Shown here: piece by piece, positions 1-64,000 of the stretch
How the letters are laid out: every line of letters starts with the position of its first letter
How positions within the stretch are numbered: the first letter of the stretch is position 1
NCBI RefSeq assembly: GCF_000013205.1
Contig: NC_007775.1
Location: forward strand, 2,749,001 to 2,813,000
Direction: 5' to 3'
DNA length: 64,000 bases
Origin: Synechococcus sp. JA-3-3Ab
GTDB taxonomy: Bacteria; Cyanobacteriota; Cyanobacteriia; Thermostichales; Thermostichaceae
Notes under the pieces: model-generated
What the model was told of the DNA's origin: nothing
Seen by the model: only the letters and a program-made list of their open reading frames with translations
Database searches by the model: none
Translations under genes and position numbers: made by a program

Positions 1-709
1 GGGTGGTGGGCAGAGGGCGGATCCCGGCCTTAACTTGATCCAGCAGCCGCCGGGCGATATCGACCAAGTAGCTGCCGTGATAGGCGTCTTCCGGCAGAGC
101 CACCTCTTCGCCCTGCAGTTGCCGCACCCGCACTTCTAGCGACTGGCCCAAGAGCCGCATCTGGTTGCCGGCATCGTTGATGTAGAACTCCCGCTCCACC
201 TGGTGCCCCGTCCAGCGCAGCAGGTTGGCCAGCGTGGAGCCGACAGCAGCCCAGCGCCCGTGCCCCACGTGCAGGGGCCCCGTCGGGTTGGCGGAAACAT
301 ACTCCAGCAGGATGCGCTCGGGATGGGGGGCAGCAGTTTTGCCGAAATCTTCCCCCAACCGCAACAGCTCTTGTAACCGCTCGGCCAAAAAGGAATCCCC
401 CAGCCGGAAATTGAGGTACCCCCCCCCTGCTACCTCAGTTGCAATGCCCGGCAGATCCAGGTGTTTTTGCAGAGTCTGGGCGATCTGGGCCGGCGCCATG
501 CGGCAGAGCTTGGCCATGCCCAGAGGAGTGGGACAGGCGTAGTCGCCGTAGCGGGGATCGCTGGGAATTTGGATCGTGGGAGCAACTCCTGCCGCCTGCT
601 CCAGCGTCAGCGATCCCAGTTGCCCTGCCTCGGAGGCCCGTCGAATGCTCTCGGATACAGCGGCGGTGAGAAAGCGAACTAGCGAGGTGGAGAGGGGTTG
701 GGTGGCCAT
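1..709 (-). CDS. argS: Arginyl-tRNA synthetase, N-terminal part (runs off the left edge)
   Basis: The first 236 codons of a class I arginyl-tRNA synthetase, which charges tRNA-Arg in the cytoplasm. Reading leftward from ATG at 709, the protein has an N-terminal additional domain followed by the catalytic opening with the motif [14 protein letters not shown], which contains the HIGH-type signature as HVGH. The 3' part, with the KMSK-like loop and anticodon-binding domain, lies outside the window. It is divergent from etfB across a 345 bp spacer. The frame is open to the edge and the signature is unambiguous. Confidence 0.95.
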
Positions 710-1054
710 GGCAGAGACCTTGCCGGAAAATTCAACCCAGAGAAGAGGCGTTTTTCGATTTTGACATACTTCCGCCTGGGCTAGGCCCCTCTACCAGAGC
801 CACTCCTGCTGTAGCGCCAAGTTAGTATCAAGTTAGATGTCTAACAAAGTTACTGAAAAGCAGAGATCATTGCGCCTCATTAACCATAGTAAATTGTTCT
901 TCAGTTCTTAGAGAGAAACCTTGAAAACGGCAGGTTCTGCGGCCATGGCTACGCTCAAGCCCAAAGCTGCTATCGATCCCAAAGAAAAGCTAAATAAGCC
1001 TGCGCAGGTTGGGGATCCCTTCTAACGTGGAGAAAATTGCTGGGGAGTTGCCTC
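710..1054. other. Divergent intergenic region argS / etfB
   Basis: 345 bp between divergent genes. It is AT-richer than the genes around it, so it should hold both promoters. It contains two AAGTTAG direct repeats about 11 bp apart (near 819 and 830). The second merges into GTTAGA-TG-TCTAAC at 832-845, an inverted repeat of operator size. A 26-codon open frame starts with ATG at 944 and ends at 1024; it lacks a clear ribosome binding site and I do not call it a gene. Confidence 0.5.
832..845. promoter_or_regulatory. Short inverted repeat, possible operator upstream of etfB
   Basis: GTTAGATGTCTAAC: two 6-bp arms around a 2-bp spacer, overlapping a directly repeated AAGTTAG. It lies about 120 bp upstream of argS and 210 bp upstream of etfB. 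The symmetry is visible; that it binds a regulator is inference. Confidence 0.3.
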
Positions 1055-1906
1055 TTGGAAACCTTTGTTTTGATCAAGCAAGTTCCCGATCCAAATGCCA
1101 AAGCCGGCATCAACAGCGATGGCACGATCGACCGGGCCAAGGCCAAGCGGATGCTCAACCCTTTCGATCGCTATGCGCTGGAAGCGGCCCTGCAAACCAA
1201 ACGGCAACACGGGGCGAGGGTGACGGCAATTACCATGGGGCCGCCCCCGGCCATCGAGGTGCTCTACGAGGCCATTGCCCACGGCGTGGATCGGGGCATT
1301 TTGATGACCGACCGCCGCCTGGCCGCTTCGGATACCTTGGCCACCGCCTATACCCTGGCCCACACGGTTCGCTACGCCGGCCAGCCCGATGTCATCTTCT
1401 GCGGGCTCCAGACCACTGACGGCGACACGGCCCAGGTGGGGCCCCAGTTGGCCGAGCGGCTGGGGATCCCTCAGGTTACCTATTGCGAGGCCTTCGAGAT
1501 CCGCGATGGGATGCTGGTGGCGCGGCGGGCCATCGAAGGGGGATCCCAAATCGTGATGGTGCCTCTGCCGGCCTTGGTCACGGTAGCCAATTCGGCGCGG
1601 CGTCTGGCCTATCCTACCCTGCGCGGTGTGCAGCGGGTGCAGCGGCTGATGCGGGATGAGGCGGCGCGGGCCGAGGCCATCCAGATCCTCAACCTGGACG
1701 ATGTGGGGGCCGATCCAAAGCGCTGCGGCCTCCAGGGATCCCCGACCATCGTGGCCGCCACCGAAAAAGTAGGGGAAATCGGCGGCAACTGTCAGATCTT
1801 TCAAGGGCAGCCCGTGCCGCAACTGGTGAAGGAATTGGCTCAGGCACTTGACTTGAGCCTCTACCTGGCTACCCCAGAGGCTTTACCCTCTTTCCCCTTC
1901 CGCTAA
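1055..1906 (+). CDS. etfB: Electron transfer flavoprotein, beta subunit
   Basis: EtfB pairs with EtfA to form a soluble FAD/AMP flavoprotein that passes electrons from acyl-CoA or other dehydrogenases to the quinone pool. The N-terminus ETFVLIKQVPDPNAK is the classic start of the family, and the C-terminal third keeps the adenine nucleotide fold. I place the start at TTG 1055 because GGGGAG lies 7 bp upstream and family members begin at this point; a TTG at 1037 is also in frame. It is 283 aa, normal for the family (about 250-285). It is followed after 137 bp by etfA on the same strand. ETF genes are uncommon in cyanobacteria, and no partner dehydrogenase or ETF:quinone oxidoreductase is nearby. 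Confidence 0.93.
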   Translation: METFVLIKQVPDPNAKAGINSDGTIDRAKAKRMLNPFDRYALEAALQTKRQHGARVTAITMGPPPAIEVLYEAIAHGVDRGILMTDRRLAASDTLATAYTLAHTVRYAGQPDVIFCGLQTTDGDTAQVGPQLAERLGIPQVTYCEAFEIRDGMLVARRAIEGGSQIVMVPLPALVTVANSARRLAYPTLRGVQRVQRLMRDEAARAEAIQILNLDDVGADPKRCGLQGSPTIVAATEKVGEIGGNCQIFQGQPVPQLVKELAQALDLSLYLATPEALPSFPFR

Positions 1907-2043
1907 CTCCACCCTCTAAACCCATTCCTTAACTTCTCAGTTGCAGCCTGCCCAAAGGTGAGTTATCGCTAAGTTGCGGAAATCTGTATAGGAATTGACC
2001 AAACTTCCCAGCCTTTCTACTTTGATGAGGAGTCGTAAGCTCT

Positions 2044-3162
2044 ATGGAGCACAAGCGGGTGTTGATCTTCGCCGAGCAGATCAAGGGTGAGTTGCAGCCC
2101 ATCGGCCTGGAGCTGTTGGGAGCGGGGCGACGGCTGGCCGATAAGCTGGAAGCCACCCTGAGCGCCCTTGTCCTCGGGCACAACATCGCTCACCTGCCCC
2201 CAATCCTGATCGGCCATGGGGCGGATCAGGTCTTCGTTGCCGACCACCCCGAGCTGGCCGAATACCGCACCCTGCCCTACCGCCGCGTTATCCTGGACTT
2301 GATCAAAAGCTGGCCCCAGCCGCCCCACACCATCCTGCTGGGATCCACCACCACCGGTCGGGACTTGGCCCCCCGTCTGGCCGCCCACCTGGAAACCGGC
2401 CTGACCGCCGACTGCACCGAGCTCGACATCGGCCCCTTCGAGTACAGCAACAGCAAAGATCCCGGCAAGTCTGGCTTCTTCCCCGACTGCCTGTACGCCA
2501 TTCGGCCCAGCTTTGGCGAGTCCCTCAAGGCCCGCATCCTCGGCCCCTGGAAAAACCCGCAGATGGCCACCGTGCGCCCCGGGGTGATGCAGCCGCTTCC
2601 CTGGGACGGATCCCGCCAAGGAGAAGTGATCCCGGTGCCGGTTAACTTGGAGCCGGAGGATCTCAAGCTGCAAATTGTGGAAACGGTGCGCAACCTCTCC
2701 CAGGCCGTCGATCTGACGCGGGCCAAAGTGATCGTTGCTGGCGGCTACGGGCTGGGATCGGCAGACGGCTTTGAGCTGATGCGCGAGCTGGCCGCCTGTT
2801 TCCCCAACAGCGCCGTCGGCTCCTCCCGCAAGGCTGTGGATGCCGGCTGGATCCCCTATGCCCACCAGGTGGGGCAAACTGGCAAGACCGTCCGCCCCCA
2901 GCTCTACATCGCCTGTGGTATCTCCGGGGCCATCCAACACCGCGTCGGCATGGACAAGTCCCAGACCATCATCGCCATCAACAAAGACAGCTCTGCCCCC
3001 ATCTTCAAATTTGCCCACTACGGCATCGTGGGGGATCTCTACCAGGTGGTGCCCGAACTGATCCGGCAACTGCAGCAGATGCAGGAGAAAACCCAGGCGG
3101 ACTCTCCTGCCCGGCCTTCGCCAACCCCCGCCCTGCAGATCCCTATCTTGCAGGGCCGCTAA
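2044..3162 (+). CDS. etfA: Electron transfer flavoprotein, alpha subunit
   Basis: EtfA carries the FAD of the ETF heterodimer. The N-terminal part (from [12 protein letters not shown]) is the variable domain. The C-terminal FAD domain shows the family signature around [14 protein letters not shown], then [12 protein letters not shown], and [19 protein letters not shown] followed by AINKD. Its 372 aa are slightly long because of a proline-rich tail. ATG 2044 is the only sensible start. It lies downstream of etfB in the same direction; the 137 bp gap could hold a second promoter. It is convergent with yggT, with 18 bp between the stops. Confidence 0.95.
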
Positions 3163-3180
3163 TCCTCCTGGGAAAGCACT

Positions 3181-3465
3181 TTAGTGCAGGGCCATGGTCA
3201 ACAATCCCTGCTGTCCCAGCAACACCTCCCGCAACAGGGTAACCAGGCCCACCCACACTACAGGCGCCATGTCCACCCCCCCCAGGGGCGGGATCAGGCG
3301 GCGTGTCGGGCGCAGCAAAAACTCCGTCAGGCCGACCACTGGCGAATAGGGCAGCCGAGAGGTATCCAGTTGCGGATACCAGGATAAGAAGATGCGCAGC
3401 ACAAACAGAACGGTGTAGAGCGCCAGCAGCGGGCCCAGCACCCAAGTGGTGAAAATCGGCAGCAT
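3181..3465 (-). CDS. YggT/Ycf19 family small membrane protein
   Basis: 94 aa with two hydrophobic segments: an N-terminal helix around LALYTVLFVLRIFLSW and a C-terminal one around APVVWVGLVTLL. Between them is the YggT hallmark FLLRPTRRLIPPLGGVDMAP. YggT/Ycf19 proteins sit in the plasma membrane. In cyanobacteria and plastids the family has been linked to cell or nucleoid division and to assembly of membrane complexes, but the biochemical role is not settled. The start is ATG at 3465. It stands alone, convergent with etfA. Confidence 0.9.
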   Translation of the reverse strand: MLPIFTTWVLGPLLALYTVLFVLRIFLSWYPQLDTSRLPYSPVVGLTEFLLRPTRRLIPPLGGVDMAPVVWVGLVTLLREVLLGQQGLLTMALH

Positions 3466-3754
3466 TGCTTTTGCAACAATTGAGTTTCAGGGGAGGTTCT
3501 TCACCTATTCTGCTCCAAGGAAAGCCGCCTGTGCAGATCCATCGGCTTGCCTTCAAACCAGAAGTTAGTCCTTTGGTCGCTGAAAAGGGATCCCTGGATC
3601 CGCTTCTGGCCAGTTCCAACCTAAAAGCCCGAGGAACCCAGAAATCTTCAGGATTCAAAGTGGGTTATTTCCCCAAAAAGCTCCCCTTGTGGGATGGCAG
3701 CAAGAAGGCTAGCGTCATAATGGTCATATCTTGCTGACTGCAGGCAGGGATCCC

Positions 3755-4897
3755 ATGCAGGGAAGATTACAAGAGATCGATATCCGAAGCATCCTTCAAT
3801 TGATCGAGTTGGGCCAGCGCACCGGTGAGCTTTTCGTAGAGGCCAGACCCTCCATCTACTGGTTTGTCTTTTTCTTGAACGGGCGAATCATCTACGCCTC
3901 TGAAACCGAAGGCCACATCGCCCGCCTCAAAGACTACCTGCGCCGCTTCAAGCTGGAAGCCGCCCTAGACGAAGTTCAGATCCCTCCCAAAGCTGCGGTC
4001 AATGCCCCCGAATACAACCGCCTCTGGTCTTTGCTGGAAAACCACAAGCTCAACCCCAGCCAAGGCAAGCAAATCCTGCTGGGCATGGTGCGGGAAGTCC
4101 TCTTCGACCTGCTCAGCCTCCACCAGGGCTCCTTCATTTTCGAGGCTGGATCCCCCTTGGCCCCCCAACTGACCACCTTTCCTGTCACCCCTCTGCTCGC
4201 CGAGATGGTCACCCAGGTGCAGGAGTGGAAAAAGCTGCACCCCTACATCCAAGACCCCAACCAAGCCCCCACCATCGTCAACCCCCTGCCCCTCCAGCAA
4301 ACCCTGCCCGCCCCCGTCTTCAAGGCGCTGAGCGAGTGGTCGGACGGCAAAACCAGCATTCGCCAAATGGGTCGCTACCTGGGCCGAGACACCCTGGTGG
4401 TAGCCAAAGCCATCTATCCCTATGTTCGTCAAGGGGCGATCCACCTCTCCGATCCCGTCCTGATCATCGAGCCCCAGCGCACTCGTCCCCTCAAACCCAG
4501 CGACAAGCCCGCCCACATCCTCTGCATCGACGACTCCATGGCCATCCAAAAAACCGTGGAGTTCATCTTGCAAAACGAGGGCTACCAGGTCACCACCATC
4601 GGCAACCCCCTCAAAGCCCTGGGACAGGTGTTTCTCCTCAACCCCGACATGATCCTCTGCGATGTGGCCATGCCCAAGTTGGATGGGTACGAGCTGTGCG
4701 CCATGTTGCGCAAATCCAGCCAGTTCCGCGAAACCCCCATGATCATGCTCACCGGCAAGGACGGCTTCACCGACCGGCTCAAGGCCCGCATGGCCGGGGC
4801 CAACGAGTTTCTGAGCAAGCCCTTTTCTGAGAGGGAATTGTTGACCGTCGTCGAATCTTATGTGGGCCCACCTCCCAAGCGGGGCGGTGGCGAATAA
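3755..4897 (+). CDS. PatA-type response regulator (PATAN + REC) of a Pil-Chp system
   Basis: First gene of a chemotaxis-like cluster. The N-terminal part (about 1-110, from MQGRLQEIDIRSILQLI) is a PATAN/DUF4388-type domain as in PatA, PixG and Synechocystis PilG. The C-terminal receiver (about 250-370) has the acidic pair in CIDDS, the phospho-acceptor in DMILCDVAMP, and the T/K residues in MLTGK and SKPF. It should receive phosphate from the CheA at 9450 and act on type IV pilus output. ATG 3755 is preceded by AGGGA; a TTG at 3731 is also in frame. A function in phototaxis is inferred from the gene order, which matches cyanobacterial pilGHIJL/pixGHIJL clusters. Confidence 0.88.
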   Translation: MQGRLQEIDIRSILQLIELGQRTGELFVEARPSIYWFVFFLNGRIIYASETEGHIARLKDYLRRFKLEAALDEVQIPPKAAVNAPEYNRLWSLLENHKLNPSQGKQILLGMVREVLFDLLSLHQGSFIFEAGSPLAPQLTTFPVTPLLAEMVTQVQEWKKLHPYIQDPNQAPTIVNPLPLQQTLPAPVFKALSEWSDGKTSIRQMGRYLGRDTLVVAKAIYPYVRQGAIHLSDPVLIIEPQRTRPLKPSDKPAHILCIDDSMAIQKTVEFILQNEGYQVTTIGNPLKALGQVFLLNPDMILCDVAMPKLDGYELCAMLRKSSQFRETPMIMLTGKDGFTDRLKARMAGANEFLSKPFSERELLTVVESYVGPPPKRGGGE

Positions 4898-5118
4898 GCG
4901 GGGGGCCAGCCGAAATCCCTAAAAAATGTCGAGATTCGAGCCAAGCAAGCAGAGTACTGCAGAATACTGGACAGAAGAGGAACTTCACCAAACAATAGGA
5001 GGTAGCCCAACCAGCCTGGGGCTGCAAGGCCAGATGCAGCCAAAAGCGCTGAAAGACAGGATCCCACTTCAGGTAGCCGCCAGGGTTGACCGGACACGCG
5101 AAACACAGCAGGGGCGAG

Positions 5119-5511
5119 ATGACCATGAGCAAAGTACTGGTGGTGGATGATAACCGTACCTATCTGGAGGCCATTTCCAGCCTGCTCTCCGAGAGCGGGT
5201 TGGAAGTCTCCACAGCCATGGACGGTGTGGAGGCGATGGACATCATTCGTCAGCAGAAGCCTGACGTGGTGGTGCTGGACATCGTCATGCCTGGCATGAA
5301 CGGCTACGAAGTGTGCCGGGAAGTGAAGAAAGATGAAAGCACCAAGCACATCCGCATCGTCGTGTGTTCCACCAAAGATCAAGTCTTTGATATCGAGTGG
5401 GCCAAGCGCAATCAAGCCGATGCCTATGTAACCAAACCTTTCAAGCCTCAAGAGCTATTGGCTACTATCAAACAGCAGTTGCGGGAGATCAAGGAGACCA
5501 GCCAAAAATGA
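5119..5511 (+). CDS. CheY-like response regulator 1 (PilG/PilH type)
   Basis: A stand-alone receiver domain of about 128 aa: VVDDN near the N-terminus, phospho-acceptor Asp in VVVLDIVMPGMNGYEV, the switch position in VVCSTKD, and the conserved Lys in VTKPFKP. It has no output domain, so it works by protein-protein contact with pilus motors or as a phosphate sink. ATG 5119 follows AGGGG; a second ATG at 5125 is equally possible. Its TGA stop overlaps the ATG of the next gene (ATGA), indicating translational coupling. Confidence 0.9.
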   Translation: MTMSKVLVVDDNRTYLEAISSLLSESGLEVSTAMDGVEAMDIIRQQKPDVVVLDIVMPGMNGYEVCREVKKDESTKHIRIVVCSTKDQVFDIEWAKRNQADAYVTKPFKPQELLATIKQQLREIKETSQK

Positions 5512-5873
5512 GTCGCGTTCTGGTGGTGGAAGACAGCCAATCCCAGCGGGAGATGATCGGCAAGTTGCTGCAGGAAAACGGCTTCGAGGTGATGACGGTG
5601 GAAGATGGCGTGGAAGCCGTAGAGGCGGTGAAGCAAAACAAGCCCGACCTGATCGTGCTGGACATCGTCATGCCGCGGATGAATGGCTACGAAGTGTGCC
5701 GTCTCCTCAAGGCCGATCCGCTCACCCAAAAAACCCCGATTGTCATGTGTTCTTCCAAAGGCGAAGAGTTCGACCGCTACTGGGGGCTCCGCCAGGGAGC
5801 AGATGCCTATATTGCCAAGCCTTTCCAGCCGCAGGAACTGGTGGGTACGATTAAGCAATTGCTGAGAGGCTAG
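5508..5873 (+). CDS. CheY-like response regulator 2 (PilH type)
   Basis: A second single-domain receiver, 121 aa, about half identical by eye to the one before it. Key residues: VVEDS, phospho-acceptor in IVLDIVMPRMNGYEV, and AKPFQP. ATG 5508 overlaps the preceding stop codon in ATGA, and AAGGAG lies 11 bp upstream. Paired regulators are typical of Pil-Chp systems, where one drives pilus extension or retraction and the other modulates phosphate flow; which is which cannot be told from sequence. Confidence 0.9.
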   Translation: MSRVLVVEDSQSQREMIGKLLQENGFEVMTVEDGVEAVEAVKQNKPDLIVLDIVMPRMNGYEVCRLLKADPLTQKTPIVMCSSKGEEFDRYWGLRQGADAYIAKPFQPQELVGTIKQLLRG

Positions 5874-5984
5874 GAACCGCCCATCCCGCCTCTATGCCTG
5901 CTGGCAGAGCCCAAAGGGGTTCCATGCCCTGGACAAGGGAGCGGCGGCCACCCCTCCACAAGACCATCGATACGGGGGAGCGTC

Positions 5985-6503
5985 ATGCTAGGGGATCTGG
6001 ATCTGTTGATGGGGGATGAGACCCAAGAATTGCAGGAAATGGAGGCTCCCGAAGGTGAGCTATTCCTGAAATTCAAGGTCGCCACCGGAGAAGAATTTGC
6101 CCTGCCGGCAGTATCGGTTGTAGAGGTGATGAGCATCGGCCCTGAGAAAATTACTCCCATGCCGAATGTCGCGCCAGTTCTGCTGGGCACTCTGAACTTG
6201 CGGGGCGAAATTATCTGGGTTGCGGATCTGGGGCAGTTTTTGGGGATCAGCCCGCCCCTCAACCTCGACCGCGCCGAGCTCCCTGTGGTGGCCGTGATGG
6301 ATCAACCGGATTTGCTGATGGGCCTGGCTGTGGATTTAATTGTGGGCATGGAGTGGCTGAAGACGGAAGCGGTGCGGCCTGTTCTCGTGGCTCCTGAGTC
6401 GATAGCTCCCTTCTTGCGAGGGGAATGGGTGGTGCCCGCGACGGGAGCCCGCTTGCCGCTGCTGGATCAGTCAGCCATCCTGAGATCCGACCGTTGGGGT
6501 TGA
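5985..6503 (+). CDS. CheW-like adaptor (PilI/PixI type)
   Basis: 172 aa with one CheW domain (about 25-165). It includes LFLKFKVATGEEFALPAVSV and the core VLLGTLNLRGEIIWVADL, which matches the family's GxxNLRGxxxPVxDL pattern. CheW proteins bridge the receptor at 6812 and the kinase at 9450 in membrane-associated arrays. ATG 5985 is the only good start. The gene is 111 bp after the second CheY and 308 bp before the receptor, so there may be an internal promoter. Confidence 0.92.
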   Translation: MLGDLDLLMGDETQELQEMEAPEGELFLKFKVATGEEFALPAVSVVEVMSIGPEKITPMPNVAPVLLGTLNLRGEIIWVADLGQFLGISPPLNLDRAELPVVAVMDQPDLLMGLAVDLIVGMEWLKTEAVRPVLVAPESIAPFLRGEWVVPATGARLPLLDQSAILRSDRWG

Positions 6504-6811
6504 GGAATGGCTAGCCGCAAGTTCGGCAGAAATGCGGAAATTCCAAAGCCATTCACAATGGAAAGAATGGAGCCGATCTTGTTCCCTAGAGATTGGCGCC
6601 CGGCCACCCGGCGAGTGTGGCCGTGCTGCCCCAATGGTCTGTGGAAAGAGGGCAAGAGCCCATTCTTTTTGGGAGCAAAGCAGCCAGTTGGGAGAGGTAA
6701 CCTATCTGTAGCTTAACAATCTAAAGGGTTTAGGCGGGTTGGTGTTGGGGGAGTTCTGGGCATTTGGGTTGAAGTAGCAACAGAGGTAGCCAAGCAGGGA
6801 AGGGAGGATCC
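6504..6811. other. Intergenic region between cheW-like and receptor genes
   Basis: 308 bp inside the chemotaxis cluster. I see no convincing gene: a 69-codon frame at 6507 has unlikely composition and no family resemblance. A short CCATT-CAC-AATGG hairpin occurs near 6550. AT-richer sequence near 6700-6730 could provide a promoter for the receptor gene. Confidence 0.4.
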
Positions 6812-9262
6812 ATGGTTTCGAGCGCAAACAATCAGAGAGACTTTACCGAGGCAATGGTCGCCTTTTGGCAGGGAGACTACGTCGAGGCAGTGCGGTTGTT
6901 CAACCAGGTAGCCGCTGCTCAGCCGCAGGATACTGCTGTCAAGTTGCTGCTGGCCTCGGCCCAGAAGCAAGCGGGGCAGTTGCTGGAAGCCCGCCATACC
7001 TACGATACCATCCTCAAGACGGCCAGCGATCCTGAGGAGCTGGAGTCGGCCCGCAGGGGCCTGGAGGAGCTGCTCCAGATGGCGCCGGAGCTGGCGGATG
7101 TTCCCTCTCCGGCGCAGGAAGACAAGCTCCAACCTCAAGGGGAGTTCCCACCTCAACCGGAGGAGGCGGATCCCTTTCCCCAGTTTGAGTTTGAGGCGAT
7201 GAGGGAACAGGAGGCCGACCCCTTTGCTCAGGATCTCTTCTCGATGCGAAGCGACAGCTTTGCCGCCGATGAGATGACTTTTGGCGAGGAAGAAAGCTTT
7301 GCGGATCCTTTTGAGACAAGGCTAGAAATGGAGCCTGCGGATCCGTTTGCCTCCTCTCACCCGCTGCCCGCCAACCCTCAGGTAACGCCGCCAGCGGTTC
7401 CGGGAGAGACCGCTTTGCGAGCGGGCAGGGAGCAGCCTCAAACAGACCCAGTGGTCGATGACGATTTTGCCTTCCTTAGCGAGTTCGACCGGCAGCACCT
7501 GCAGGATCTAGACAGTGATTCTATTACGCAGTTGGCTGGCGACGCGGCTTTTCCCGAGGAGATGGGCTTCTCCCTACCCACTTTTGGGGAAGAGGAGGTG
7601 GGATCCCTGGATGAGGGCCTGCCGACGGAATTGGCCACCCCCATGAGCGAGCCGATCCCTGCCCCCGAAGAAGACACGGCCGGTCCTGGCCCTGCTCTTT
7701 TCGAGCTCAACGAGCTGGACAGTCTGGATCGCGAACTGGCCGGCATGGAGGGCGGCGAGGTGCCGGTCTTCTCTCCCGATGAGGGGGAGACGCAGGAGGC
7801 GGGCGGAACGGCTCGCAGCTCGCCTACAATCTCGATGCCCCTCCCAGGGGGCCAGGGAGCGGGGATGTTCGCTGGGATCGCCAACCGCCCGCTTGCCGAT
7901 CGGCAGTTGGCCACAGCGCTGATCCAAGGAGCCGTGAGTTTGGCTGCCGGGTTGGCCATTGGCCTGGGGATCCCCGCCAATGGGGGAGCTCGCTTGCTTG
8001 CCGGGGTCATCGGGGGTGGAGTGATCGGCACGGGAGCCGGGGTTGTGCTGGGGGCCAGCAGTGCCAAACACATTCGCTCCACCGCTCAAGAGCTGGCCAG
8101 CCACTTTGCCGCCTTGGCCCAGGGGAATTACTCCGTCAGAGCAGAGGCGAGAGGGGATGACGAGTTGGGCCGCTTGGCCAACAGCTTTAACCAAATGGCT
8201 GCCGCCCTGGAGGCCCATTTTGCCGATCTGAGCCAGCGAGCTGCCGAGCAGGGACAGGCCAAGGAGGACTTACAACGCCAGGTCATTCGCCTGCTGGACG
8301 ACGTCGAGGGGGCAGCCCGCGGGGACTTAACGGTGCGGGCGGAGGTCACTGCCGATGTGCTCGGCGCCGTCGCCGACTCTTTCAACCTGACCATTCGCAG
8401 CTTGCGGGACATCGTTGTCCAAGTGAAGCGGGCCGCCGCTGCCGTCAACGATGCGGCTTTGCAGAGCGAGAACTTTGCCCGCAGCCTCTCTGCCGATGCC
8501 TTGCGCCAGGCGGAGGAGATTTCCAACTCCCTCAACTCCATTCAGGAGATGACGGAATCAATTCAAGAGGTAGCCAGCAACGCCCGCGAGGCGGCCAACG
8601 TAACTGCTCAAGCCACGGAAGCAGCCGCCCGCGGCGGAGAAGCAGTGGATCGCACGGTGGCCAGCATCCTGGAAATTCGGGAAATGGCAGCAGAGACGAC
8701 CCGCAAGGTGAAACGCTTGGCAGAATCCTCCCAAGAAATCTCCAAGATCGTGGCCTTGATTTCTCAAATTGCTTCGCGCACCAACCTGCTCGCCCTCAAC
8801 GCCAGTATTGAGGCCGCCCGGGCGGGCGAGGCGGGACGGGGCTTTGCCATCGTGGCCGACGAGGTGCGACAACTGGCCGACCGGGCCGCCAAAGCCTCGA
8901 AGGAGATCGAGCAGATTGTGCTGCAGATCCAGTCGGAGACCAGCAACGTGATGACGGCCATGGAGGAGGGCACGCAGGTGGTGATCCAGGGGACGCGGCG
9001 GGCTGAGCAGGCCAAAAGCAGCCTAGACGAGATCATCGAGGTCAGCCGGCGGATCGATGGGCTGGTGCGGGCTATTTCTCAGGCTACCGTGCAGCAAACA
9101 GAAACCTCTCGCGCCGTGGCCCAGGTAATGCAATCAGTGGAGCTGACTGCCAACGAGACGTCCGAAGAGGCGCAGAAGGTAGCCAGCTCGCTGCAACAGT
9201 TGGTGAGCATCGCTCGCGAGCTGCAAGCTTCTGTCGGTCGCTTCCGGGTGGGGGATGAATGA
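6812..9262 (+). CDS. pilJ: Methyl-accepting chemotaxis protein, PilJ type, with TPR-like N-terminus
   Basis: 816 aa receptor of the Pil-Chp array. In order: a TPR-like helical pair (about 10-85); an acidic, probably disordered stretch (about 90-340) containing ADPF four times; two hydrophobic segments (about 365-420); a HAMP domain (about 425-475) and a second HAMP-like unit; then the signalling coiled coil with the hairpin tip [18 protein letters not shown] near residue 656. There is no bilin-binding GAF domain with a Cys-His pair, so this is a PilJ-type rather than a PixJ-type photoreceptor. ATG 6812 is preceded by GGGAGG. The domain order, cytoplasmic TPR plus disordered linker before the membrane part, differs from textbook receptors with a periplasmic sensor. 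Confidence 0.9.
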
Positions 9263-9449
9263 GCAAATCTGCTCGGTTGGCGGGCATCCTAGGGACAAGC
9301 AAGGATCCCGATGGGAAGTTGCCGCACTTCAGGGACATCGGGATCCCTCTGTCCCAAGACAGAATCCGGGCATGGGAGAGCTTCCCCTGTCCGATCTGCT
9401 ACTACTGATATGTATGAGTACCTGTGGGCTGTAGGAGGAACCTCCTGCC

Positions 9450-18599: not shown

Positions 18600-18975
18600 C
18601 TACCTTAGGCTCATCAAAACGCCGGAGAGAGGAACTTCTTGGGGAGGCAGCAGAGGCACCTCTACTTTCGCCACTTCCTGCTCGTAAATGCCCAGCTGGC
18701 GAGCGGCAGCCGTCGCAATATCCAGATCTCGACCGCGAACAAAAGGGCCCCGAGCCAGAACATCCACCACCACTCTAGGCCTGGGATCCTCAGAATTGGT
18801 CAAAGTCTCCCAAAAACGTGTCCGGGAATACACTGATGAGCCCCACGGATCCCAGGTTCCGCAGAGGGATCTTTCGGCTGAAGTCAGTGGGCTTGGGTTG
18901 GGGCAATGCTCCCAGAAGCCGGCGCGGCTCCTCAAGGGCGAGGGGATCCCGGAGAAATGCAAACCACTGTATCAA
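18600..18975 (-). pseudogene. RlpA-like double-psi beta-barrel relic with frameshift
   Basis: The C-terminal half (18600 to about 18810) reads RVVVDVLARGPFVRGRDLD followed by IATAAARQLGI. This matches the RlpA signature VVVRVNDRGPFVxGRxIDLSxAAAxxLG of septal-ring lytic transglycosylases. Upstream the reading shifts: at the A5 run 18812-18816 (T5 on the coding strand), removing one base would join VFPDTF to WETLTNSED and restore a continuous barrel strand resembling the family's LPFGTxVxVTN. Beyond that the N-terminal part is unrecognisable and lacks the usual AS(W/Y)YG opening and signal peptide. I read it as a truncated, frameshifted remnant; a sequencing error at the homopolymer is the main alternative. 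Confidence 0.5.
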
Positions 18976-19039
18976 TTTCTACATAGTTCTCTACATTCCG
19001 CAGTCTTCGTTAGGGGCTGAGCTAGAGTGTTTCCAGCAG

Positions 19040-19320
19040 GCTCCTGGGGTGGGCTGCCTTTTCAGGAGGCCAAGTGCCGCGACTGATCGCATCAGCGGGC
19101 TGGAGGCACTTGGTTAGCAATTGGCAGGAGTAGCGATGCCAGCATCGCAACGGCAAGCTAGGCGCGAGAACAGCCTGGCCAAGCTTCGCAAGGAACGCCG
19201 GAGGGTAAGCAGAGGATCTAGGCCCAGCGGCCCAAAACATGTTACAGGTTCTCCCCCAGCCTGAAACCTCCGTAGGGGCGAGGGGGCGTACACAGAAGAG
19301 CTTACAGCCGTGTTGGTACC
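19040..19320 (+). ncRNA. Candidate omega (HEARO) RNA relic upstream of an IscB-like fragment
   Basis: A gene-free stretch rich in nested inverted repeats directly before an RRXRR-type fragment, the place where IscB omega RNAs occur. Visible stems: CTCCTG 19041 with CAGGAG 19063; CCAAGTGCC 19070-19078 with GGCACTTGG 19105-19113, enclosing CTGAT/ATCAG; GCGATGC/GCATCGC at 19133-19148; and AGGTT/AACCT near 19225-19272. The 3' end runs into the start codon of the fragment, as known for this RNA class. Identity rests on position and foldability, not on a matched consensus, so the boundaries are approximate. Confidence 0.4.
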
Positions 19321-19582
19321 TATGTTTGCCGTGGATGGGAAAACCCCCCTGATGTTAATCAAACCCAGCCCCGCCAGACGGTGGGTAGCAAGCGGCGAAG
19401 CCACACTCCCCTGGCAGCGAGGTGAGCGGGGCGTGCGGCTGAAAGCAACCAATCGAGTGAGTTTGCAGGAGGTCGCTCCTGGCAAGCAGCTATGGCAAAA
19501 TGCCAACCTAGGGTATTGCAAGTTTTTAACGTTCAACGGTTGGAGGGCACGGCTCCTAACAGCGCCGTGTAATGGTGTGTGA
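19310..19582 (+). pseudogene. Truncated IscB-like protein, RRXRR-domain fragment
   Basis: A 90-codon frame from GTG 19310. Its first 45 residues (MLVPMFAVDGKTPLM, then KPSPARRWVASGEATLPW) resemble the N-terminal RRXRR/PLMP domain of IscB-type, IS200/IS605-associated HNH nucleases, whose members begin VxVVDKxxKPLMPTxPxRARRWLxxGKA. After that the similarity stops; the RuvC and HNH parts are absent and ftrV follows at once. The residual frame ends in TGA overlapping the ATG of ftrV. I infer a nuclease gene cut down by deletion. Overall similarity is short, hence moderate confidence. Confidence 0.5.
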
Positions 19583-19833
19583 TGAAAGTCGGAGATCGAG
19601 TGCGGGTGCGTACCAGCGTGATCGTCTATCACCACCCGGAACATCGCAATCAACCTTTTGACCTCAAAGGTATGGAGGGAGAAGTGACGGCTGTGATCCA
19701 AGACTGGAACGGCCGCCCGATCAGCGCTAATTTTCCCTTTCAGGTGCAGTTTGGGAATAAGTTCCGCGCCCACCTCCAGGCCGACGAGCTGGAGGTGATC
19801 GAGGCGAGCCCTTCCTCCGAGCCTGCGGCCTAG
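19582..19833 (+). CDS. ftrV: Ferredoxin-thioredoxin reductase, variable (alpha) subunit
   Basis: 83 aa. FtrV caps the catalytic subunit FtrC, forming the heterodimer that passes electrons from photosystem I-reduced ferredoxin to thioredoxin. The SH3-like barrel is recognisable from VGDRVRVRTSVIVYHHPEHR, FDLKGMEGEVTAV and FPFQVQF. I choose ATG 19582 over the adjoining GTG 19579. There is no good Shine-Dalgarno sequence; the ATG overlaps the TGA of the upstream relic frame. Its 3' end overlaps the convergent phycobilisome-like gene by 4 bp. ftrC is not in the window. Confidence 0.92.
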   Translation: MKVGDRVRVRTSVIVYHHPEHRNQPFDLKGMEGEVTAVIQDWNGRPISANFPFQVQFGNKFRAHLQADELEVIEASPSSEPAA

Positions 19834-20303
19834 GTGAGACCCAGCAGGGTACGGTTGGTTTCCAGAATCGGCTGGATCAAAGCAAACTCCGCGGGGGTGA
19901 GGTACTTGGCTATCACCTCTTGCAAGAAGCGGTAGGTAGCCTCACAACTGCGCTGGGTGCGGAAGGCCCGCATCAAGGTCTGAAACCAGTAGAGAAATCG
20001 CTCCTTGTAGCGCTGCTCATCGTCTAGGAGCATGGCCAAAGCCGAGAGGCGCAAAACCCGCACGGTGTCGGCTCTCCATTTGTTGCGGAAATCCTCCACC
20101 CCTCGCATGAGCAAGTAGGGATCCAGAGCGCGCAGCTTCGCCTCCACCTCGCCGACAATCTGGGCTTCCGCCGCTTGGATTTTGCGATAGGCGCCCAGGC
20201 GCAGCTCAAAGGAGGCCAGGTAGCTCTCCATGAACTGCATCTCCTCATCTCTGAGGTAGCGTCCGTCGGCAGCCAGGCTCAGTTGGCGCAGTTGAGTCAG
20301 CAT
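19830..20303 (-). CDS. Phycobilisome-like protein without bilin Cys
   Basis: 157 aa of the phycobiliprotein/globin-like fold. The N-terminal helices around YLRDEEMQFMESYL and RLGAYRKIQAAEAQIV resemble allophycocyanin subunits. Where ApcA/ApcB have the chromophore site (R)CxRD, this protein reads VLRLSALAMLLDDEQRYKER, with no Cys at the attachment position; the only Cys is much later, in QRSCEATYRF. It should therefore not carry a covalent bilin there, and may be a structural or regulatory paralogue. Start ATG 20303. Codon use is normal, so it is not decaying. Confidence 0.75.
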   Translation of the reverse strand: MLTQLRQLSLAADGRYLRDEEMQFMESYLASFELRLGAYRKIQAAEAQIVGEVEAKLRALDPYLLMRGVEDFRNKWRADTVRVLRLSALAMLLDDEQRYKERFLYWFQTLMRAFRTQRSCEATYRFLQEVIAKYLTPAEFALIQPILETNRTLLGLT

Positions 20304-20532
20304 GGAGATTCCCTAGAAAACCAAGGAGAGAGGGGGAGTGCGGCCCTTTCGCCCCCGATCCTAGCCGCAAGCCCGTTGACAAAAGTGCGCGATCCTGCGG
20401 ATCTTCGGCTATTCTCCCCGGCCTCTCAGCCGGGTTAATATTAATTAATAGTCTATCGTTGCAAGAATCCACTCGACCCCAGATGCCATCTGTGAGTTCG
20501 ATAAAAAGCACCCTTTGGGAGGAAACGCTTCC

Positions 20533-22449
20533 GTGAGTCAGAAAGGTAAAAACAAAAAATGGAGAAGCGCCGGATTGTACGCGTTGCTGGCCATTGTCTT
20601 GATCTCGCTGGCCACAACCTTCTTCGGCACCCGTCCGGCTGAGCGTCTGGAGATCAGCTACTCCGACCTGATGAGCCGCATAGAACGGGGCGAGGTCAGC
20701 AAAGTCTTGGTCGAGATCGCCCCCGATGGTCGCCAAATTGCCATTGCCGAGGCGGAAATCAACAACCGCGCCACCCAAGTGCTGGTCAACCTGCCTCCCC
20801 TCACCCCCGAGTTTGAGAACACCTTGCTTGCGCAAGGGGTGGAGCTGGCGGTGCGCCCGGTTCAGGAGGAGGGTCTGCTGGGGCGCATCCTCAGCACCTT
20901 CTTCCTGCCCGTCTTGCTGCTGCTTGGCCTGTTTTTCCTGTTGCGCCGAGCCCAAAACGGCCCTGGCAGCCAGGCGCTCAACTTTGGCAAGTCGAGGGCA
21001 AGGGTGCAGATGGAGCCGAAAACTCAGGTTACCTTCAACGATGTGGCTGGTGTTGACCAGGCCAAGTTGGAGCTGGCCGAGGTGGTGGACTTTTTGAAAA
21101 ACCCCGAGCGGTACAACGCTCTGGGCGCCAGGATCCCGCGCGGGGTGTTGCTGGTCGGCCCCCCAGGTACAGGTAAAACCCTGTTGGCCCGCGCTGTGGC
21201 CGGAGAGGCGGGTGTGCCCTTCTTCTCCATTTCTGGCTCTGAGTTTGTGGAGATGTTTGTTGGAGTGGGGGCCTCGCGGGTGCGGGATCTGTTCGAGCAG
21301 GCCAAGCAAAATGCCCCCTGTATTGTCTTCATCGACGAAATCGATGCCGTGGGTCGGCAGCGGGGAGCCGGCCTAGGAGGTGGCAACGACGAGCGGGAGC
21401 AAACCCTGAACCAGTTGCTGACCGAGATGGACGGCTTTGAGGGCAACTCCGGCATCATCGTTATCGCCGCCACCAACCGCCCCGATGTGTTGGATGCAGC
21501 GCTGCTGCGGCCCGGTCGCTTTGACCGCCAAGTGACGGTGGATCGCCCCGACTTCCAGGGCCGCCTGGAGATCCTCAAGGTGCATGCCCGCGGCAAAACC
21601 TTGGCCGCCGATGTGGATCTGGAGAAATTGGCCCGCCGCACCCCTGGGTTTACCGGCGCAGACCTGGCCAACCTACTCAACGAAGCGGCCATCTTGGCGG
21701 CCCGCCGCAACCTCACCGAGATCTCGATGGACGAGATCAACGACGCCGTGGATCGGGTGTTGGCTGGCCCAGAGAAGAAGGATCGCCTCATGAGCGAGCG
21801 GCGCAAGGAGCTGGTGGCCTACCACGAGGCAGGACACGCCCTGGTGGGATCCCTCTTGCCCAACTACGATCCCATTCAAAAGGTCAGCATCATTCCCCGC
21901 GGCCAGGCGGGCGGCCTCACCTGGTTCATGCCCAGCGATGATGACATGGGCCTGACCACCCGTGCCCACTTGAAAAACATGATGACCGTCGCCCTGGGGG
22001 GTCGGGTGGCAGAGGAGGTGGTCTATGGCGAGGCGGAGGTGACCACGGGGGCAGCCAGCGACCTACAGCAGGTGGCCCGCATTGCCCGCAACATGGTCAC
22101 CCGCTTTGGCATGAGCGACCGCCTGGGCAACGTGGCCCTGGGACGCCAGTATGCCAATATCTTCTTAGGCCGTGAGATCGCTGCAGAGCGGGATTTCTCC
22201 GAGGAGACGGCGGCCCTCATCGACGAAGAGGTGCGACGTCTGGTGAATGAGGCCTACCAACGGGCCACTTACCTGATCCGGGAAAACCGCGCCCTCTTGG
22301 ATCGCATCGCCCGCCGCTTGGTGGAGGCCGAAACCATTGATGGGGAAGAGCTGCAAGCGATCATCGACAGCTCGGAGGTGGTGATGCTACCGCCTGAGGA
22401 GGAGCCGGAGCCGCTGACCTTCCCGATAACCCTCAACGCTAGTGCCTAG
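20533..22449 (+). CDS. ftsH: ATP-dependent zinc metalloprotease FtsH
   Basis: 638 aa membrane AAA protease; cyanobacterial FtsH complexes degrade damaged D1 and other membrane or regulatory proteins. Two membrane helices (about 13-33 and 115-135) flank a lumenal or periplasmic domain. Then come Walker A GPPGTGKT (near 211), Walker [11 protein letters not shown], the second region of homology [20 protein letters not shown], and the zinc site HEAGH (near 433). GTG 20533 is chosen: GGGAGGA lies about 9 bp upstream; a TTG at 20515 would overlap that site. Which of the several cyanobacterial FtsH isoforms this is cannot be decided here. Confidence 0.96.
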
Positions 22450-22530
22450 TCTCCATGGACACAGGCCAGGGATCCCTGCCTTTTCGCCTGAGGAGGGCGG
22501 GGATCCCGATTTTTGCATGATGATAACTAT

Positions 22531-22622
22531 CTCCCCTCTCCCAGAGAGAGGTTGGGGGTGGTCGCGTCGGCGGCGTGGCGCGCTTGGGCCATCCCTCAGG
22601 GAGAAGGGCTGGGTTGAGGGAG
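22531..22622. repeat. Dispersed GGGAGAGGGG-type palindromic repeat, copy 1 (imperfect)
   Basis: CTCCCCTCTCCC followed by GAGAGGTTGGGGGTGG, then a second half-copy ending in CTGGGTTGAGGGAGG. It is related to the repeats at 31982 and 46231. It lies between the convergent ftsH and glgP genes, so it may serve as a bidirectional terminator. Confidence 0.6.
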
Positions 22623-22628
22623 GCTAAC

Positions 22629-24830
22629 TTAGCTAACGACGGCCGAGCCCGACAAGATGCGACTCACCTCCGTTTCGATAGGCTGGGGCTCATACATTTT
22701 CAGGACGTACTCAGCCACCATGCGGTCGGTGTTGAAGACCGGGTTGAGGGTGCGGATTGCTTCTTTCATGCGAGCAATCCAGCGGCGCGGGATCCCTTTT
22801 TCATCCCGGTCGTAGAACATAGGGATAATCTCGTATTCCAACACATCGTAGAGGGAGCTGGCGTCCAGATCGTCTTGGGCGGCTGGATCCAGACCTTCGA
22901 TTTCTTGGCCGATGGCCCAGCCATTGCGACCGTTGTAGCCTTCGGGCCACCAGCCGTCCAAAACGGAGAGGTTGAGCCCCCCGTTGAAGCCCACTTTTTG
23001 GCCGGAGGTGCCGGAGGCCTCCAGAGGACGCCGCGGGTTGTTCAGCCAAAGATCCACCCCTTGGACCAAATTGCGGCTGACGTAGGCATCGTAATTCTCA
23101 ATAAAGGCGACCCGGTGAGCCACCTCAGGCCGATTCGACCATTCCACCACCCGTTGGATCAGGCGCTTGCCTTCTTCATCTCGCGGGTGAGCCTTGCCGG
23201 CAAAGATAATCTGCACAGGGTACTCTTTGTTGGTGAAGATGCGGGTCACTCGCTCGAGATCGCGCAAGATTAGATCTCCTCGCTTGTAGGTGCTGAAGCG
23301 GCGGGCAAACCCAATCGTCAGGATCTTGGGATCCAACAACTGGTTGACGGCCTGGAGACGTTCGTTGCTTTCGCCGCGGTTGCGCCGCGCCCGCAACACC
23401 CGGTGGCGGGTAAAAGACACCAACCGCTCCCGCAGGGCTTCCTTGCGCCGCCACAGCTCCTCATCGGGAATTTCTTCCACCTTGGCCCACAGCTCCGGAT
23501 CCGACACCCGCTCCGGCCAGTCGGGACCCAGGTATTGGTCGTAGAGGTTCCAGAAGAGGGGGGCAACCCAGGTGCGGGCGTGAACCCCGTTGGTAATGGA
23601 GCCGATGGGCACCTCCTCCACCGACCGCTCTGGGTAGAGCACATGCCACATTTGGCGAGAGACGCGCCCATGTAACTTGCTCACCCCGTTGGCTGCACGT
23701 GCGTAGCGCAAAGCCAGCACCGTCATATTGAAGCGCTCCCAGGGATCCCCGCCGCGCCGCGCCCCCAGAGCCAAAAATTGCTCCCGCGTCAAGCCCAGTT
23801 GCGGCCAGAAAGAGGCAAAGAACGCATCCATCTCGTTGGGGCTGAAAGCATCGTGCCCAGCCGGCACCGGCGTGTGAGTGGTGAAGACACACTTTTCCCG
23901 CACCTTGGCCTCTGCCGCCTCAAAGGGCGTACCCCGTGCCACCTCCTCCCGCAGCAGCTCCAAAGTCAAGAAGGCAGCATGCCCCTCGTTCATGTGATAG
24001 ACCATGGGATCCAGGCCCAACTGGCGCAGCAGGCGCACCCCCCCAATGCCGAGGATACACTCCTGGGCAATGCGCGTATCGGTGCTGCCGCCGTAGAGAT
24101 GGGCAGTAATCCAGCGGTCGATGGGATCATTCTCCGGCAGGTTGGTATCCAGCAGGAAGAGGGGCACCCGCCCCACGTCCACCCGCCAGGCGCGTGCCTT
24201 CACCAGCCGCTGCCGCATTGCCACTTCCACCAACAGAGGGCTGCCATCTGGCTGCCGCACCAACGTCAGAGGCAGCGCGTCAAACTCGCAATCTTCGTAC
24301 AGCTCCCCTTGCCAGCCGCTGAGATCCAGGCGCTGCTGGAAATAGCCTTGGCGGTAGAGCAATCCCACGCCCACCAGCGGCACCCCCAGATCGGAGGCGG
24401 ATTTGAGGTGATCGGCAGCCAGCATGCCCAGGCCCCCGGAGTAGATGGGCAAAGACTCGTGCAGGCCGTACTCAGCGCAGAAATAGGCAATAGGACGCTG
24501 CCAGTCGTAGGTCTTCATGGTGCGCTTGGCCCAGGTATCCTCAGCCGCCATGTACTGCCGATAGGCCTGCACCATGCGATTGAGGGTGTTGAGGTAGTTG
24601 ACGTCAGTAGCCAAGGCCGCCAAGCGCAAGTAAGAAACCTCCTCCAGCATGCGCACCGGGTTGTGAGAGGTTTTTTCCCACAGGGCGGGATCCATTTCCC
24701 GGAAAATGGTGAGGTGATCGGGGTTCCACGTCCACCAATAGTTACGGGCGATCTCGCACAGGGGCGTGAGCGCCTCCGGCAGCACCGGGCAACGTTCGGG
24801 AAAAGCGGGGGCTAAAGTGGCAAGGGACAT
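22629..24830 (-). CDS. glgP: Alpha-glucan (glycogen) phosphorylase, short TIGR02094-type
   Basis: 733 aa phosphorylase that releases glucose-1-phosphate from glycogen, using pyridoxal phosphate. It belongs to the non-classical group with an N-terminal helical domain (NYWWTWNPDHL), then YFCAEYGLHESLPIYSGGLG (about 115-135) and THTPVPAGHDAF. The C-terminal active site has EASGTSGQKVGFNGG, whose Lys is the likely PLP anchor, followed by LNLSVLDGWWPEGYNG. Start ATG 24830. It should mobilise glycogen at night. It is convergent with ftsH and monocistronic. Confidence 0.93.
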   Translation of the reverse strand: MSLATLAPAFPERCPVLPEALTPLCEIARNYWWTWNPDHLTIFREMDPALWEKTSHNPVRMLEEVSYLRLAALATDVNYLNTLNRMVQAYRQYMAAEDTWAKRTMKTYDWQRPIAYFCAEYGLHESLPIYSGGLGMLAADHLKSASDLGVPLVGVGLLYRQGYFQQRLDLSGWQGELYEDCEFDALPLTLVRQPDGSPLLVEVAMRQRLVKARAWRVDVGRVPLFLLDTNLPENDPIDRWITAHLYGGSTDTRIAQECILGIGGVRLLRQLGLDPMVYHMNEGHAAFLTLELLREEVARGTPFEAAEAKVREKCVFTTHTPVPAGHDAFSPNEMDAFFASFWPQLGLTREQFLALGARRGGDPWERFNMTVLALRYARAANGVSKLHGRVSRQMWHVLYPERSVEEVPIGSITNGVHARTWVAPLFWNLYDQYLGPDWPERVSDPELWAKVEEIPDEELWRRKEALRERLVSFTRHRVLRARRNRGESNERLQAVNQLLDPKILTIGFARRFSTYKRGDLILRDLERVTRIFTNKEYPVQIIFAGKAHPRDEEGKRLIQRVVEWSNRPEVAHRVAFIENYDAYVSRNLVQGVDLWLNNPRRPLEASGTSGQKVGFNGGLNLSVLDGWWPEGYNGRNGWAIGQEIEGLDPAAQDDLDASSLYDVLEYEIIPMFYDRDEKGIPRRWIARMKEAIRTLNPVFNTDRMVAEYVLKMYEPQPIETEVSRILSGSAVVS

Positions 24831-25240
24831 AGGACAGATACCTGGGGTTGAAGCTATAGGCCGGAAAAAGAAGCGGCAGAGGTTAATCGTGCCTGGTAAA
24901 CGTTTCTAATTTTTTATTATTGAGCCAACTTTGAGAATTCTGGCAGGAGGATTCAGGATCTCTACAAAATCTGCAGCAGCTCCAAGCCAGATTTCCTCAG
25001 TCTTTTCCCAGATCTTGCAACAACAATGGCCACCGGCAGTTCGGTTTTCAATCTCAGAGAAGGCTGCTGATCGATCTGCGGCCTGTCTGAAGAGACGGTG
25101 CTGCATCGGAGTTAACAGAGTTTCCAGAATTGCCACTGACTCCTGATCCCGGCAGGGCAATCTAAACTGCCACAAGCTCGGCAAAGCTTTAGCTGCCTTC
25201 GCTACCAAATGGCCTTTTTCGATAGGAGCTCCGACTGAGC
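24831..25240. other. Intergenic region upstream of glgP
   Basis: 410 bp between glgP and the SpoIID-like gene, both on the minus strand. The part next to glgP (24880-24930) is AT-rich and is the likely promoter. A 144-codon minus frame overlapping this region has no recognisable domain and poor start context. I see no RNA gene or repeat. Confidence 0.4.
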
Positions 25241-26437
25241 CTAGCGTCCCTCCACCACGGCCAAGCTGGTGTTGCGGTAGTAGTGGCTGAGGATCTGTTG
25301 GTAGGAATAGTTTTGGCTGGCCAGGGCGGCAGCTCCCCATTGGCTCATGCCCACCCCGTGCCCGTAGCCGCGCCCTTGGATTTGGAAGAAAGCGGGAAAG
25401 TTTGCCCCAGCAGGGGTCAGGCTGGCGGTGGTGGCCGCCTCCCCTCGTGGGCTGATGGCGATCATCGTGCTGCGCAACCCCAGAGCCCGCCGGAATTCGC
25501 TGCCGCTGACGTCTTTGCTGCCTTGGGATCCCACTAGGCGCAGGGTGATGGCCCGTCCCCAGGGAGAGCTGCGCAGGATCTCAATGGAGCGGATGGCCCC
25601 GATCCCGCCGGCCAACTGCTGGAGCTGTTGGGCAGGAATGGTAGCCGTCCAGCTAAACACCGGCGAGTGGTGATCGAAATCGGGCACCCCCTGCAAGTAG
25701 GGCCGCGACTCCAGCCAAACATTGCCGGCATCGTCTGTGTGGCCGCCGCCGGAGGAGTGGAAAACGGCGTTGATCAACTGCCCCTGGTGGACGAGAACCT
25801 GGCCGGCAGTCTCGCGGGCTGCTGCCTGGGTGCGGTTGGATTCGGCAGCCACCCCTTTGTAAACCTGCCAATCAATCCCACTCCCCAAGTCAAAAGGCTG
25901 CTGGGAGCGACGACTGCGATGGTAGAGGGCATAGGTGCGGGAGGCCACGGCTTGGGCTTTGAGGGCCTCCATCGGGAAGCGGTGCCCCATCTCGCTGCCC
26001 ACCACGCTGGAAACGTAGTCCTCCAAACCAACTTGATTGATGGCGATCACTCCACTTTCGCCGGGGATCAGCTCCACCCAGCCGCGGTACCAGTTCTGGT
26101 CGATGAACACCAACCCATCGGGGGTGGTGGGCTGTAGGTAAAGGCGTTCTCCCTGCTGGCCGGCCAAACTGACCGCCGAGCCTATCCGGCTGGCCTGCAG
26201 CGGCTGCATGGCCGGAACTTCGGCCAGCGGTTGTCCCTGGGCATCCAGCAGGCGGGCCGGGGCAGAGCTGCCGAGCCTGACCTGCGGCTTGTTGACGGCA
26301 ATCCCCACCCGCAGCAGCACCCGCGCCTGCACCGGAAAGGCCAAGCAGAGCCAAGCCCAAACCAGAAGGCCGATCCCCCTAAGCCAAGCCGAGGGCAGCG
26401 GGGACACAACCGGAGAAGAAAAGAGAGCTACACTCAC
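25241..26437 (-). CDS. SpoIID/LytB-domain secreted protein
   Basis: 398 aa with an N-terminal hydrophobic signal (about 15-38, ending near VQARVLL), then a central SpoIID/LytB domain: AINQVGLEDYVSSVVGSEM, then PMEALKAQAVASRTYAL and the later VFHSSGGGHTDDAGNVW. The C-terminus has GRGYGHGVGMSQWGA, the hallmark of the family. SpoIID proteins act on peptidoglycan stripped of peptides, or enhance amidases, during cell-wall remodelling; in non-sporulating cyanobacteria the substrate is not established. Start ATG 26437. Confidence 0.9.
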   Translation of the reverse strand: MSVALFSSPVVSPLPSAWLRGIGLLVWAWLCLAFPVQARVLLRVGIAVNKPQVRLGSSAPARLLDAQGQPLAEVPAMQPLQASRIGSAVSLAGQQGERLYLQPTTPDGLVFIDQNWYRGWVELIPGESGVIAINQVGLEDYVSSVVGSEMGHRFPMEALKAQAVASRTYALYHRSRRSQQPFDLGSGIDWQVYKGVAAESNRTQAAARETAGQVLVHQGQLINAVFHSSGGGHTDDAGNVWLESRPYLQGVPDFDHHSPVFSWTATIPAQQLQQLAGGIGAIRSIEILRSSPWGRAITLRLVGSQGSKDVSGSEFRRALGLRSTMIAISPRGEAATTASLTPAGANFPAFFQIQGRGYGHGVGMSQWGAAALASQNYSYQQILSHYYRNTSLAVVEGR

Positions 26438-26737
26438 ACGTCACTCCTCTGGGAAAGACCACCCAAGAGCAACGGATCCCTGTCCGCCGATAAACCACTT
26501 CGGAGGAGGGATCCAGAAGGAAACTGCGATCCTGCGGTGAGGATTGCCCAACCAACCCCTCAAGCGACCGACCAACCAAAGCGCTCCCGCCTTCAAAGAG
26601 CTTTGCCTTCGAGGCCGCGGCCGGATCCCAGCCAGCTGCTCGCGCTGGCAGGCCGGGGGCCTTCCGATATGACAGTATCAAAAACCGCTTGCCGATGCAC
26701 GACCTCAACCCGGCCTTTTTGTCGCCCAAGTTCCCCG
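26438..26737. other. Intergenic region upstream of the SpoIID-like gene
   Basis: 300 bp between spoIID-like and tadA, both on the minus strand. A 116-codon minus frame here lacks similarity and shares its start with nothing obvious. Several GGATCC sites are present. I see no gene. Confidence 0.35.
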
Positions 26738-27262
26738 TCAGGTTGCCAGAGGGATCCCCCGCCGGCGGCTAAACCACTGCTGCAACAGGCGACGACACTC
26801 GGCCTCGCAAACTCCGCCGATGACCTCTGGGCAATGGAAGCTGGCGGCAGAAGCGGGCAGGTTGAGCACGCTGCGCAGCGCGCCGGCCTTGGGATCGTCG
26901 GCGCCGTAGATCACCTGGGCCAGCCGCGATTGGCTGATCGCCCCCGCGCACATGGGGCAGGGCTCCAGGGTCACGTACAGCCGACAGCCCTGCAACTGCC
27001 AGTCGCCCAGGCGCTGCCCCGCCTGCCGTAGGGCCAAAATCTCCGCGTGGGCCGTAGGATCCCGATCCCGTTCCCGCCGGTTGCTGCTTAGGGCCAACAG
27101 CTCTTCCCCCGGCCCCACCACCAGAGCCGCCACCGGCACCTCGCCCGCTTCTCCCGCCCGCTCGGCTTCTTGCAGGGCCAACTGCATCCAGGCGCGGTGG
27201 CGTTGCCATGGATCCCGCTCCGGCGGTGCTGAGGAAGGGAGGTGAGCTAGATTCCCGGTCAT
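26738..27262 (-). CDS. tadA: tRNA-specific adenosine deaminase
   Basis: 174 aa. TadA converts A34 to inosine in tRNA-Arg(ACG), letting it read CGU, CGC and CGA. Zinc site: HAEILAL supplies the His and the catalytic Glu, and PCPMCAGAI supplies the two Cys. Start ATG 27262 fits family length; a TTG at 27295 would add 11 residues. It is divergent from the HtrA protease gene. Confidence 0.94.
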   Translation of the reverse strand: MTGNLAHLPSSAPPERDPWQRHRAWMQLALQEAERAGEAGEVPVAALVVGPGEELLALSSNRRERDRDPTAHAEILALRQAGQRLGDWQLQGCRLYVTLEPCPMCAGAISQSRLAQVIYGADDPKAGALRSVLNLPASAASFHCPEVIGGVCEAECRRLLQQWFSRRRGIPLAT

Positions 27263-27449
27263 CGCTAGGCTCTTGAGCCCTGTCTTTGCCCGCAAGATTT
27301 GCTAAGTTAAGCACATATCCCCTAAACAGCTAAAAGAAGAATAGGCCAAAGTAAACCGGGTCTGCTTGCGCAGGTGGGTAGCGCCGGTCTGCCTGAGCTT
27401 CCTCAGTGCAGTGTTTTTGGGGCAATACGGCTGAGCTCTGGGAGGGATC

Positions 27450-28682
27450 ATGACACGGCTTCTACGGCAAACATTTCTGGCGATGGCTTTGTTTGGCGGA
27501 GGCATTGCCTATGGGGTCTGGTTGTCCTCGCCAAGGGGGCAAGCATGGCTGCAGCAAACTCCCCTTGCCACTTGGTCGCAGCGGGCTGGAGAGGGGGTGG
27601 GATCCCTTCTGCCTTGGTCTGAGTCCCCTCCTGAGTCTGCCTCTCCTGCCGATGCCGTGCGGCCTTCCAATTTCATTGCCGCCGTTGCCCAAAAGGTGGG
27701 ACCGGCGGTGGTGCGCATCGACGCCACCCGCACCGTGGCCAGCCCTATTGATCCCGAGCTGTTCAACCAGCCCCTGTTCCGCCGCTTCTTTGGGGGCCAA
27801 ATCCCCCAACTGCCGCAAGAGTTTCAGCAGGAGGGCACCGGATCCGGATTCATCATCGATCCCAATGGCCTCATTCTCACCAATGCCCACGTGGTGGAAG
27901 GCAGCGAGCGGGTGAGGGTGCATCTGCTGGATGGGCGCACCTTCGAAGGCAAAGTCAAAGGCTCAGACCCGGTAACCGACATCGCCGTGATCCAGATCGA
28001 GGGCGAAAATCTGCCCACGGTTACCTTGGGCAACTCCGACCAGGTGCGGCCAGGAGATTGGGCCATCGCCATCGGCAACCCGCTGGGCCTGGACAACACG
28101 GTAACGGCGGGGATCATCAGCGCCGTCGGGCGTTCCTCCGGGCAGATTGGGGCCACCAACAAGCGGGTGACGTTCCTGCAAACGGATGCGGCCATCAATC
28201 CCGGCAACTCGGGCGGCCCGCTGCTGGACGCAGAAGGTCGCGTCATTGGGGTGAATACGGCCATTTTCCAGCGGGCTCAGGGTGTTGGCTTTGCCATTCC
28301 CATCAACCGCGCCATGGAAATTGCCGAGCAACTGATCCGCAATGGCCGGGTGGAGCATGCCTTCTTGGGCATCCGCATGATTACCCTCAACCCCGATTTG
28401 GTGGAGCGCCTCAACCGGGACCCGGGCCGATCCACCACGCTGACAGTGCAAGAGGGGGTGTTGATCGGGCAGGTAATTCCGGGATCGCCGGCTGAGCAAG
28501 CTGGCCTGCGGGAAGGGGACGTCATTGTTGAGATTGACGGCCAACCTATTCGCGATGCCGAGCAGGTGCAGCAGTTGGTGGATGCCACCGGTGTGGGCAA
28601 GACGCTGACGCTGCGGGTCATCCGCGACGGCCAGGCGCGCACCTTCCAGGTGAAGACGGGGGTGCTGCCGGTGGGCTCTTGA
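27450..28682 (+). CDS. HtrA/Deg family serine protease (HhoA/HhoB/HtrA type)
   Basis: 410 aa secreted or membrane-anchored quality-control protease. An N-terminal signal or anchor (about 1-30) is followed by a trypsin-like domain with the triad His in LTNAHVVEG (near 148), Asp in VTDIAVIQI (near 178) and Ser in NPGNSGGPLLD (near 253). One PDZ domain follows (about 300-405), including GSPAEQAGLREGDVI. ATG 27450 is preceded by GGGAGG. Cyanobacteria carry three such paralogues and I cannot say which this is. Confidence 0.93.
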   Translation: MTRLLRQTFLAMALFGGGIAYGVWLSSPRGQAWLQQTPLATWSQRAGEGVGSLLPWSESPPESASPADAVRPSNFIAAVAQKVGPAVVRIDATRTVASPIDPELFNQPLFRRFFGGQIPQLPQEFQQEGTGSGFIIDPNGLILTNAHVVEGSERVRVHLLDGRTFEGKVKGSDPVTDIAVIQIEGENLPTVTLGNSDQVRPGDWAIAIGNPLGLDNTVTAGIISAVGRSSGQIGATNKRVTFLQTDAAINPGNSGGPLLDAEGRVIGVNTAIFQRAQGVGFAIPINRAMEIAEQLIRNGRVEHAFLGIRMITLNPDLVERLNRDPGRSTTLTVQEGVLIGQVIPGSPAEQAGLREGDVIVEIDGQPIRDAEQVQQLVDATGVGKTLTLRVIRDGQARTFQVKTGVLPVGS

Positions 28683-29000
28683 GCAGGCAGGCTGGGATCC
28701 CGATCCCTACCTTATTCTCAGCAAGCTCCCCTCCAAAGACTTGGAGTCGTTTTAAACTAGGTGAAAACACTCTGCCGCCATCCAAGCGCTCCGCGCCGCT
28801 GGCGCGTTTGCGACAGCCCTGCCTACCAATAACGACGTAGAGAAACGTTTCGTTGCTATTTGAAATGACCACAATCCCTGGGGCGATAGAGCCACCGCTG
28901 TGCCCGACAGGGGGTCTGCCCGGCAACGAGTAGTTTTACGTGCCGTCCGTCGTTGATCCCCGTGACAGAATAGCCCTAGAGGCGGGGAGCGAGATCGCGT
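28683..29000. other. Intergenic region upstream of the kinase-GUN4 gene
   Basis: 318 bp. A stretch at 28770-28870 has translated fragments vaguely like a broken protein end, but nothing I can assign. The region next to 29000 should hold the kinase promoter; I see no clear -10/-35 pair. Confidence 0.35.
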
Positions 29001-30584
29001 ATGGCTTGGGCAGTTGGCGAAGAATTGCAGGGGGGGCGCTACCGCATCGAGGCCGTTTTGGGGGAAGGGGGCTTCGGCATTACCTACCGCGCCTGGGACA
29101 GCGTCCGTGCTGAGGATGTGGTTATCAAGGTCTTAAAGGACAGCATCCGCGAGGATCCCGACTATCCTCGCTTCCAGCAAAACTTCATGAACGAGGCGCT
29201 GCAACTGGCCCGCTGCCGCCACCCCCACGTGGTGAAGGTGGAAGAGGTGATCTGGGAGCAGGAGCGTTGGTGCATTGTGATGGAGTACATCCGTGGCCAG
29301 ACGCTGCACCAGCTTTTGCGGCAAAAGGGGCCGCTGCCCCTGCCGGAGGCCCTGCGCCTGACGCGAGAGGTGGGATCCGCCCTCATGGCCCTGCACGAAC
29401 AGGGGATCCTGCACCGCGATGTGAAGCCGGCCAACATCCTGGTGCGGGAGGGATCCGGGCAAGCGGTGTTGATCGACTTTGGCCTGGCGCGGGCCTACGC
29501 CCAAGGTTTGATCCAGCGCCATACCTCCTACGGCACCGATGGCTACGCCCCCCTGGAGCAGTACGACAGCCTGCGCCGCCGCGGCGCCTTCACCGATGTC
29601 TATGCCTTGGCCGCCACCCTCTACACCCTGCTGACGGGGATAGTGCCCTTGTGCGCGCCGGTGCGGGCCACAGGCCGGCAGTTGGATCCCCCCCGCAGCC
29701 TTAACCCCAGCATTCCTGAAGAGGTGGAGGCCGCCATCCTCAAAGGGATGGCTCTCCACCCCGAAGAGCGCCCACAAACCATGGCCGAGTGGCTGGCCCT
29801 GCTGCCGGGAGCGGCCTCTCAAGAAGAGAAGAAGCCGCTGACCTTTGAGCCCGCCATCCGCACTCAAGATCTGCGGCAACTGGAGCGGCTTCTGGCCCCG
29901 CAACCCCAAGATGAGCTGGAACAGCTCCTGGCCCAGCACTCGGCAGAAGAGCTGGAGCAAATGGTGGCGCCCCCTACCCCTGCCACGACAAAGAAAAAAG
30001 AGGGGGCATCCGGATCCCTGGTTTCTCCCGAAGTTTGTCTAGAGGGACAGGGATCCCTGCCCGCTACTCTCCCCTGGCCAGACTGGGTGGGAGAAGCGGC
30101 TCCTGCCCTACAAGGGCTGTGGGATCGGCTGCGGGCTGGCCAGTGGGGGGAAGCCGATCGCTGGACGACGGCTCTAATGTTAAAGCTGGGCGGGCGATCC
30201 CAGGTAGGCTTTTTCGACCCCAAGGATGTTGAGGCTTTCCCGTGCCCTATGTTGCGGCTCATCGACCAACTCTGGATGCAGGCCAGCCATGGGCGCTTTG
30301 GCTTTACCGTCCAGAAGCAGCTCTGGCAGGAGTGTGACTCGGAGAAAAGGGGAGGGCTCAGCTCGAGATCCTTCTCGGCCTTACCCCGCGAAGAGTGTAT
30401 GGGAGAGAAAGTGGGCTGGCAGATCCAGGGCCGCTGGCTGGAGTACGGGGAGCTCAAAACCAACTTGGAAGCGCCCAAGGGCCATCTGCCGGTGGGCTTT
30501 TTCTGGGGATACTCGGGGGGGTTACGCGCAGCCCTGCTGATGCTGGATCGGGCGGTATTGAAAAAGTTCAAAGCCTGCCTGTAA
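29001..30584 (+). CDS. Ser/Thr protein kinase fused to a GUN4 domain
   Basis: 527 aa. Residues 10-265 form a Hanks-type kinase: glycine loop GEGGFGITYRA, Lys in VVIKVL, catalytic HRDVKPANIL, and DFGLAR. After a linker rich in Glu/Leu (about 280-360) comes a GUN4 domain (about 363-525), with DPKDVEAFPCPMLRLIDQLW, SHGRFGFTVQKQLWQEC and the tail APKGHLPVGFFWG. GUN4 domains bind porphyrins; the free protein activates Mg-chelatase. The fusion suggests a kinase controlled by a tetrapyrrole, or a porphyrin protein under kinase control. All kinase catalytic residues are present. Start ATG 29001. Confidence 0.9.
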   Translation: MAWAVGEELQGGRYRIEAVLGEGGFGITYRAWDSVRAEDVVIKVLKDSIREDPDYPRFQQNFMNEALQLARCRHPHVVKVEEVIWEQERWCIVMEYIRGQTLHQLLRQKGPLPLPEALRLTREVGSALMALHEQGILHRDVKPANILVREGSGQAVLIDFGLARAYAQGLIQRHTSYGTDGYAPLEQYDSLRRRGAFTDVYALAATLYTLLTGIVPLCAPVRATGRQLDPPRSLNPSIPEEVEAAILKGMALHPEERPQTMAEWLALLPGAASQEEKKPLTFEPAIRTQDLRQLERLLAPQPQDELEQLLAQHSAEELEQMVAPPTPATTKKKEGASGSLVSPEVCLEGQGSLPATLPWPDWVGEAAPALQGLWDRLRAGQWGEADRWTTALMLKLGGRSQVGFFDPKDVEAFPCPMLRLIDQLWMQASHGRFGFTVQKQLWQECDSEKRGGLSSRSFSALPREECMGEKVGWQIQGRWLEYGELKTNLEAPKGHLPVGFFWGYSGGLRAALLMLDRAVLKKFKACL

Positions 30585-30651
30585 AAAACTTCCCCCTCCT
30601 GGGGATACAAAGCCAGAACGGCGAAAAAAGGGAGAGTGGACGCCTATCCCC

Positions 30652-31014
30652 TCAAGAAATCGAGGAGGATTGCCGGGCACTCTTCTCCAAAAGGGAGGTT
30701 GCCTGAGGGCTTTCGCGAACGGCCAGTCCCAAGTGAATCAGCGCTGTCTCAACAGTATTGACCTGCTCTGCCAAAGCTTTCCACCCTCTTGCTTTTATGC
30801 CGTAGCGCTTACTAAAGTAAGCTCGAGCGGCTGCAAAGGAAGCAAAAGCTTTTTTTAGGGTCGCTGCTGTCCAGGGCTTGGCATTCAGCCGTAGCCAATT
30901 CCTTTGACCTTGCTGCTGTCGCTCGGCAACAAGCTGTCCTGTCAACTGAAGGAGCTCAATATAGTTGCGACGCGAGGCCGCGATTGCCGTTTCAAGGCTC
31001 TCGATGAGACCCAT
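30652..31014 (-). CDS. Hypothetical protein in AT-richer accessory pair (downstream gene)
   Basis: 120 aa, mostly helical, basic in the middle (KPWTAATLKKAFASF, then YFSKRYGIKARGW). No family recognised. It lies 31 bp after the coiled-coil gene at 31046-31798 and reads the same way, so the two are probably co-transcribed. Base composition is closer to 50% GC than that of the flanking genes. Start ATG 31014, with AGGAT upstream on the coding strand. Confidence 0.6.
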   Translation of the reverse strand: MGLIESLETAIAASRRNYIELLQLTGQLVAERQQQGQRNWLRLNAKPWTAATLKKAFASFAAARAYFSKRYGIKARGWKALAEQVNTVETALIHLGLAVRESPQATSLLEKSARQSSSIS

Positions 31015-31045
31015 GGTTATCCTCCAAATTCGCTTGATAAATATC

Positions 31046-31798
31046 CTACTCGTTCTTCTGAAGCAACTTTCTAGAACCCGTAGAAGGCAGGTTAGCCTTA
31101 AAAATAGCCATGATCCTGTTCAGGTAACTTTGCAGTGAGCTCCTAATCTCTGGAATGGGAATGTAGTTTACCGCGTTCTGAAGCTGGTCAAAGATATGTT
31201 TAAGTTCCTTCAGAGCTAAAATGGCACGGCTGACGATCTCCTGGACTTGCAGCTGCTCTTCTGCAAGCTCTCTTATTCTATTGGCCAGCTTCTGATTTTC
31301 GTGTTCTTTCTCGACGAGCAAATCTAAAGCTACTTCCTCGCTCTCTTCTATTCTACGCTTAAGTTTTAGGTTTTGCTCTTCCAGAAATTCAATCTGCTCG
31401 ATTAATAAACCTAACTCGCGCAAAGAACTAAATTCAATACCTCTGCCCACGAGAAAGTTAACAATTTGGTCGCTGCACTCTTGTCTTTGAAGCTGTAGTT
31501 CTGTGAGTTTAGGCTCTGCCAATTCCTTTAAGACTCTATGAGCTATTCCTACCCCCAGGAAATCGCCGTCGCCATGTCCAGGAATACTAACCCTCAAATG
31601 CCCGCGAACAGCTTGCGTGGGATGTCTGGCACGACGACGGACAATCTCCCAGCCCCACTTTCTTGCCTGAGACAAAATGTCTCGTTTCCGCCAATTTCTT
31701 GAAGACTGAATAGTGGTTTGAATCTCTCTCTGCTCCTCTATAACTTCTTCCCGCCTCTTAAGGAGATAGCCAAGCTCGTCTTCTCTGAGACAATCCAT
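31046..31798 (-). CDS. Hypothetical protein: HicA-like region plus coiled coil
   Basis: 250 aa. Residues about 40-95 (RKWGWEIVRRRARHPTQAV, then HLRVSIPGHGDGDFLGVGIA and HRVLKEL) recall the HicA/YcfA dsRNA-binding fold: a GFxxVRxxGSH-like strand with a His, VxVPxHxxxxLxxGxxxxILxxL. The rest (about 100-230) is a heptad-rich coiled coil full of Glu, Leu and Lys. HicA toxins are normally 60-80 aa, so this would be an unusual extended relative. No HicB-type antitoxin is next to it; the small partner downstream is unrelated in appearance. The AT-rich codon use suggests horizontal origin. The HicA assignment is tentative. Confidence 0.6.
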   Translation of the reverse strand: MDCLREDELGYLLKRREEVIEEQREIQTTIQSSRNWRKRDILSQARKWGWEIVRRRARHPTQAVRGHLRVSIPGHGDGDFLGVGIAHRVLKELAEPKLTELQLQRQECSDQIVNFLVGRGIEFSSLRELGLLIEQIEFLEEQNLKLKRRIEESEEVALDLLVEKEHENQKLANRIRELAEEQLQVQEIVSRAILALKELKHIFDQLQNAVNYIPIPEIRSSLQSYLNRIMAIFKANLPSTGSRKLLQKNE

Positions 31799-31981
31799 AG
31801 AACAGAACCTTAAGTGAAACTTCCTTACCTAGTCTACTCGGTTTTCACGGAGACCTGGGCTGATTGTACGGCAAAACCTCACCTCTCAGAAGCTATTGAC
31901 GTTAAGAAATACTTAGTAGTTTTTCTAACAAGGTTTCTAAGTAACAACACAGCGGCAGAGCGAGCCAGCTCTGTAAAAAAA

Positions 31982-32021
31982 CTCCCCTCTCCCCTTGGGA
32001 GAGGGGCTGGGGGTGAGAGGG
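31982..32021. repeat. Dispersed GGGAGAGGGG-type palindromic repeat, copy 2
   Basis: CTCCCCTCTCCCC then TTGGGAGAGGGGCTGGGGG and TGAGAGGG. It forms a stem of about 9 bp and lies just downstream of the sqr stop codon on that gene's transcript, where it could act as a terminator. Nearly identical to the copy at 46231. Confidence 0.75.
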
Positions 32022-32030
32022 TGGAGAGCC

Positions 32031-33380
32031 TTAGTAGCGATGCACCAGCTTATTGATGGGCTTGAAGATGTCGGCCTCAAACCTCTTGCCCTTGAGCATG
32101 CGGTTCCAGTACAGCCAGGGCAACAGGTGCACCTTGGCCAAGTACATGGAGTAGCGCTCCCGCGTTGGATCCAGGGGGAAAGAGGGAGCTAGCTTCCCGT
32201 CGTAGGCAAACTCTGCCATGATCAGGGAGTTGTAGCCGGTGATCAGGGGGCAGCAGGTGTAGCCGTCGTAGCGGGCCGGCAGCGGCTTGGACTGCATGGC
32301 CGCCAAGAGGTTTTCCGCCAGCACCGGCGCCTGCTTGCGGGCCGCGGCTGCCGTCTTGGAAGTTGGCAGGGAAGAGGCATCCCCCAAAGCAAACACGTTG
32401 GGGTAGCGGGGATGCTGCAGCGTCCATTTGTCCACCTCCACCCAGCCGCCGGGCCCTGCCAGAGGGCTGCGCTTGACAAAGTCCGGGGCGCTCATGGGCG
32501 GAGCCACGTGGATCATGTCGTAGTGCAGGCTCACCTCCTCTTTGCCGCCGTCGGTGGTGACTTCAAAGATGGCCTCCCGGGTCTCGGGCCGGATGGCCTT
32601 GAGGTTGTGCCTGAACTTCACCTGGATCCCGCGGCGCTCCACCACCTTCTCCAGGGCGGCGCTGTATTCGGGCACCGCGAAGAGGGTAGGGGTGGCGGTG
32701 CAGAAGATAACTTTGGTGTTGACGCCAACGCCGCTTTTGCTCTTGAAAACGTCGTCGGCCATGTACATGATTTTTTGGGGCGCGCCGCCGCACTTGATGG
32801 GAGTGGCAGGGTAGGTGAAGATGGCCGTGCCCCCCTGGAAGTTGCGGATGGTCTCCCAGGTGTAGGGGGCGTAGTCTTTGGAGTAGTTGCTGGTCACGCC
32901 GCCCTTGCCCAGCGCCTCCGGCAAGCCCTCGATCAGGTGCCAGTCAATTTGGATGCCGGGGGCCATGATGAGGTAGTCGTATTCGATAACTTGGCCATCC
33001 TCGGTGATGACGCGGTTGTGATCCGGATCCAGCTCGGTTACTCGCGCCTGGATCCACTTGGCTCCCCTGGGGATCACGGTTTTTTCATCGCGCACAAACT
33101 TGGCCAGCGGCGCAATACCCCCACCCACCAACGTCCAGCCGGGCTGGTAGTAATGCTTGTCGGATGGCTCGATGATGGCAATGTCAAGGTTGCGCTGGCG
33201 CTCCAGCAACTGGGCTGCTGCGCTGATGCCGGCTGCCCCTCCCCCGACGACGACAATCTGATGGCGGAGAACCGCCGCGGACCCCTTCGATCCGATCCCT
33301 TGCACCTCAGAGCGCGCGCCGTTTTGCGGCACTGCTGCTGACTGCGCCTGGAATTCCCTTGGCTTTGTAGTCGGTACCAC
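32031..33380 (-). CDS. sqr: Sulfide:quinone oxidoreductase, type II-like
   Basis: 449 aa FAD protein that oxidises sulfide and reduces the membrane quinone pool. The Rossmann motif VVVGGGAAGISAAAQL lies near residue 43. Two Cys signatures of the type II group follow: IKCGGAPQKIMYMADD near 196, and TCCPLITGYNSLIMAEF near 374. The final FAD contact VFALGDASSLPTSKTAAA is present. The start is GTG 33380, supported by GAGGGAG about 6 bp upstream, although homologues usually begin near residue 38; the extra N-terminus is low-complexity. It allows use or detoxification of sulfide in mats. It is divergent from the calcium-pump gene. Confidence 0.88.
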   Translation of the reverse strand: MVPTTKPREFQAQSAAVPQNGARSEVQGIGSKGSAAVLRHQIVVVGGGAAGISAAAQLLERQRNLDIAIIEPSDKHYYQPGWTLVGGGIAPLAKFVRDEKTVIPRGAKWIQARVTELDPDHNRVITEDGQVIEYDYLIMAPGIQIDWHLIEGLPEALGKGGVTSNYSKDYAPYTWETIRNFQGGTAIFTYPATPIKCGGAPQKIMYMADDVFKSKSGVGVNTKVIFCTATPTLFAVPEYSAALEKVVERRGIQVKFRHNLKAIRPETREAIFEVTTDGGKEEVSLHYDMIHVAPPMSAPDFVKRSPLAGPGGWVEVDKWTLQHPRYPNVFALGDASSLPTSKTAAAARKQAPVLAENLLAAMQSKPLPARYDGYTCCPLITGYNSLIMAEFAYDGKLAPSFPLDPTRERYSMYLAKVHLLPWLYWNRMLKGKRFEADIFKPINKLVHRY

Positions 33381-33501
33381 GATAACTCCCTCTAAAACTC
33401 AAAACGGAAACAAAAAAGAGACCGATAGACCCGTCGGCCATATTAAAAACAGCAAGAGAGCCAACCAACCCATCCAAGAGCCCGGACAGGTCAGCTAGCA
33501 T

Positions 33502-33526
33502 GGGAGGCCGAAGCACTTCGGCTCCC
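33502..33526. promoter_or_regulatory. Strong hairpin in the sqr upstream region
   Basis: GGGAGGCCGAAG-CA-CTTCGGCTCCC forms an 11-bp stem with one bulged G and a tiny loop, about 120 bp upstream of the sqr start. In a divergent promoter region it is not an ordinary terminator. It may sit in the sqr leader RNA or be a cruciform operator. Function is inference. Confidence 0.4.
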
Positions 33527-33606
33527 CACAAGCTCTAGCTAATCATACTACCTAATAAGAATATATTCATCCTTTCTATCTATCTGTCGAGAATTTTCAG
33601 CAAATC

Positions 33607-33630
33607 TTAGCCGCCTCCTTAGCCGCCTCC
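33607..33630. repeat. Tandem 12-bp duplication
   Basis: TTAGCCGCCTCC occurs twice head to tail about 145 bp upstream of the P-type ATPase start. It may be chance or a duplicated site. Confidence 0.5.
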
Positions 33631-33775
33631 TTAAACGTTGTTGACGCTTGCCTTAGCAAGAGCTGCTCGGGGAGCGTTTTACTGGGAAGGGCAGGCGGCA
33701 TCCGCTAGGCTGTCAGATGGAGGAAGGTCGGCAGCTCGTCCTGCCGTTGTGTTGTTGTAACTCAAGATTCCGAAC

Positions 33776-36574
33776 ATGGCCAAACCTTCATCCCCTGAGC
33801 TGCTCCCGGCCCTTGCCTGGCATGCCCTGCCGGAGGAGCAAGCCATCCAGCAGCTCCTCGGAGAGGAGCTCTCTTTGCCGACGCTGTTGGAAAAAGGCCT
33901 CTCCCAGGCGGAAGTGGAGCGGCGGCAGAAGCAGTATGGCCCCAATGAGCTGAAGGCCAAGGCAGCTACCCCCGCATGGGTCAAGTTTCTGCAGCAGTTT
34001 AACCAGTCGCTGCTCTACATCCTGATGGTGGCCGGGGCGATCAAGGCGTTCCTAGGCTCCTGGCGCAACGCCATCGTAATCTGGGCGGTGGTGGTGATCA
34101 ACGCTCTCATCAGCTACATCCAAGAGTCCAAGGCGGAGGAGGCGATTGCCGCCCTGGCCAAGTCGGTGGTGACGGAAGTAACGGTGATGCGGGAGGGGCA
34201 GAAAGTGCGGGTGCCCTCGCGGGAGCTGGTGCCGGGGGATGTGGTGCTCTTGAGCTCGGGAGACAGGGTGCCTGCCGACCTGCGCCTGGTAAGCGTGCGC
34301 AACTTGCAGGTGGACGAATCGGCCCTCACGGGAGAGTCGGTGCCGGTGGAAAAACGGCTGGGATCCCTCCCCGAAGACACGCCGTTGGCCGACCGCCAGA
34401 ACATGGCCTATGCCGGCAGCTTCGTCACCTTTGGCCAAGGGGCGGGGGTGGTGGTGGCCATCGGTAACCAGACCCAAACAGGCCGCATCTCCAAGCTGAT
34501 CGAGGAAGGGGGATCCCTGCAAACTCCGCTGACGCGCAAGTTTGAGGCGTTCAGCCTGACCTTGCTGAAAATTATCCTCACCTTGGCGGCGCTCACCTTT
34601 TTGGTGGGCCTGGTGCAGGGCCAAGCGGCAGTGAGTGTCTTTGAAGCGGCAGTGGCGCTGGCGGTGAGCGCTATCCCCGAAGGCTTGCCGGCGGTAGTTA
34701 CCGTAACCCTGGCCATTGGGGTCTCCCGCATGGCCCGACGCCACGCCATCATCCGCAAGTTGCCGGCGGTAGAAACCCTGGGCAGCGCCACGGTGATTTG
34801 CTCGGACAAAACCGGCACCCTCACGGAAAACCAGATGACGGTGCAGGCCATCTACGCCGGATCCCGGCTCTACCGGGTTAGCGGCAGCGGCTACAGCCCC
34901 CAGGGCCAGATCCTACCTCAGGAAGACGATTCCCCCGTCGAAATCCGCCAATCGCCTGCCCTAGAGGCTTGCCTGGTGGCCGGCTGCCTCTGCAACGACA
35001 CCCGCCTCCAAGCCAAGGACAACGGCCAGTGGGAAGTTGTAGGGGATCCGACTGAGGCGGCTCTGCTTGTGGCGGCTCAGAAAGGGGGCTTGGATCGAGA
35101 AGATCTGCAGCGCCGCCGCCCTCGCCTGGACAGCATCCCCTTTGAATCCGAGTTTCAGTACATGGCCACCCTGCACCGGTTGGGGCCGGAGGAGCACTGC
35201 ATCTACGTCAAGGGATCTGTAGAAGCTCTCTTGCCCCGCTGCGGCAGCCAGATGGGATCCCAGGGGGAGATCCAGCCCTTGGAAGCGGAGCGGATTCGGC
35301 AGCAGGTGGAGGCCTTGGCGCGGCAGGGGCTGCGGGTTCTGGCCTTTGCCCAAAAAACCGTCCCCAGCAGCCAAACTCAGGTGGATCACTCAGATCTAGA
35401 GGAAGGGCTGATTTTCTTGGGCTTGCAGGGGATGATTGACCCGCCGCGGCCAGAGGCCATTGCCGCCGTGCGCGCCTGCCAGAGTGCCGGGATCCAGGTG
35501 AAGATGATTACCGGCGACCATGTGCTCACCGCCCAAGCCATTGCCGAGCAGATGGGCCTGGGCGGCGGCAAACCGGTAAAAGCCTACAGCGGCCGGGATC
35601 TGGAGCAGCTCGGCCCAGAGGAGTTTGTCACTGCCGCCAACGAGGGATCCGTCTTTGCGCGGGTGGTGCCGGAGCAAAAGCTGCGCCTGGTGAAGGCCTT
35701 GCAGTCGCAGGGTCAGGTCGTGGCCATGACCGGCGATGGGGTCAACGACGCCCCGGCCTTGAAGCAGGCAGATGTGGGCATTGCCATGGGGAGGGGCGGC
35801 ACGGAAGTGGCCAAAGCCGCCGCCGACATGATCTTGACCGACGACAACTTCGCCTCCATCAAGGCCGCCGTCGAGGAGGGGCGCACTGTCTACAACAACT
35901 TGCTCAAGGCCATCGCCTTCATCCTGCCGGTGAACGGCGGGGAGTCAATGACCCTTCTCCTCAGCGTCCTCCTCAACCGCGAGCTGCCCATTTTGGCCAT
36001 CCAGGTGTTGTGGCTCAACATGATCAACTCCATCACCATGACAGTGCCCCTCTCCTTTGAGCCCAGCACGGGGCGGGAGATGACCCAACCACCGCGGGAT
36101 CCCGATGCCAACTTGCTCTCTCCTCGGCTGCTGCAGCGCATTCTGCTGGTTTCAGCCTTTAACTGGCTCTTGATCTTCGGGGTTTTTGAATACATCGAAC
36201 AAACCACCGGCAACCTCAACCTGGCCCGCAGCATGGCCATTCAGACGCTGGTGATTGGGCGCATCTTCTACTTGCTCAGCCTCAGCCAGGCTATTCCTAC
36301 CCTGTTGGGCCGCGGGCGCGCCAGCCAGTTGGAACGCCGCGAACGCCTAATGGATGTGGCGGCTATCACCATCGGCATTGGAGCGGCCATCCTGCTGCAG
36401 ATCCTCTTCAGCCAATGGAGCCTGTTCAACGCTCTCTTCGACACGGCACCGCTAGCTTGGGAGCAGTGGGGCTTCTGCCTGGTGGTGAGCCTGCCAATGA
36501 TTGGGGTGGCAGCGCTGGCCAACCGGGTGGATCCGGAAGGCGCTTCGCTGGCCCGCTTACCCAGGAAAACCTAA
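33776..36574 (+). CDS. pacL: P-type cation ATPase, P2A (Ca2+) type, PacL-like
   Basis: 932 aa membrane pump. The N-terminal cation ATPase domain is followed by the actuator motif LTGESVPV (the TGES), ion-site helix AIPEGLPAVVTVTLAIG (near 300-316), phosphorylation site CSDKTGTLTENQMTV (Asp near 344), nucleotide-binding segment, hinge MTGDGVNDAPALKQADVGIAMG, and six C-terminal helices. The PEGLP helix is typical of P2A calcium pumps such as SERCA and PacL; substrate choice between Ca2+ and other divalent ions is inference. Start ATG 33776. Likely exports cations across the plasma membrane. Confidence 0.92.
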   Translation: MAKPSSPELLPALAWHALPEEQAIQQLLGEELSLPTLLEKGLSQAEVERRQKQYGPNELKAKAATPAWVKFLQQFNQSLLYILMVAGAIKAFLGSWRNAIVIWAVVVINALISYIQESKAEEAIAALAKSVVTEVTVMREGQKVRVPSRELVPGDVVLLSSGDRVPADLRLVSVRNLQVDESALTGESVPVEKRLGSLPEDTPLADRQNMAYAGSFVTFGQGAGVVVAIGNQTQTGRISKLIEEGGSLQTPLTRKFEAFSLTLLKIILTLAALTFLVGLVQGQAAVSVFEAAVALAVSAIPEGLPAVVTVTLAIGVSRMARRHAIIRKLPAVETLGSATVICSDKTGTLTENQMTVQAIYAGSRLYRVSGSGYSPQGQILPQEDDSPVEIRQSPALEACLVAGCLCNDTRLQAKDNGQWEVVGDPTEAALLVAAQKGGLDREDLQRRRPRLDSIPFESEFQYMATLHRLGPEEHCIYVKGSVEALLPRCGSQMGSQGEIQPLEAERIRQQVEALARQGLRVLAFAQKTVPSSQTQVDHSDLEEGLIFLGLQGMIDPPRPEAIAAVRACQSAGIQVKMITGDHVLTAQAIAEQMGLGGGKPVKAYSGRDLEQLGPEEFVTAANEGSVFARVVPEQKLRLVKALQSQGQVVAMTGDGVNDAPALKQADVGIAMGRGGTEVAKAAADMILTDDNFASIKAAVEEGRTVYNNLLKAIAFILPVNGGESMTLLLSVLLNRELPILAIQVLWLNMINSITMTVPLSFEPSTGREMTQPPRDPDANLLSPRLLQRILLVSAFNWLLIFGVFEYIEQTTGNLNLARSMAIQTLVIGRIFYLLSLSQAIPTLLGRGRASQLERRERLMDVAAITIGIGAAILLQILFSQWSLFNALFDTAPLAWEQWGFCLVVSLPMIGVAALANRVDPEGASLARLPRKT

Positions 36575-36627
36575 ATCTTGGGGGAAGCCAGAGCGGCGGC
36601 AAGGGCTTGCCTCCTAGATGGCTACGC

Positions 36628-37557
36628 TCAGCGGTTGCCCTGGGGGATGAGGAGTTGCCGCAAGGCTTCTTTGAGGTGGGGATATTGGAAGGTGAACCCC
36701 AGCTGCAGCGCGGCTTGGGGGATCACTTTCTGCCCTGTTAGAACCACCTGAGCTGCTTCGCCCAGCAGCAGTTCTAGGGCTGGGGCTGGTACCGGCAGCC
36801 ACGAGGGGCGGGCCAGAACTTGCCCCAACGTGCGGCAGAACTCTTCCATTGGCACTGGGTTAGGGGCAGTGGCGTTGAAGACGCCGGATCCCTGTTGCAG
36901 CAGGAAGCAGACTAGACTCACCCAGTCGTCGCGGTGGATCCAGGAGACCCACTGCTTGCCAGAGCCAATGGGGCCGCCGAGGAAGAACTGAAAGGGGGCA
37001 AGCATTTGGGCCAGCGCTCCCCCATCGGGCCCCAACACGATCCCGGTGCGCAGGATGGCCAGGCGGATCCCCAGCTCCTCTGCCGGGCGGGCGGCAGCTT
37101 CCCAAGCTTGACAGACTTCTGCCAAAAAGCCTTGGCCCGGGGGATCCGCCTCCGTCAGGGGATCCCCTTCGGGATGGGATCCGTAGTAGCCCACCGCCGA
37201 GCTGCTGAGGAGCACCCGGGGCTTTTGCTGCAGGGAAGCAAGAGCCTGGACAAGAGCCTGGGTAGTTTCCACGCGGCTGCGGCGGATCTCTCTTTTCTTA
37301 GCTTCTGTCCAGCGGGAAGAGGCCAGGGGCTCTCCGGCCAAGTTGACAATGGCCTCGTAGCCTTCCAGAGCTGAGGCCCAGGCTTGCGGTTGGTAGGGAT
37401 CGTACTCCAGCAGCTTGAGGTTGGGGGATGCTCCCAGAACGCGGCGGGCCTGCTCAGGGCGGCGGCTCAAAACCAACACCTCATCTCCTCGCTCCAGCAG
37501 GCGGGCCACCAAGCGGCGCCCGATAAAACCACTCCCACCCGTGATGGCAATGCGCAT
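36628..37557 (-). CDS. TIGR01777 family NAD(P)-dependent epimerase-like protein
   Basis: 309 aa atypical short-chain dehydrogenase. The N-terminal Rossmann loop reads MRIAITGGSGFIGRRLV; VNLAGEPL and SSSAVGYYG are family-specific; the latter includes the Tyr of the active site. The C-terminal DUF1731-like part ends ALQLGFTFQYPHLKEALRQL. Members include plant Giant Chloroplast 1 and the cyanobacterial homologue linked to division; the substrate is unknown. Start ATG 37557. It is convergent with pacL. Confidence 0.92.
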   Translation of the reverse strand: MRIAITGGSGFIGRRLVARLLERGDEVLVLSRRPEQARRVLGASPNLKLLEYDPYQPQAWASALEGYEAIVNLAGEPLASSRWTEAKKREIRRSRVETTQALVQALASLQQKPRVLLSSSAVGYYGSHPEGDPLTEADPPGQGFLAEVCQAWEAAARPAEELGIRLAILRTGIVLGPDGGALAQMLAPFQFFLGGPIGSGKQWVSWIHRDDWVSLVCFLLQQGSGVFNATAPNPVPMEEFCRTLGQVLARPSWLPVPAPALELLLGEAAQVVLTGQKVIPQAALQLGFTFQYPHLKEALRQLLIPQGNR

Positions 37558-37938
37558 AGGCGGATCCCGATAAGCACCCTACAAGCCCCTGGGCTCTCTG
37601 TTGCCTTCGTCCTTTGGACGGCGTAGAGCTTGCCCAAGGTAGGAACCTCTAGCCTAGCGCGTTTCCGGGTTTGGCCATAGCCGGTTTTTCTCTGGGCTGT
37701 CCGGCAGTTCCTGCTTGGCGTTGACCGAAGACCCGGAAAAAGAGCCGAAATCCGCCTCCGCCGTACCGGAGTAGAGCTGAAAAGAAAAATGTTTTGGACC
37801 ACCGCCTGACACGTTCGGAAAAATCGGCTTCAATAAGCCCTAGCTGCGCTTCCCAGTAGCAGAGGTGGTCTTTCATCCCCCGATTGCTTCCCTTCACCCG
37901 TGACACCCAAGTCTACTTCGCGTACCTCGGCTCGCCCC
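37558..37938. other. Intergenic region upstream of membrane coiled-coil gene
   Basis: About 380 bp if translation of the next gene starts at ATG 37939, or 342 bp if it starts at GTG 37900. No repeat or RNA recognised. It must hold promoters for two divergent genes. Confidence 0.35.
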
Positions 37939-38499
37939 ATGTCTGTCAATGAGGGGCAGGTTCCTCGGCCTGAGCTGGGCGTCTCTATTGCTCCGCGGCT
38001 GCGTCGTTTGCAGGGGCAGGGATCCCTGGTTCGGGCCGGAGCGCCCCCTTCTCTCCCGGTTCCCGGCCCGCGGACGATCCCCGTCCGGCCTTCCTGTTCA
38101 AGAAATCTGTCTCGCCTGCGGGAACGACGAGCCCCAGAGCCGGAGCCCCAAGCTTGGGAACTGCTCTGTCGCATCGGGGTGAACCTCGTGTTTACGGCGG
38201 CTGCCCTCGGCGGCCTGTATCGCCTTTTACCGGTGCAGTTGGCCCAGCACCACCGCCTGCAGGTTTTGGAGCAGAACCTCGAAGTCCTCTCAGCCCGAGT
38301 CTCACGGTTGCGGGAGGGAGTGGATCGCGGCATGGATCCCTTGCAGCAGCAAGCCCTCATCAAGGAACGCCTCAACCGCGTGCCGCCCGATCAAATCCAG
38401 GTGCGCCTGGTGGATCCCAGCGACCTAGTAGCCGACGCGGAGAAAAAGGCACCCCCCACCTGGATTGGACAATCTCCCCAGTTGTCCAGAAGGCCCTAG
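37939..38499 (+). CDS. Single-pass membrane protein with coiled coil
   Basis: 186 aa. A proline- and arginine-rich N-terminal segment (about 1-75) precedes one membrane helix (IGVNLVFTAAALGGLYRL), then a coiled coil with hydrophobic heptads (LQVLEQNLEVLSARVSRLRE). The short tail contains KERLNRVPPDQIQVRLVDP. The layout, one helix plus a short coiled coil, resembles FtsL/FtsB/DivIC division proteins, but I see no diagnostic motif. Similar proteins seem widespread in cyanobacteria. Neither possible start (GTG 37900, ATG 37939) has a good ribosome site. It ends one base before the convergent hemB. Confidence 0.7.
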   Translation: MSVNEGQVPRPELGVSIAPRLRRLQGQGSLVRAGAPPSLPVPGPRTIPVRPSCSRNLSRLRERRAPEPEPQAWELLCRIGVNLVFTAAALGGLYRLLPVQLAQHHRLQVLEQNLEVLSARVSRLREGVDRGMDPLQQQALIKERLNRVPPDQIQVRLVDPSDLVADAEKKAPPTWIGQSPQLSRRP

Positions 38500-39510
<1,011 letters not shown>

Positions 39511-39541
39511 CTATTTTGCCATGAGGGCCCCAGGAGCTCAG

Positions 39542-40496
39542 TCAAAGCGGAGGGGGAAAATGCCGCTCCAACCAGCAGCCAATTGCTTGCTGAACAGCTG
39601 CAGCCTCGCAGTCGTGCAAAAGGTCGTGGCGCGACTGGGGAAAATCGTAGACTTCACCCTTGGGAAGCCGACAGGCAAACTCCACAGCGCCAGCAGGATT
39701 GACAACAATATCGGCAGAGGTGTAGAGCACCAAAACTGGCAGCTCCAGCCGGTGGGCTTGTTCAAGGCAGCGCCGGCCGCTGCGCACCAGCTCCGCCGTA
39801 AACCGGGCCCGGGTAACACCACACACGTAAGGATCTGCAGCCAAGGCTGCCTGCTGCTCCGCTAGGGAGGTCACCCGCCCGGGTTCGTAGAGGCCGGTCA
39901 GGGCCAACTGGGGCAAAACCTTGTCCAAGACCTGTAAAAGACCCCAGGTAAAGTGGTTGAAATAGTGGTCGATACGAAAGGCCGGGGAGATAAGGATCAA
40001 ACCTTGCACCTGGTCGGGGTGAGCAAGCGCATATTCCGTAACCCAATTGGCCCCTGCACTGTACCCACACCAGATCTGCGGGAGCTCTCGCTGGGGCCAA
40101 ACTTGCTTGACGATTGCCTCTAGATCCGCTTGGTACTGGCCGAAGCGGTCGATCCAGCAGCGAACCAAATCCCCGCATGTCGGGCGCCAAAGCTTCCCAC
40201 CCCTGAGCCGCCAACTCCGCCGCCAAGGGGCCAAACCCGCCGCCGTGATCCCCTTTGCCGTGCAACAGCAACACCCGGCCCCGCGGGGATCCCTGTAGCC
40301 AGTGGCGCAGAAAAACCGCGGTGCCGTCTGAAAGCTGTAGTTCCCGGGAGCAATAGATCTCTTGAGACGACGGAGGTCTTGCCTGACTGGGCAACCGCTC
40401 CTCTGAAGCATCCCAGTGGTTTAACTGATGAACTGGATTACCGGACAAGTCAAAAGGCATAGATAGGTACCCAGCCAGCAAAGCCGCAGATCCCAT
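39542..40496 (-). pseudogene. Alpha/beta hydrolase (monoacylglycerol-lipase-like), frameshifted
   Basis: Two overlapping frames each hold half of one protein. The first, from 40496, gives GRVLLLHGKGDHGGGFGPLA and ALAPDMRGFG, the oxyanion strand and DxRGxG. The second, to 39542, gives WIDRFGQYQADLEAIV, the nucleophile elbow CGYSAGAN, LILISPAFRID, the acid VLYTSADIVV and the His in SRHDLLHD. The switch lies near 40150-40170, between GFG and WIDRF, and a one-base indel there would restore the gene. All three catalytic residues are in the second frame, so a downstream start could still give a partial product. Sequencing error is possible. Confidence 0.8.
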
Positions 40497-40829
40497 CCTC
40501 CCATTCCCCAGCCTTCTCCAACACTGCTGCCGCTGAGCGAGCGCAATGTTGCTTTTCGCTTTAAAACATTTCTTAACAATTTTGCCCCTTGCCAGGGATC
40601 CCTATCTGGCCGAGCTTTGCGGCTCTTTTCCGGCAAGTGTCCGAGGCGTTTTGGGGACAAATTGGGGCCAACGGCGGGAATGAGGAGCTGTTGGGAGGTA
40701 TGATCTTGTGAAGAACTTTTGCCGAGCCTCAGGTCTGACGGGATCCCGTCTCCGTGGCTCTCGGTCTTTGCTCTACCATTGCTTTGTTGCTTGTTCGCTT
40801 CATCCACTTGGAAACGGGTCGCTGAAACT
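40497..40829. other. Intergenic region upstream of psbI
   Basis: 333 bp between the hydrolase relic and psbI. An AT-rich tract at 40545-40590 and another at 40780-40825 could carry promoters. No other gene seen. Confidence 0.4.
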
Positions 40830-40946
40830 ATGCTGTTACTGAAAATCTCTGTTTACGCGGTGGTAATCTTTTTTGTGGGGCTGTTTGTTTTTGGTTTCTT
40901 GAGCAATGACCCTGCCCGCAACCCCAACCGTCGGGACATGGAATGA
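40830..40946 (+). CDS. psbI: Photosystem II reaction centre protein I
   Basis: 38 aa, a single thylakoid-membrane helix next to D1 and CP43. The sequence starts [19 protein letters not shown] and ends [16 protein letters not shown], matching the invariant FGFLSxDPxRNPxRxDxE of PsbI. ATG 40830 gives exactly the family length; the longer upstream open frame is not coding. It is a monocistronic gene, as usual in cyanobacteria. Confidence 0.96.
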
Positions 40947-41057
40947 GGGATCCCGCATTTGGGCGTTCCTGGTGAGAAGGGCTTACGCCTTAAGGGGGTG
41001 CTTGACGCATCCCCTGCTTTCGCTTAGCTCTCAATCCAAAGCAACGGCTCGGCTTGC

Positions 41058-41498
41058 CTACTGAAAGACTGTAATCAGAAGAGTCTGGGATCCAGAGCGG
41101 TTTTGCTGGTCAAAGGCAGTGATTCGAAACTGCCAAACGCCGGCAGGATCGCCAGGAGCAACCCGGAAGTCGGTGTTGAAGCTACAGAAAGTGGCACCTG
41201 GGCTGCAGCCAACCTGCTGGGGGCTAAAGACTTCCCTTTGCACGCGCGTGCCAAGCGGGTTGAAGGTTTCCAGTTCCACAAACTGGGTTGAGCGGGCGCC
41301 GCCCGGCACACTGACCTGCACCGTGAAAGCCGGTGTGGAGGTGCCTACGCGCCCAGAGGTAGGCGGATTGATAAAGGAAACGGTTGGGCTTTGGGGTGGA
41401 ATGACAATCGATCCGCCAGAGTTGCCGCTGTTGCCGCAGGCAGTCAGAGTGGTGGCTAGAAAGCCCGTTGCCAAGAGAGTTAGCGCAGCGCGTCGCAT
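41058..41498 (-). CDS. Predicted lipoprotein of unknown function
   Basis: 146 aa. A signal peptide with lipobox LTAC (Cys near 21) is followed by a Gly/Ser-rich spacer and a beta-rich domain that may be immunoglobulin-like (TVSFINPPTSGRVGTSTPAF, then GVWQFRITAFDQQNRSGSQ). It should be lipidated and anchored on the periplasmic side, a potential substrate of Lnt. No closer family recognised. Start ATG 41498. Confidence 0.8.
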   Translation of the reverse strand: MRRAALTLLATGFLATTLTACGNSGNSGGSIVIPPQSPTVSFINPPTSGRVGTSTPAFTVQVSVPGGARSTQFVELETFNPLGTRVQREVFSPQQVGCSPGATFCSFNTDFRVAPGDPAGVWQFRITAFDQQNRSGSQTLLITVFQ

Positions 41499-41650
41499 TC
41501 TTGCCTTTTCTCACGAAACTTTGCAGAAACCTGGTGAAACCTTGGAAACCCCTTGTCCCTTCTCTGGGGCAAGTTTGCCTCTAGGCTAATCTTTGCTGCT
41601 CCAGCCCAAGAGCAAATGCGCAATCGCGCAAAGATAGAAGGTCTTTTGCG

Positions 41651-42322
41651 CTAAAGCAGCAGCAAGCGCCGCAGGATCAGGGCTAGGAGGGCAGCGAAGC
41701 TGACCACGATGAGCTGTCCTGGCAGGGTATAGCCAGAGTAGAGCCGAAGCAACTGCAGCAACTCTCCATTCCAGGGCTGAGTAGCTAAGAGATAGGTGAT
41801 CCCGGTCAGGTGAACCAGGGTCAGGGCCACCAAACCGGCGGCGGCCAAGTCTTGCAGACGCACCGGCGCAGAGAGGCTGGGCTGCACGTAGGGGTTGCGG
41901 CGAGGGGGAAAGGAGGCGCGCGGTAAATGAGGATCCGTTTGTCGAAAGGCCATTGTCCCGCAGGCCCAGGCTGCAGGCAGAAACCCGAGCAAATAGCCGA
42001 AGGCGGGCTGGTACAGGTATTGCCATCCGCCTCCTTGGGCAAACACCTGCAGCCCCGCCAACCCCAATCCCAGATAGACGATCTGAGCGCACACTGCCGC
42101 CACCGGCCCCGCCAGACAGGCCGTCAGCAGCACGCCGCCGATTTGCAGGGAAAAGCTATATCCGCCCACCCCTGGCCACTGAGGCGGCAAGCTCACCTGG
42201 GTTAGGGTGCCCAAAATGGTCAAGATCACCCCAATCGCGATCCAGAGCCATTCCAGAGGGGTTAACAGTCGGCCAGAGCGCATAGCCGAGGGGAAGTCTT
42301 TTTCTATGCTAGAAGAGGACAA
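41651..42322 (-). CDS. bioY: Biotin transporter BioY (ECF S component)
   Basis: 223 aa with about six membrane helices. BioY binds biotin; signatures visible are LGTLTQVSLPPQWPGVGGYSF, VYLGLGLAGLQVFAQGGG and YQPAFGYLLGFLPAAW. Many BioY proteins work with the shared ECF energising module, some alone; no EcfA/EcfT genes are here. The start may be ATG 42322 or a downstream ATG (MRSGRLLTP). It is divergent from the HisN-like gene with only 17 bp between the starts, so their promoters must overlap the coding ends. Confidence 0.9.
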   Translation of the reverse strand: MSSSSIEKDFPSAMRSGRLLTPLEWLWIAIGVILTILGTLTQVSLPPQWPGVGGYSFSLQIGGVLLTACLAGPVAAVCAQIVYLGLGLAGLQVFAQGGGWQYLYQPAFGYLLGFLPAAWACGTMAFRQTDPHLPRASFPPRRNPYVQPSLSAPVRLQDLAAAGLVALTLVHLTGITYLLATQPWNGELLQLLRLYSGYTLPGQLIVVSFAALLALILRRLLLL

Positions 42323-42339
42323 AGTACAGAGAGAGTAAG

Positions 42340-43134
42340 GTGGTCAAGCCAGAATGGATTGAATTGGCGCAGGCCCTGGCCGAGGCTGCCGGAGCGGTGA
42401 TCCGACCTTTGTTTCGCGGGGAGCTGAAAGCCGAATACAAGGAGGCCCGCTCGCCAATTGTAACGATAGCCGACCGGGAGGCGGAACGGGCGATGCGGGC
42501 GCTGCTGGCCGCCCACGTGCCGGAGCACAACATCCTCGGCGAGGAGTTTGGCTTCCACCAGACCGGATCCCCCTACACCTGGGTTTTGGATCCCTTGGAT
42601 GGCACCATCGCCTTTTCCACCGGCAAGCCCACCTTTGCCACTTTGATCGCCCTGTTGGCGGAGGATCGCCCCATCTTGGGCCTCATCGATCAGCCGGTGC
42701 TGCGCGAGCGCTGGCTGGGGGTGCAGGGACAACCAACCCGCTGGATAACCCCCTCCACCCAACAGCTCACGCGCACCAAAGCCACCACTGAACTCAGCCG
42801 CGCCTACCTAAGCTGCACCACCCCCGATTTGTTCGCCCAGCCTGACCAGCGGCAGCGCTTTCAGCAGCTCAGCCGCTCGGTTCACATCACCTCTTACGGC
42901 GGCGACGGCTACCAGTACGGCTTGTTGGCCAGCGGCTACATCGATCTGGTGATGGAGTGTGGGCTTGCCCTCTACGACTTTGCTGCTCTCGTGCCTGTTA
43001 TCGAGGGATCCGGCGGCCTGATTACCGATTGGTCGGGGGATCCCTTGACCCGCACGTCTAGGGGGGAAGTGCTGGCGGCGGCCAACCCCGACTTGCATCG
43101 CCAGGCCTTGGCTGCAATAAGCTCCGAGAGGTAG
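42340..43134 (+). CDS. hisN: Inositol monophosphatase family, histidinol-phosphatase-like
   Basis: 264 aa metal-dependent phosphatase. Motifs: ILGEEFG (Glu metal ligand), WVLDPLDGTIAFSTGKPTF (the DPxDGT signature) and the C-terminal ALYDFAALVPVIEGSGGLITD (xxDxAA). The pattern EEFG and PTFATLIALL places it with the HisN-type histidinol phosphatases of plants and actinobacteria rather than with SuhB. Histidinol phosphate as substrate is inference. The start is GTG 42340 after GAGAG. Confidence 0.85.
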   Translation: MVKPEWIELAQALAEAAGAVIRPLFRGELKAEYKEARSPIVTIADREAERAMRALLAAHVPEHNILGEEFGFHQTGSPYTWVLDPLDGTIAFSTGKPTFATLIALLAEDRPILGLIDQPVLRERWLGVQGQPTRWITPSTQQLTRTKATTELSRAYLSCTTPDLFAQPDQRQRFQQLSRSVHITSYGGDGYQYGLLASGYIDLVMECGLALYDFAALVPVIEGSGGLITDWSGDPLTRTSRGEVLAAANPDLHRQALAAISSER

Positions 43135-43395
43135 TCCCTAGCCCGAAGGTAAGCGCTGGGGAGCGATTGTTAGAAATTGTTGCTGACAAGATAAGGCTCT
43201 AGCCAAGTTCTTCGTCCGGCGCCCCCGTCGACAACCGGTACCGCCACCCCCGGCAGTGCCAGTTCAGACCAAAAGCGTACCAAGCTTTCCCTTTTCTCCA
43301 TAGCCGTTTCCTGACACTTTCTGACCCCAAACTCAACTGCAGTTTAAGGCTGGAAGTGCTTATCTGGAGCGGGTTTATGGCTTTGGGTGGCTGGA

Positions 43396-43466
43396 AGCGG
43401 GCGAACGGAATCGAACCGTCAACAGCAGTTTGGAAGACTGCGGTTTTACCATTAAACTACGCCCGC
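43396..43466 (-). tRNA. tRNA-Gly (UCC anticodon)
   Basis: A 71-nt cloverleaf on the minus strand: acceptor GCGGGCG/CGCCCGC, D stem GTTT/AAAC, anticodon stem GCAGT/ACTGC with loop CTTCCAA (anticodon TCC), T arm GACGG/CCGTT with TTCGATT loop, discriminator T. No encoded CCA. Confidence 0.95.
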
Positions 43467-43560
43467 ACAGGCATTTGCCTCTGCAGCTACCTATACTAGC
43501 ATCTGCCGGCAGTCTCCTTCTAAGACCATCGCCGCTCAAAGCAGAGAGACGAGATGCTAC

Positions 43561-44004
43561 TCATCGACGCTGAAGCTTCTTCTGGCGTTTCTTTTGCCAC
43601 TGCTGAAACTCCTTTTCGTAGCGTTCACCCTCCGTTTGATAGGCGTTCCAGCCTTTGAGGGAAACTGTCAAGCCCCAGCCCATGAGTATAAACAGCGACC
43701 AGGATAGCCCTCCGCCGGAAAGCCAGTCCAAGCCCAGCAGAAAGCTGTTGACAATTGCATATCGCCCCAGCAACTGGTAAAACTGCCGGCGGCGGTAGCG
43801 CTGGAATTCGCGATGTTGGCTGTTCAGCTCTTGCCAGGCCTTCCATTCCTGTTCGGCCAGATCCAGCTCTTGGGAGGAGATCCCCAGTTCGGCGGCCATC
43901 TCCTGCAGTTGGGCGCGGGTAAACTCGCCCAGACGCGGCTGGCGGGCCATGGCCCGCTGGAGAATTTGTTGCACGTCCTCTTGGCTGTACCGGGATCCCG
44001 ACAT
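43561..44004 (-). CDS. 2TM-domain protein, cyanobacterial
   Basis: 147 aa. The N-terminal helical part (YSQEDVQQILQRAMARQ, then FTRAQLQEMAAELGIS) resembles a SHOCT-like regulatory segment. A helix rich in charged residues precedes two membrane segments (YAIVNSFLLGLDWL and WSLFILMGWGLTVSL), and the tail is very basic. This is the pattern of 2TM-domain proteins sometimes fused to kinases. No function known. I prefer ATG 44004; an ATG at 44019 is in frame. Confidence 0.75.
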   Translation of the reverse strand: MSGSRYSQEDVQQILQRAMARQPRLGEFTRAQLQEMAAELGISSQELDLAEQEWKAWQELNSQHREFQRYRRRQFYQLLGRYAIVNSFLLGLDWLSGGGLSWSLFILMGWGLTVSLKGWNAYQTEGERYEKEFQQWQKKRQKKLQRR

Positions 44005-44173
44005 TGGGTCTACACACAACCTTACAATTCTTAGCCCAAGTTAGCCAGATCTTGCAGCTCGTTAAGTTCGCCTTGCTGCAGAACCCAACCGCTAGACTAA
44101 ACCTAGGCCAGCCCGCCAGGCGCTTTCTCCACGGCTAAGTTACTCCTTGCCAACCGAACTTGCCAATAGGGCT

Positions 44174-46138
44174 ATGACTTCTACCCGCCCTAGATCCCGC
44201 CAGAGCCGTCAGAGTCGGACTTCCCTATTGAGCGATCTGCTGGAGGCTTTGCCCCATCTGCGCCCGCAACTTTATTTCAAGTCTTCTCTGGTTGCCCTTA
44301 GCCACGCCATCGAGGATCAGGTGTTGCAAGGTCAGGGATCCCCGTGGGTGTTCGCCAATTTTCAAAAGGAGCGCTACTACCGCCAGGAGGCGCGGCGCTA
44401 CCGTCGCATCGGCGCGGTTGCCCAAGATGTGTTTGTGTTGGCTGCTCCCGATGGGGCTCAGGCCGACCTGCCCCCTGACTTTATCCCCCTGGATCCGGAG
44501 GATCCGCTGGCGCAGGAGTGGCATTTGATCGTTATCGACGCCCACTATGCCACCTGCTTGGTGTGTCGGGAGCGGCCCTGGCAGGGCAGCGACATGGATG
44601 CGGCCCGCCAATTCGATGGCATCTGGTCATTTGATCGCTCCGTCACTGCCCAGGCGGCTTTGGCTCTGTTGCCGAAGATCCTTGGCTACCGTCCGGATCT
44701 GGCCCCTCGCCTGGAGCCGGTTCGCCAGTACCTCGAAGGAGCTCCCCAGGATGCTGACAGCCAACTGAACCCCGGCCCTTTTACGGAGCGGCTGATCACC
44801 TATCTCCAGGTAGGGCAATACAAGCTGCAGCGGGCCTATCGCACCATTCAAGCTCAAGAGCGCAAAGAACACCTGATCAACCGCATCAGCAGCGCCATTC
44901 GCCAGTCTTTGCATCCCGGCGATATCCTGACCATTGCCGTTCAGGAATTGGGTCAGGCAGCGAAGGTGGGGCGCTGTTTGATCTACCGCTACGACGGTCA
45001 GGTTCCTGCTGTCCAGATCGATCACGAGTATCACACCCTGACGATGGGCAGCCTCAAGGGATCCCTCTGGCCCGTGCCAAGCAACCCTTTTTTGCAGGAG
45101 GCGATGGCCTCGGCCCAACTGGTGTGTTGCGAGGACACCCAAAAGGATCCGCGCTTGCAGCAAGTGCCGGAGCTGTGGCAGGCGGCGCAAATTCGCGCTT
45201 GGGTGGCCATGCCGATTCTCTATCAGGGGCGGTTGCTGGGCCTATTGGAGCTGCACCACCAACACCCCCGCCGCTGGCAGCTGGCCACCCTGGAGCTGGC
45301 GGAAGCCATTGCCAACCAGGTAGGAGTAGCCCTCCTGCAGGCAGAAGCCTATCAGCACCTGGAAGAGCTGAATCGCCAGTTGCAGGCTCTGGATCGGGCC
45401 AAGTCGGAGCTGATTGCCGTGATCGGGCACGAGCTGCGCACTCCTTTGTCCACCATTCAAGTGTGTCTGGAGTCTTTGGCCGGCGACCCCGACATGCCCT
45501 TGGAGAGGCGCCAGGAGATGTTGAATGCGGCCCTGCAGGATGCCGGTCGGCTGCGGGAGCTGGTGCAGGATTTTCTCACCCTCTCCAAGCTGGAAAGTGG
45601 TCGCGTTCGCTGGCATATTGAGCCGCTGTCTGCCCAAGAATGCGTGGAGCTGGCCCTGAGCAACGTGAAAGCGCGACGACGGCACGAGGAGTTACCCACC
45701 ATCGAGCAGGCGCTGCCCAAACGGCTGCCGATGGTCAGGGCAGATGGCGAGTGGCTGGTGGAAGTGTTGCGCAAGCTGTTGGACAATGCCTGCAAGTTTA
45801 CTCCTCCCAGCGGGCGGATCTGGATCCGGGCAGAGGTGGAGCCACCAGCCGGCGAACCTGGAGAAGCGATGGTGAGATTTACTGTGGCCGACAGCGGGCG
45901 AGGCATTGAGCCGGAGCGGTTGCAAGCCATCTTCGAGCGGTTTTACCAGGCAGAGGGATCCCTGCGCCGTTCCGTGGGCGGGACGGGTTTGGGGCTGGCC
46001 ATCTGCCGGCTGATCGTTGAGGCGATGGGGGGGCGCATCTGGGCCGAATCGCCGGGGATCAACCAGGGCAGTGCCTTCCACTTCACCCTGCCGATAGCAA
46101 ACCCACGAACCCAGACTCAGCCCTCGATGGCCGCCTGA
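44174..46138 (+). CDS. Sensor histidine kinase, DICT-GAF-HisKA-HATPase
   Basis: 654 aa cytoplasmic kinase. The N-terminal segment (about 35-200, e.g. SLVALSHAIEDQVL, then WVFANFQKERYYR) looks like a DICT domain, a sensor found with diguanylate cyclases and kinases in cyanobacteria. Next come a GAF domain (about 245-400), a HisKA helix with phospho-acceptor His in AVIGHELRTPLSTIQ, and an ATPase domain with KLLDNACKFTPPSGR, DSGRGI and GGTGLGLAI. The GAF has no bilin Cys-His pair. ATG 44174 with TAGGG upstream is preferred to TTG 44147. The partner response regulator is not adjacent. Confidence 0.88.
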   Translation: MTSTRPRSRQSRQSRTSLLSDLLEALPHLRPQLYFKSSLVALSHAIEDQVLQGQGSPWVFANFQKERYYRQEARRYRRIGAVAQDVFVLAAPDGAQADLPPDFIPLDPEDPLAQEWHLIVIDAHYATCLVCRERPWQGSDMDAARQFDGIWSFDRSVTAQAALALLPKILGYRPDLAPRLEPVRQYLEGAPQDADSQLNPGPFTERLITYLQVGQYKLQRAYRTIQAQERKEHLINRISSAIRQSLHPGDILTIAVQELGQAAKVGRCLIYRYDGQVPAVQIDHEYHTLTMGSLKGSLWPVPSNPFLQEAMASAQLVCCEDTQKDPRLQQVPELWQAAQIRAWVAMPILYQGRLLGLLELHHQHPRRWQLATLELAEAIANQVGVALLQAEAYQHLEELNRQLQALDRAKSELIAVIGHELRTPLSTIQVCLESLAGDPDMPLERRQEMLNAALQDAGRLRELVQDFLTLSKLESGRVRWHIEPLSAQECVELALSNVKARRRHEELPTIEQALPKRLPMVRADGEWLVEVLRKLLDNACKFTPPSGRIWIRAEVEPPAGEPGEAMVRFTVADSGRGIEPERLQAIFERFYQAEGSLRRSVGGTGLGLAICRLIVEAMGGRIWAESPGINQGSAFHFTLPIANPRTQTQPSMAA

Positions 46139-46230
46139 AAAGTGGGGGGCTGCCAGGCTGCTACGATGAGCTGGGATCCCAGCCGGCAAATGCAAACCGC
46201 GAATGTCCAACAAATCAGGTTGCCGCATAG

Positions 46231-46268
46231 CTCCCCTCTCCCAAAGGGAGAGGGGCTGGGGGTGAGGG
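46231..46268. repeat. Dispersed GGGAGAGGGG-type palindromic repeat, copy 3
   Basis: CTCCCCTCTCCCAAAGGG then AGAGGGGCTGGGGGTGAGGG. The stem CCCCTCTCCC/GGGAGAGGGG is perfect over 9-10 bp. It sits between convergent genes, the right place for a bidirectional terminator. Confidence 0.8.
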
Positions 46269-46278
46269 ATGGCACGCC

Positions 46279-46836
46279 CTATTGGGAGTATAAACTCAGG
46301 CAGCGCTCCCGAATGGCCTGGAGATTGAAGGCCAAGTCTCGGCAGATGCGCCGTTCCACCAGGCCGACCGGCATGCGGCGCGGCGGCTTCACCTGCAGGT
46401 GGTAGGTGAGCAAAGTTTGCTGGTTTAGCCACTCGGCCAGCTCCCAAAACCCCTCGAAAAGGAGAAAGTCCCCCTCTATTTCTTGGAAGCGAAGCTGGTG
46501 GGGAAAGATTTCCTCAATGGCCAGCACCACTGCCGCCGAAAAGCGGGCAAAGAGAACCTTTTGGGATCCCACCTGGCGTACCAGCTTGCGGCCGTTCTCG
46601 CTGCCGAGGAAGCGGCTTTCCACCAAGTTGGGCACAAACTCCGCCAGATGGTCGTAATCGGTTAAAACCTGCCAAACCCGCTGCCGCTCCACCGGGATCA
46701 AGACGCAACCTCGCACTTGGCGGCGGCGATCCCCCAAGTCCTCCACCTCCACTTGGATGTCTTCGGGAACTGGGATCCCGTCTTGCGGGGCAGGGTCTGG
46801 GAGGCTTTGGGGATCCTGTGCGGAGTCGGAAGGCAT
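46279..46836 (-). CDS. SRPBCC/cyclase-dehydrase family protein
   Basis: 185 aa START-like lipid or polyketide-binding fold. Typical pieces: VRGCVLIPVERQRVWQVLTDYDHLAEFVPNL as two segments, then FLLFEGFWELAE and the C-terminal helix VERRICRDLAFNLQAIRERCL. Such proteins bind hydrophobic ligands; in cyanobacteria the ligand is unknown. ATG 46836 is chosen over an upstream ATG at 46911, whose extra residues look random. Confidence 0.82.
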   Translation of the reverse strand: MPSDSAQDPQSLPDPAPQDGIPVPEDIQVEVEDLGDRRRQVRGCVLIPVERQRVWQVLTDYDHLAEFVPNLVESRFLGSENGRKLVRQVGSQKVLFARFSAAVVLAIEEIFPHQLRFQEIEGDFLLFEGFWELAEWLNQQTLLTYHLQVKPPRRMPVGLVERRICRDLAFNLQAIRERCLSLYSQ

Positions 46837-46941
46837 GGCCAGCAATCGAAGCGCGTCAGGGTTGCAGAACAAAGGGGAAGGGCCGGCAGCCCCAACCCAA
46901 GCCCAGTCCATTGTACGAGGAATTGTATAGGGGACAACGCG

Positions 46942-47187
46942 CTAGGGGAAAAAGGCCCGGAACCAGGCGACGATCACCTGCCACACCTGCTCCAAAAAGG
47001 CGAAGGGATCCCGCAGCTCCTGCAACACCTGCCGCGGGCCAATTCTAAAGACCACGTACAGCACGGCCAGGAGGACCACGATCCCCACCGCCGTCCAGAT
47101 GGCCTCCCGAACCACCCGCACCCAGAAAACCAGCACAAAAATGGCGATGGCCACCGCGGCCACCAGCGGCAGGGTCTCCAGTACCAT
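46942..47187 (-). CDS. Small membrane protein of unknown function
   Basis: 81 aa with two membrane helices (LVAAVAIAIFVLVFWVRV and AIWTAVGIVVLLAVLYVV) and an amphipathic tail. ATG 47187 has GGGAGGACGCG immediately upstream on the coding strand, a good ribosome site. It is divergent from petN. No family recognised. Confidence 0.7.
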   Translation of the reverse strand: MVLETLPLVAAVAIAIFVLVFWVRVVREAIWTAVGIVVLLAVLYVVFRIGPRQVLQELRDPFAFLEQVWQVIVAWFRAFFP

Positions 47188-47320
47188 CGCGTCCTCCCTT
47201 TGGCTTGGGTTTTGGCCTCTGACCTTAATCTACCCAGTCGAGCCCTGTTGTAGATGCGCCGGGGATCCCATCCCGTAAAATGGGATCACCCCGATGAGCC
47301 TTCTTTGCTTGGCTAGACCT

Positions 47321-47410
47321 ATGGACATCATCACCTTTGGCTGGGTTGCCGTTGCGGCTTTCTTCGCCCTTTCCATTGCCTTCGTGGTTTGGGGCCGTAA
47401 CGGCATGTAG
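47321..47410 (+). CDS. petN: Cytochrome b6f complex subunit PetN
   Basis: 29 aa, one membrane helix of the b6f complex. It reads [13 protein letters not shown], then ends in VVWGRNGM, the invariant PetN tail. It is exactly the family length and is needed for b6f stability. It is followed 39 bp later by a 54-aa membrane protein on the same strand, probably co-transcribed. Confidence 0.96.
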
Positions 47411-47449
47411 CCCCAAGCATCCCCCTTGTCCTTCGCTACCTCTGGCTCT

Positions 47450-47614
47450 ATGGAAACCGACTTGCCCTGGGTGGCCCGCCTTGCGTATGGGAGCATCTTT
47501 TTGCTCTTGACGGCTGTAACGGTGGGCGTTGGCTACATCACCTTTATCGACTGGCGGGATCGGCGGCGGCGCAACGAGGCAGAACGGCAGGCTCGCCGCT
47601 CCAAGCGTCGCTAG
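47450..47614 (+). CDS. Small basic membrane protein downstream of petN
   Basis: 54 aa: one hydrophobic helix (AYGSIFLLLTAVTVGVGY) followed by a strongly basic cytoplasmic or stromal tail (DWRDRRRRNEAERQARR). ATG 47450 is the likely start. Its codon use and its position after petN support a real gene, but I cannot name it. Confidence 0.65.
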   Translation: METDLPWVARLAYGSIFLLLTAVTVGVGYITFIDWRDRRRRNEAERQARRSKRR

Positions 47615-47654
47615 CTCCTGGGGTTCTGGGAGAGGGGCCAAGAAGTTTCTCATC

Positions 47655-48035
47655 TCAATCCGGCTTACCGCCAACAACCCTCAGAGTAGGAGAGGCTACC
47701 GGGGGCAAGGGATCCTCAGGCTGGAGGCAAGAGAGCTCTTGCAGGAGGCTCTGGTTGGCTTCCCAGAGAGCTTGCAGGTTGTAGCCAGCGTAGGTGGGCA
47801 GAAAGTCGGCCAGCTTGCGGTTGGCCTCCCCCAGCAGGATCATGCAGCCGCGGCGGTTGCCGTTTTGCAGGTGGTAGTAGGCCACGGCGGTTTGCAACAG
47901 CCCCTGGTAGAAGCGCCGCTCCGGATCCACCGCTTCCATCCACAGGGCCTCCAGGGTGTCGTGGCAGGCGTAGAATTCCCCCCGGTTGAATTGCTCAACC
48001 GCCCGTTGCAGCGCTTCCAAATCGCAATCGCCCAT
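47655..48035 (-). CDS. DUF309 domain protein coupled to the phytochrome kinase
   Basis: 126 aa. DUF309 signature: FNRGEFYACHDTLEALWM, then FYQGLLQTAVAYYHLQNGN and RGCMILLGEA. The fold is a helical bundle, with no known enzyme activity. The start is ATG 48035, whose A is shared with the TGA stop of the upstream kinase (TGATG), so translation is coupled. A longer frame to 48149 exists but lies inside the kinase gene. The coupling suggests work in the same pathway; this is inference. Confidence 0.88.
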   Translation of the reverse strand: MGDCDLEALQRAVEQFNRGEFYACHDTLEALWMEAVDPERRFYQGLLQTAVAYYHLQNGNRRGCMILLGEANRKLADFLPTYAGYNLQALWEANQSLLQELSCLQPEDPLPPVASPTLRVVGGKPD

Positions 48036-50542
48036 CACGCGGTGCAAGAGGTCTGCCCAGGCAGGGATCCTTGCGGCAACACCAGGGTAAAGCACGTCTT
48101 GCCCTGGCCGCTTTCTATAGAGACGCAGCCCCCCAGCCGCTGCATCCACTGCTTAACCAAAGCCAGCCCCAGGCCGGTGCCGCCCCGCTTCCAGGGATCC
48201 CCGCTGGGGATGCGGTAGAACTTCTCGAAGATGCGCTCCCACTCGCTGCGGGGAATCTCCACCCCCTCGTTGACCACCCGAATTTGCACTTGTTCAGGGC
48301 TGAGGCGGCGCGCCGTCACCGTGATGCGGTGCTGAGGCGGGGTGTACTTGCAGGCGTTGTTGACCAGCTCCTGTACCACCCGCGTCAAGGCGGCCTGATC
48401 CGTCACCACCTTGCCCACCTTCGGGTCAATCTGCCACTGCAACTGTTGCTGATTGGCCTCGGCCCGCTGCACAAAGGGCTGCAGCACAGTGGGCAGCCAG
48501 GCGGCCAGGGACACTTCTTCAAGATGAAGGGGTTTGGATCCCTGCTCCAACCGCTGCAGATCCAGCAGATCGTTGATCAATTCCGCCTCGCGCTCGCACT
48601 CCTGCTCTAGGATTTGCAGATATTGCTCCCGTTTTTGGGGGGTGCGGGCCATTTTCAGCAGTTGGATGGCCATTTTCATGTTGGTGATGGGGGTGCGCAG
48701 CTCGTGGGAGACGGTGCTTAAAAAATCATCTTTGAGGCGGTTGAGGCGCTCCAGCTCGCTGATTTGTTGCACCGAGGCCTGGTAGAGGCGAGCCTGGCGG
48801 ATGGCGATGGCACAGTGATCCGCTACCTGCTGTACCACCTGCATCTCCAGGGTATCAAAGCACTCGGCTGCCGCCTTGGCCAACCACAGATCGCCCAACG
48901 CCCCCTGGTCATCCCGCAGCGGGCAAACCAAAAGCGTCAGCCCTTCCCGCCGTGGGATCCAGCTTTGCCCCGGCAGATGGCACAGTTGCGCCGCCTGCCC
49001 CCTTTGCAGTTGTCGGTAGAGATCTGGGTAGTCGGCCAGGGTTAGGGTGATCCCGCCGGCGGGCGGCAGGGCGGCGGTGTATTCATAGCGCACGGTGGCC
49101 TGGCCGGCTGCTCCCTCGTAGAGGCAGAGATCGCAGCCTTGGATGGGCAGCCCCAGCGCCAACTCCTGCACCACCGCCCGCAGGATCTGGGCTTCGTCTA
49201 GGCTGCTGCGCACCTGGTCGGTAACCCGCTGCAAGAGGGCATCCATGGCCAAAGAGCGCTGCAGGGCCGCCGTCCGCTCCTCTACCTCGTGCTCCAGACG
49301 GGCGTTGAGATCTTGCAACTGCCGGTAGAGCTGGTTTTGCGCAATCGACAGGGCCAGGTGCACCGCAGCGCGGCCGACTAGCTCCAGCTCCGCGGCCGAC
49401 CAGGCCTTGGGCTCGTCAACTTTCAGCTCCCGCCAAGCGGCAAAGGAGATCAACGGCAGTTCTTGACGGGGATCCTCCCCACCTTCCCCTTGGGCGGGCC
49501 AGCGGTAGCCGGCCCAGTGGGTCTCTTGGCAGAGGGCGCCGCGAAAGACGCTCAGCCAGCCCACCAGCTGCTCGTTCCAAACCAGCGGCACCGCCAGCAG
49601 CCCGCGAATGGGCGTCTGCTGCAGCTGGGCCTGCAGTTCTGGCCACTTCTCCAACTGGGAAAGCGACCACGTCTTCACCCCGTTTCCTGCTGTCTTGGGC
49701 CTTCCCACCTGCTCCTGCAGCCAGGCGTCGTAGCCTGCCGGCGGCTGGATCCCATGGTGGCAGAGGGTGTCCAGGCCCAGGAACCGGATGCGCAGCCGCG
49801 CCCCGATCCCTTGGAGGCCGGCGGTAAGCTGCTCCAGCACAGTGGTCAAGGTGGTCTCGGGGTGGAGCGGCGAGTACACCAGCGCCGCAATTTGGTTAAT
49901 CAAACGTTCCTGCTGCGCCTTTTGCCGCGCCTGCTCCAGCAATTCCGCCTGGGCAATGGCAATCGACACCTGATCCGCCACCAACTGCACCACCTGCAGC
50001 TCTTCGGCAGAGTAGGAGCGGGGCTCGGCGTGGTGGGAGACCAAGAGCCCCCACAACTGCTGGTGATGCAGGAGGGGTACCACCAGGGAGGAGGCCACCC
50101 CCATGCACTTGAGGTAGTGGGCATGGCAGGGATCCACCAGCCGCTGCGGCACCTCGCCCAGGGGCAAAGGCCGGGCCTGGGCAAAGCGGCCCAGCGACTC
50201 CGGCTGGCTGAGGAAGCGGGTCTGGGCCTCCACATCCACGATCACCCGCACCTGGGCCAGGCGAAACAGCTGCCGCGCCTCTTCTGGGATATCCCCCGCC
50301 GGAAACGATAGGCCCAAGAGGGAGGGCAACCGCTCGGCTTGTCGGGCTTCCGCCACCACCGTCCCATGGCCTTCCGGGTCGAAGCGGTATACCTTGACCC
50401 GATCCGTGCCCAAAAAGGCGCGCACCTCCTCCACCGTTGCCCTCAGGATCTGATCCAGCTCCAGGGATTGCCGGATCTGGTGGGTAATGCGGTTGATGAG
50501 GACATCCCGGCTGGCGCAGGCTGCAGGGGCCAAGGTTTCCAT
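48035..50542 (-). CDS. PAS-less phytochrome histidine kinase (GAF-PHY-GAF-HK, Cph1-like)
   Basis: 835 aa red/far-red sensor kinase. GAF1 (about 19-199) holds the phytochrome features: FPAGDIPEEARQLF with the conserved Asp near 84, and DPCHAHYLKCMGV, whose Cys139-His140 is the bilin attachment pair. A PHY-type domain (about 210-400) shows a tongue-like segment ending LPLISFAAWRELK, divergent from the usual PRxSF. A third GAF (about 430-585) precedes HisKA with phospho-acceptor His613 in STVSHELRTPITN, then LVNNACKYTPP and GGTGLGLAL. No N-terminal PAS or knot lasso is present. It appears to be the SyA-Cph1/SyB-Cph1 class from hot-spring Synechococcus, as recalled. ATG 50542 lacks a clear ribosome site; TTG 50560 is an alternative. 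Confidence 0.92.
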   Translation of the reverse strand: METLAPAACASRDVLINRITHQIRQSLELDQILRATVEEVRAFLGTDRVKVYRFDPEGHGTVVAEARQAERLPSLLGLSFPAGDIPEEARQLFRLAQVRVIVDVEAQTRFLSQPESLGRFAQARPLPLGEVPQRLVDPCHAHYLKCMGVASSLVVPLLHHQQLWGLLVSHHAEPRSYSAEELQVVQLVADQVSIAIAQAELLEQARQKAQQERLINQIAALVYSPLHPETTLTTVLEQLTAGLQGIGARLRIRFLGLDTLCHHGIQPPAGYDAWLQEQVGRPKTAGNGVKTWSLSQLEKWPELQAQLQQTPIRGLLAVPLVWNEQLVGWLSVFRGALCQETHWAGYRWPAQGEGGEDPRQELPLISFAAWRELKVDEPKAWSAAELELVGRAAVHLALSIAQNQLYRQLQDLNARLEHEVEERTAALQRSLAMDALLQRVTDQVRSSLDEAQILRAVVQELALGLPIQGCDLCLYEGAAGQATVRYEYTAALPPAGGITLTLADYPDLYRQLQRGQAAQLCHLPGQSWIPRREGLTLLVCPLRDDQGALGDLWLAKAAAECFDTLEMQVVQQVADHCAIAIRQARLYQASVQQISELERLNRLKDDFLSTVSHELRTPITNMKMAIQLLKMARTPQKREQYLQILEQECEREAELINDLLDLQRLEQGSKPLHLEEVSLAAWLPTVLQPFVQRAEANQQQLQWQIDPKVGKVVTDQAALTRVVQELVNNACKYTPPQHRITVTARRLSPEQVQIRVVNEGVEIPRSEWERIFEKFYRIPSGDPWKRGGTGLGLALVKQWMQRLGGCVSIESGQGKTCFTLVLPQGSLPGQTSCTA

Positions 50543-50666
50543 AGCTATAGGGGAGTGCAAAAGTATTGGAAGCTACACCTCCCCTTTCACGATAGCGCCC
50601 CCTGCCGGGAAGTTAGAGAGCCCCAAGTAAAAAGCTTAAAAAATGCCAAAAGTTCTCCACCCTTCT

Positions 50667-51485
50667 TCACAAGGGGGGCTGAGGCAGGCGGAAGAGGCGG
50701 GCGGCATTTTGGCTGGTCTGTCGGGCCAGGTCTTGCAAGGGGATCTGCAACAGCTCCGCCAGGGTTTGGGCCACCCGCTGCACATGGGCCGGCTCGTTGC
50801 GCTTGCCGCGGAAGGGGGTGGGGGCCAGGAAAGGGCAATCGGTTTCCACCAGAAGCTGGGACAGAGGCACCTCCTGGGCCGAGCGGCGCACCGTCTCAGC
50901 GTTCTTAAAGGTGACGATGCCGCTAAAGCTGATGAAGCAGCCCAGCTCCACAAACAGTCGCGTCTCCTCCGGGGATCCGCTCCAGCAGTGCATCACCGCC
51001 CGCAGCGGCCCCCTGGCAGCCATGGCCTCCCTCAAAATCTCGTAGGTGGCTGCTGCCGCCTCGCGGCAATGGACGATCAGGGCCAAATCCTGCTCCTGGG
51101 CAAGGGCAATGTGGGCGCGGAAGGATTCTGTTTGCCGCTCCACATCGGCCGGGTCGGACTTGTAGAAATCTAGGCCTGTCTCCCCAATGGCCACCACTCG
51201 GGGGTCGCCGGCGGCCAACTGGGCGATCTTTTCGGCCAGATCCGGCTGCCACTGGCGCGCCTCCAGAGGGTGCAGCCCCACCGACAAAAACACCTCCGGA
51301 TACTGGTCGGCAATGGCCTGCAATTGGGGAAACTCCGCCGGCGTTACGCAGGAGTGCACCAGTTGCTGGATCCCGGCCTGGCGCCAGCGCTCGGCCACCT
51401 GCGGCAGATCTTCGGCAAAATCGGGATAGTTCAAGTGGACGTGGGTATCCACGAGGGGGGCAGCGGGCAAGACGGCGGTGCTCAA
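50667..51485 (-). CDS. tatD: TatD family metal-dependent hydrolase
   Basis: 272 aa TIM-barrel DNase-like hydrolase. Metal ligands: VDTHVHLNY near the N-terminus, Glu in AIGETGLDFY, His in LIVHCREA, His in MHCWSG, and Asp in LVETDCPFLAP. Members cut DNA 3' ends or act in tRNA or protein quality control. The start is TTG 51485, supported by GGGAG about 7 bp before it. It is upstream of the phytochrome kinase on the same strand with a 124 bp gap. Confidence 0.92.
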   Translation of the reverse strand: MSTAVLPAAPLVDTHVHLNYPDFAEDLPQVAERWRQAGIQQLVHSCVTPAEFPQLQAIADQYPEVFLSVGLHPLEARQWQPDLAEKIAQLAAGDPRVVAIGETGLDFYKSDPADVERQTESFRAHIALAQEQDLALIVHCREAAAATYEILREAMAARGPLRAVMHCWSGSPEETRLFVELGCFISFSGIVTFKNAETVRRSAQEVPLSQLLVETDCPFLAPTPFRGKRNEPAHVQRVAQTLAELLQIPLQDLARQTSQNAARLFRLPQPPL

Positions 51486-51622
51486 GGCTCAGCTCCCGAA
51501 CCAAATGTTGCGGACTCTATCCAATTGTAAAAGCGGTTCCCGGCCTGCTTGGGGTGGGGGCTGCTGCGGGAGGAGCAGGATGATCCATGATGATTGAGGA
51601 AACCTTACGCTGGAGGTTTGCT

Positions 51623-52213
51623 ATGGCCCGTACTCCCTCGACCATGTTGCCTCTGGGCACCCCTGCCCCTGACTTCAGCCTGCCCGATGTGGTGAGCGGC
51701 CAAACCATTTCCCTCTCCACCTTTGCCGACAAGCCGGCCCTGTTGGTAATGTTTATTTGCCAGCACTGCCCCTATGTGAAGCATGTGCAAGAGGAGCTGG
51801 CCCGCATTGGCAGAGATTATAAGGATCGCGGCGTCGGCATTGTAGCCATCAGCGCCAACGACGTGGAGAAATACCCCGACGACAGCCCCGAGAACCTGAA
51901 GAAGATGGCCGAGACCTTGGGCTTCACCTTCCCGTTTTGCTACGACGAAAGCCAAGAGGTGGCCAAGGCCTTCACGGCGGCCTGCACCCCCGACTTTTTC
52001 TTGTTCGACGCGGAGCGCAAGCTGGTGTACCGCGGCCAACTGGACGACAGCCGCCCCAGCCTGCCGGATGTGCCGGTGACGGGCAAAGATTTGCGGGCGG
52101 CGCTGGATAACCTGCTGGCGGGCAAGCCCATCGATCCCGACCAAAAGCCCAGCCTCGGCTGCAACATCAAGTGGAAACCCGGCAATGAGCCCGACTATTT
52201 CAAGCAAGCCTAA
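51623..52213 (+). CDS. Thioredoxin-fold redoxin (AhpC/TSA-like) protein
   Basis: 196 aa. The peroxiredoxin-like opening GTPAPDFSLPDVVSG is followed by the active site MFICQHCPYVKHV (CxxC) and a cis-Pro loop with an extra Cys in AACTPDFFLFD. The C-terminal LGCNIKWKPGNEPDYF is typical of a cyanobacterial/bacterial thioredoxin-like group annotated as redoxin. It probably reduces disulfides or peroxides; the substrate is unknown. ATG 51623 with TGGAGG 6 bp upstream is clearly better than the 51587 start. Confidence 0.9.
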   Translation: MARTPSTMLPLGTPAPDFSLPDVVSGQTISLSTFADKPALLVMFICQHCPYVKHVQEELARIGRDYKDRGVGIVAISANDVEKYPDDSPENLKKMAETLGFTFPFCYDESQEVAKAFTAACTPDFFLFDAERKLVYRGQLDDSRPSLPDVPVTGKDLRAALDNLLAGKPIDPDQKPSLGCNIKWKPGNEPDYFKQA

Positions 52214-52730
52214 ATTCGCCAGCAACCCTTGGGAAAGCCTGAGCCGACCGGCCAGCCAAGCCCGCCGGGCGCCTCTAGTAGGGGTGGGCTTGGGGGAATC
52301 TGCGGAAAAAGTAGCCAGGGCAGTTCCGGGTTCCTTTGTGCCAGCAGGCTGCAGGCCTTGAAGCTAGGGTTTTTGCCTGCGGCGGCGCCCAGGGTTTTCC
52401 CCTCTCCCAGGGGGCTGCGGCATCAGCCGCAAGTTCTGGGTAGCCCAGGGCGCAGAACTAACTCTGACAAACCGGAAAGGACTCCAAAGGCAAGCTGTAG
52501 CCGCGGGGAGAATCTCAACATCCTCGATGAATCCAGAGATAACCTCGGGTTAATCTTCCTGGGGTAGTTTAGCGATGGCTGACTCTTGCCAAAGGCAAAA
52601 ATTGCAGGGGGCGAAGGTCGAAGTGGATTTTCACTGTCGCGATCTGGACGCGATCTGAAATCCGAAAATGCCTTTGCCTTTGGCAAGTTGGTAGCGGAGT
52701 CCAGGTCAAGCTTTCAAGCGAGGGAAAACG
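52214..52730. other. Intergenic region with inverted repeats upstream of the ABC cluster
   Basis: 517 bp. I see no gene; a 112-codon plus frame at 52229 looks random. The region holds a 15-bp inverted repeat (separate entry), a direct repeat of CGCGATCTG in the middle (near 52637 and 52648), and a CCCCTCTCCCAGGGGG hairpin near 52400. Confidence 0.5.
52585..52687. repeat. Perfect 15-bp inverted repeat 45-145 bp upstream of the solute-binding gene
   Basis: Left arm CTTGCCAAAGGCAAA (52585-52599) and right arm TTTGCCTTTGGCAAG (52673-52687) are exact reverse complements 73 bp apart. Each arm is itself a small hairpin TTGCC-AAA-GGCAA. Two CGCGATCTG direct repeats lie between. It could be a pair of operator sites or a large stem in the leader RNA of the ABC cluster. 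Confidence 0.7.
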
Positions 52731-53735
52731 ATGAAGCGTCCTCTACCTTTGTTGGCGGTACTCTGGAGCCTGGTTTTTGCCCAGCCCCTTGGGTGGGGAT
52801 CCCTGAACCCAGCCTGGGCCAAGCCGTCCGGCACCTTGCGTTTGTACACTTCCCAACCCGATGCAGATGCTCAGAAAACCGTGGCTGCGTTTCGGGAAGT
52901 TTATCCAGAGGTTTCGGTGGAGATCTTTCGCTCCGGCACCGAGGAGGTGATCAGCCGCTTTTTGCTGGAAGCCGAAAAGGGTAGTCCCCAGGCTGATGTG
53001 TTGCTGGTGGCCGATGCGCCTACTTTTGAGTTGCTGAAATCCCGCAATTTGCTGGAGCCCTACTGCAGCCCTGAAGCCAAGGCCATCGCCGCCACCTACT
53101 ACGATCCAGACTGCCACTATTTCGGCACCAAGATCCTGGCCACGGTGATCGTTTACAACACGGCCAAAGCCCAGCCCGTGGATAGCTGGGCGGCCCTAGC
53201 CCAGGTTCCGGAAGGCCAACTGGTGATGCCCAGCCCCACCTATTCGGGTGCTGCCGCCTACAATTTGGGGGTGATCACACGCACCCCCGGCCTGGGCTGG
53301 GAGTGGTACGAAGCCCTGAAAAAGAACAAAACGGTGCTGGTGCAGGGCAATGGCGCTGTCGCCCGCAACGTCGCCAGTGGCGAACAGAGCTACGGCATGG
53401 TGGTGGACTTTCTTGCCATTCGCAGCCGCAACGAGGGATCCCCAGTGGAGGTGGTCTATCCCAAGGAGGGCGTGCCGGTGATTACCGAGCCGGTGGGAAT
53501 TGTCAAAGGAACGTCTAACCTGGAAGCTGCCCAGGCTTTTGTGGACTTCTTGCTGTCTCAGAAGGGGCAGGAGGTCGCTGCTGAGATGGGCTACATGCCG
53601 CTGCGGCAGGGTGTGACGCCGCCAAAAGGGTTCCCCGCTTTGAGCGAGCTGAAGATCTTGAGCGCCCCGGCAGCAGAGTTGGCCCAAAGCCGCGAGGCCG
53701 ACAAGGCCCGCTTTGCCAAGTTGTTTGAGGAATAG
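52731..53735 (+). CDS. ABC transporter substrate-binding protein, iron/aminoethylphosphonate type
   Basis: 334 aa periplasmic protein with a signal peptide (about 1-31, ending NPAWAKP). The fold class is that of FutA/AfuA and PhnS: TLRLYTSQPDADAQKTVAAF, then SGTEEVISRFLLEAEKG, ADVLLVADAPTFELL and VYPKEGVPVITEPVGIV. The Tyr pair that binds ferric iron in FbpA/FutA is not obvious, so iron is not certain; phosphonate or another anion is possible. The stop is followed directly by the permease start codon, so the two form an operon. Confidence 0.82.
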   Translation: MKRPLPLLAVLWSLVFAQPLGWGSLNPAWAKPSGTLRLYTSQPDADAQKTVAAFREVYPEVSVEIFRSGTEEVISRFLLEAEKGSPQADVLLVADAPTFELLKSRNLLEPYCSPEAKAIAATYYDPDCHYFGTKILATVIVYNTAKAQPVDSWAALAQVPEGQLVMPSPTYSGAAAYNLGVITRTPGLGWEWYEALKKNKTVLVQGNGAVARNVASGEQSYGMVVDFLAIRSRNEGSPVEVVYPKEGVPVITEPVGIVKGTSNLEAAQAFVDFLLSQKGQEVAAEMGYMPLRQGVTPPKGFPALSELKILSAPAAELAQSREADKARFAKLFEE

Positions 53736-55442
53736 GTGGGATCCCTTGGGCGTCGGCAAAGGCGTGGTCTAACGTTTCTGGGGGAGGGTTTGAGTAAAGG
53801 GTTAAGGCACCCCATCATTCCCTGGCTGGTGGCTGTACCGGGCCTTTTGGTTTTGACCCATGCCTATCCCCTCTGGCGGCTGCTGCAGCGGGCCTTGGGC
53901 GGCGAAGGTGAGAACATCCGCTGGTTGCTGGAAACGCCCCGTGTCCATCTGGCGCTGGTTCACAGCCTTTGGGTGTCGGCGGTCTCAGCCACATTGGCGC
54001 TGGTCGGCGGCCTGGTGCTGGCGGTACTCACCACCCAGACAGATTTGCCGGGCCGCAGCATCCTGCGGGTGCTCTTTTTATCTCCCCTTGTGGTTCCGCC
54101 CCAGGTTTTGGCCTTGGCCTGGATCCAATGGGCCGGGCCGGTGGGCTATTTGCAGCAGGGGCTGCGCTGGATTTTGGGGGGTCAGGGATCCCTGTGGAGC
54201 CTCTACACGCCGGGGGGGATCATCCTGCTGCTGGCTCTTTTTGTGCTGCCAATTGCCTACCTGACGCTGGTGGCGGGCTTGAGCCGGCTCTCCAAGCAAG
54301 CTCAGGAGGCGGCCCAACTGGATGGGGCCAACCTGCTGCAGGTTTGGCTCTTCATCACGCTGCCCCTGTTGCGGCCCTCTGTGGCGGCAGCAGCGGCGCT
54401 GGCCTTCTTGGGGGCCTGGGGCAATTTCGGGATCCCGGCCTTGCTGGGGATCCCAGGACGCTACCTGACTTTGCCCACCCTGCTGTACCAAGAGGTGATC
54501 AACTTCGGCGGGGATGGGTTTGGGCGCAGCGCGGCGCTGGCGTTGCTCTTTGGCCTGCCGGCCCTCTTCTTTTTGGCCTGGTCACAGCAGCCTCAGGCGG
54601 GGCTGGATCCGGGCGAGGCCCCTCCGGATCCCTATCGCTTGGGCTGGCTGGGTTGGCTGCTCAGCGGGATCCTCTTTGCCGCAGCCTTGCTGGTCATCCT
54701 TGGGCCTTTGCTGGCCATGGCTGCAACTGCCCTGCTGCGGGCCTATGGCCTGCCCTTGGTCTGGTCTAACCTGACGCTGGAGCATTTCCGGCTGGTTCTG
54801 TTTGAGCTGGAGCGGGCCCGCCGCGCCACGCTGCACAGTTTGGGTTTGGCGGGAGGAGCAGCGCTGCTCTGCAGCGGGATGGCGACGATCTTGGGCTACG
54901 CCCTGACCCGGCTGAAAGCACGGCTGCTGGCGCTGCTCAGCTTCATTGTGGACTTGCCCTATGCCCTGCCGGGCCTGATTTTTGCGTTGTCCCTCATTTT
55001 GGTGTGGTTGCCCCCTCCCCTGCCGGGGCTGAGCCTCTACGGCACCCTGTGGCTGATCCTGATGGCCTACTTGGGGCGGTTCTTGGCCCTGGCGCTGCAA
55101 CCGATGCAAGCTGCTTGGCGCAGCCTGGACACCAGCCTGGAGGAGGCGGCCAGCATCGACGGGGCCTCCCTGCTGCAAACTTTTCGCTACCTCCTGCTGC
55201 CCCTGCTGGCACCGGCCTTGACAGCAGCGGTGTTGCTGGTGTTTTTGCAATCTTTTGCCGAGCTGACCCTCTCCGCCCTCTTGGTCACCTCCCGCTCAGA
55301 AACCTTTGGGTGGCTCATCTTTGGCTTGCAACAGGGGGGCTACACCCACCAGGCAGCAGCTCTGAGCACCCTGCTGGTACTCGTTCTCTTTGGCTTGGCT
55401 GCCGGGATCCAGGCGCTGCGGCGGCAGGTTGGGCAGCCTTAA
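53736..55442 (+). CDS. ABC transporter double permease (FutB/SfuB-like)
   Basis: 568 aa, about twelve membrane helices, two fused copies of a permease unit. Each copy has the ATPase-docking EAA loop: EAAQLDGANLLQVWLFITLP in the first half and EEAASIDGASLLQTFRYLL in the second. GTG 53736 begins at the base after the upstream TAG; GAGGA lies 5 bp before it. No ATP-binding gene follows, so the ATPase must be encoded elsewhere. Substrate as for the binding protein. Confidence 0.9.
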   Translation: MGSLGRRQRRGLTFLGEGLSKGLRHPIIPWLVAVPGLLVLTHAYPLWRLLQRALGGEGENIRWLLETPRVHLALVHSLWVSAVSATLALVGGLVLAVLTTQTDLPGRSILRVLFLSPLVVPPQVLALAWIQWAGPVGYLQQGLRWILGGQGSLWSLYTPGGIILLLALFVLPIAYLTLVAGLSRLSKQAQEAAQLDGANLLQVWLFITLPLLRPSVAAAAALAFLGAWGNFGIPALLGIPGRYLTLPTLLYQEVINFGGDGFGRSAALALLFGLPALFFLAWSQQPQAGLDPGEAPPDPYRLGWLGWLLSGILFAAALLVILGPLLAMAATALLRAYGLPLVWSNLTLEHFRLVLFELERARRATLHSLGLAGGAALLCSGMATILGYALTRLKARLLALLSFIVDLPYALPGLIFALSLILVWLPPPLPGLSLYGTLWLILMAYLGRFLALALQPMQAAWRSLDTSLEEAASIDGASLLQTFRYLLLPLLAPALTAAVLLVFLQSFAELTLSALLVTSRSETFGWLIFGLQQGGYTHQAAALSTLLVLVLFGLAAGIQALRRQVGQP

Positions 55443-55597
55443 GCAGGGGATCCCACCAGATCCTTCACGGATGGGGGTCGATGGTGGTGGTGCGACGGAT
55501 GGGTTGCCCCTTCAGGATCCCCGGTTTATAACCTGCTCTTAATGTCGCTGCGCTAGTATCAGTCCTGCCCTTAGTGGATGCGACTGCATTTTATTTT

Positions 55598-56950
55598 ATG
55601 AATACCCGTCGGACTTTCCTGGCTGCTCTGGCCGGCCTGGCGGCTGCCGCTGGTGCTGCCTTCCTGGCTGCTGACAGCTTTGCCCAGTCTCCTGCCAACG
55701 TCAAAGTTTGGATTGCCTTTACCGATAACCGTCTCGATTGGGCCCGTCAAAAGGCGGCAGAGTTCAACAAGCAATTTCCTCAATACAATGTAACTGTTGA
55801 GGGCTACGGCAACTACGAAGAAATTCAACAGGCCACCGACCTCGCTATTCAACAAAAAGCCGCTCCGGCAGTGGTGCAGTGGTTTGAGGTGGGCACCCAA
55901 CGGGCACGGGATTTCGGCTACTTCAAGTCCATCGCCGAGGCGCTGGGCAACCGCACCGAAGTGAACGGGATCCCGGTGAACTTCGAGGATTTTATCGAGC
56001 CGGTGGTGAGCTACTACACCCTGGATGGCAAGTTCACCTCCATGCCCTGGAACAGCTCCAGCCCCATCCTCTACTCCAACACCGCCATTTTGAAGAAGGC
56101 CGGGATCGAGAAGCCGCCGGCCACCTGGCAGGAGCTAGAAGCCGCCTGTGAGAAGATCATGGCGCTTCCCGACGCTCCCCAGGGCTGCGTCACCTGGCCC
56201 AACCACGGCTGGTTTTACGAGCAGTGGATGGCGCAGCAAGATGCTCTCTTGGCCAACAACGAAAATGGCCGTGCCGCCCGGGCCACCCAGGTCTTTTTGG
56301 ACTCGCAGCCCTCGGTGGCTATCGCCACCTGGTGGAAAGGGATGTATGACAAAGGCTACTACATCTACAGCGGCAAGCAGCGGGATTGGGCAGCCACAGA
56401 GCAGGCCATCCAGACCGGTACCGTCGCCATGGCCATCACCAGCAGCGCCGACGCGGCCAACATCACCAACGCCGCCAAGCAGAACAACATCGAGCTGGTC
56501 ACCACCCGCATGCCCTACAACGCCGACAAGGGTTGGACGGGGAACTTGATCGGGGGCGCCAGCCTTTGGTTGGTGAAGGATCTGCCCAAAGAGGTGGAAG
56601 AGGGGGCGCTGACCTTCATGTTGTGGCTCAATAACACCGAAAATGCTGCCGAATGGCACCAAGTGACCGGCTATCTGCCCATTCGCAAAAGCTCGGTAGC
56701 CTTGCTGGAGTCGCAGGGCTGGTTCAAGGAAAACCCCAACTTCTTCACTGCTATCGACCAAATCAACAACTCCAAGGTCACTCCTGCCACCCGTGGGGCG
56801 TTGCTGGGAGCCTTTCCTGAGATTCGCAATGTGGTAACCCAGACCATGGAAGATCTCATGCTCAAGGGCGGGGATCCGGCCCAAGCCATGGCCAGGGCCA
56901 ACGAGACTGCCAACCGGCTTCTGGCCGAGTACAACTCCCTCTATCAGTAA
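55598..56950 (+). CDS. ABC transporter sugar/glycerol-phosphate-type binding protein, Tat signal
   Basis: 450 aa. The N-terminus MNTRRTFLAALAG carries a twin-arginine motif (TRRTFLA) and a hydrophobic stretch ending AADSFAQS, so export is probably by Tat, already folded. The mature part is UgpB/MalE-like: SMPWNSSSPILYSN, then GYLPIRKSS and AMARANETANRLLAEYN. Likely binds sugars or glycerol-3-phosphate; this is inferred from family resemblance. ATG 55598 is preferred to GTG 55574. It is followed by a single permease gene. Confidence 0.85.
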   Translation: MNTRRTFLAALAGLAAAAGAAFLAADSFAQSPANVKVWIAFTDNRLDWARQKAAEFNKQFPQYNVTVEGYGNYEEIQQATDLAIQQKAAPAVVQWFEVGTQRARDFGYFKSIAEALGNRTEVNGIPVNFEDFIEPVVSYYTLDGKFTSMPWNSSSPILYSNTAILKKAGIEKPPATWQELEAACEKIMALPDAPQGCVTWPNHGWFYEQWMAQQDALLANNENGRAARATQVFLDSQPSVAIATWWKGMYDKGYYIYSGKQRDWAATEQAIQTGTVAMAITSSADAANITNAAKQNNIELVTTRMPYNADKGWTGNLIGGASLWLVKDLPKEVEEGALTFMLWLNNTENAAEWHQVTGYLPIRKSSVALLESQGWFKENPNFFTAIDQINNSKVTPATRGALLGAFPEIRNVVTQTMEDLMLKGGDPAQAMARANETANRLLAEYNSLYQ

Positions 56951-57051
56951 TTGGTCAGGAGCTGGGCTACAGCAAAGCAAAATCTGAGGATGGGGGGTGG
57001 GCGGCGGCCTGCCCCTTTTTGGCTTTTGCAAGGTTGGATGGGAGAGAGAAC

Positions 57052-58254
57052 ATGGGGAAATGGATCCAAGTGCTGCTGCCGCTGCTGGCGGGGTTGTCGG
57101 GGGCCCTCTGGGTGGGATCCCGTTTTCGGCGCATCGAGCGGCCTGTGCTGCTGGGGGCGGCTCTGGGGGGGCTGGCAGGAGGGTTGGGATCCCTGATCTT
57201 CATGGTGCCGCTGGATTTTTGCACCTTTGAGCCGGAGCGCAAGGCCATCGACCTCGCTTTTGGCGTGGGGTTGGTGCTGGCGGGCATGGCCATCCCCCTC
57301 TGGCCGCTGCTGGCCTGGATCCGCAAGGAGCGGGAGCGCCGCCTGGGGATCCCCAGTGCAGCTCCCCAAGAGAGGGGTATCTTCAAGCAGGGGTGGCTGG
57401 CCTGGCTGCTCTTGTTGCCCACCTTCGCCATTTTGGTGGTGTTTCTCTACTATCCAGGGCTGGATACCCTGCGCCTCTCCACCCTGCTCACCTTTGTGGG
57501 CGCGCCGCGCAGCCGCTTCGTCTGTGTGGACAACTTTACCGCTCTGCTGACGGATGCCACCTATCTGCGCAGCCTGGGGATTACCTTCGCCATTTCGGCG
57601 GCCATCGTGGTGTTGGGGCTGAGCGGATCCCTGTTGATTGCCACGCTGGCCTACCAGCCCATCCGCGGGGCGGCAATCTATCGCATCTTGCTGATCTGGC
57701 CCTACGCCATTTCGCCAGCAGTGGCCGGTATCATCTTTTTCATTATCTTCAACCCCTTGGGCGGCGTAGCCAACTACTTGCTGGGGTTAGTAGGGATCCC
57801 ACGTTTGAACTGGCTGAGCGATCCCAATTTAGCCCCTTGGGTGGTGATCTTTGCCAGCGTTTGGAAGCAAATGGGCTACAACATTTTGTTTTATCTGGCT
57901 GGGCTGCAAAACCTGCCTAAAGATTTGCAGGAGGCGGCTGCCATCGATGGGGCGGGGGCCCTTCGCCGCTTCTTTTCCATCACTCTACCGCTGCTTTCCC
58001 CCATCACCTTCTTTTTGGTGATCACCAACATGACCTACGCCTTTTTCGATATTTTCGGCACCATTGATTTGCTGACTGCCGGCGGCCCTTCCGGATCCAC
58101 CTCGGTGTTGATGTACGAGATCTACAAGATTGGCGTATCGTCAGGCAATTTGGGCAGGGCAGCCGCCCAATCCATTGTGCTCTTCTTAATTGTGGTGGGC
58201 CTGACGATCCTGCAATTCCGCACCACCGAGCGGAATGTAACGTATGGGGGATAA
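57052..58254 (+). CDS. ABC transporter permease, UgpA-like, N-terminally extended
   Basis: 400 aa. The C-terminal 290 residues are a MalF/UgpA-type permease with six helices and the docking loop LQEAAAIDGAGALRRFFSITLP. The first 110 residues add about three hydrophobic segments (VLLPLLAGLSGALWVG, VLLGAALGGLAGGLG and AFGVGLVLAGMAIPLW) not found in ordinary UgpA. ATG 57052 after GGGAGAGA. The usual second permease (UgpE) and ATPase (UgpC) do not follow; the next gene is on the other strand. Confidence 0.87.
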   Translation: MGKWIQVLLPLLAGLSGALWVGSRFRRIERPVLLGAALGGLAGGLGSLIFMVPLDFCTFEPERKAIDLAFGVGLVLAGMAIPLWPLLAWIRKERERRLGIPSAAPQERGIFKQGWLAWLLLLPTFAILVVFLYYPGLDTLRLSTLLTFVGAPRSRFVCVDNFTALLTDATYLRSLGITFAISAAIVVLGLSGSLLIATLAYQPIRGAAIYRILLIWPYAISPAVAGIIFFIIFNPLGGVANYLLGLVGIPRLNWLSDPNLAPWVVIFASVWKQMGYNILFYLAGLQNLPKDLQEAAAIDGAGALRRFFSITLPLLSPITFFLVITNMTYAFFDIFGTIDLLTAGGPSGSTSVLMYEIYKIGVSSGNLGRAAAQSIVLFLIVVGLTILQFRTTERNVTYGG

Positions 58255-58278
58255 CGGGGCTGGGGGAGAGAGCAAAAT

Positions 58279-58713
58279 CTAGGATTCGTCAGCTTCCGAC
58301 GGCTTAGAAGGGTCAGACAACTCGCGCCATTGCTTGAAAACATTGCCTAGGTTGCGGCGGAACTCGTCAATCCCCAGCAGGGATCCCGGCTCTGGATCCC
58401 AAGAAGCCGAGAACACGCCGTAGCTAATGCCCAAAAAGCCAAGGCCGAAAAAGGCCAGCGACTCCACCAAAGTAAAGTAGGGGGGCAGGGCTATCACATG
58501 GTTGGTTAAGAGATAGTAATTGACAAAAAAGCTGCTCAAGCCAAGGCCAGAAGGGATCCCGGAAAAGACCAAGATCCGCCGCACCATACGCCGGCTGACC
58601 TCAGGGGGAATGACAGCAACCGGCTCTCTTTGGGTCGGTTGCGTCTCCACCTGAGCAGGGGTAGAGCTGGAGCGGCGGCGGGAGGCTTTGGAATAGCGGC
58701 TGGACTTGCCCAC
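58279..58713 (-). CDS. PAM68-like photosystem II assembly protein
   Basis: 144 aa (DUF3464). A basic, Ser-rich N-terminus precedes IPPEVSRRMVRRILVFSGIP and two membrane helices, then the signature GISYGVFSASWDPEPGSLLG and a helical tail. PAM68 proteins help early photosystem II assembly at the D1/CP43 stage. The gene follows rpsO by 35 bp on the same strand, an arrangement I recall for the Synechocystis homologue. Start ATG 58713. Confidence 0.92.
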   Translation of the reverse strand: MGKSSRYSKASRRRSSSTPAQVETQPTQREPVAVIPPEVSRRMVRRILVFSGIPSGLGLSSFFVNYYLLTNHVIALPPYFTLVESLAFFGLGFLGISYGVFSASWDPEPGSLLGIDEFRRNLGNVFKQWRELSDPSKPSEADES

Positions 58714-58748
58714 GAAGGTAGCTCTCCGACAGTGATTTAGCTAGCTGC

Positions 58749-59024
58749 CTACTTTTTCACCCGAATGTTCAACCGTTCGGCCAGCTCCCGGAAGCGGTCG
58801 GGAGAACGTTTGGCAATGTAGTTGAGCAGCCGCTTACGCCGACCGATCATCATCATTAGGCCGCGGCGCGAGTTGAAATCTTTCGGGTTTTTCTGAAGGT
58901 GCTGCGAGAGTTGGTTGATACGGCTGGTTAGAAGAGCAACTTGTACCTCGGCAGAGCCGGTGTCAGTGTCGTGAAGTCGGTAGGTCTCGATAATCTCCTG
59001 CTTCTCTTGCTGCAGTAAGGCCAT
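58749..59024 (-). CDS. rpsO: 30S ribosomal protein S15
   Basis: 91 aa primary 16S rRNA-binding protein. Family features: DTGSAEVQVALLTSRINQLSQHL, then NSRRGLMMMIGRRKRLLNYI as two conserved blocks. The start is ATG 59024. Co-directional with the PAM68 gene, so ribosome and photosystem assembly may share one transcript. Confidence 0.97.
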   Translation of the reverse strand: MALLQQEKQEIIETYRLHDTDTGSAEVQVALLTSRINQLSQHLQKNPKDFNSRRGLMMMIGRRKRLLNYIAKRSPDRFRELAERLNIRVKK

Positions 59025-59112
59025 AAGTTCACAAAAACTGGATGCACTGCCTCAGAATGATAACATCGGCTTTTCGTCCTTTGCTATAGCCGGGTTAGGG
59101 GGAGAAAAGGAG

Positions 59113-59793
59113 ATGACGACAACTTCTGGGGATCTGCCGGCCTTGCTGGAGCTGTTGAGCTCTCAGAACTTGGGGGATCGGCTGCGCGCCGTCAACAAGG
59201 CCAGAGAGCTCCCCGCGACCGAAGCCTTGACGCTGTTGCAGCGAGCTGTAACCGACGAGAATGCCCGCGTCCGCTATGCCGCCATTAGCCAATTGGGCAC
59301 GCTCTCCGGCGCAGGTGTCGACCCGGCTGCCCTTTTGCCGATTCTGCAACAGTTTTTGCGAGAGGACCCCGAGTTCGATGTGCGGGCTGCCGCCGCCGCC
59401 GCCCTGGGGGATCTGAAGCAGCCACAGGCCCTAGACGATCTGCTAGAGGCTTACCGGCGAGAGACGGAGTGGCTGGTGCGCTTTAGCATTGTCGCCGCGC
59501 TGGGCGAGCTGGGCAACCCCGCCGCCTTCGACACCCTAGTGCAGGTTTTACAGGAAGGAGACGAGCTGCTAACAACAGCCGCTGCCGCTGCCCTGGGAGA
59601 TCTAGGGGATCCGCGGGCCATCCCCCATTTGGAGCCCCTCATCGATTCGGACGATTGGCAGTTGCGCTACCGCGTCTGCATTGCTCTAGCCCAGCTCGGC
59701 ACCGAAGCCGCCCGCCCCGGCCTAACCCGGCTGGCCCAGGATCCCCAAGAGCAGGTGGCCGCCCACGCCCGCACCGCCCTGGCATCTCTGTAG
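59113..59793 (+). CDS. HEAT-repeat protein, bilin-lyase/NblB-like
   Basis: 226 aa made almost wholly of HEAT repeats; five are visible as VRYAAISQLGTL, VRAAAAAALGDL, VRFSIVAALGEL, TTAAAAALGDL and LRYRVCIALAQLG. Proteins of this size and repeat type in cyanobacteria include the phycobilisome factor NblB and the CpcE/CpcF bilin lyases. Convergent with apcD 67 bp away, which supports a phycobilisome link, but repeat proteins are hard to name. Start ATG 59113 after GGAGAAAAGGAG. Confidence 0.85.
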   Translation: MTTTSGDLPALLELLSSQNLGDRLRAVNKARELPATEALTLLQRAVTDENARVRYAAISQLGTLSGAGVDPAALLPILQQFLREDPEFDVRAAAAAALGDLKQPQALDDLLEAYRRETEWLVRFSIVAALGELGNPAAFDTLVQVLQEGDELLTTAAAAALGDLGDPRAIPHLEPLIDSDDWQLRYRVCIALAQLGTEAARPGLTRLAQDPQEQVAAHARTALASL

Positions 59794-59859
59794 GCAGCAA
59801 GACCACCAAAGCTTGCCTCTCCACCGCCCAGACCGGCCTCCCTCCTCAAGAGAGGCGAG

Positions 59860-60345
59860 CTAGCTCATGGCATTGATGATGTAGTCGAAATAGGGGGCAG
59901 CCTCGGCGGCGGAGTCCGGATCCAGCAGGCTGAGGGCTGCTTCCTTCAAGAACACGATCGCATCGATCATACCGGCAATGGGCACGTTGAGGGCATTGTA
60001 CATCTCCCGCACCCCTATCAAGCCGATGGACTCGATCGGCTCTTTGCTGCCGGCAATGATGCCATAGGTCACCAGGCGGAGATACCAGTCGTAGTCCCGC
60101 AGGCACTGGTTATAGCGCTTTTCGCCGTAGGCATTGCCGCCGGGTTGTATGTATTCGGGTCGCTTGGCAAATAGCTGCTTCTGCGCCTGATCGATAATGC
60201 GTTTTTTGTTCTCAGTTAACACCTGAGCGATCTGCAAACGCTTCTCGCCGCTGCTCATGTAATCTTTGATAGCTTGCAGTTCGCTGACGGAGAGATAGCG
60301 CAGTTGGTCGTCCGCGGTCTCGATGATCTGGTTGATCACGCTCAC
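59860..60345 (-). CDS. apcD: Allophycocyanin alpha-B chain
   Basis: 161 aa phycobilisome core subunit that acts as a terminal energy emitter, favouring photosystem I or state transitions. The bilin Cys is C81 in [19 protein letters not shown]; the sequence around it ([13 protein letters not shown]) and the N-terminus [18 protein letters not shown] fit ApcD rather than ApcA. The C-terminus is [10 protein letters not shown]. Start ATG 60345 after AGGAGAAT. It stands apart from any apcABC operon. Confidence 0.93.
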
Positions 60346-60532
60346 GGTAGGAATTCTCCTGTTTGCTAACTTGCTTTCAATTCAATTTGTTCACCAATCC
60401 GGCACCCATCCCGCAAGCCAAAGCTCGGCTCAGGAGATGAGAATATGGCCCAGAAAGCCAGCCTTGCCGCTTGCTCTCAGTTTAGGATAGGGCGAGCTTT
60501 CCCTCAAGCACCCACCCTGCGGGGCAGCGACC

Positions 60533-62041
60533 TCAGATGCGCCCCCGCAGCCATTGGGCCATCTCGTTGCGCCGCGGAGCCGCCTCCAGACACACCTCCT
60601 CTGTAATGCGCCCCTCTTGGTAGAGCCGAAACAGCGACTGGTTCATGGTACACATCCCCTCGTAGGAGCCGTCGGCAATCAGCTCCTCGATCTCGTCCAC
60701 GGCACCCCGTTTGATGTAGTCGCGGATGGCATCGGTGTTGCGCATAATCTCGTGGGCAGCGGTGCGCTTGCCGTCGGTGGTGCGCACCAGCGTCTGGGCA
60801 ATAATTGCTACTAGAGTCTCGGCCAGTTGCAGACGCATTGGCTCCTGCTCCTCTGGCCGGTAGATCCCCAAGAGACGCTCGATGGTGCGGACGGCGCTGT
60901 TGGTGTGCAGGGTTCCAAACACCAGGTGGCCCGTCTGGCCGGCCTTGAGAGCCGTATCCACGGTTTCGCGATCCCGCATCTCCCCGATGAGGATGATGTC
61001 CGGATCTTCCCGCAGCGAAGCCTTGAGGGCGTTGGCAAACTCCAGGGTGTGGATGCCGACCTCCCGCTGCCGCACCAGCGATTTCTTACTCTGGTGGACG
61101 AACTCGATGGGATCCTCAATCGAGATGATGTGCTTAGCAAAGTTGGAGTTGATGTAGTCCACCATCGCCGCCAGGGTTGTGGACTTCCCGGAGCCGGTGG
61201 GGCCTGTCACCAGTACCAGGCCCTTGTGCTCCTCGGCAATGCGCTTGAGCACCTCCGGCGCCCGCAACTGCTCCAGCGTCAAGATCTTGAGCGGGATCAG
61301 GCGCAGCACCATGGCAGGCCCTAGCAGAGAAACAAAGCAGTTAACCCGGCAGCGCACCAAGCCCTCGTACTGGATAGCGGTATCCAGCTCCAGGCACTCC
61401 TCAAACTGGCGGATTTGGTTCTCCGGCAGGCTTTCCCGCAGCCAGCTATAGAACACCTCGGTGGTGGTGACCGGGTAGTTGCCTATCACAATTTGCCCCC
61501 GATCCCGGAAACGGGGCACCTCTCCCACCCCCAGGTGAATATCCGAGTAGCCTTTTTCGTAGGCTTCCTGCACCAGTTGGCGCAGCGTCGGTCCAGCGGG
61601 GGCAGACTTAGGAGCAGCGGCGGCCACCGGGATCCGTCCAGCAGCCGTGGGGCGAGCCGGCGGCCCAAAAGGCGGAGCAGCCGAACCGGGGCTGGGGGGA
61701 GACACCTGAGGCCGGGCAGCAGGAGCTGGAGGGGGCGGAGACATCTGCGGGGGAGTGGCAGGGCCCGGCATGGGCACCGGCGTCTGCGGGGGGGCGACGG
61801 CCACATCTGGGGGGACGGGCCGGCCCAAGATGGGCTTGGGGGCGCTGGGGACAGGACGGGATCCGCTCCCGACAGGGGGAGGAGCAGCCCTGCCCAGCAC
61901 CGGATCTAGCTGGGTTGGGGGTTCTGCCGAGGGCGCTTGCGCGGCCGCACGCGCGGGGCGCTGGATAACAGGCGGGGTCGGCGGCTTCCAACCGGAGTCT
62001 AAGTCGGTGGGAAATTGATTTTCGGGGCTAACCTCGCTCAT
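60533..62041 (-). CDS. pilT: Type IV pilus retraction ATPase PilT
   Basis: 502 aa hexameric motor that depolymerises pili for twitching motility, the output of the Pil-Chp cluster at 3.7-14.7 kb. The C-terminal 355 residues are a standard PilT: SDIHLGVGEVPRFR, Walker A VTGPTGSGKSTTL, Asp box IISIEDPIEFVH, Walker B DIILIGEMRDRET and the His box GHLVFGTLHTNSA. The first 145 residues are a proline/alanine-rich, probably disordered extension absent from proteobacterial PilT. Start ATG 62041. Confidence 0.95.
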   Translation of the reverse strand: MSEVSPENQFPTDLDSGWKPPTPPVIQRPARAAAQAPSAEPPTQLDPVLGRAAPPPVGSGSRPVPSAPKPILGRPVPPDVAVAPPQTPVPMPGPATPPQMSPPPPAPAARPQVSPPSPGSAAPPFGPPARPTAAGRIPVAAAAPKSAPAGPTLRQLVQEAYEKGYSDIHLGVGEVPRFRDRGQIVIGNYPVTTTEVFYSWLRESLPENQIRQFEECLELDTAIQYEGLVRCRVNCFVSLLGPAMVLRLIPLKILTLEQLRAPEVLKRIAEEHKGLVLVTGPTGSGKSTTLAAMVDYINSNFAKHIISIEDPIEFVHQSKKSLVRQREVGIHTLEFANALKASLREDPDIILIGEMRDRETVDTALKAGQTGHLVFGTLHTNSAVRTIERLLGIYRPEEQEPMRLQLAETLVAIIAQTLVRTTDGKRTAAHEIMRNTDAIRDYIKRGAVDEIEELIADGSYEGMCTMNQSLFRLYQEGRITEEVCLEAAPRRNEMAQWLRGRI

Positions 62042-62141
62042 AACAGGCCTCGCTTCTGGCAGGATCTGCGTCGATTTTAAGCTAGTATGCCCAGCCAGAG
62101 CAGAGGATTAGCTTTCTTGCCGGCAAAGCGCCGCGGCATCC

Positions 62142-62831
62142 TTAAAGGTTGGACGGGTGGCGAATGAGGCTCAAAAACTCCTCCCGCGTGCGGGGATCCT
62201 CCTGGAACACCCCCACCATCGAGCTGGTGACCGTCCAAGAGCCCGGCTTTTGCACCCCCCGCATCACCATGCACATGTGGGTAGCCTCGATAACCACCCC
62301 CACCCCATAGGGATCCAGCATGGTCATCAAAGCTTCCGCGATCTGGCGGGTAAGGCGCTCCTGAACCTGCAGGCGGCGGGAGTACATCTCGACAATGCGG
62401 GCGATCTTGCTCAGGCCCACCACCTTTTGGCGGGGGATGTAGGCAACATGGGCCTTGCCGATAAAGGGCAAGAGGTGGTGCTCGCAGAGGCTGAACAAAG
62501 TAATATCCCGCAGCAGCACCATCTCGTCGTGGCCCTCGTCGAAGATGGCGCCGTTGATGAGATCTTCCAGGGACTGCCGATAGCCGCTGGTCAAAAATTT
62601 CAGGGCGGCCACCACCCGCTCCGGCGTTTTCTTGAGGCCCTCCCGCTGCGGATCCTCCCCAATTCCCCGCAGCAACGTCTCCACTGCCGCTACCATCGCC
62701 GGATCCAGGCTCTCTGAGCCCTCGGGCTCTTGCCCCGCCGCATGGGACAGATCTCGGACAAGGCGAGACTTCAGGTTGGCTTTGTTGTTGAGTCGAAACT
62801 CGGCACCGGATCCAGGCTTGGCAAGAGTCAT
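62142..62831 (-). CDS. folE: GTP cyclohydrolase I
   Basis: 229 aa enzyme opening GTP to dihydroneopterin triphosphate, the first step of folate and pterin synthesis. The zinc ligands are Cys and His in [14 protein letters not shown] and a later Cys in HMCMVMRGV. Other signatures: [14 protein letters not shown] and [24 protein letters not shown] 62831 with AAGGA 9 bp upstream fits family length; an upstream frame to 62918 adds residues of random look. It is followed by pilT on the same strand. Confidence 0.95.
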
Positions 62832-62954
62832 AGCAGGATATTCCTTGGGTTGAACGAAGGGTTGAAGGAACTTGTCGAGGGAGGCGGTGCAGGCAGATCT
62901 CCTCAAAAGCTCAGTCACAAAGGCCGTTACAGGAAAAGCCAGCTCCAGCCCGGC

Positions 62955-63680
62955 CTAAAAGGCCCCTGCTGCCGGCATGAGGGTCAGATCTTCCACCACG
63001 GCACCCTTGGGCAGGCGAACGATGTGGGCAATCAAGTCCGCCACCCACTCCGGCGAGAGCATTTTGGAACGGTCGAAATCGACCTGAACTGTATCCCAAA
63101 GAGGTGTATCCACAGCTCCGAGACACAGGCTGGTCACCCGAATGCCATGCTGCCGTTCCTCTGCGGCCAGGGCTTGAGAAAAGCCCAGCAGGCCAAACTT
63201 ACTGGCGCAGTAAGCCCCCCAATTGGGAAAGGCTCGCTTGCCCGCAATGGAGATAATGTTGACAATCGTGCCGCAGCGCTGCCGGCGCATCGCCGGCAGG
63301 ACGGCTTGGGCACAGAGAAAAGCTGCCGTCAGGTTCAAGTCGATCACCCGCTGCCAATCGGACAAAGATAAGGTGGCCAAAGGCCCGACATGGGCTATGC
63401 CGGCGTTATTGACCAAGACATCACAAACACCAAATTGATCCAGGAGAGCCTGCAACCGCTGCGGCAGGGCTCTTAAGTCGGCCAAGTCGATGGGAAAAAC
63501 CTCCGCCTTTCCTCCCTTTGCCTGGATCTCCGCCTGTACCCCCAGCAAATCGGGATGGGAACGGGCCACCAGAGCAACTGCCACCCCCTGCCGAGCTAGG
63601 GCTAGGGCCACTGCTTTGCCGATCCCTCGACTGGCCCCCGTAATCAGGGCACGTTCGGGAAACTGGGTCTCAAAACTCAT
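62955..63680 (-). CDS. Short-chain dehydrogenase/reductase
   Basis: 241 aa classical SDR. NAD(P) loop ALITGASRGIGKAVALAL, VLVNNAGIA, and the active site with Ser in NIISIAGKR and Tyr-Lys in YCASKFGLLGFS. The Arg after the first beta strand (VARSHPDL) suggests NADP. It resembles 3-oxoacyl-ACP reductases, but fabG normally sits with other fatty-acid genes, so the substrate is open. ATG 63680 is preferred to a TTG six bases earlier. Confidence 0.9.
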   Translation of the reverse strand: MSFETQFPERALITGASRGIGKAVALALARQGVAVALVARSHPDLLGVQAEIQAKGGKAEVFPIDLADLRALPQRLQALLDQFGVCDVLVNNAGIAHVGPLATLSLSDWQRVIDLNLTAAFLCAQAVLPAMRRQRCGTIVNIISIAGKRAFPNWGAYCASKFGLLGFSQALAAEERQHGIRVTSLCLGAVDTPLWDTVQVDFDRSKMLSPEWVADLIAHIVRLPKGAVVEDLTLMPAAGAF

Positions 63681-63904
63681 CCACAATAAAACTCTGGGAT
63701 GCGCCGTCGAGAATAAGCGCCACCAGAGCCTGGGAAACTTCGTTAACCCAGTGTAACACTAATTCCTGCCTGCCCCTCCAAGCAAACAGGAAAGACTGGC
63801 ATCGATCCCTCTCCGCCGCCCTCTAGCTGACTGGCGTCGGGCCGGGAAGGATCTGAGGTATGGTAGTCTGGTAAAGATAGTGAAAATCTTTTGCAACAAC
63901 GATC

Positions 63905-64000
63905 ATGGCCGAGTTTTTGATTTCCTCGACGTCCACCGCTGCCCGGACGGACTCTCCCTACATTCTTGAGGTTGAGCACATCAGCAAGGGGTTTCCCGGC
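63905..64000 (+). CDS. ABC transporter ATP-binding protein, first 32 codons (runs off the right edge)
   Basis: ATG 63905 begins a frame open to the end. After about 18 variable residues comes YILEVEHISKGFPG, the usual first strand of ABC ATPases; the HISKGFPG wording resembles sugar or nucleoside importers (MglA/XylG type). The Walker motifs lie outside the window. Whether it energises any of the importers at 52.7-58.3 kb cannot be judged. Confidence 0.7.
   Translation, partial: MAEFLISSTSTAARTDSPYILEVEHISKGFPG

What the first reader, a model, noticed from the sequence alone, without database searches (positions are those of the whole stretch)
19040..19582. Possible IscB/omega-RNA relic fused up against ftrV
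Seen: a 90-codon frame whose first 45 residues look like the RRXRR/PLMP domain of IscB-type nucleases, preceded by about 280 bp of nested inverted repeats (9-, 7- and 6-bp stems) and no gene. Known: IscB nucleases are guided by an omega (HEARO) RNA encoded just upstream, whose 3' end reaches the start codon. Inference: this is a decayed obligate mobile element that has lost RuvC and HNH domains while the RNA may still fold and be expressed. A surviving guide RNA without its nuclease could be inert, supplied with a protein in trans, or domesticated.
Basis: partly seen in the sequence, partly recalled or inferred. Interest (0 to 1): 0.75.

Follow-up and report, generated by a model that had tools for sequence, protein, structure and literature searches.

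The report
Shrunken IsrB guide-RNA element before ftrV
A roughly 513-base remnant of a mobile element that once encoded an RNA-guided DNA nickase (IsrB) and its guide RNA sits between the ribosome-binding site and the start codon of a photosynthesis gene; it has lost the enzyme's working core and is most likely dead, but it has changed how that gene must be translated.

Summary
The 90-codon frame is an in-frame, internally deleted IsrB (the HNH-less relative of IscB). A profile of IsrBs found here matches it in two collinear blocks, 9-43 and 297-333 of 339, E=1.7e-8; all RuvC and bridge-helix sequence is gone. Rfam HEARO and Pfam RRXRR both miss it. A covariance model of the omegaRNA core, built from 39 IsrB loci without the window, finds 19218-19293 as the best hit of the window and the only hit in the genome (23.7 bits). 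Intact members score 66-102, so the RNA is degenerate. Five congeners have the empty site: the element separates the ftrV Shine-Dalgarno from its ATG. Intact relatives follow the same rule: a left flank enriched in SD sequence and a right flank ATGA, often a gene start, which agrees with the published NTGA motif of DtIsrB. Another cyanobacterium carries 297-bp IsrB-less omegaRNA elements. No IsrB or IscB remains in this genome, so a working guide RNA is unlikely. The relic's stop overlaps the ftrV start (TGATG), so translational coupling is a plausible, untested consequence.

The parts
18952..19068 (+). Left flank: promoter and 5' leader of ftrV, conserved in five congeners; the Shine-Dalgarno AGGAGG is at 19064-19069
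19069..19581 (+). Whole element, about 513 bp, LE to RE (left edge uncertain by up to ~9 bases; right edge fixed by ATGA)
   Evidence: empty site in congeners; LE and RE of the family
19070..19113 (+). Left-end hairpin CCAAGTGCC..GGCACTTGG, equivalent to CAAGTACC..GGGAGCTTG of the G003 element
19115..19217 (+). 5' half of the omegaRNA, diverged; local similarity to the family above shuffles (39 against 27 +/- 2.9)
19218..19293 (+). 3' core of the omegaRNA, degenerate (23.7 bits)
19253..19286 (+). Pseudoknot arms CCCCC (19253-19257) and GGGGG (19282-19286); relatives pair TCCCT/AGGGA or CCCCA/TGGGG at the same columns
19310..19582 (+). 90-codon frame: internally deleted isrB; its stop TGA (19580-19582) overlaps the ftrV ATG
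19340..19444 (+). PLMP-domain block (IsrB profile 9-43)
19445..19555 (+). C-terminal block of the TI domain (IsrB profile 297-333)
19548..19569 (+). Right-end hairpin CACGGC..GCCGTG, shortened relative to the family
19582..19833 (+). ftrV, ferredoxin-thioredoxin reductase variable chain; ATGA at its start is the right-flank motif

Best explanation
A decayed, non-autonomous derivative of an IsrB/omegaRNA (OMEGA) mobile element. An ancestral ~1.3-kb element inserted directly 5' of the ATGA that starts ftrV (its target-adjacent motif), between the Shine-Dalgarno and the start codon. About 750 bp of isrB were lost in frame, joining the PLMP domain to the last ~40 residues, and the RNA and both ends diverged; whether the deletion came before or after insertion is unknown. 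Shown: both protein blocks, the RNA core, the empty site, and the SD/ATG split. Inferred: it was moved by a Y1 transposase in trans, it is no longer a working guide RNA, and ftrV is now translated from a long leader, perhaps by re-initiation at TGATG after the relic frame.
For: IsrB profile, two collinear blocks, E=1.7e-8, next best in window 1.3. Intact relative P0001 matches solved DtIsrB 8dmb at E=5.9e-39 and Pfam RRXRR at 1.9e-36. omegaRNA model R1, trained without the window: best hit in window and only hit in genome. 5' half similarity above shuffles. Empty site in five congeners. The same insertion rule in intact relatives. Internal-deletion (710 bp) and IsrB-less (297 bp) members in G015. 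Many Y1 transposases in this genome.
Against: The RNA hit is weak in absolute terms (E=0.0013 for the window, 0.058 for the genome). The left edge is blurred: the congeners have GGCAAGAC or similar between SD and ATG, so an exact empty site does not fit unless ~8 bp were lost at the left junction. The frame is open for 90 codons, and the pseudoknot columns still pair, so some constraint cannot be excluded. No strain with an intact copy at this site was found.
Confidence: 0.88

Rival explanations
1. Domesticated leader: the relic frame is kept because its translation carries ribosomes to the ftrV start (stop and start overlap as TGATG), replacing the Shine-Dalgarno that the insertion moved ~510 bases upstream. 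This adds a function to the best explanation rather than contradicting its origin.
For: Anti-SD energy before the ftrV ATG is -2.8 here against -9.8 to -10.8 in five congeners; the frame is open through the right end to TGATG; family members normally stop before the right end.
Against: The relic's own start has a weak SD (-2.1 to -2.8); no orthologue exists to test for selection; no expression data; many SD-poor genes are translated anyway.
Confidence: 0.25
2. Still-active guide RNA: the omegaRNA is expressed as part of the ftrV leader and works with an IsrB supplied in trans, for example after horizontal transfer.
For: The pseudoknot columns still pair as 5 G-C pairs; the promoter-side flank is conserved, so transcription through it is likely; IsrB-less omegaRNA elements exist in G015 and standalone omegaRNAs that work with IscB are reported (PMC9581776).
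Against: 23.7 bits against 66-102 for intact copies; one arm of the outer helix is missing and the GUGG loop is changed; no IsrB or IscB in the genome; the guide would no longer abut ATGA.
Confidence: 0.04
3. Chance resemblance: an unrelated short frame and a GC-rich leader.
For: Curated models (RRXRR, HEARO) do not match.
Against: Two independent signals, protein E=1.7e-8 in two ordered blocks and RNA model best in genome, at the expected spacing, on one strand, inside a segment that congeners lack, ending at the family's own motif.
Confidence: 0.02
4. The 90-aa product is a functional small protein (PLMP is IF3-like) that binds RNA.
For: Open frame; PLMP resembles the IF3 N-domain and contacts the omegaRNA 3' hairpins in DtIsrB (PMC9581776).
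Against: The PLMP motif reads PLML and neighbours are changed; no orthologous small frame was found in the relatives searched.
Confidence: 0.04

Closest known systems
IsrB OMEGA nickase and its omegaRNA (DtIsrB, PDB 8dmb, PMC9581776)
   Same: PLMP N-terminus, TI C-terminal end, omegaRNA directly upstream on the same strand, pseudoknot in the RNA core, NTGA-type motif (ATGA) on the right flank.
   Different: RuvC I-III and the bridge helix are deleted; the RNA is degenerate; 513 bp instead of ~1.3 kb.
Standalone omegaRNAs, reported for IscB (cited in PMC9581776)
   Same: Guide-RNA element without its own nuclease.
   Different: IsrB type; still carries both ends of the protein frame; single copy, no effector in the genome.
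297-bp IsrB-less and 710-bp internally deleted elements of cyanobacterium G015 (found here)
   Same: Left end, omegaRNA and right end kept, isrB lost wholly or internally, inserted just 5' of ATGA.
   Different: Those have well conserved RNAs (71-85 bits for the unbroken copies) and the IsrB-less form is multicopy; this one is single and decayed.
HEARO RNA, Rfam RF02033
   Same: Position and role relative to the nuclease gene.
   Different: No match to the Rfam model in the window or the genome.

Membership tests
IsrB | PLMP N-terminal domain | tested here: met
   Profile positions 9-43, part of a two-block match with E=1.7e-8; the motif itself is degenerate (PLML)
IsrB | RuvC I-III and bridge helix | tested here: not met
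   Profile 44-296 absent; hence a relic or derivative of IsrB, not an IsrB
IsrB | C-terminal TI segment | tested here: inconclusive
   Only profile positions 297-333 remain
IsrB | omegaRNA upstream, ending near the start codon | tested here: met
   R1 hit 19218-19293, 23.7 bits, 16 nt before the GTG; degenerate
IsrB | NTGA motif at the right flank | tested here: met
   ATGA of ftrV directly at the right end, as in the relatives
IsrB | RNA-guided nicking | not testable with these tools
   Needs biochemistry; not expected without RuvC
IscB | HNH domain in RuvC | tested here: not met
   Absent here; the closest relatives are mostly 331-351 aa and align end to end with HNH-less DtIsrB
HEARO RF02033 | Match to the Rfam covariance model | tested here: not met
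Non-autonomous IsrB/omegaRNA element | Both ends and RNA kept, nuclease deleted, empty site in relatives | tested here: met
   parallels
Non-autonomous IsrB/omegaRNA element | Mobility (several copies, or a Y1 transposase able to act on its ends) | tested here: inconclusive
   Single copy in the genome; Y1 transposases present, action on these ends not tested

The most novel reading that the evidence does not exclude
IsrB/omegaRNA elements of this clade settle as a rule between a host gene's Shine-Dalgarno and its ATGA start codon (motif = start codon, guide = ribosome-binding region), and at ftrV the shrunken isrB frame has become the leader cistron that hands ribosomes to the gene through a TGATG overlap.
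Probability: 0.2. Interest if true: 0.65.

Novelty: new variant of a known kind. Interest (0 to 1): 0.45.

Why it matters
It documents an internally deleted, IsrB-derived guide-RNA element that standard annotation (Pfam, Rfam) misses, and gives a family-specific RNA model that finds such elements. More generally, the comparison shows that IsrB elements of this clade often sit exactly between a Shine-Dalgarno and an ATGA start codon. That links the published NTGA motif to a concrete niche in genomes, and raises a testable question about how host genes survive such insertions.

Tried and rejected
Rfam gathering and relaxed scans: only chance hits in the segment. Pfam, NCBIfam and PADLOC on the frame: no IsrB match; a weak DUF6207 hit (E=0.015, below cut-off) was rejected. 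DNA search for further copies in the own genome: none. Full-length RNA model R2: only the core is found, so the 5' half rests on pairwise similarity. The site of the G003 IsrB at a nadA-like gene agreed with the right-flank rule, but the left flank was too diverged to use. First alignment A1 had too many gaps for a collection scan. Paper searches for start-codon insertion of IsrB or IscB found no report; the library is partial, so this is not proof of novelty. Symmetric loss of both arms of the outer RNA helix was considered as a sign of structural constraint and rejected: only the 3' arm is clearly missing, the 5' arm may be present.

Full report
OBSERVATION. The frame 19310-19582 and the gene-free stretch before it are as described. 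The 9-bp stem at 19070-19113 is real; the shorter stems are among many. The downstream gene is ftrV (Pfam FeThRed_A, E=9e-37). The genome is one contig of 2,932,766 bp; from memory this is the size of Synechococcus sp. JA-3-3Ab, which I did not verify.

THE FRAME. Rfam HEARO and Pfam RRXRR do not match. A search of relatives with the 90-aa frame gave hits in congener G003 and cyanobacterium G015; in G003 one long frame matched both residues 10-47 and 45-81. The G003 protein (P0001, 332 aa as given) carries RRXRR (E=1.9e-36) and its best solved relative is the nickase DtIsrB, 8dmb, E=5.9e-39. A collection scan brought 40 loci from cyanobacteria, Chloroflexi, Poribacteria and others. A profile of these IsrBs, run on all six-frame segments of the window, ranks the frame first, E=1.7e-8, with blocks 9-43 and 297-333 of 339 in order and in one frame; the next segment has E=1.3. 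So some 250 residues, all of RuvC and the bridge helix, were lost in frame.

THE RNA. The regions upstream of these IsrB genes share a clear RNA. For the 3' core the alignment supports 22 nested pairs, 19 with two-sided changes; with a 5-pair pseudoknot added, 94% of cells pair, against 33-43% for slid controls (that alignment was fitted to the model for the nested pairs, but the pseudoknot was not part of the model). Model R1, built without the window, finds 19218-19293 with 23.7 bits, E=0.0013, best in the window and the only hit in the genome at E<=10 (E=0.058). Other members score 66-102. In the window the pseudoknot columns pair as CCCCC/GGGGG, but the 3' arm of the outer helix is missing and the nearly invariant GUGG loop is changed. 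The 5' half resembles L084 and L082 (score 39 against a shuffled maximum of 27 +/- 2.9, p=0.005 from 200 shuffles). The RNA is therefore homologous and degenerate.

THE INSERTION. In five congeners the ftrV leader runs ..GGAGGGCAAGAC-ATGAA.. or close to it. In the window the SD (19064-19069) and the ATG (19582) are ~510 bases apart. In intact relatives the conserved left end begins with GTCAA, GTCAC or similar, and the right end is followed by ATGA. In 24 of the 33 loci where such an ATGA was found it opens a frame of at least 60 codons, against 24.5% of all ATGA in the same loci (binomial p=7.6e-9); several are recognisable gene starts. The last 20 nt before the left end hold an SD core in 16 of 39 loci against 13% background, peaking 4-20 nt from the edge, with stronger anti-SD pairing than background (p=1.5e-5), whereas the right ends show none on average. 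DtIsrB has a published NTGA preference and nicks ATGA targets (PMC9581776). So these elements tend to lie between SD and start codon. Part of this may be survivor bias, because such insertions spare the coding sequence; my null does not separate the two. The ATGA taken in each locus was the first one at least 30 nt after the conserved C-terminal SWR, a rule fixed after seeing the pattern, so the p-value is descriptive.

LEFT EDGE. GCCAAGTGCC (19069-) aligns with the G003 left end GTCAAGTACC, but congeners have GGCAAGAC or similar between SD and ATG. A loss of ~8 bp between the similar stretches GCAAG and CCAAG at the junction would reconcile these; this is inference.

RELATED MINI-ELEMENTS. 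G015 holds three copies of an element with the omegaRNA and both ends but no isrB: two of 297 bp, one of 398 bp with an extra insert. They lie at different sites and end at ATGA, one after AGGAGCC and before a proC-like start. It also holds a 710-bp internally deleted copy before a cytochrome c-like gene. The window element is thus one of a kind of non-autonomous IsrB/omegaRNA derivative. No IsrB or IscB was found in the own genome, though Y1 transposases are many.

HOW IT LIKELY WORKS. As a mobile or guide system it most likely does not. As part of the host it is a long leader between the ftrV promoter and its start codon. Anti-SD pairing before the ftrV start drops from -9.8 to -10.8 in the congeners to -2.8 here. 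The relic frame ends in TGATG on the ftrV start, so re-initiation could carry translation; this is untested. The relic's own start is also SD-poor, which weakens the idea.

VERDICT. Partly supported and refined: an IsrB-derived, internally deleted, decayed element. Interest is moderate; the insertion rule of the family is the more general lead.

Noticed in passing
L082-L118 right ends: Intact IsrB elements of this clade are mostly followed at once by ATGA that opens a host gene, with SD-like sequence just left of the element.
   Followed up: partly
L124, L125 (1399-1695), L128 (1396-1793): IsrB-less omegaRNA elements at three sites in cyanobacterium G015; L128 has ~100 extra bases in the RNA core.
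   Followed up: partly
L127 1400-2109: 710-bp internally deleted isrB element directly before a cytochrome c-like gene start in G015.
   Followed up: partly
G003:C12:19946-20758 (L083): Second IsrB copy in the congener, 93% identical, matched only from residue 62-63 on.
   Followed up: no
window 18600-18962, minus strand: Frame with a RlpA/DPBB-like match (E=1.9e-6, just below the Pfam cut-off), divergent to ftrV; possibly a diverged or truncated RlpA-like gene. A similar protein seems to lie beside ftrV in congener locus L019.
   Followed up: no
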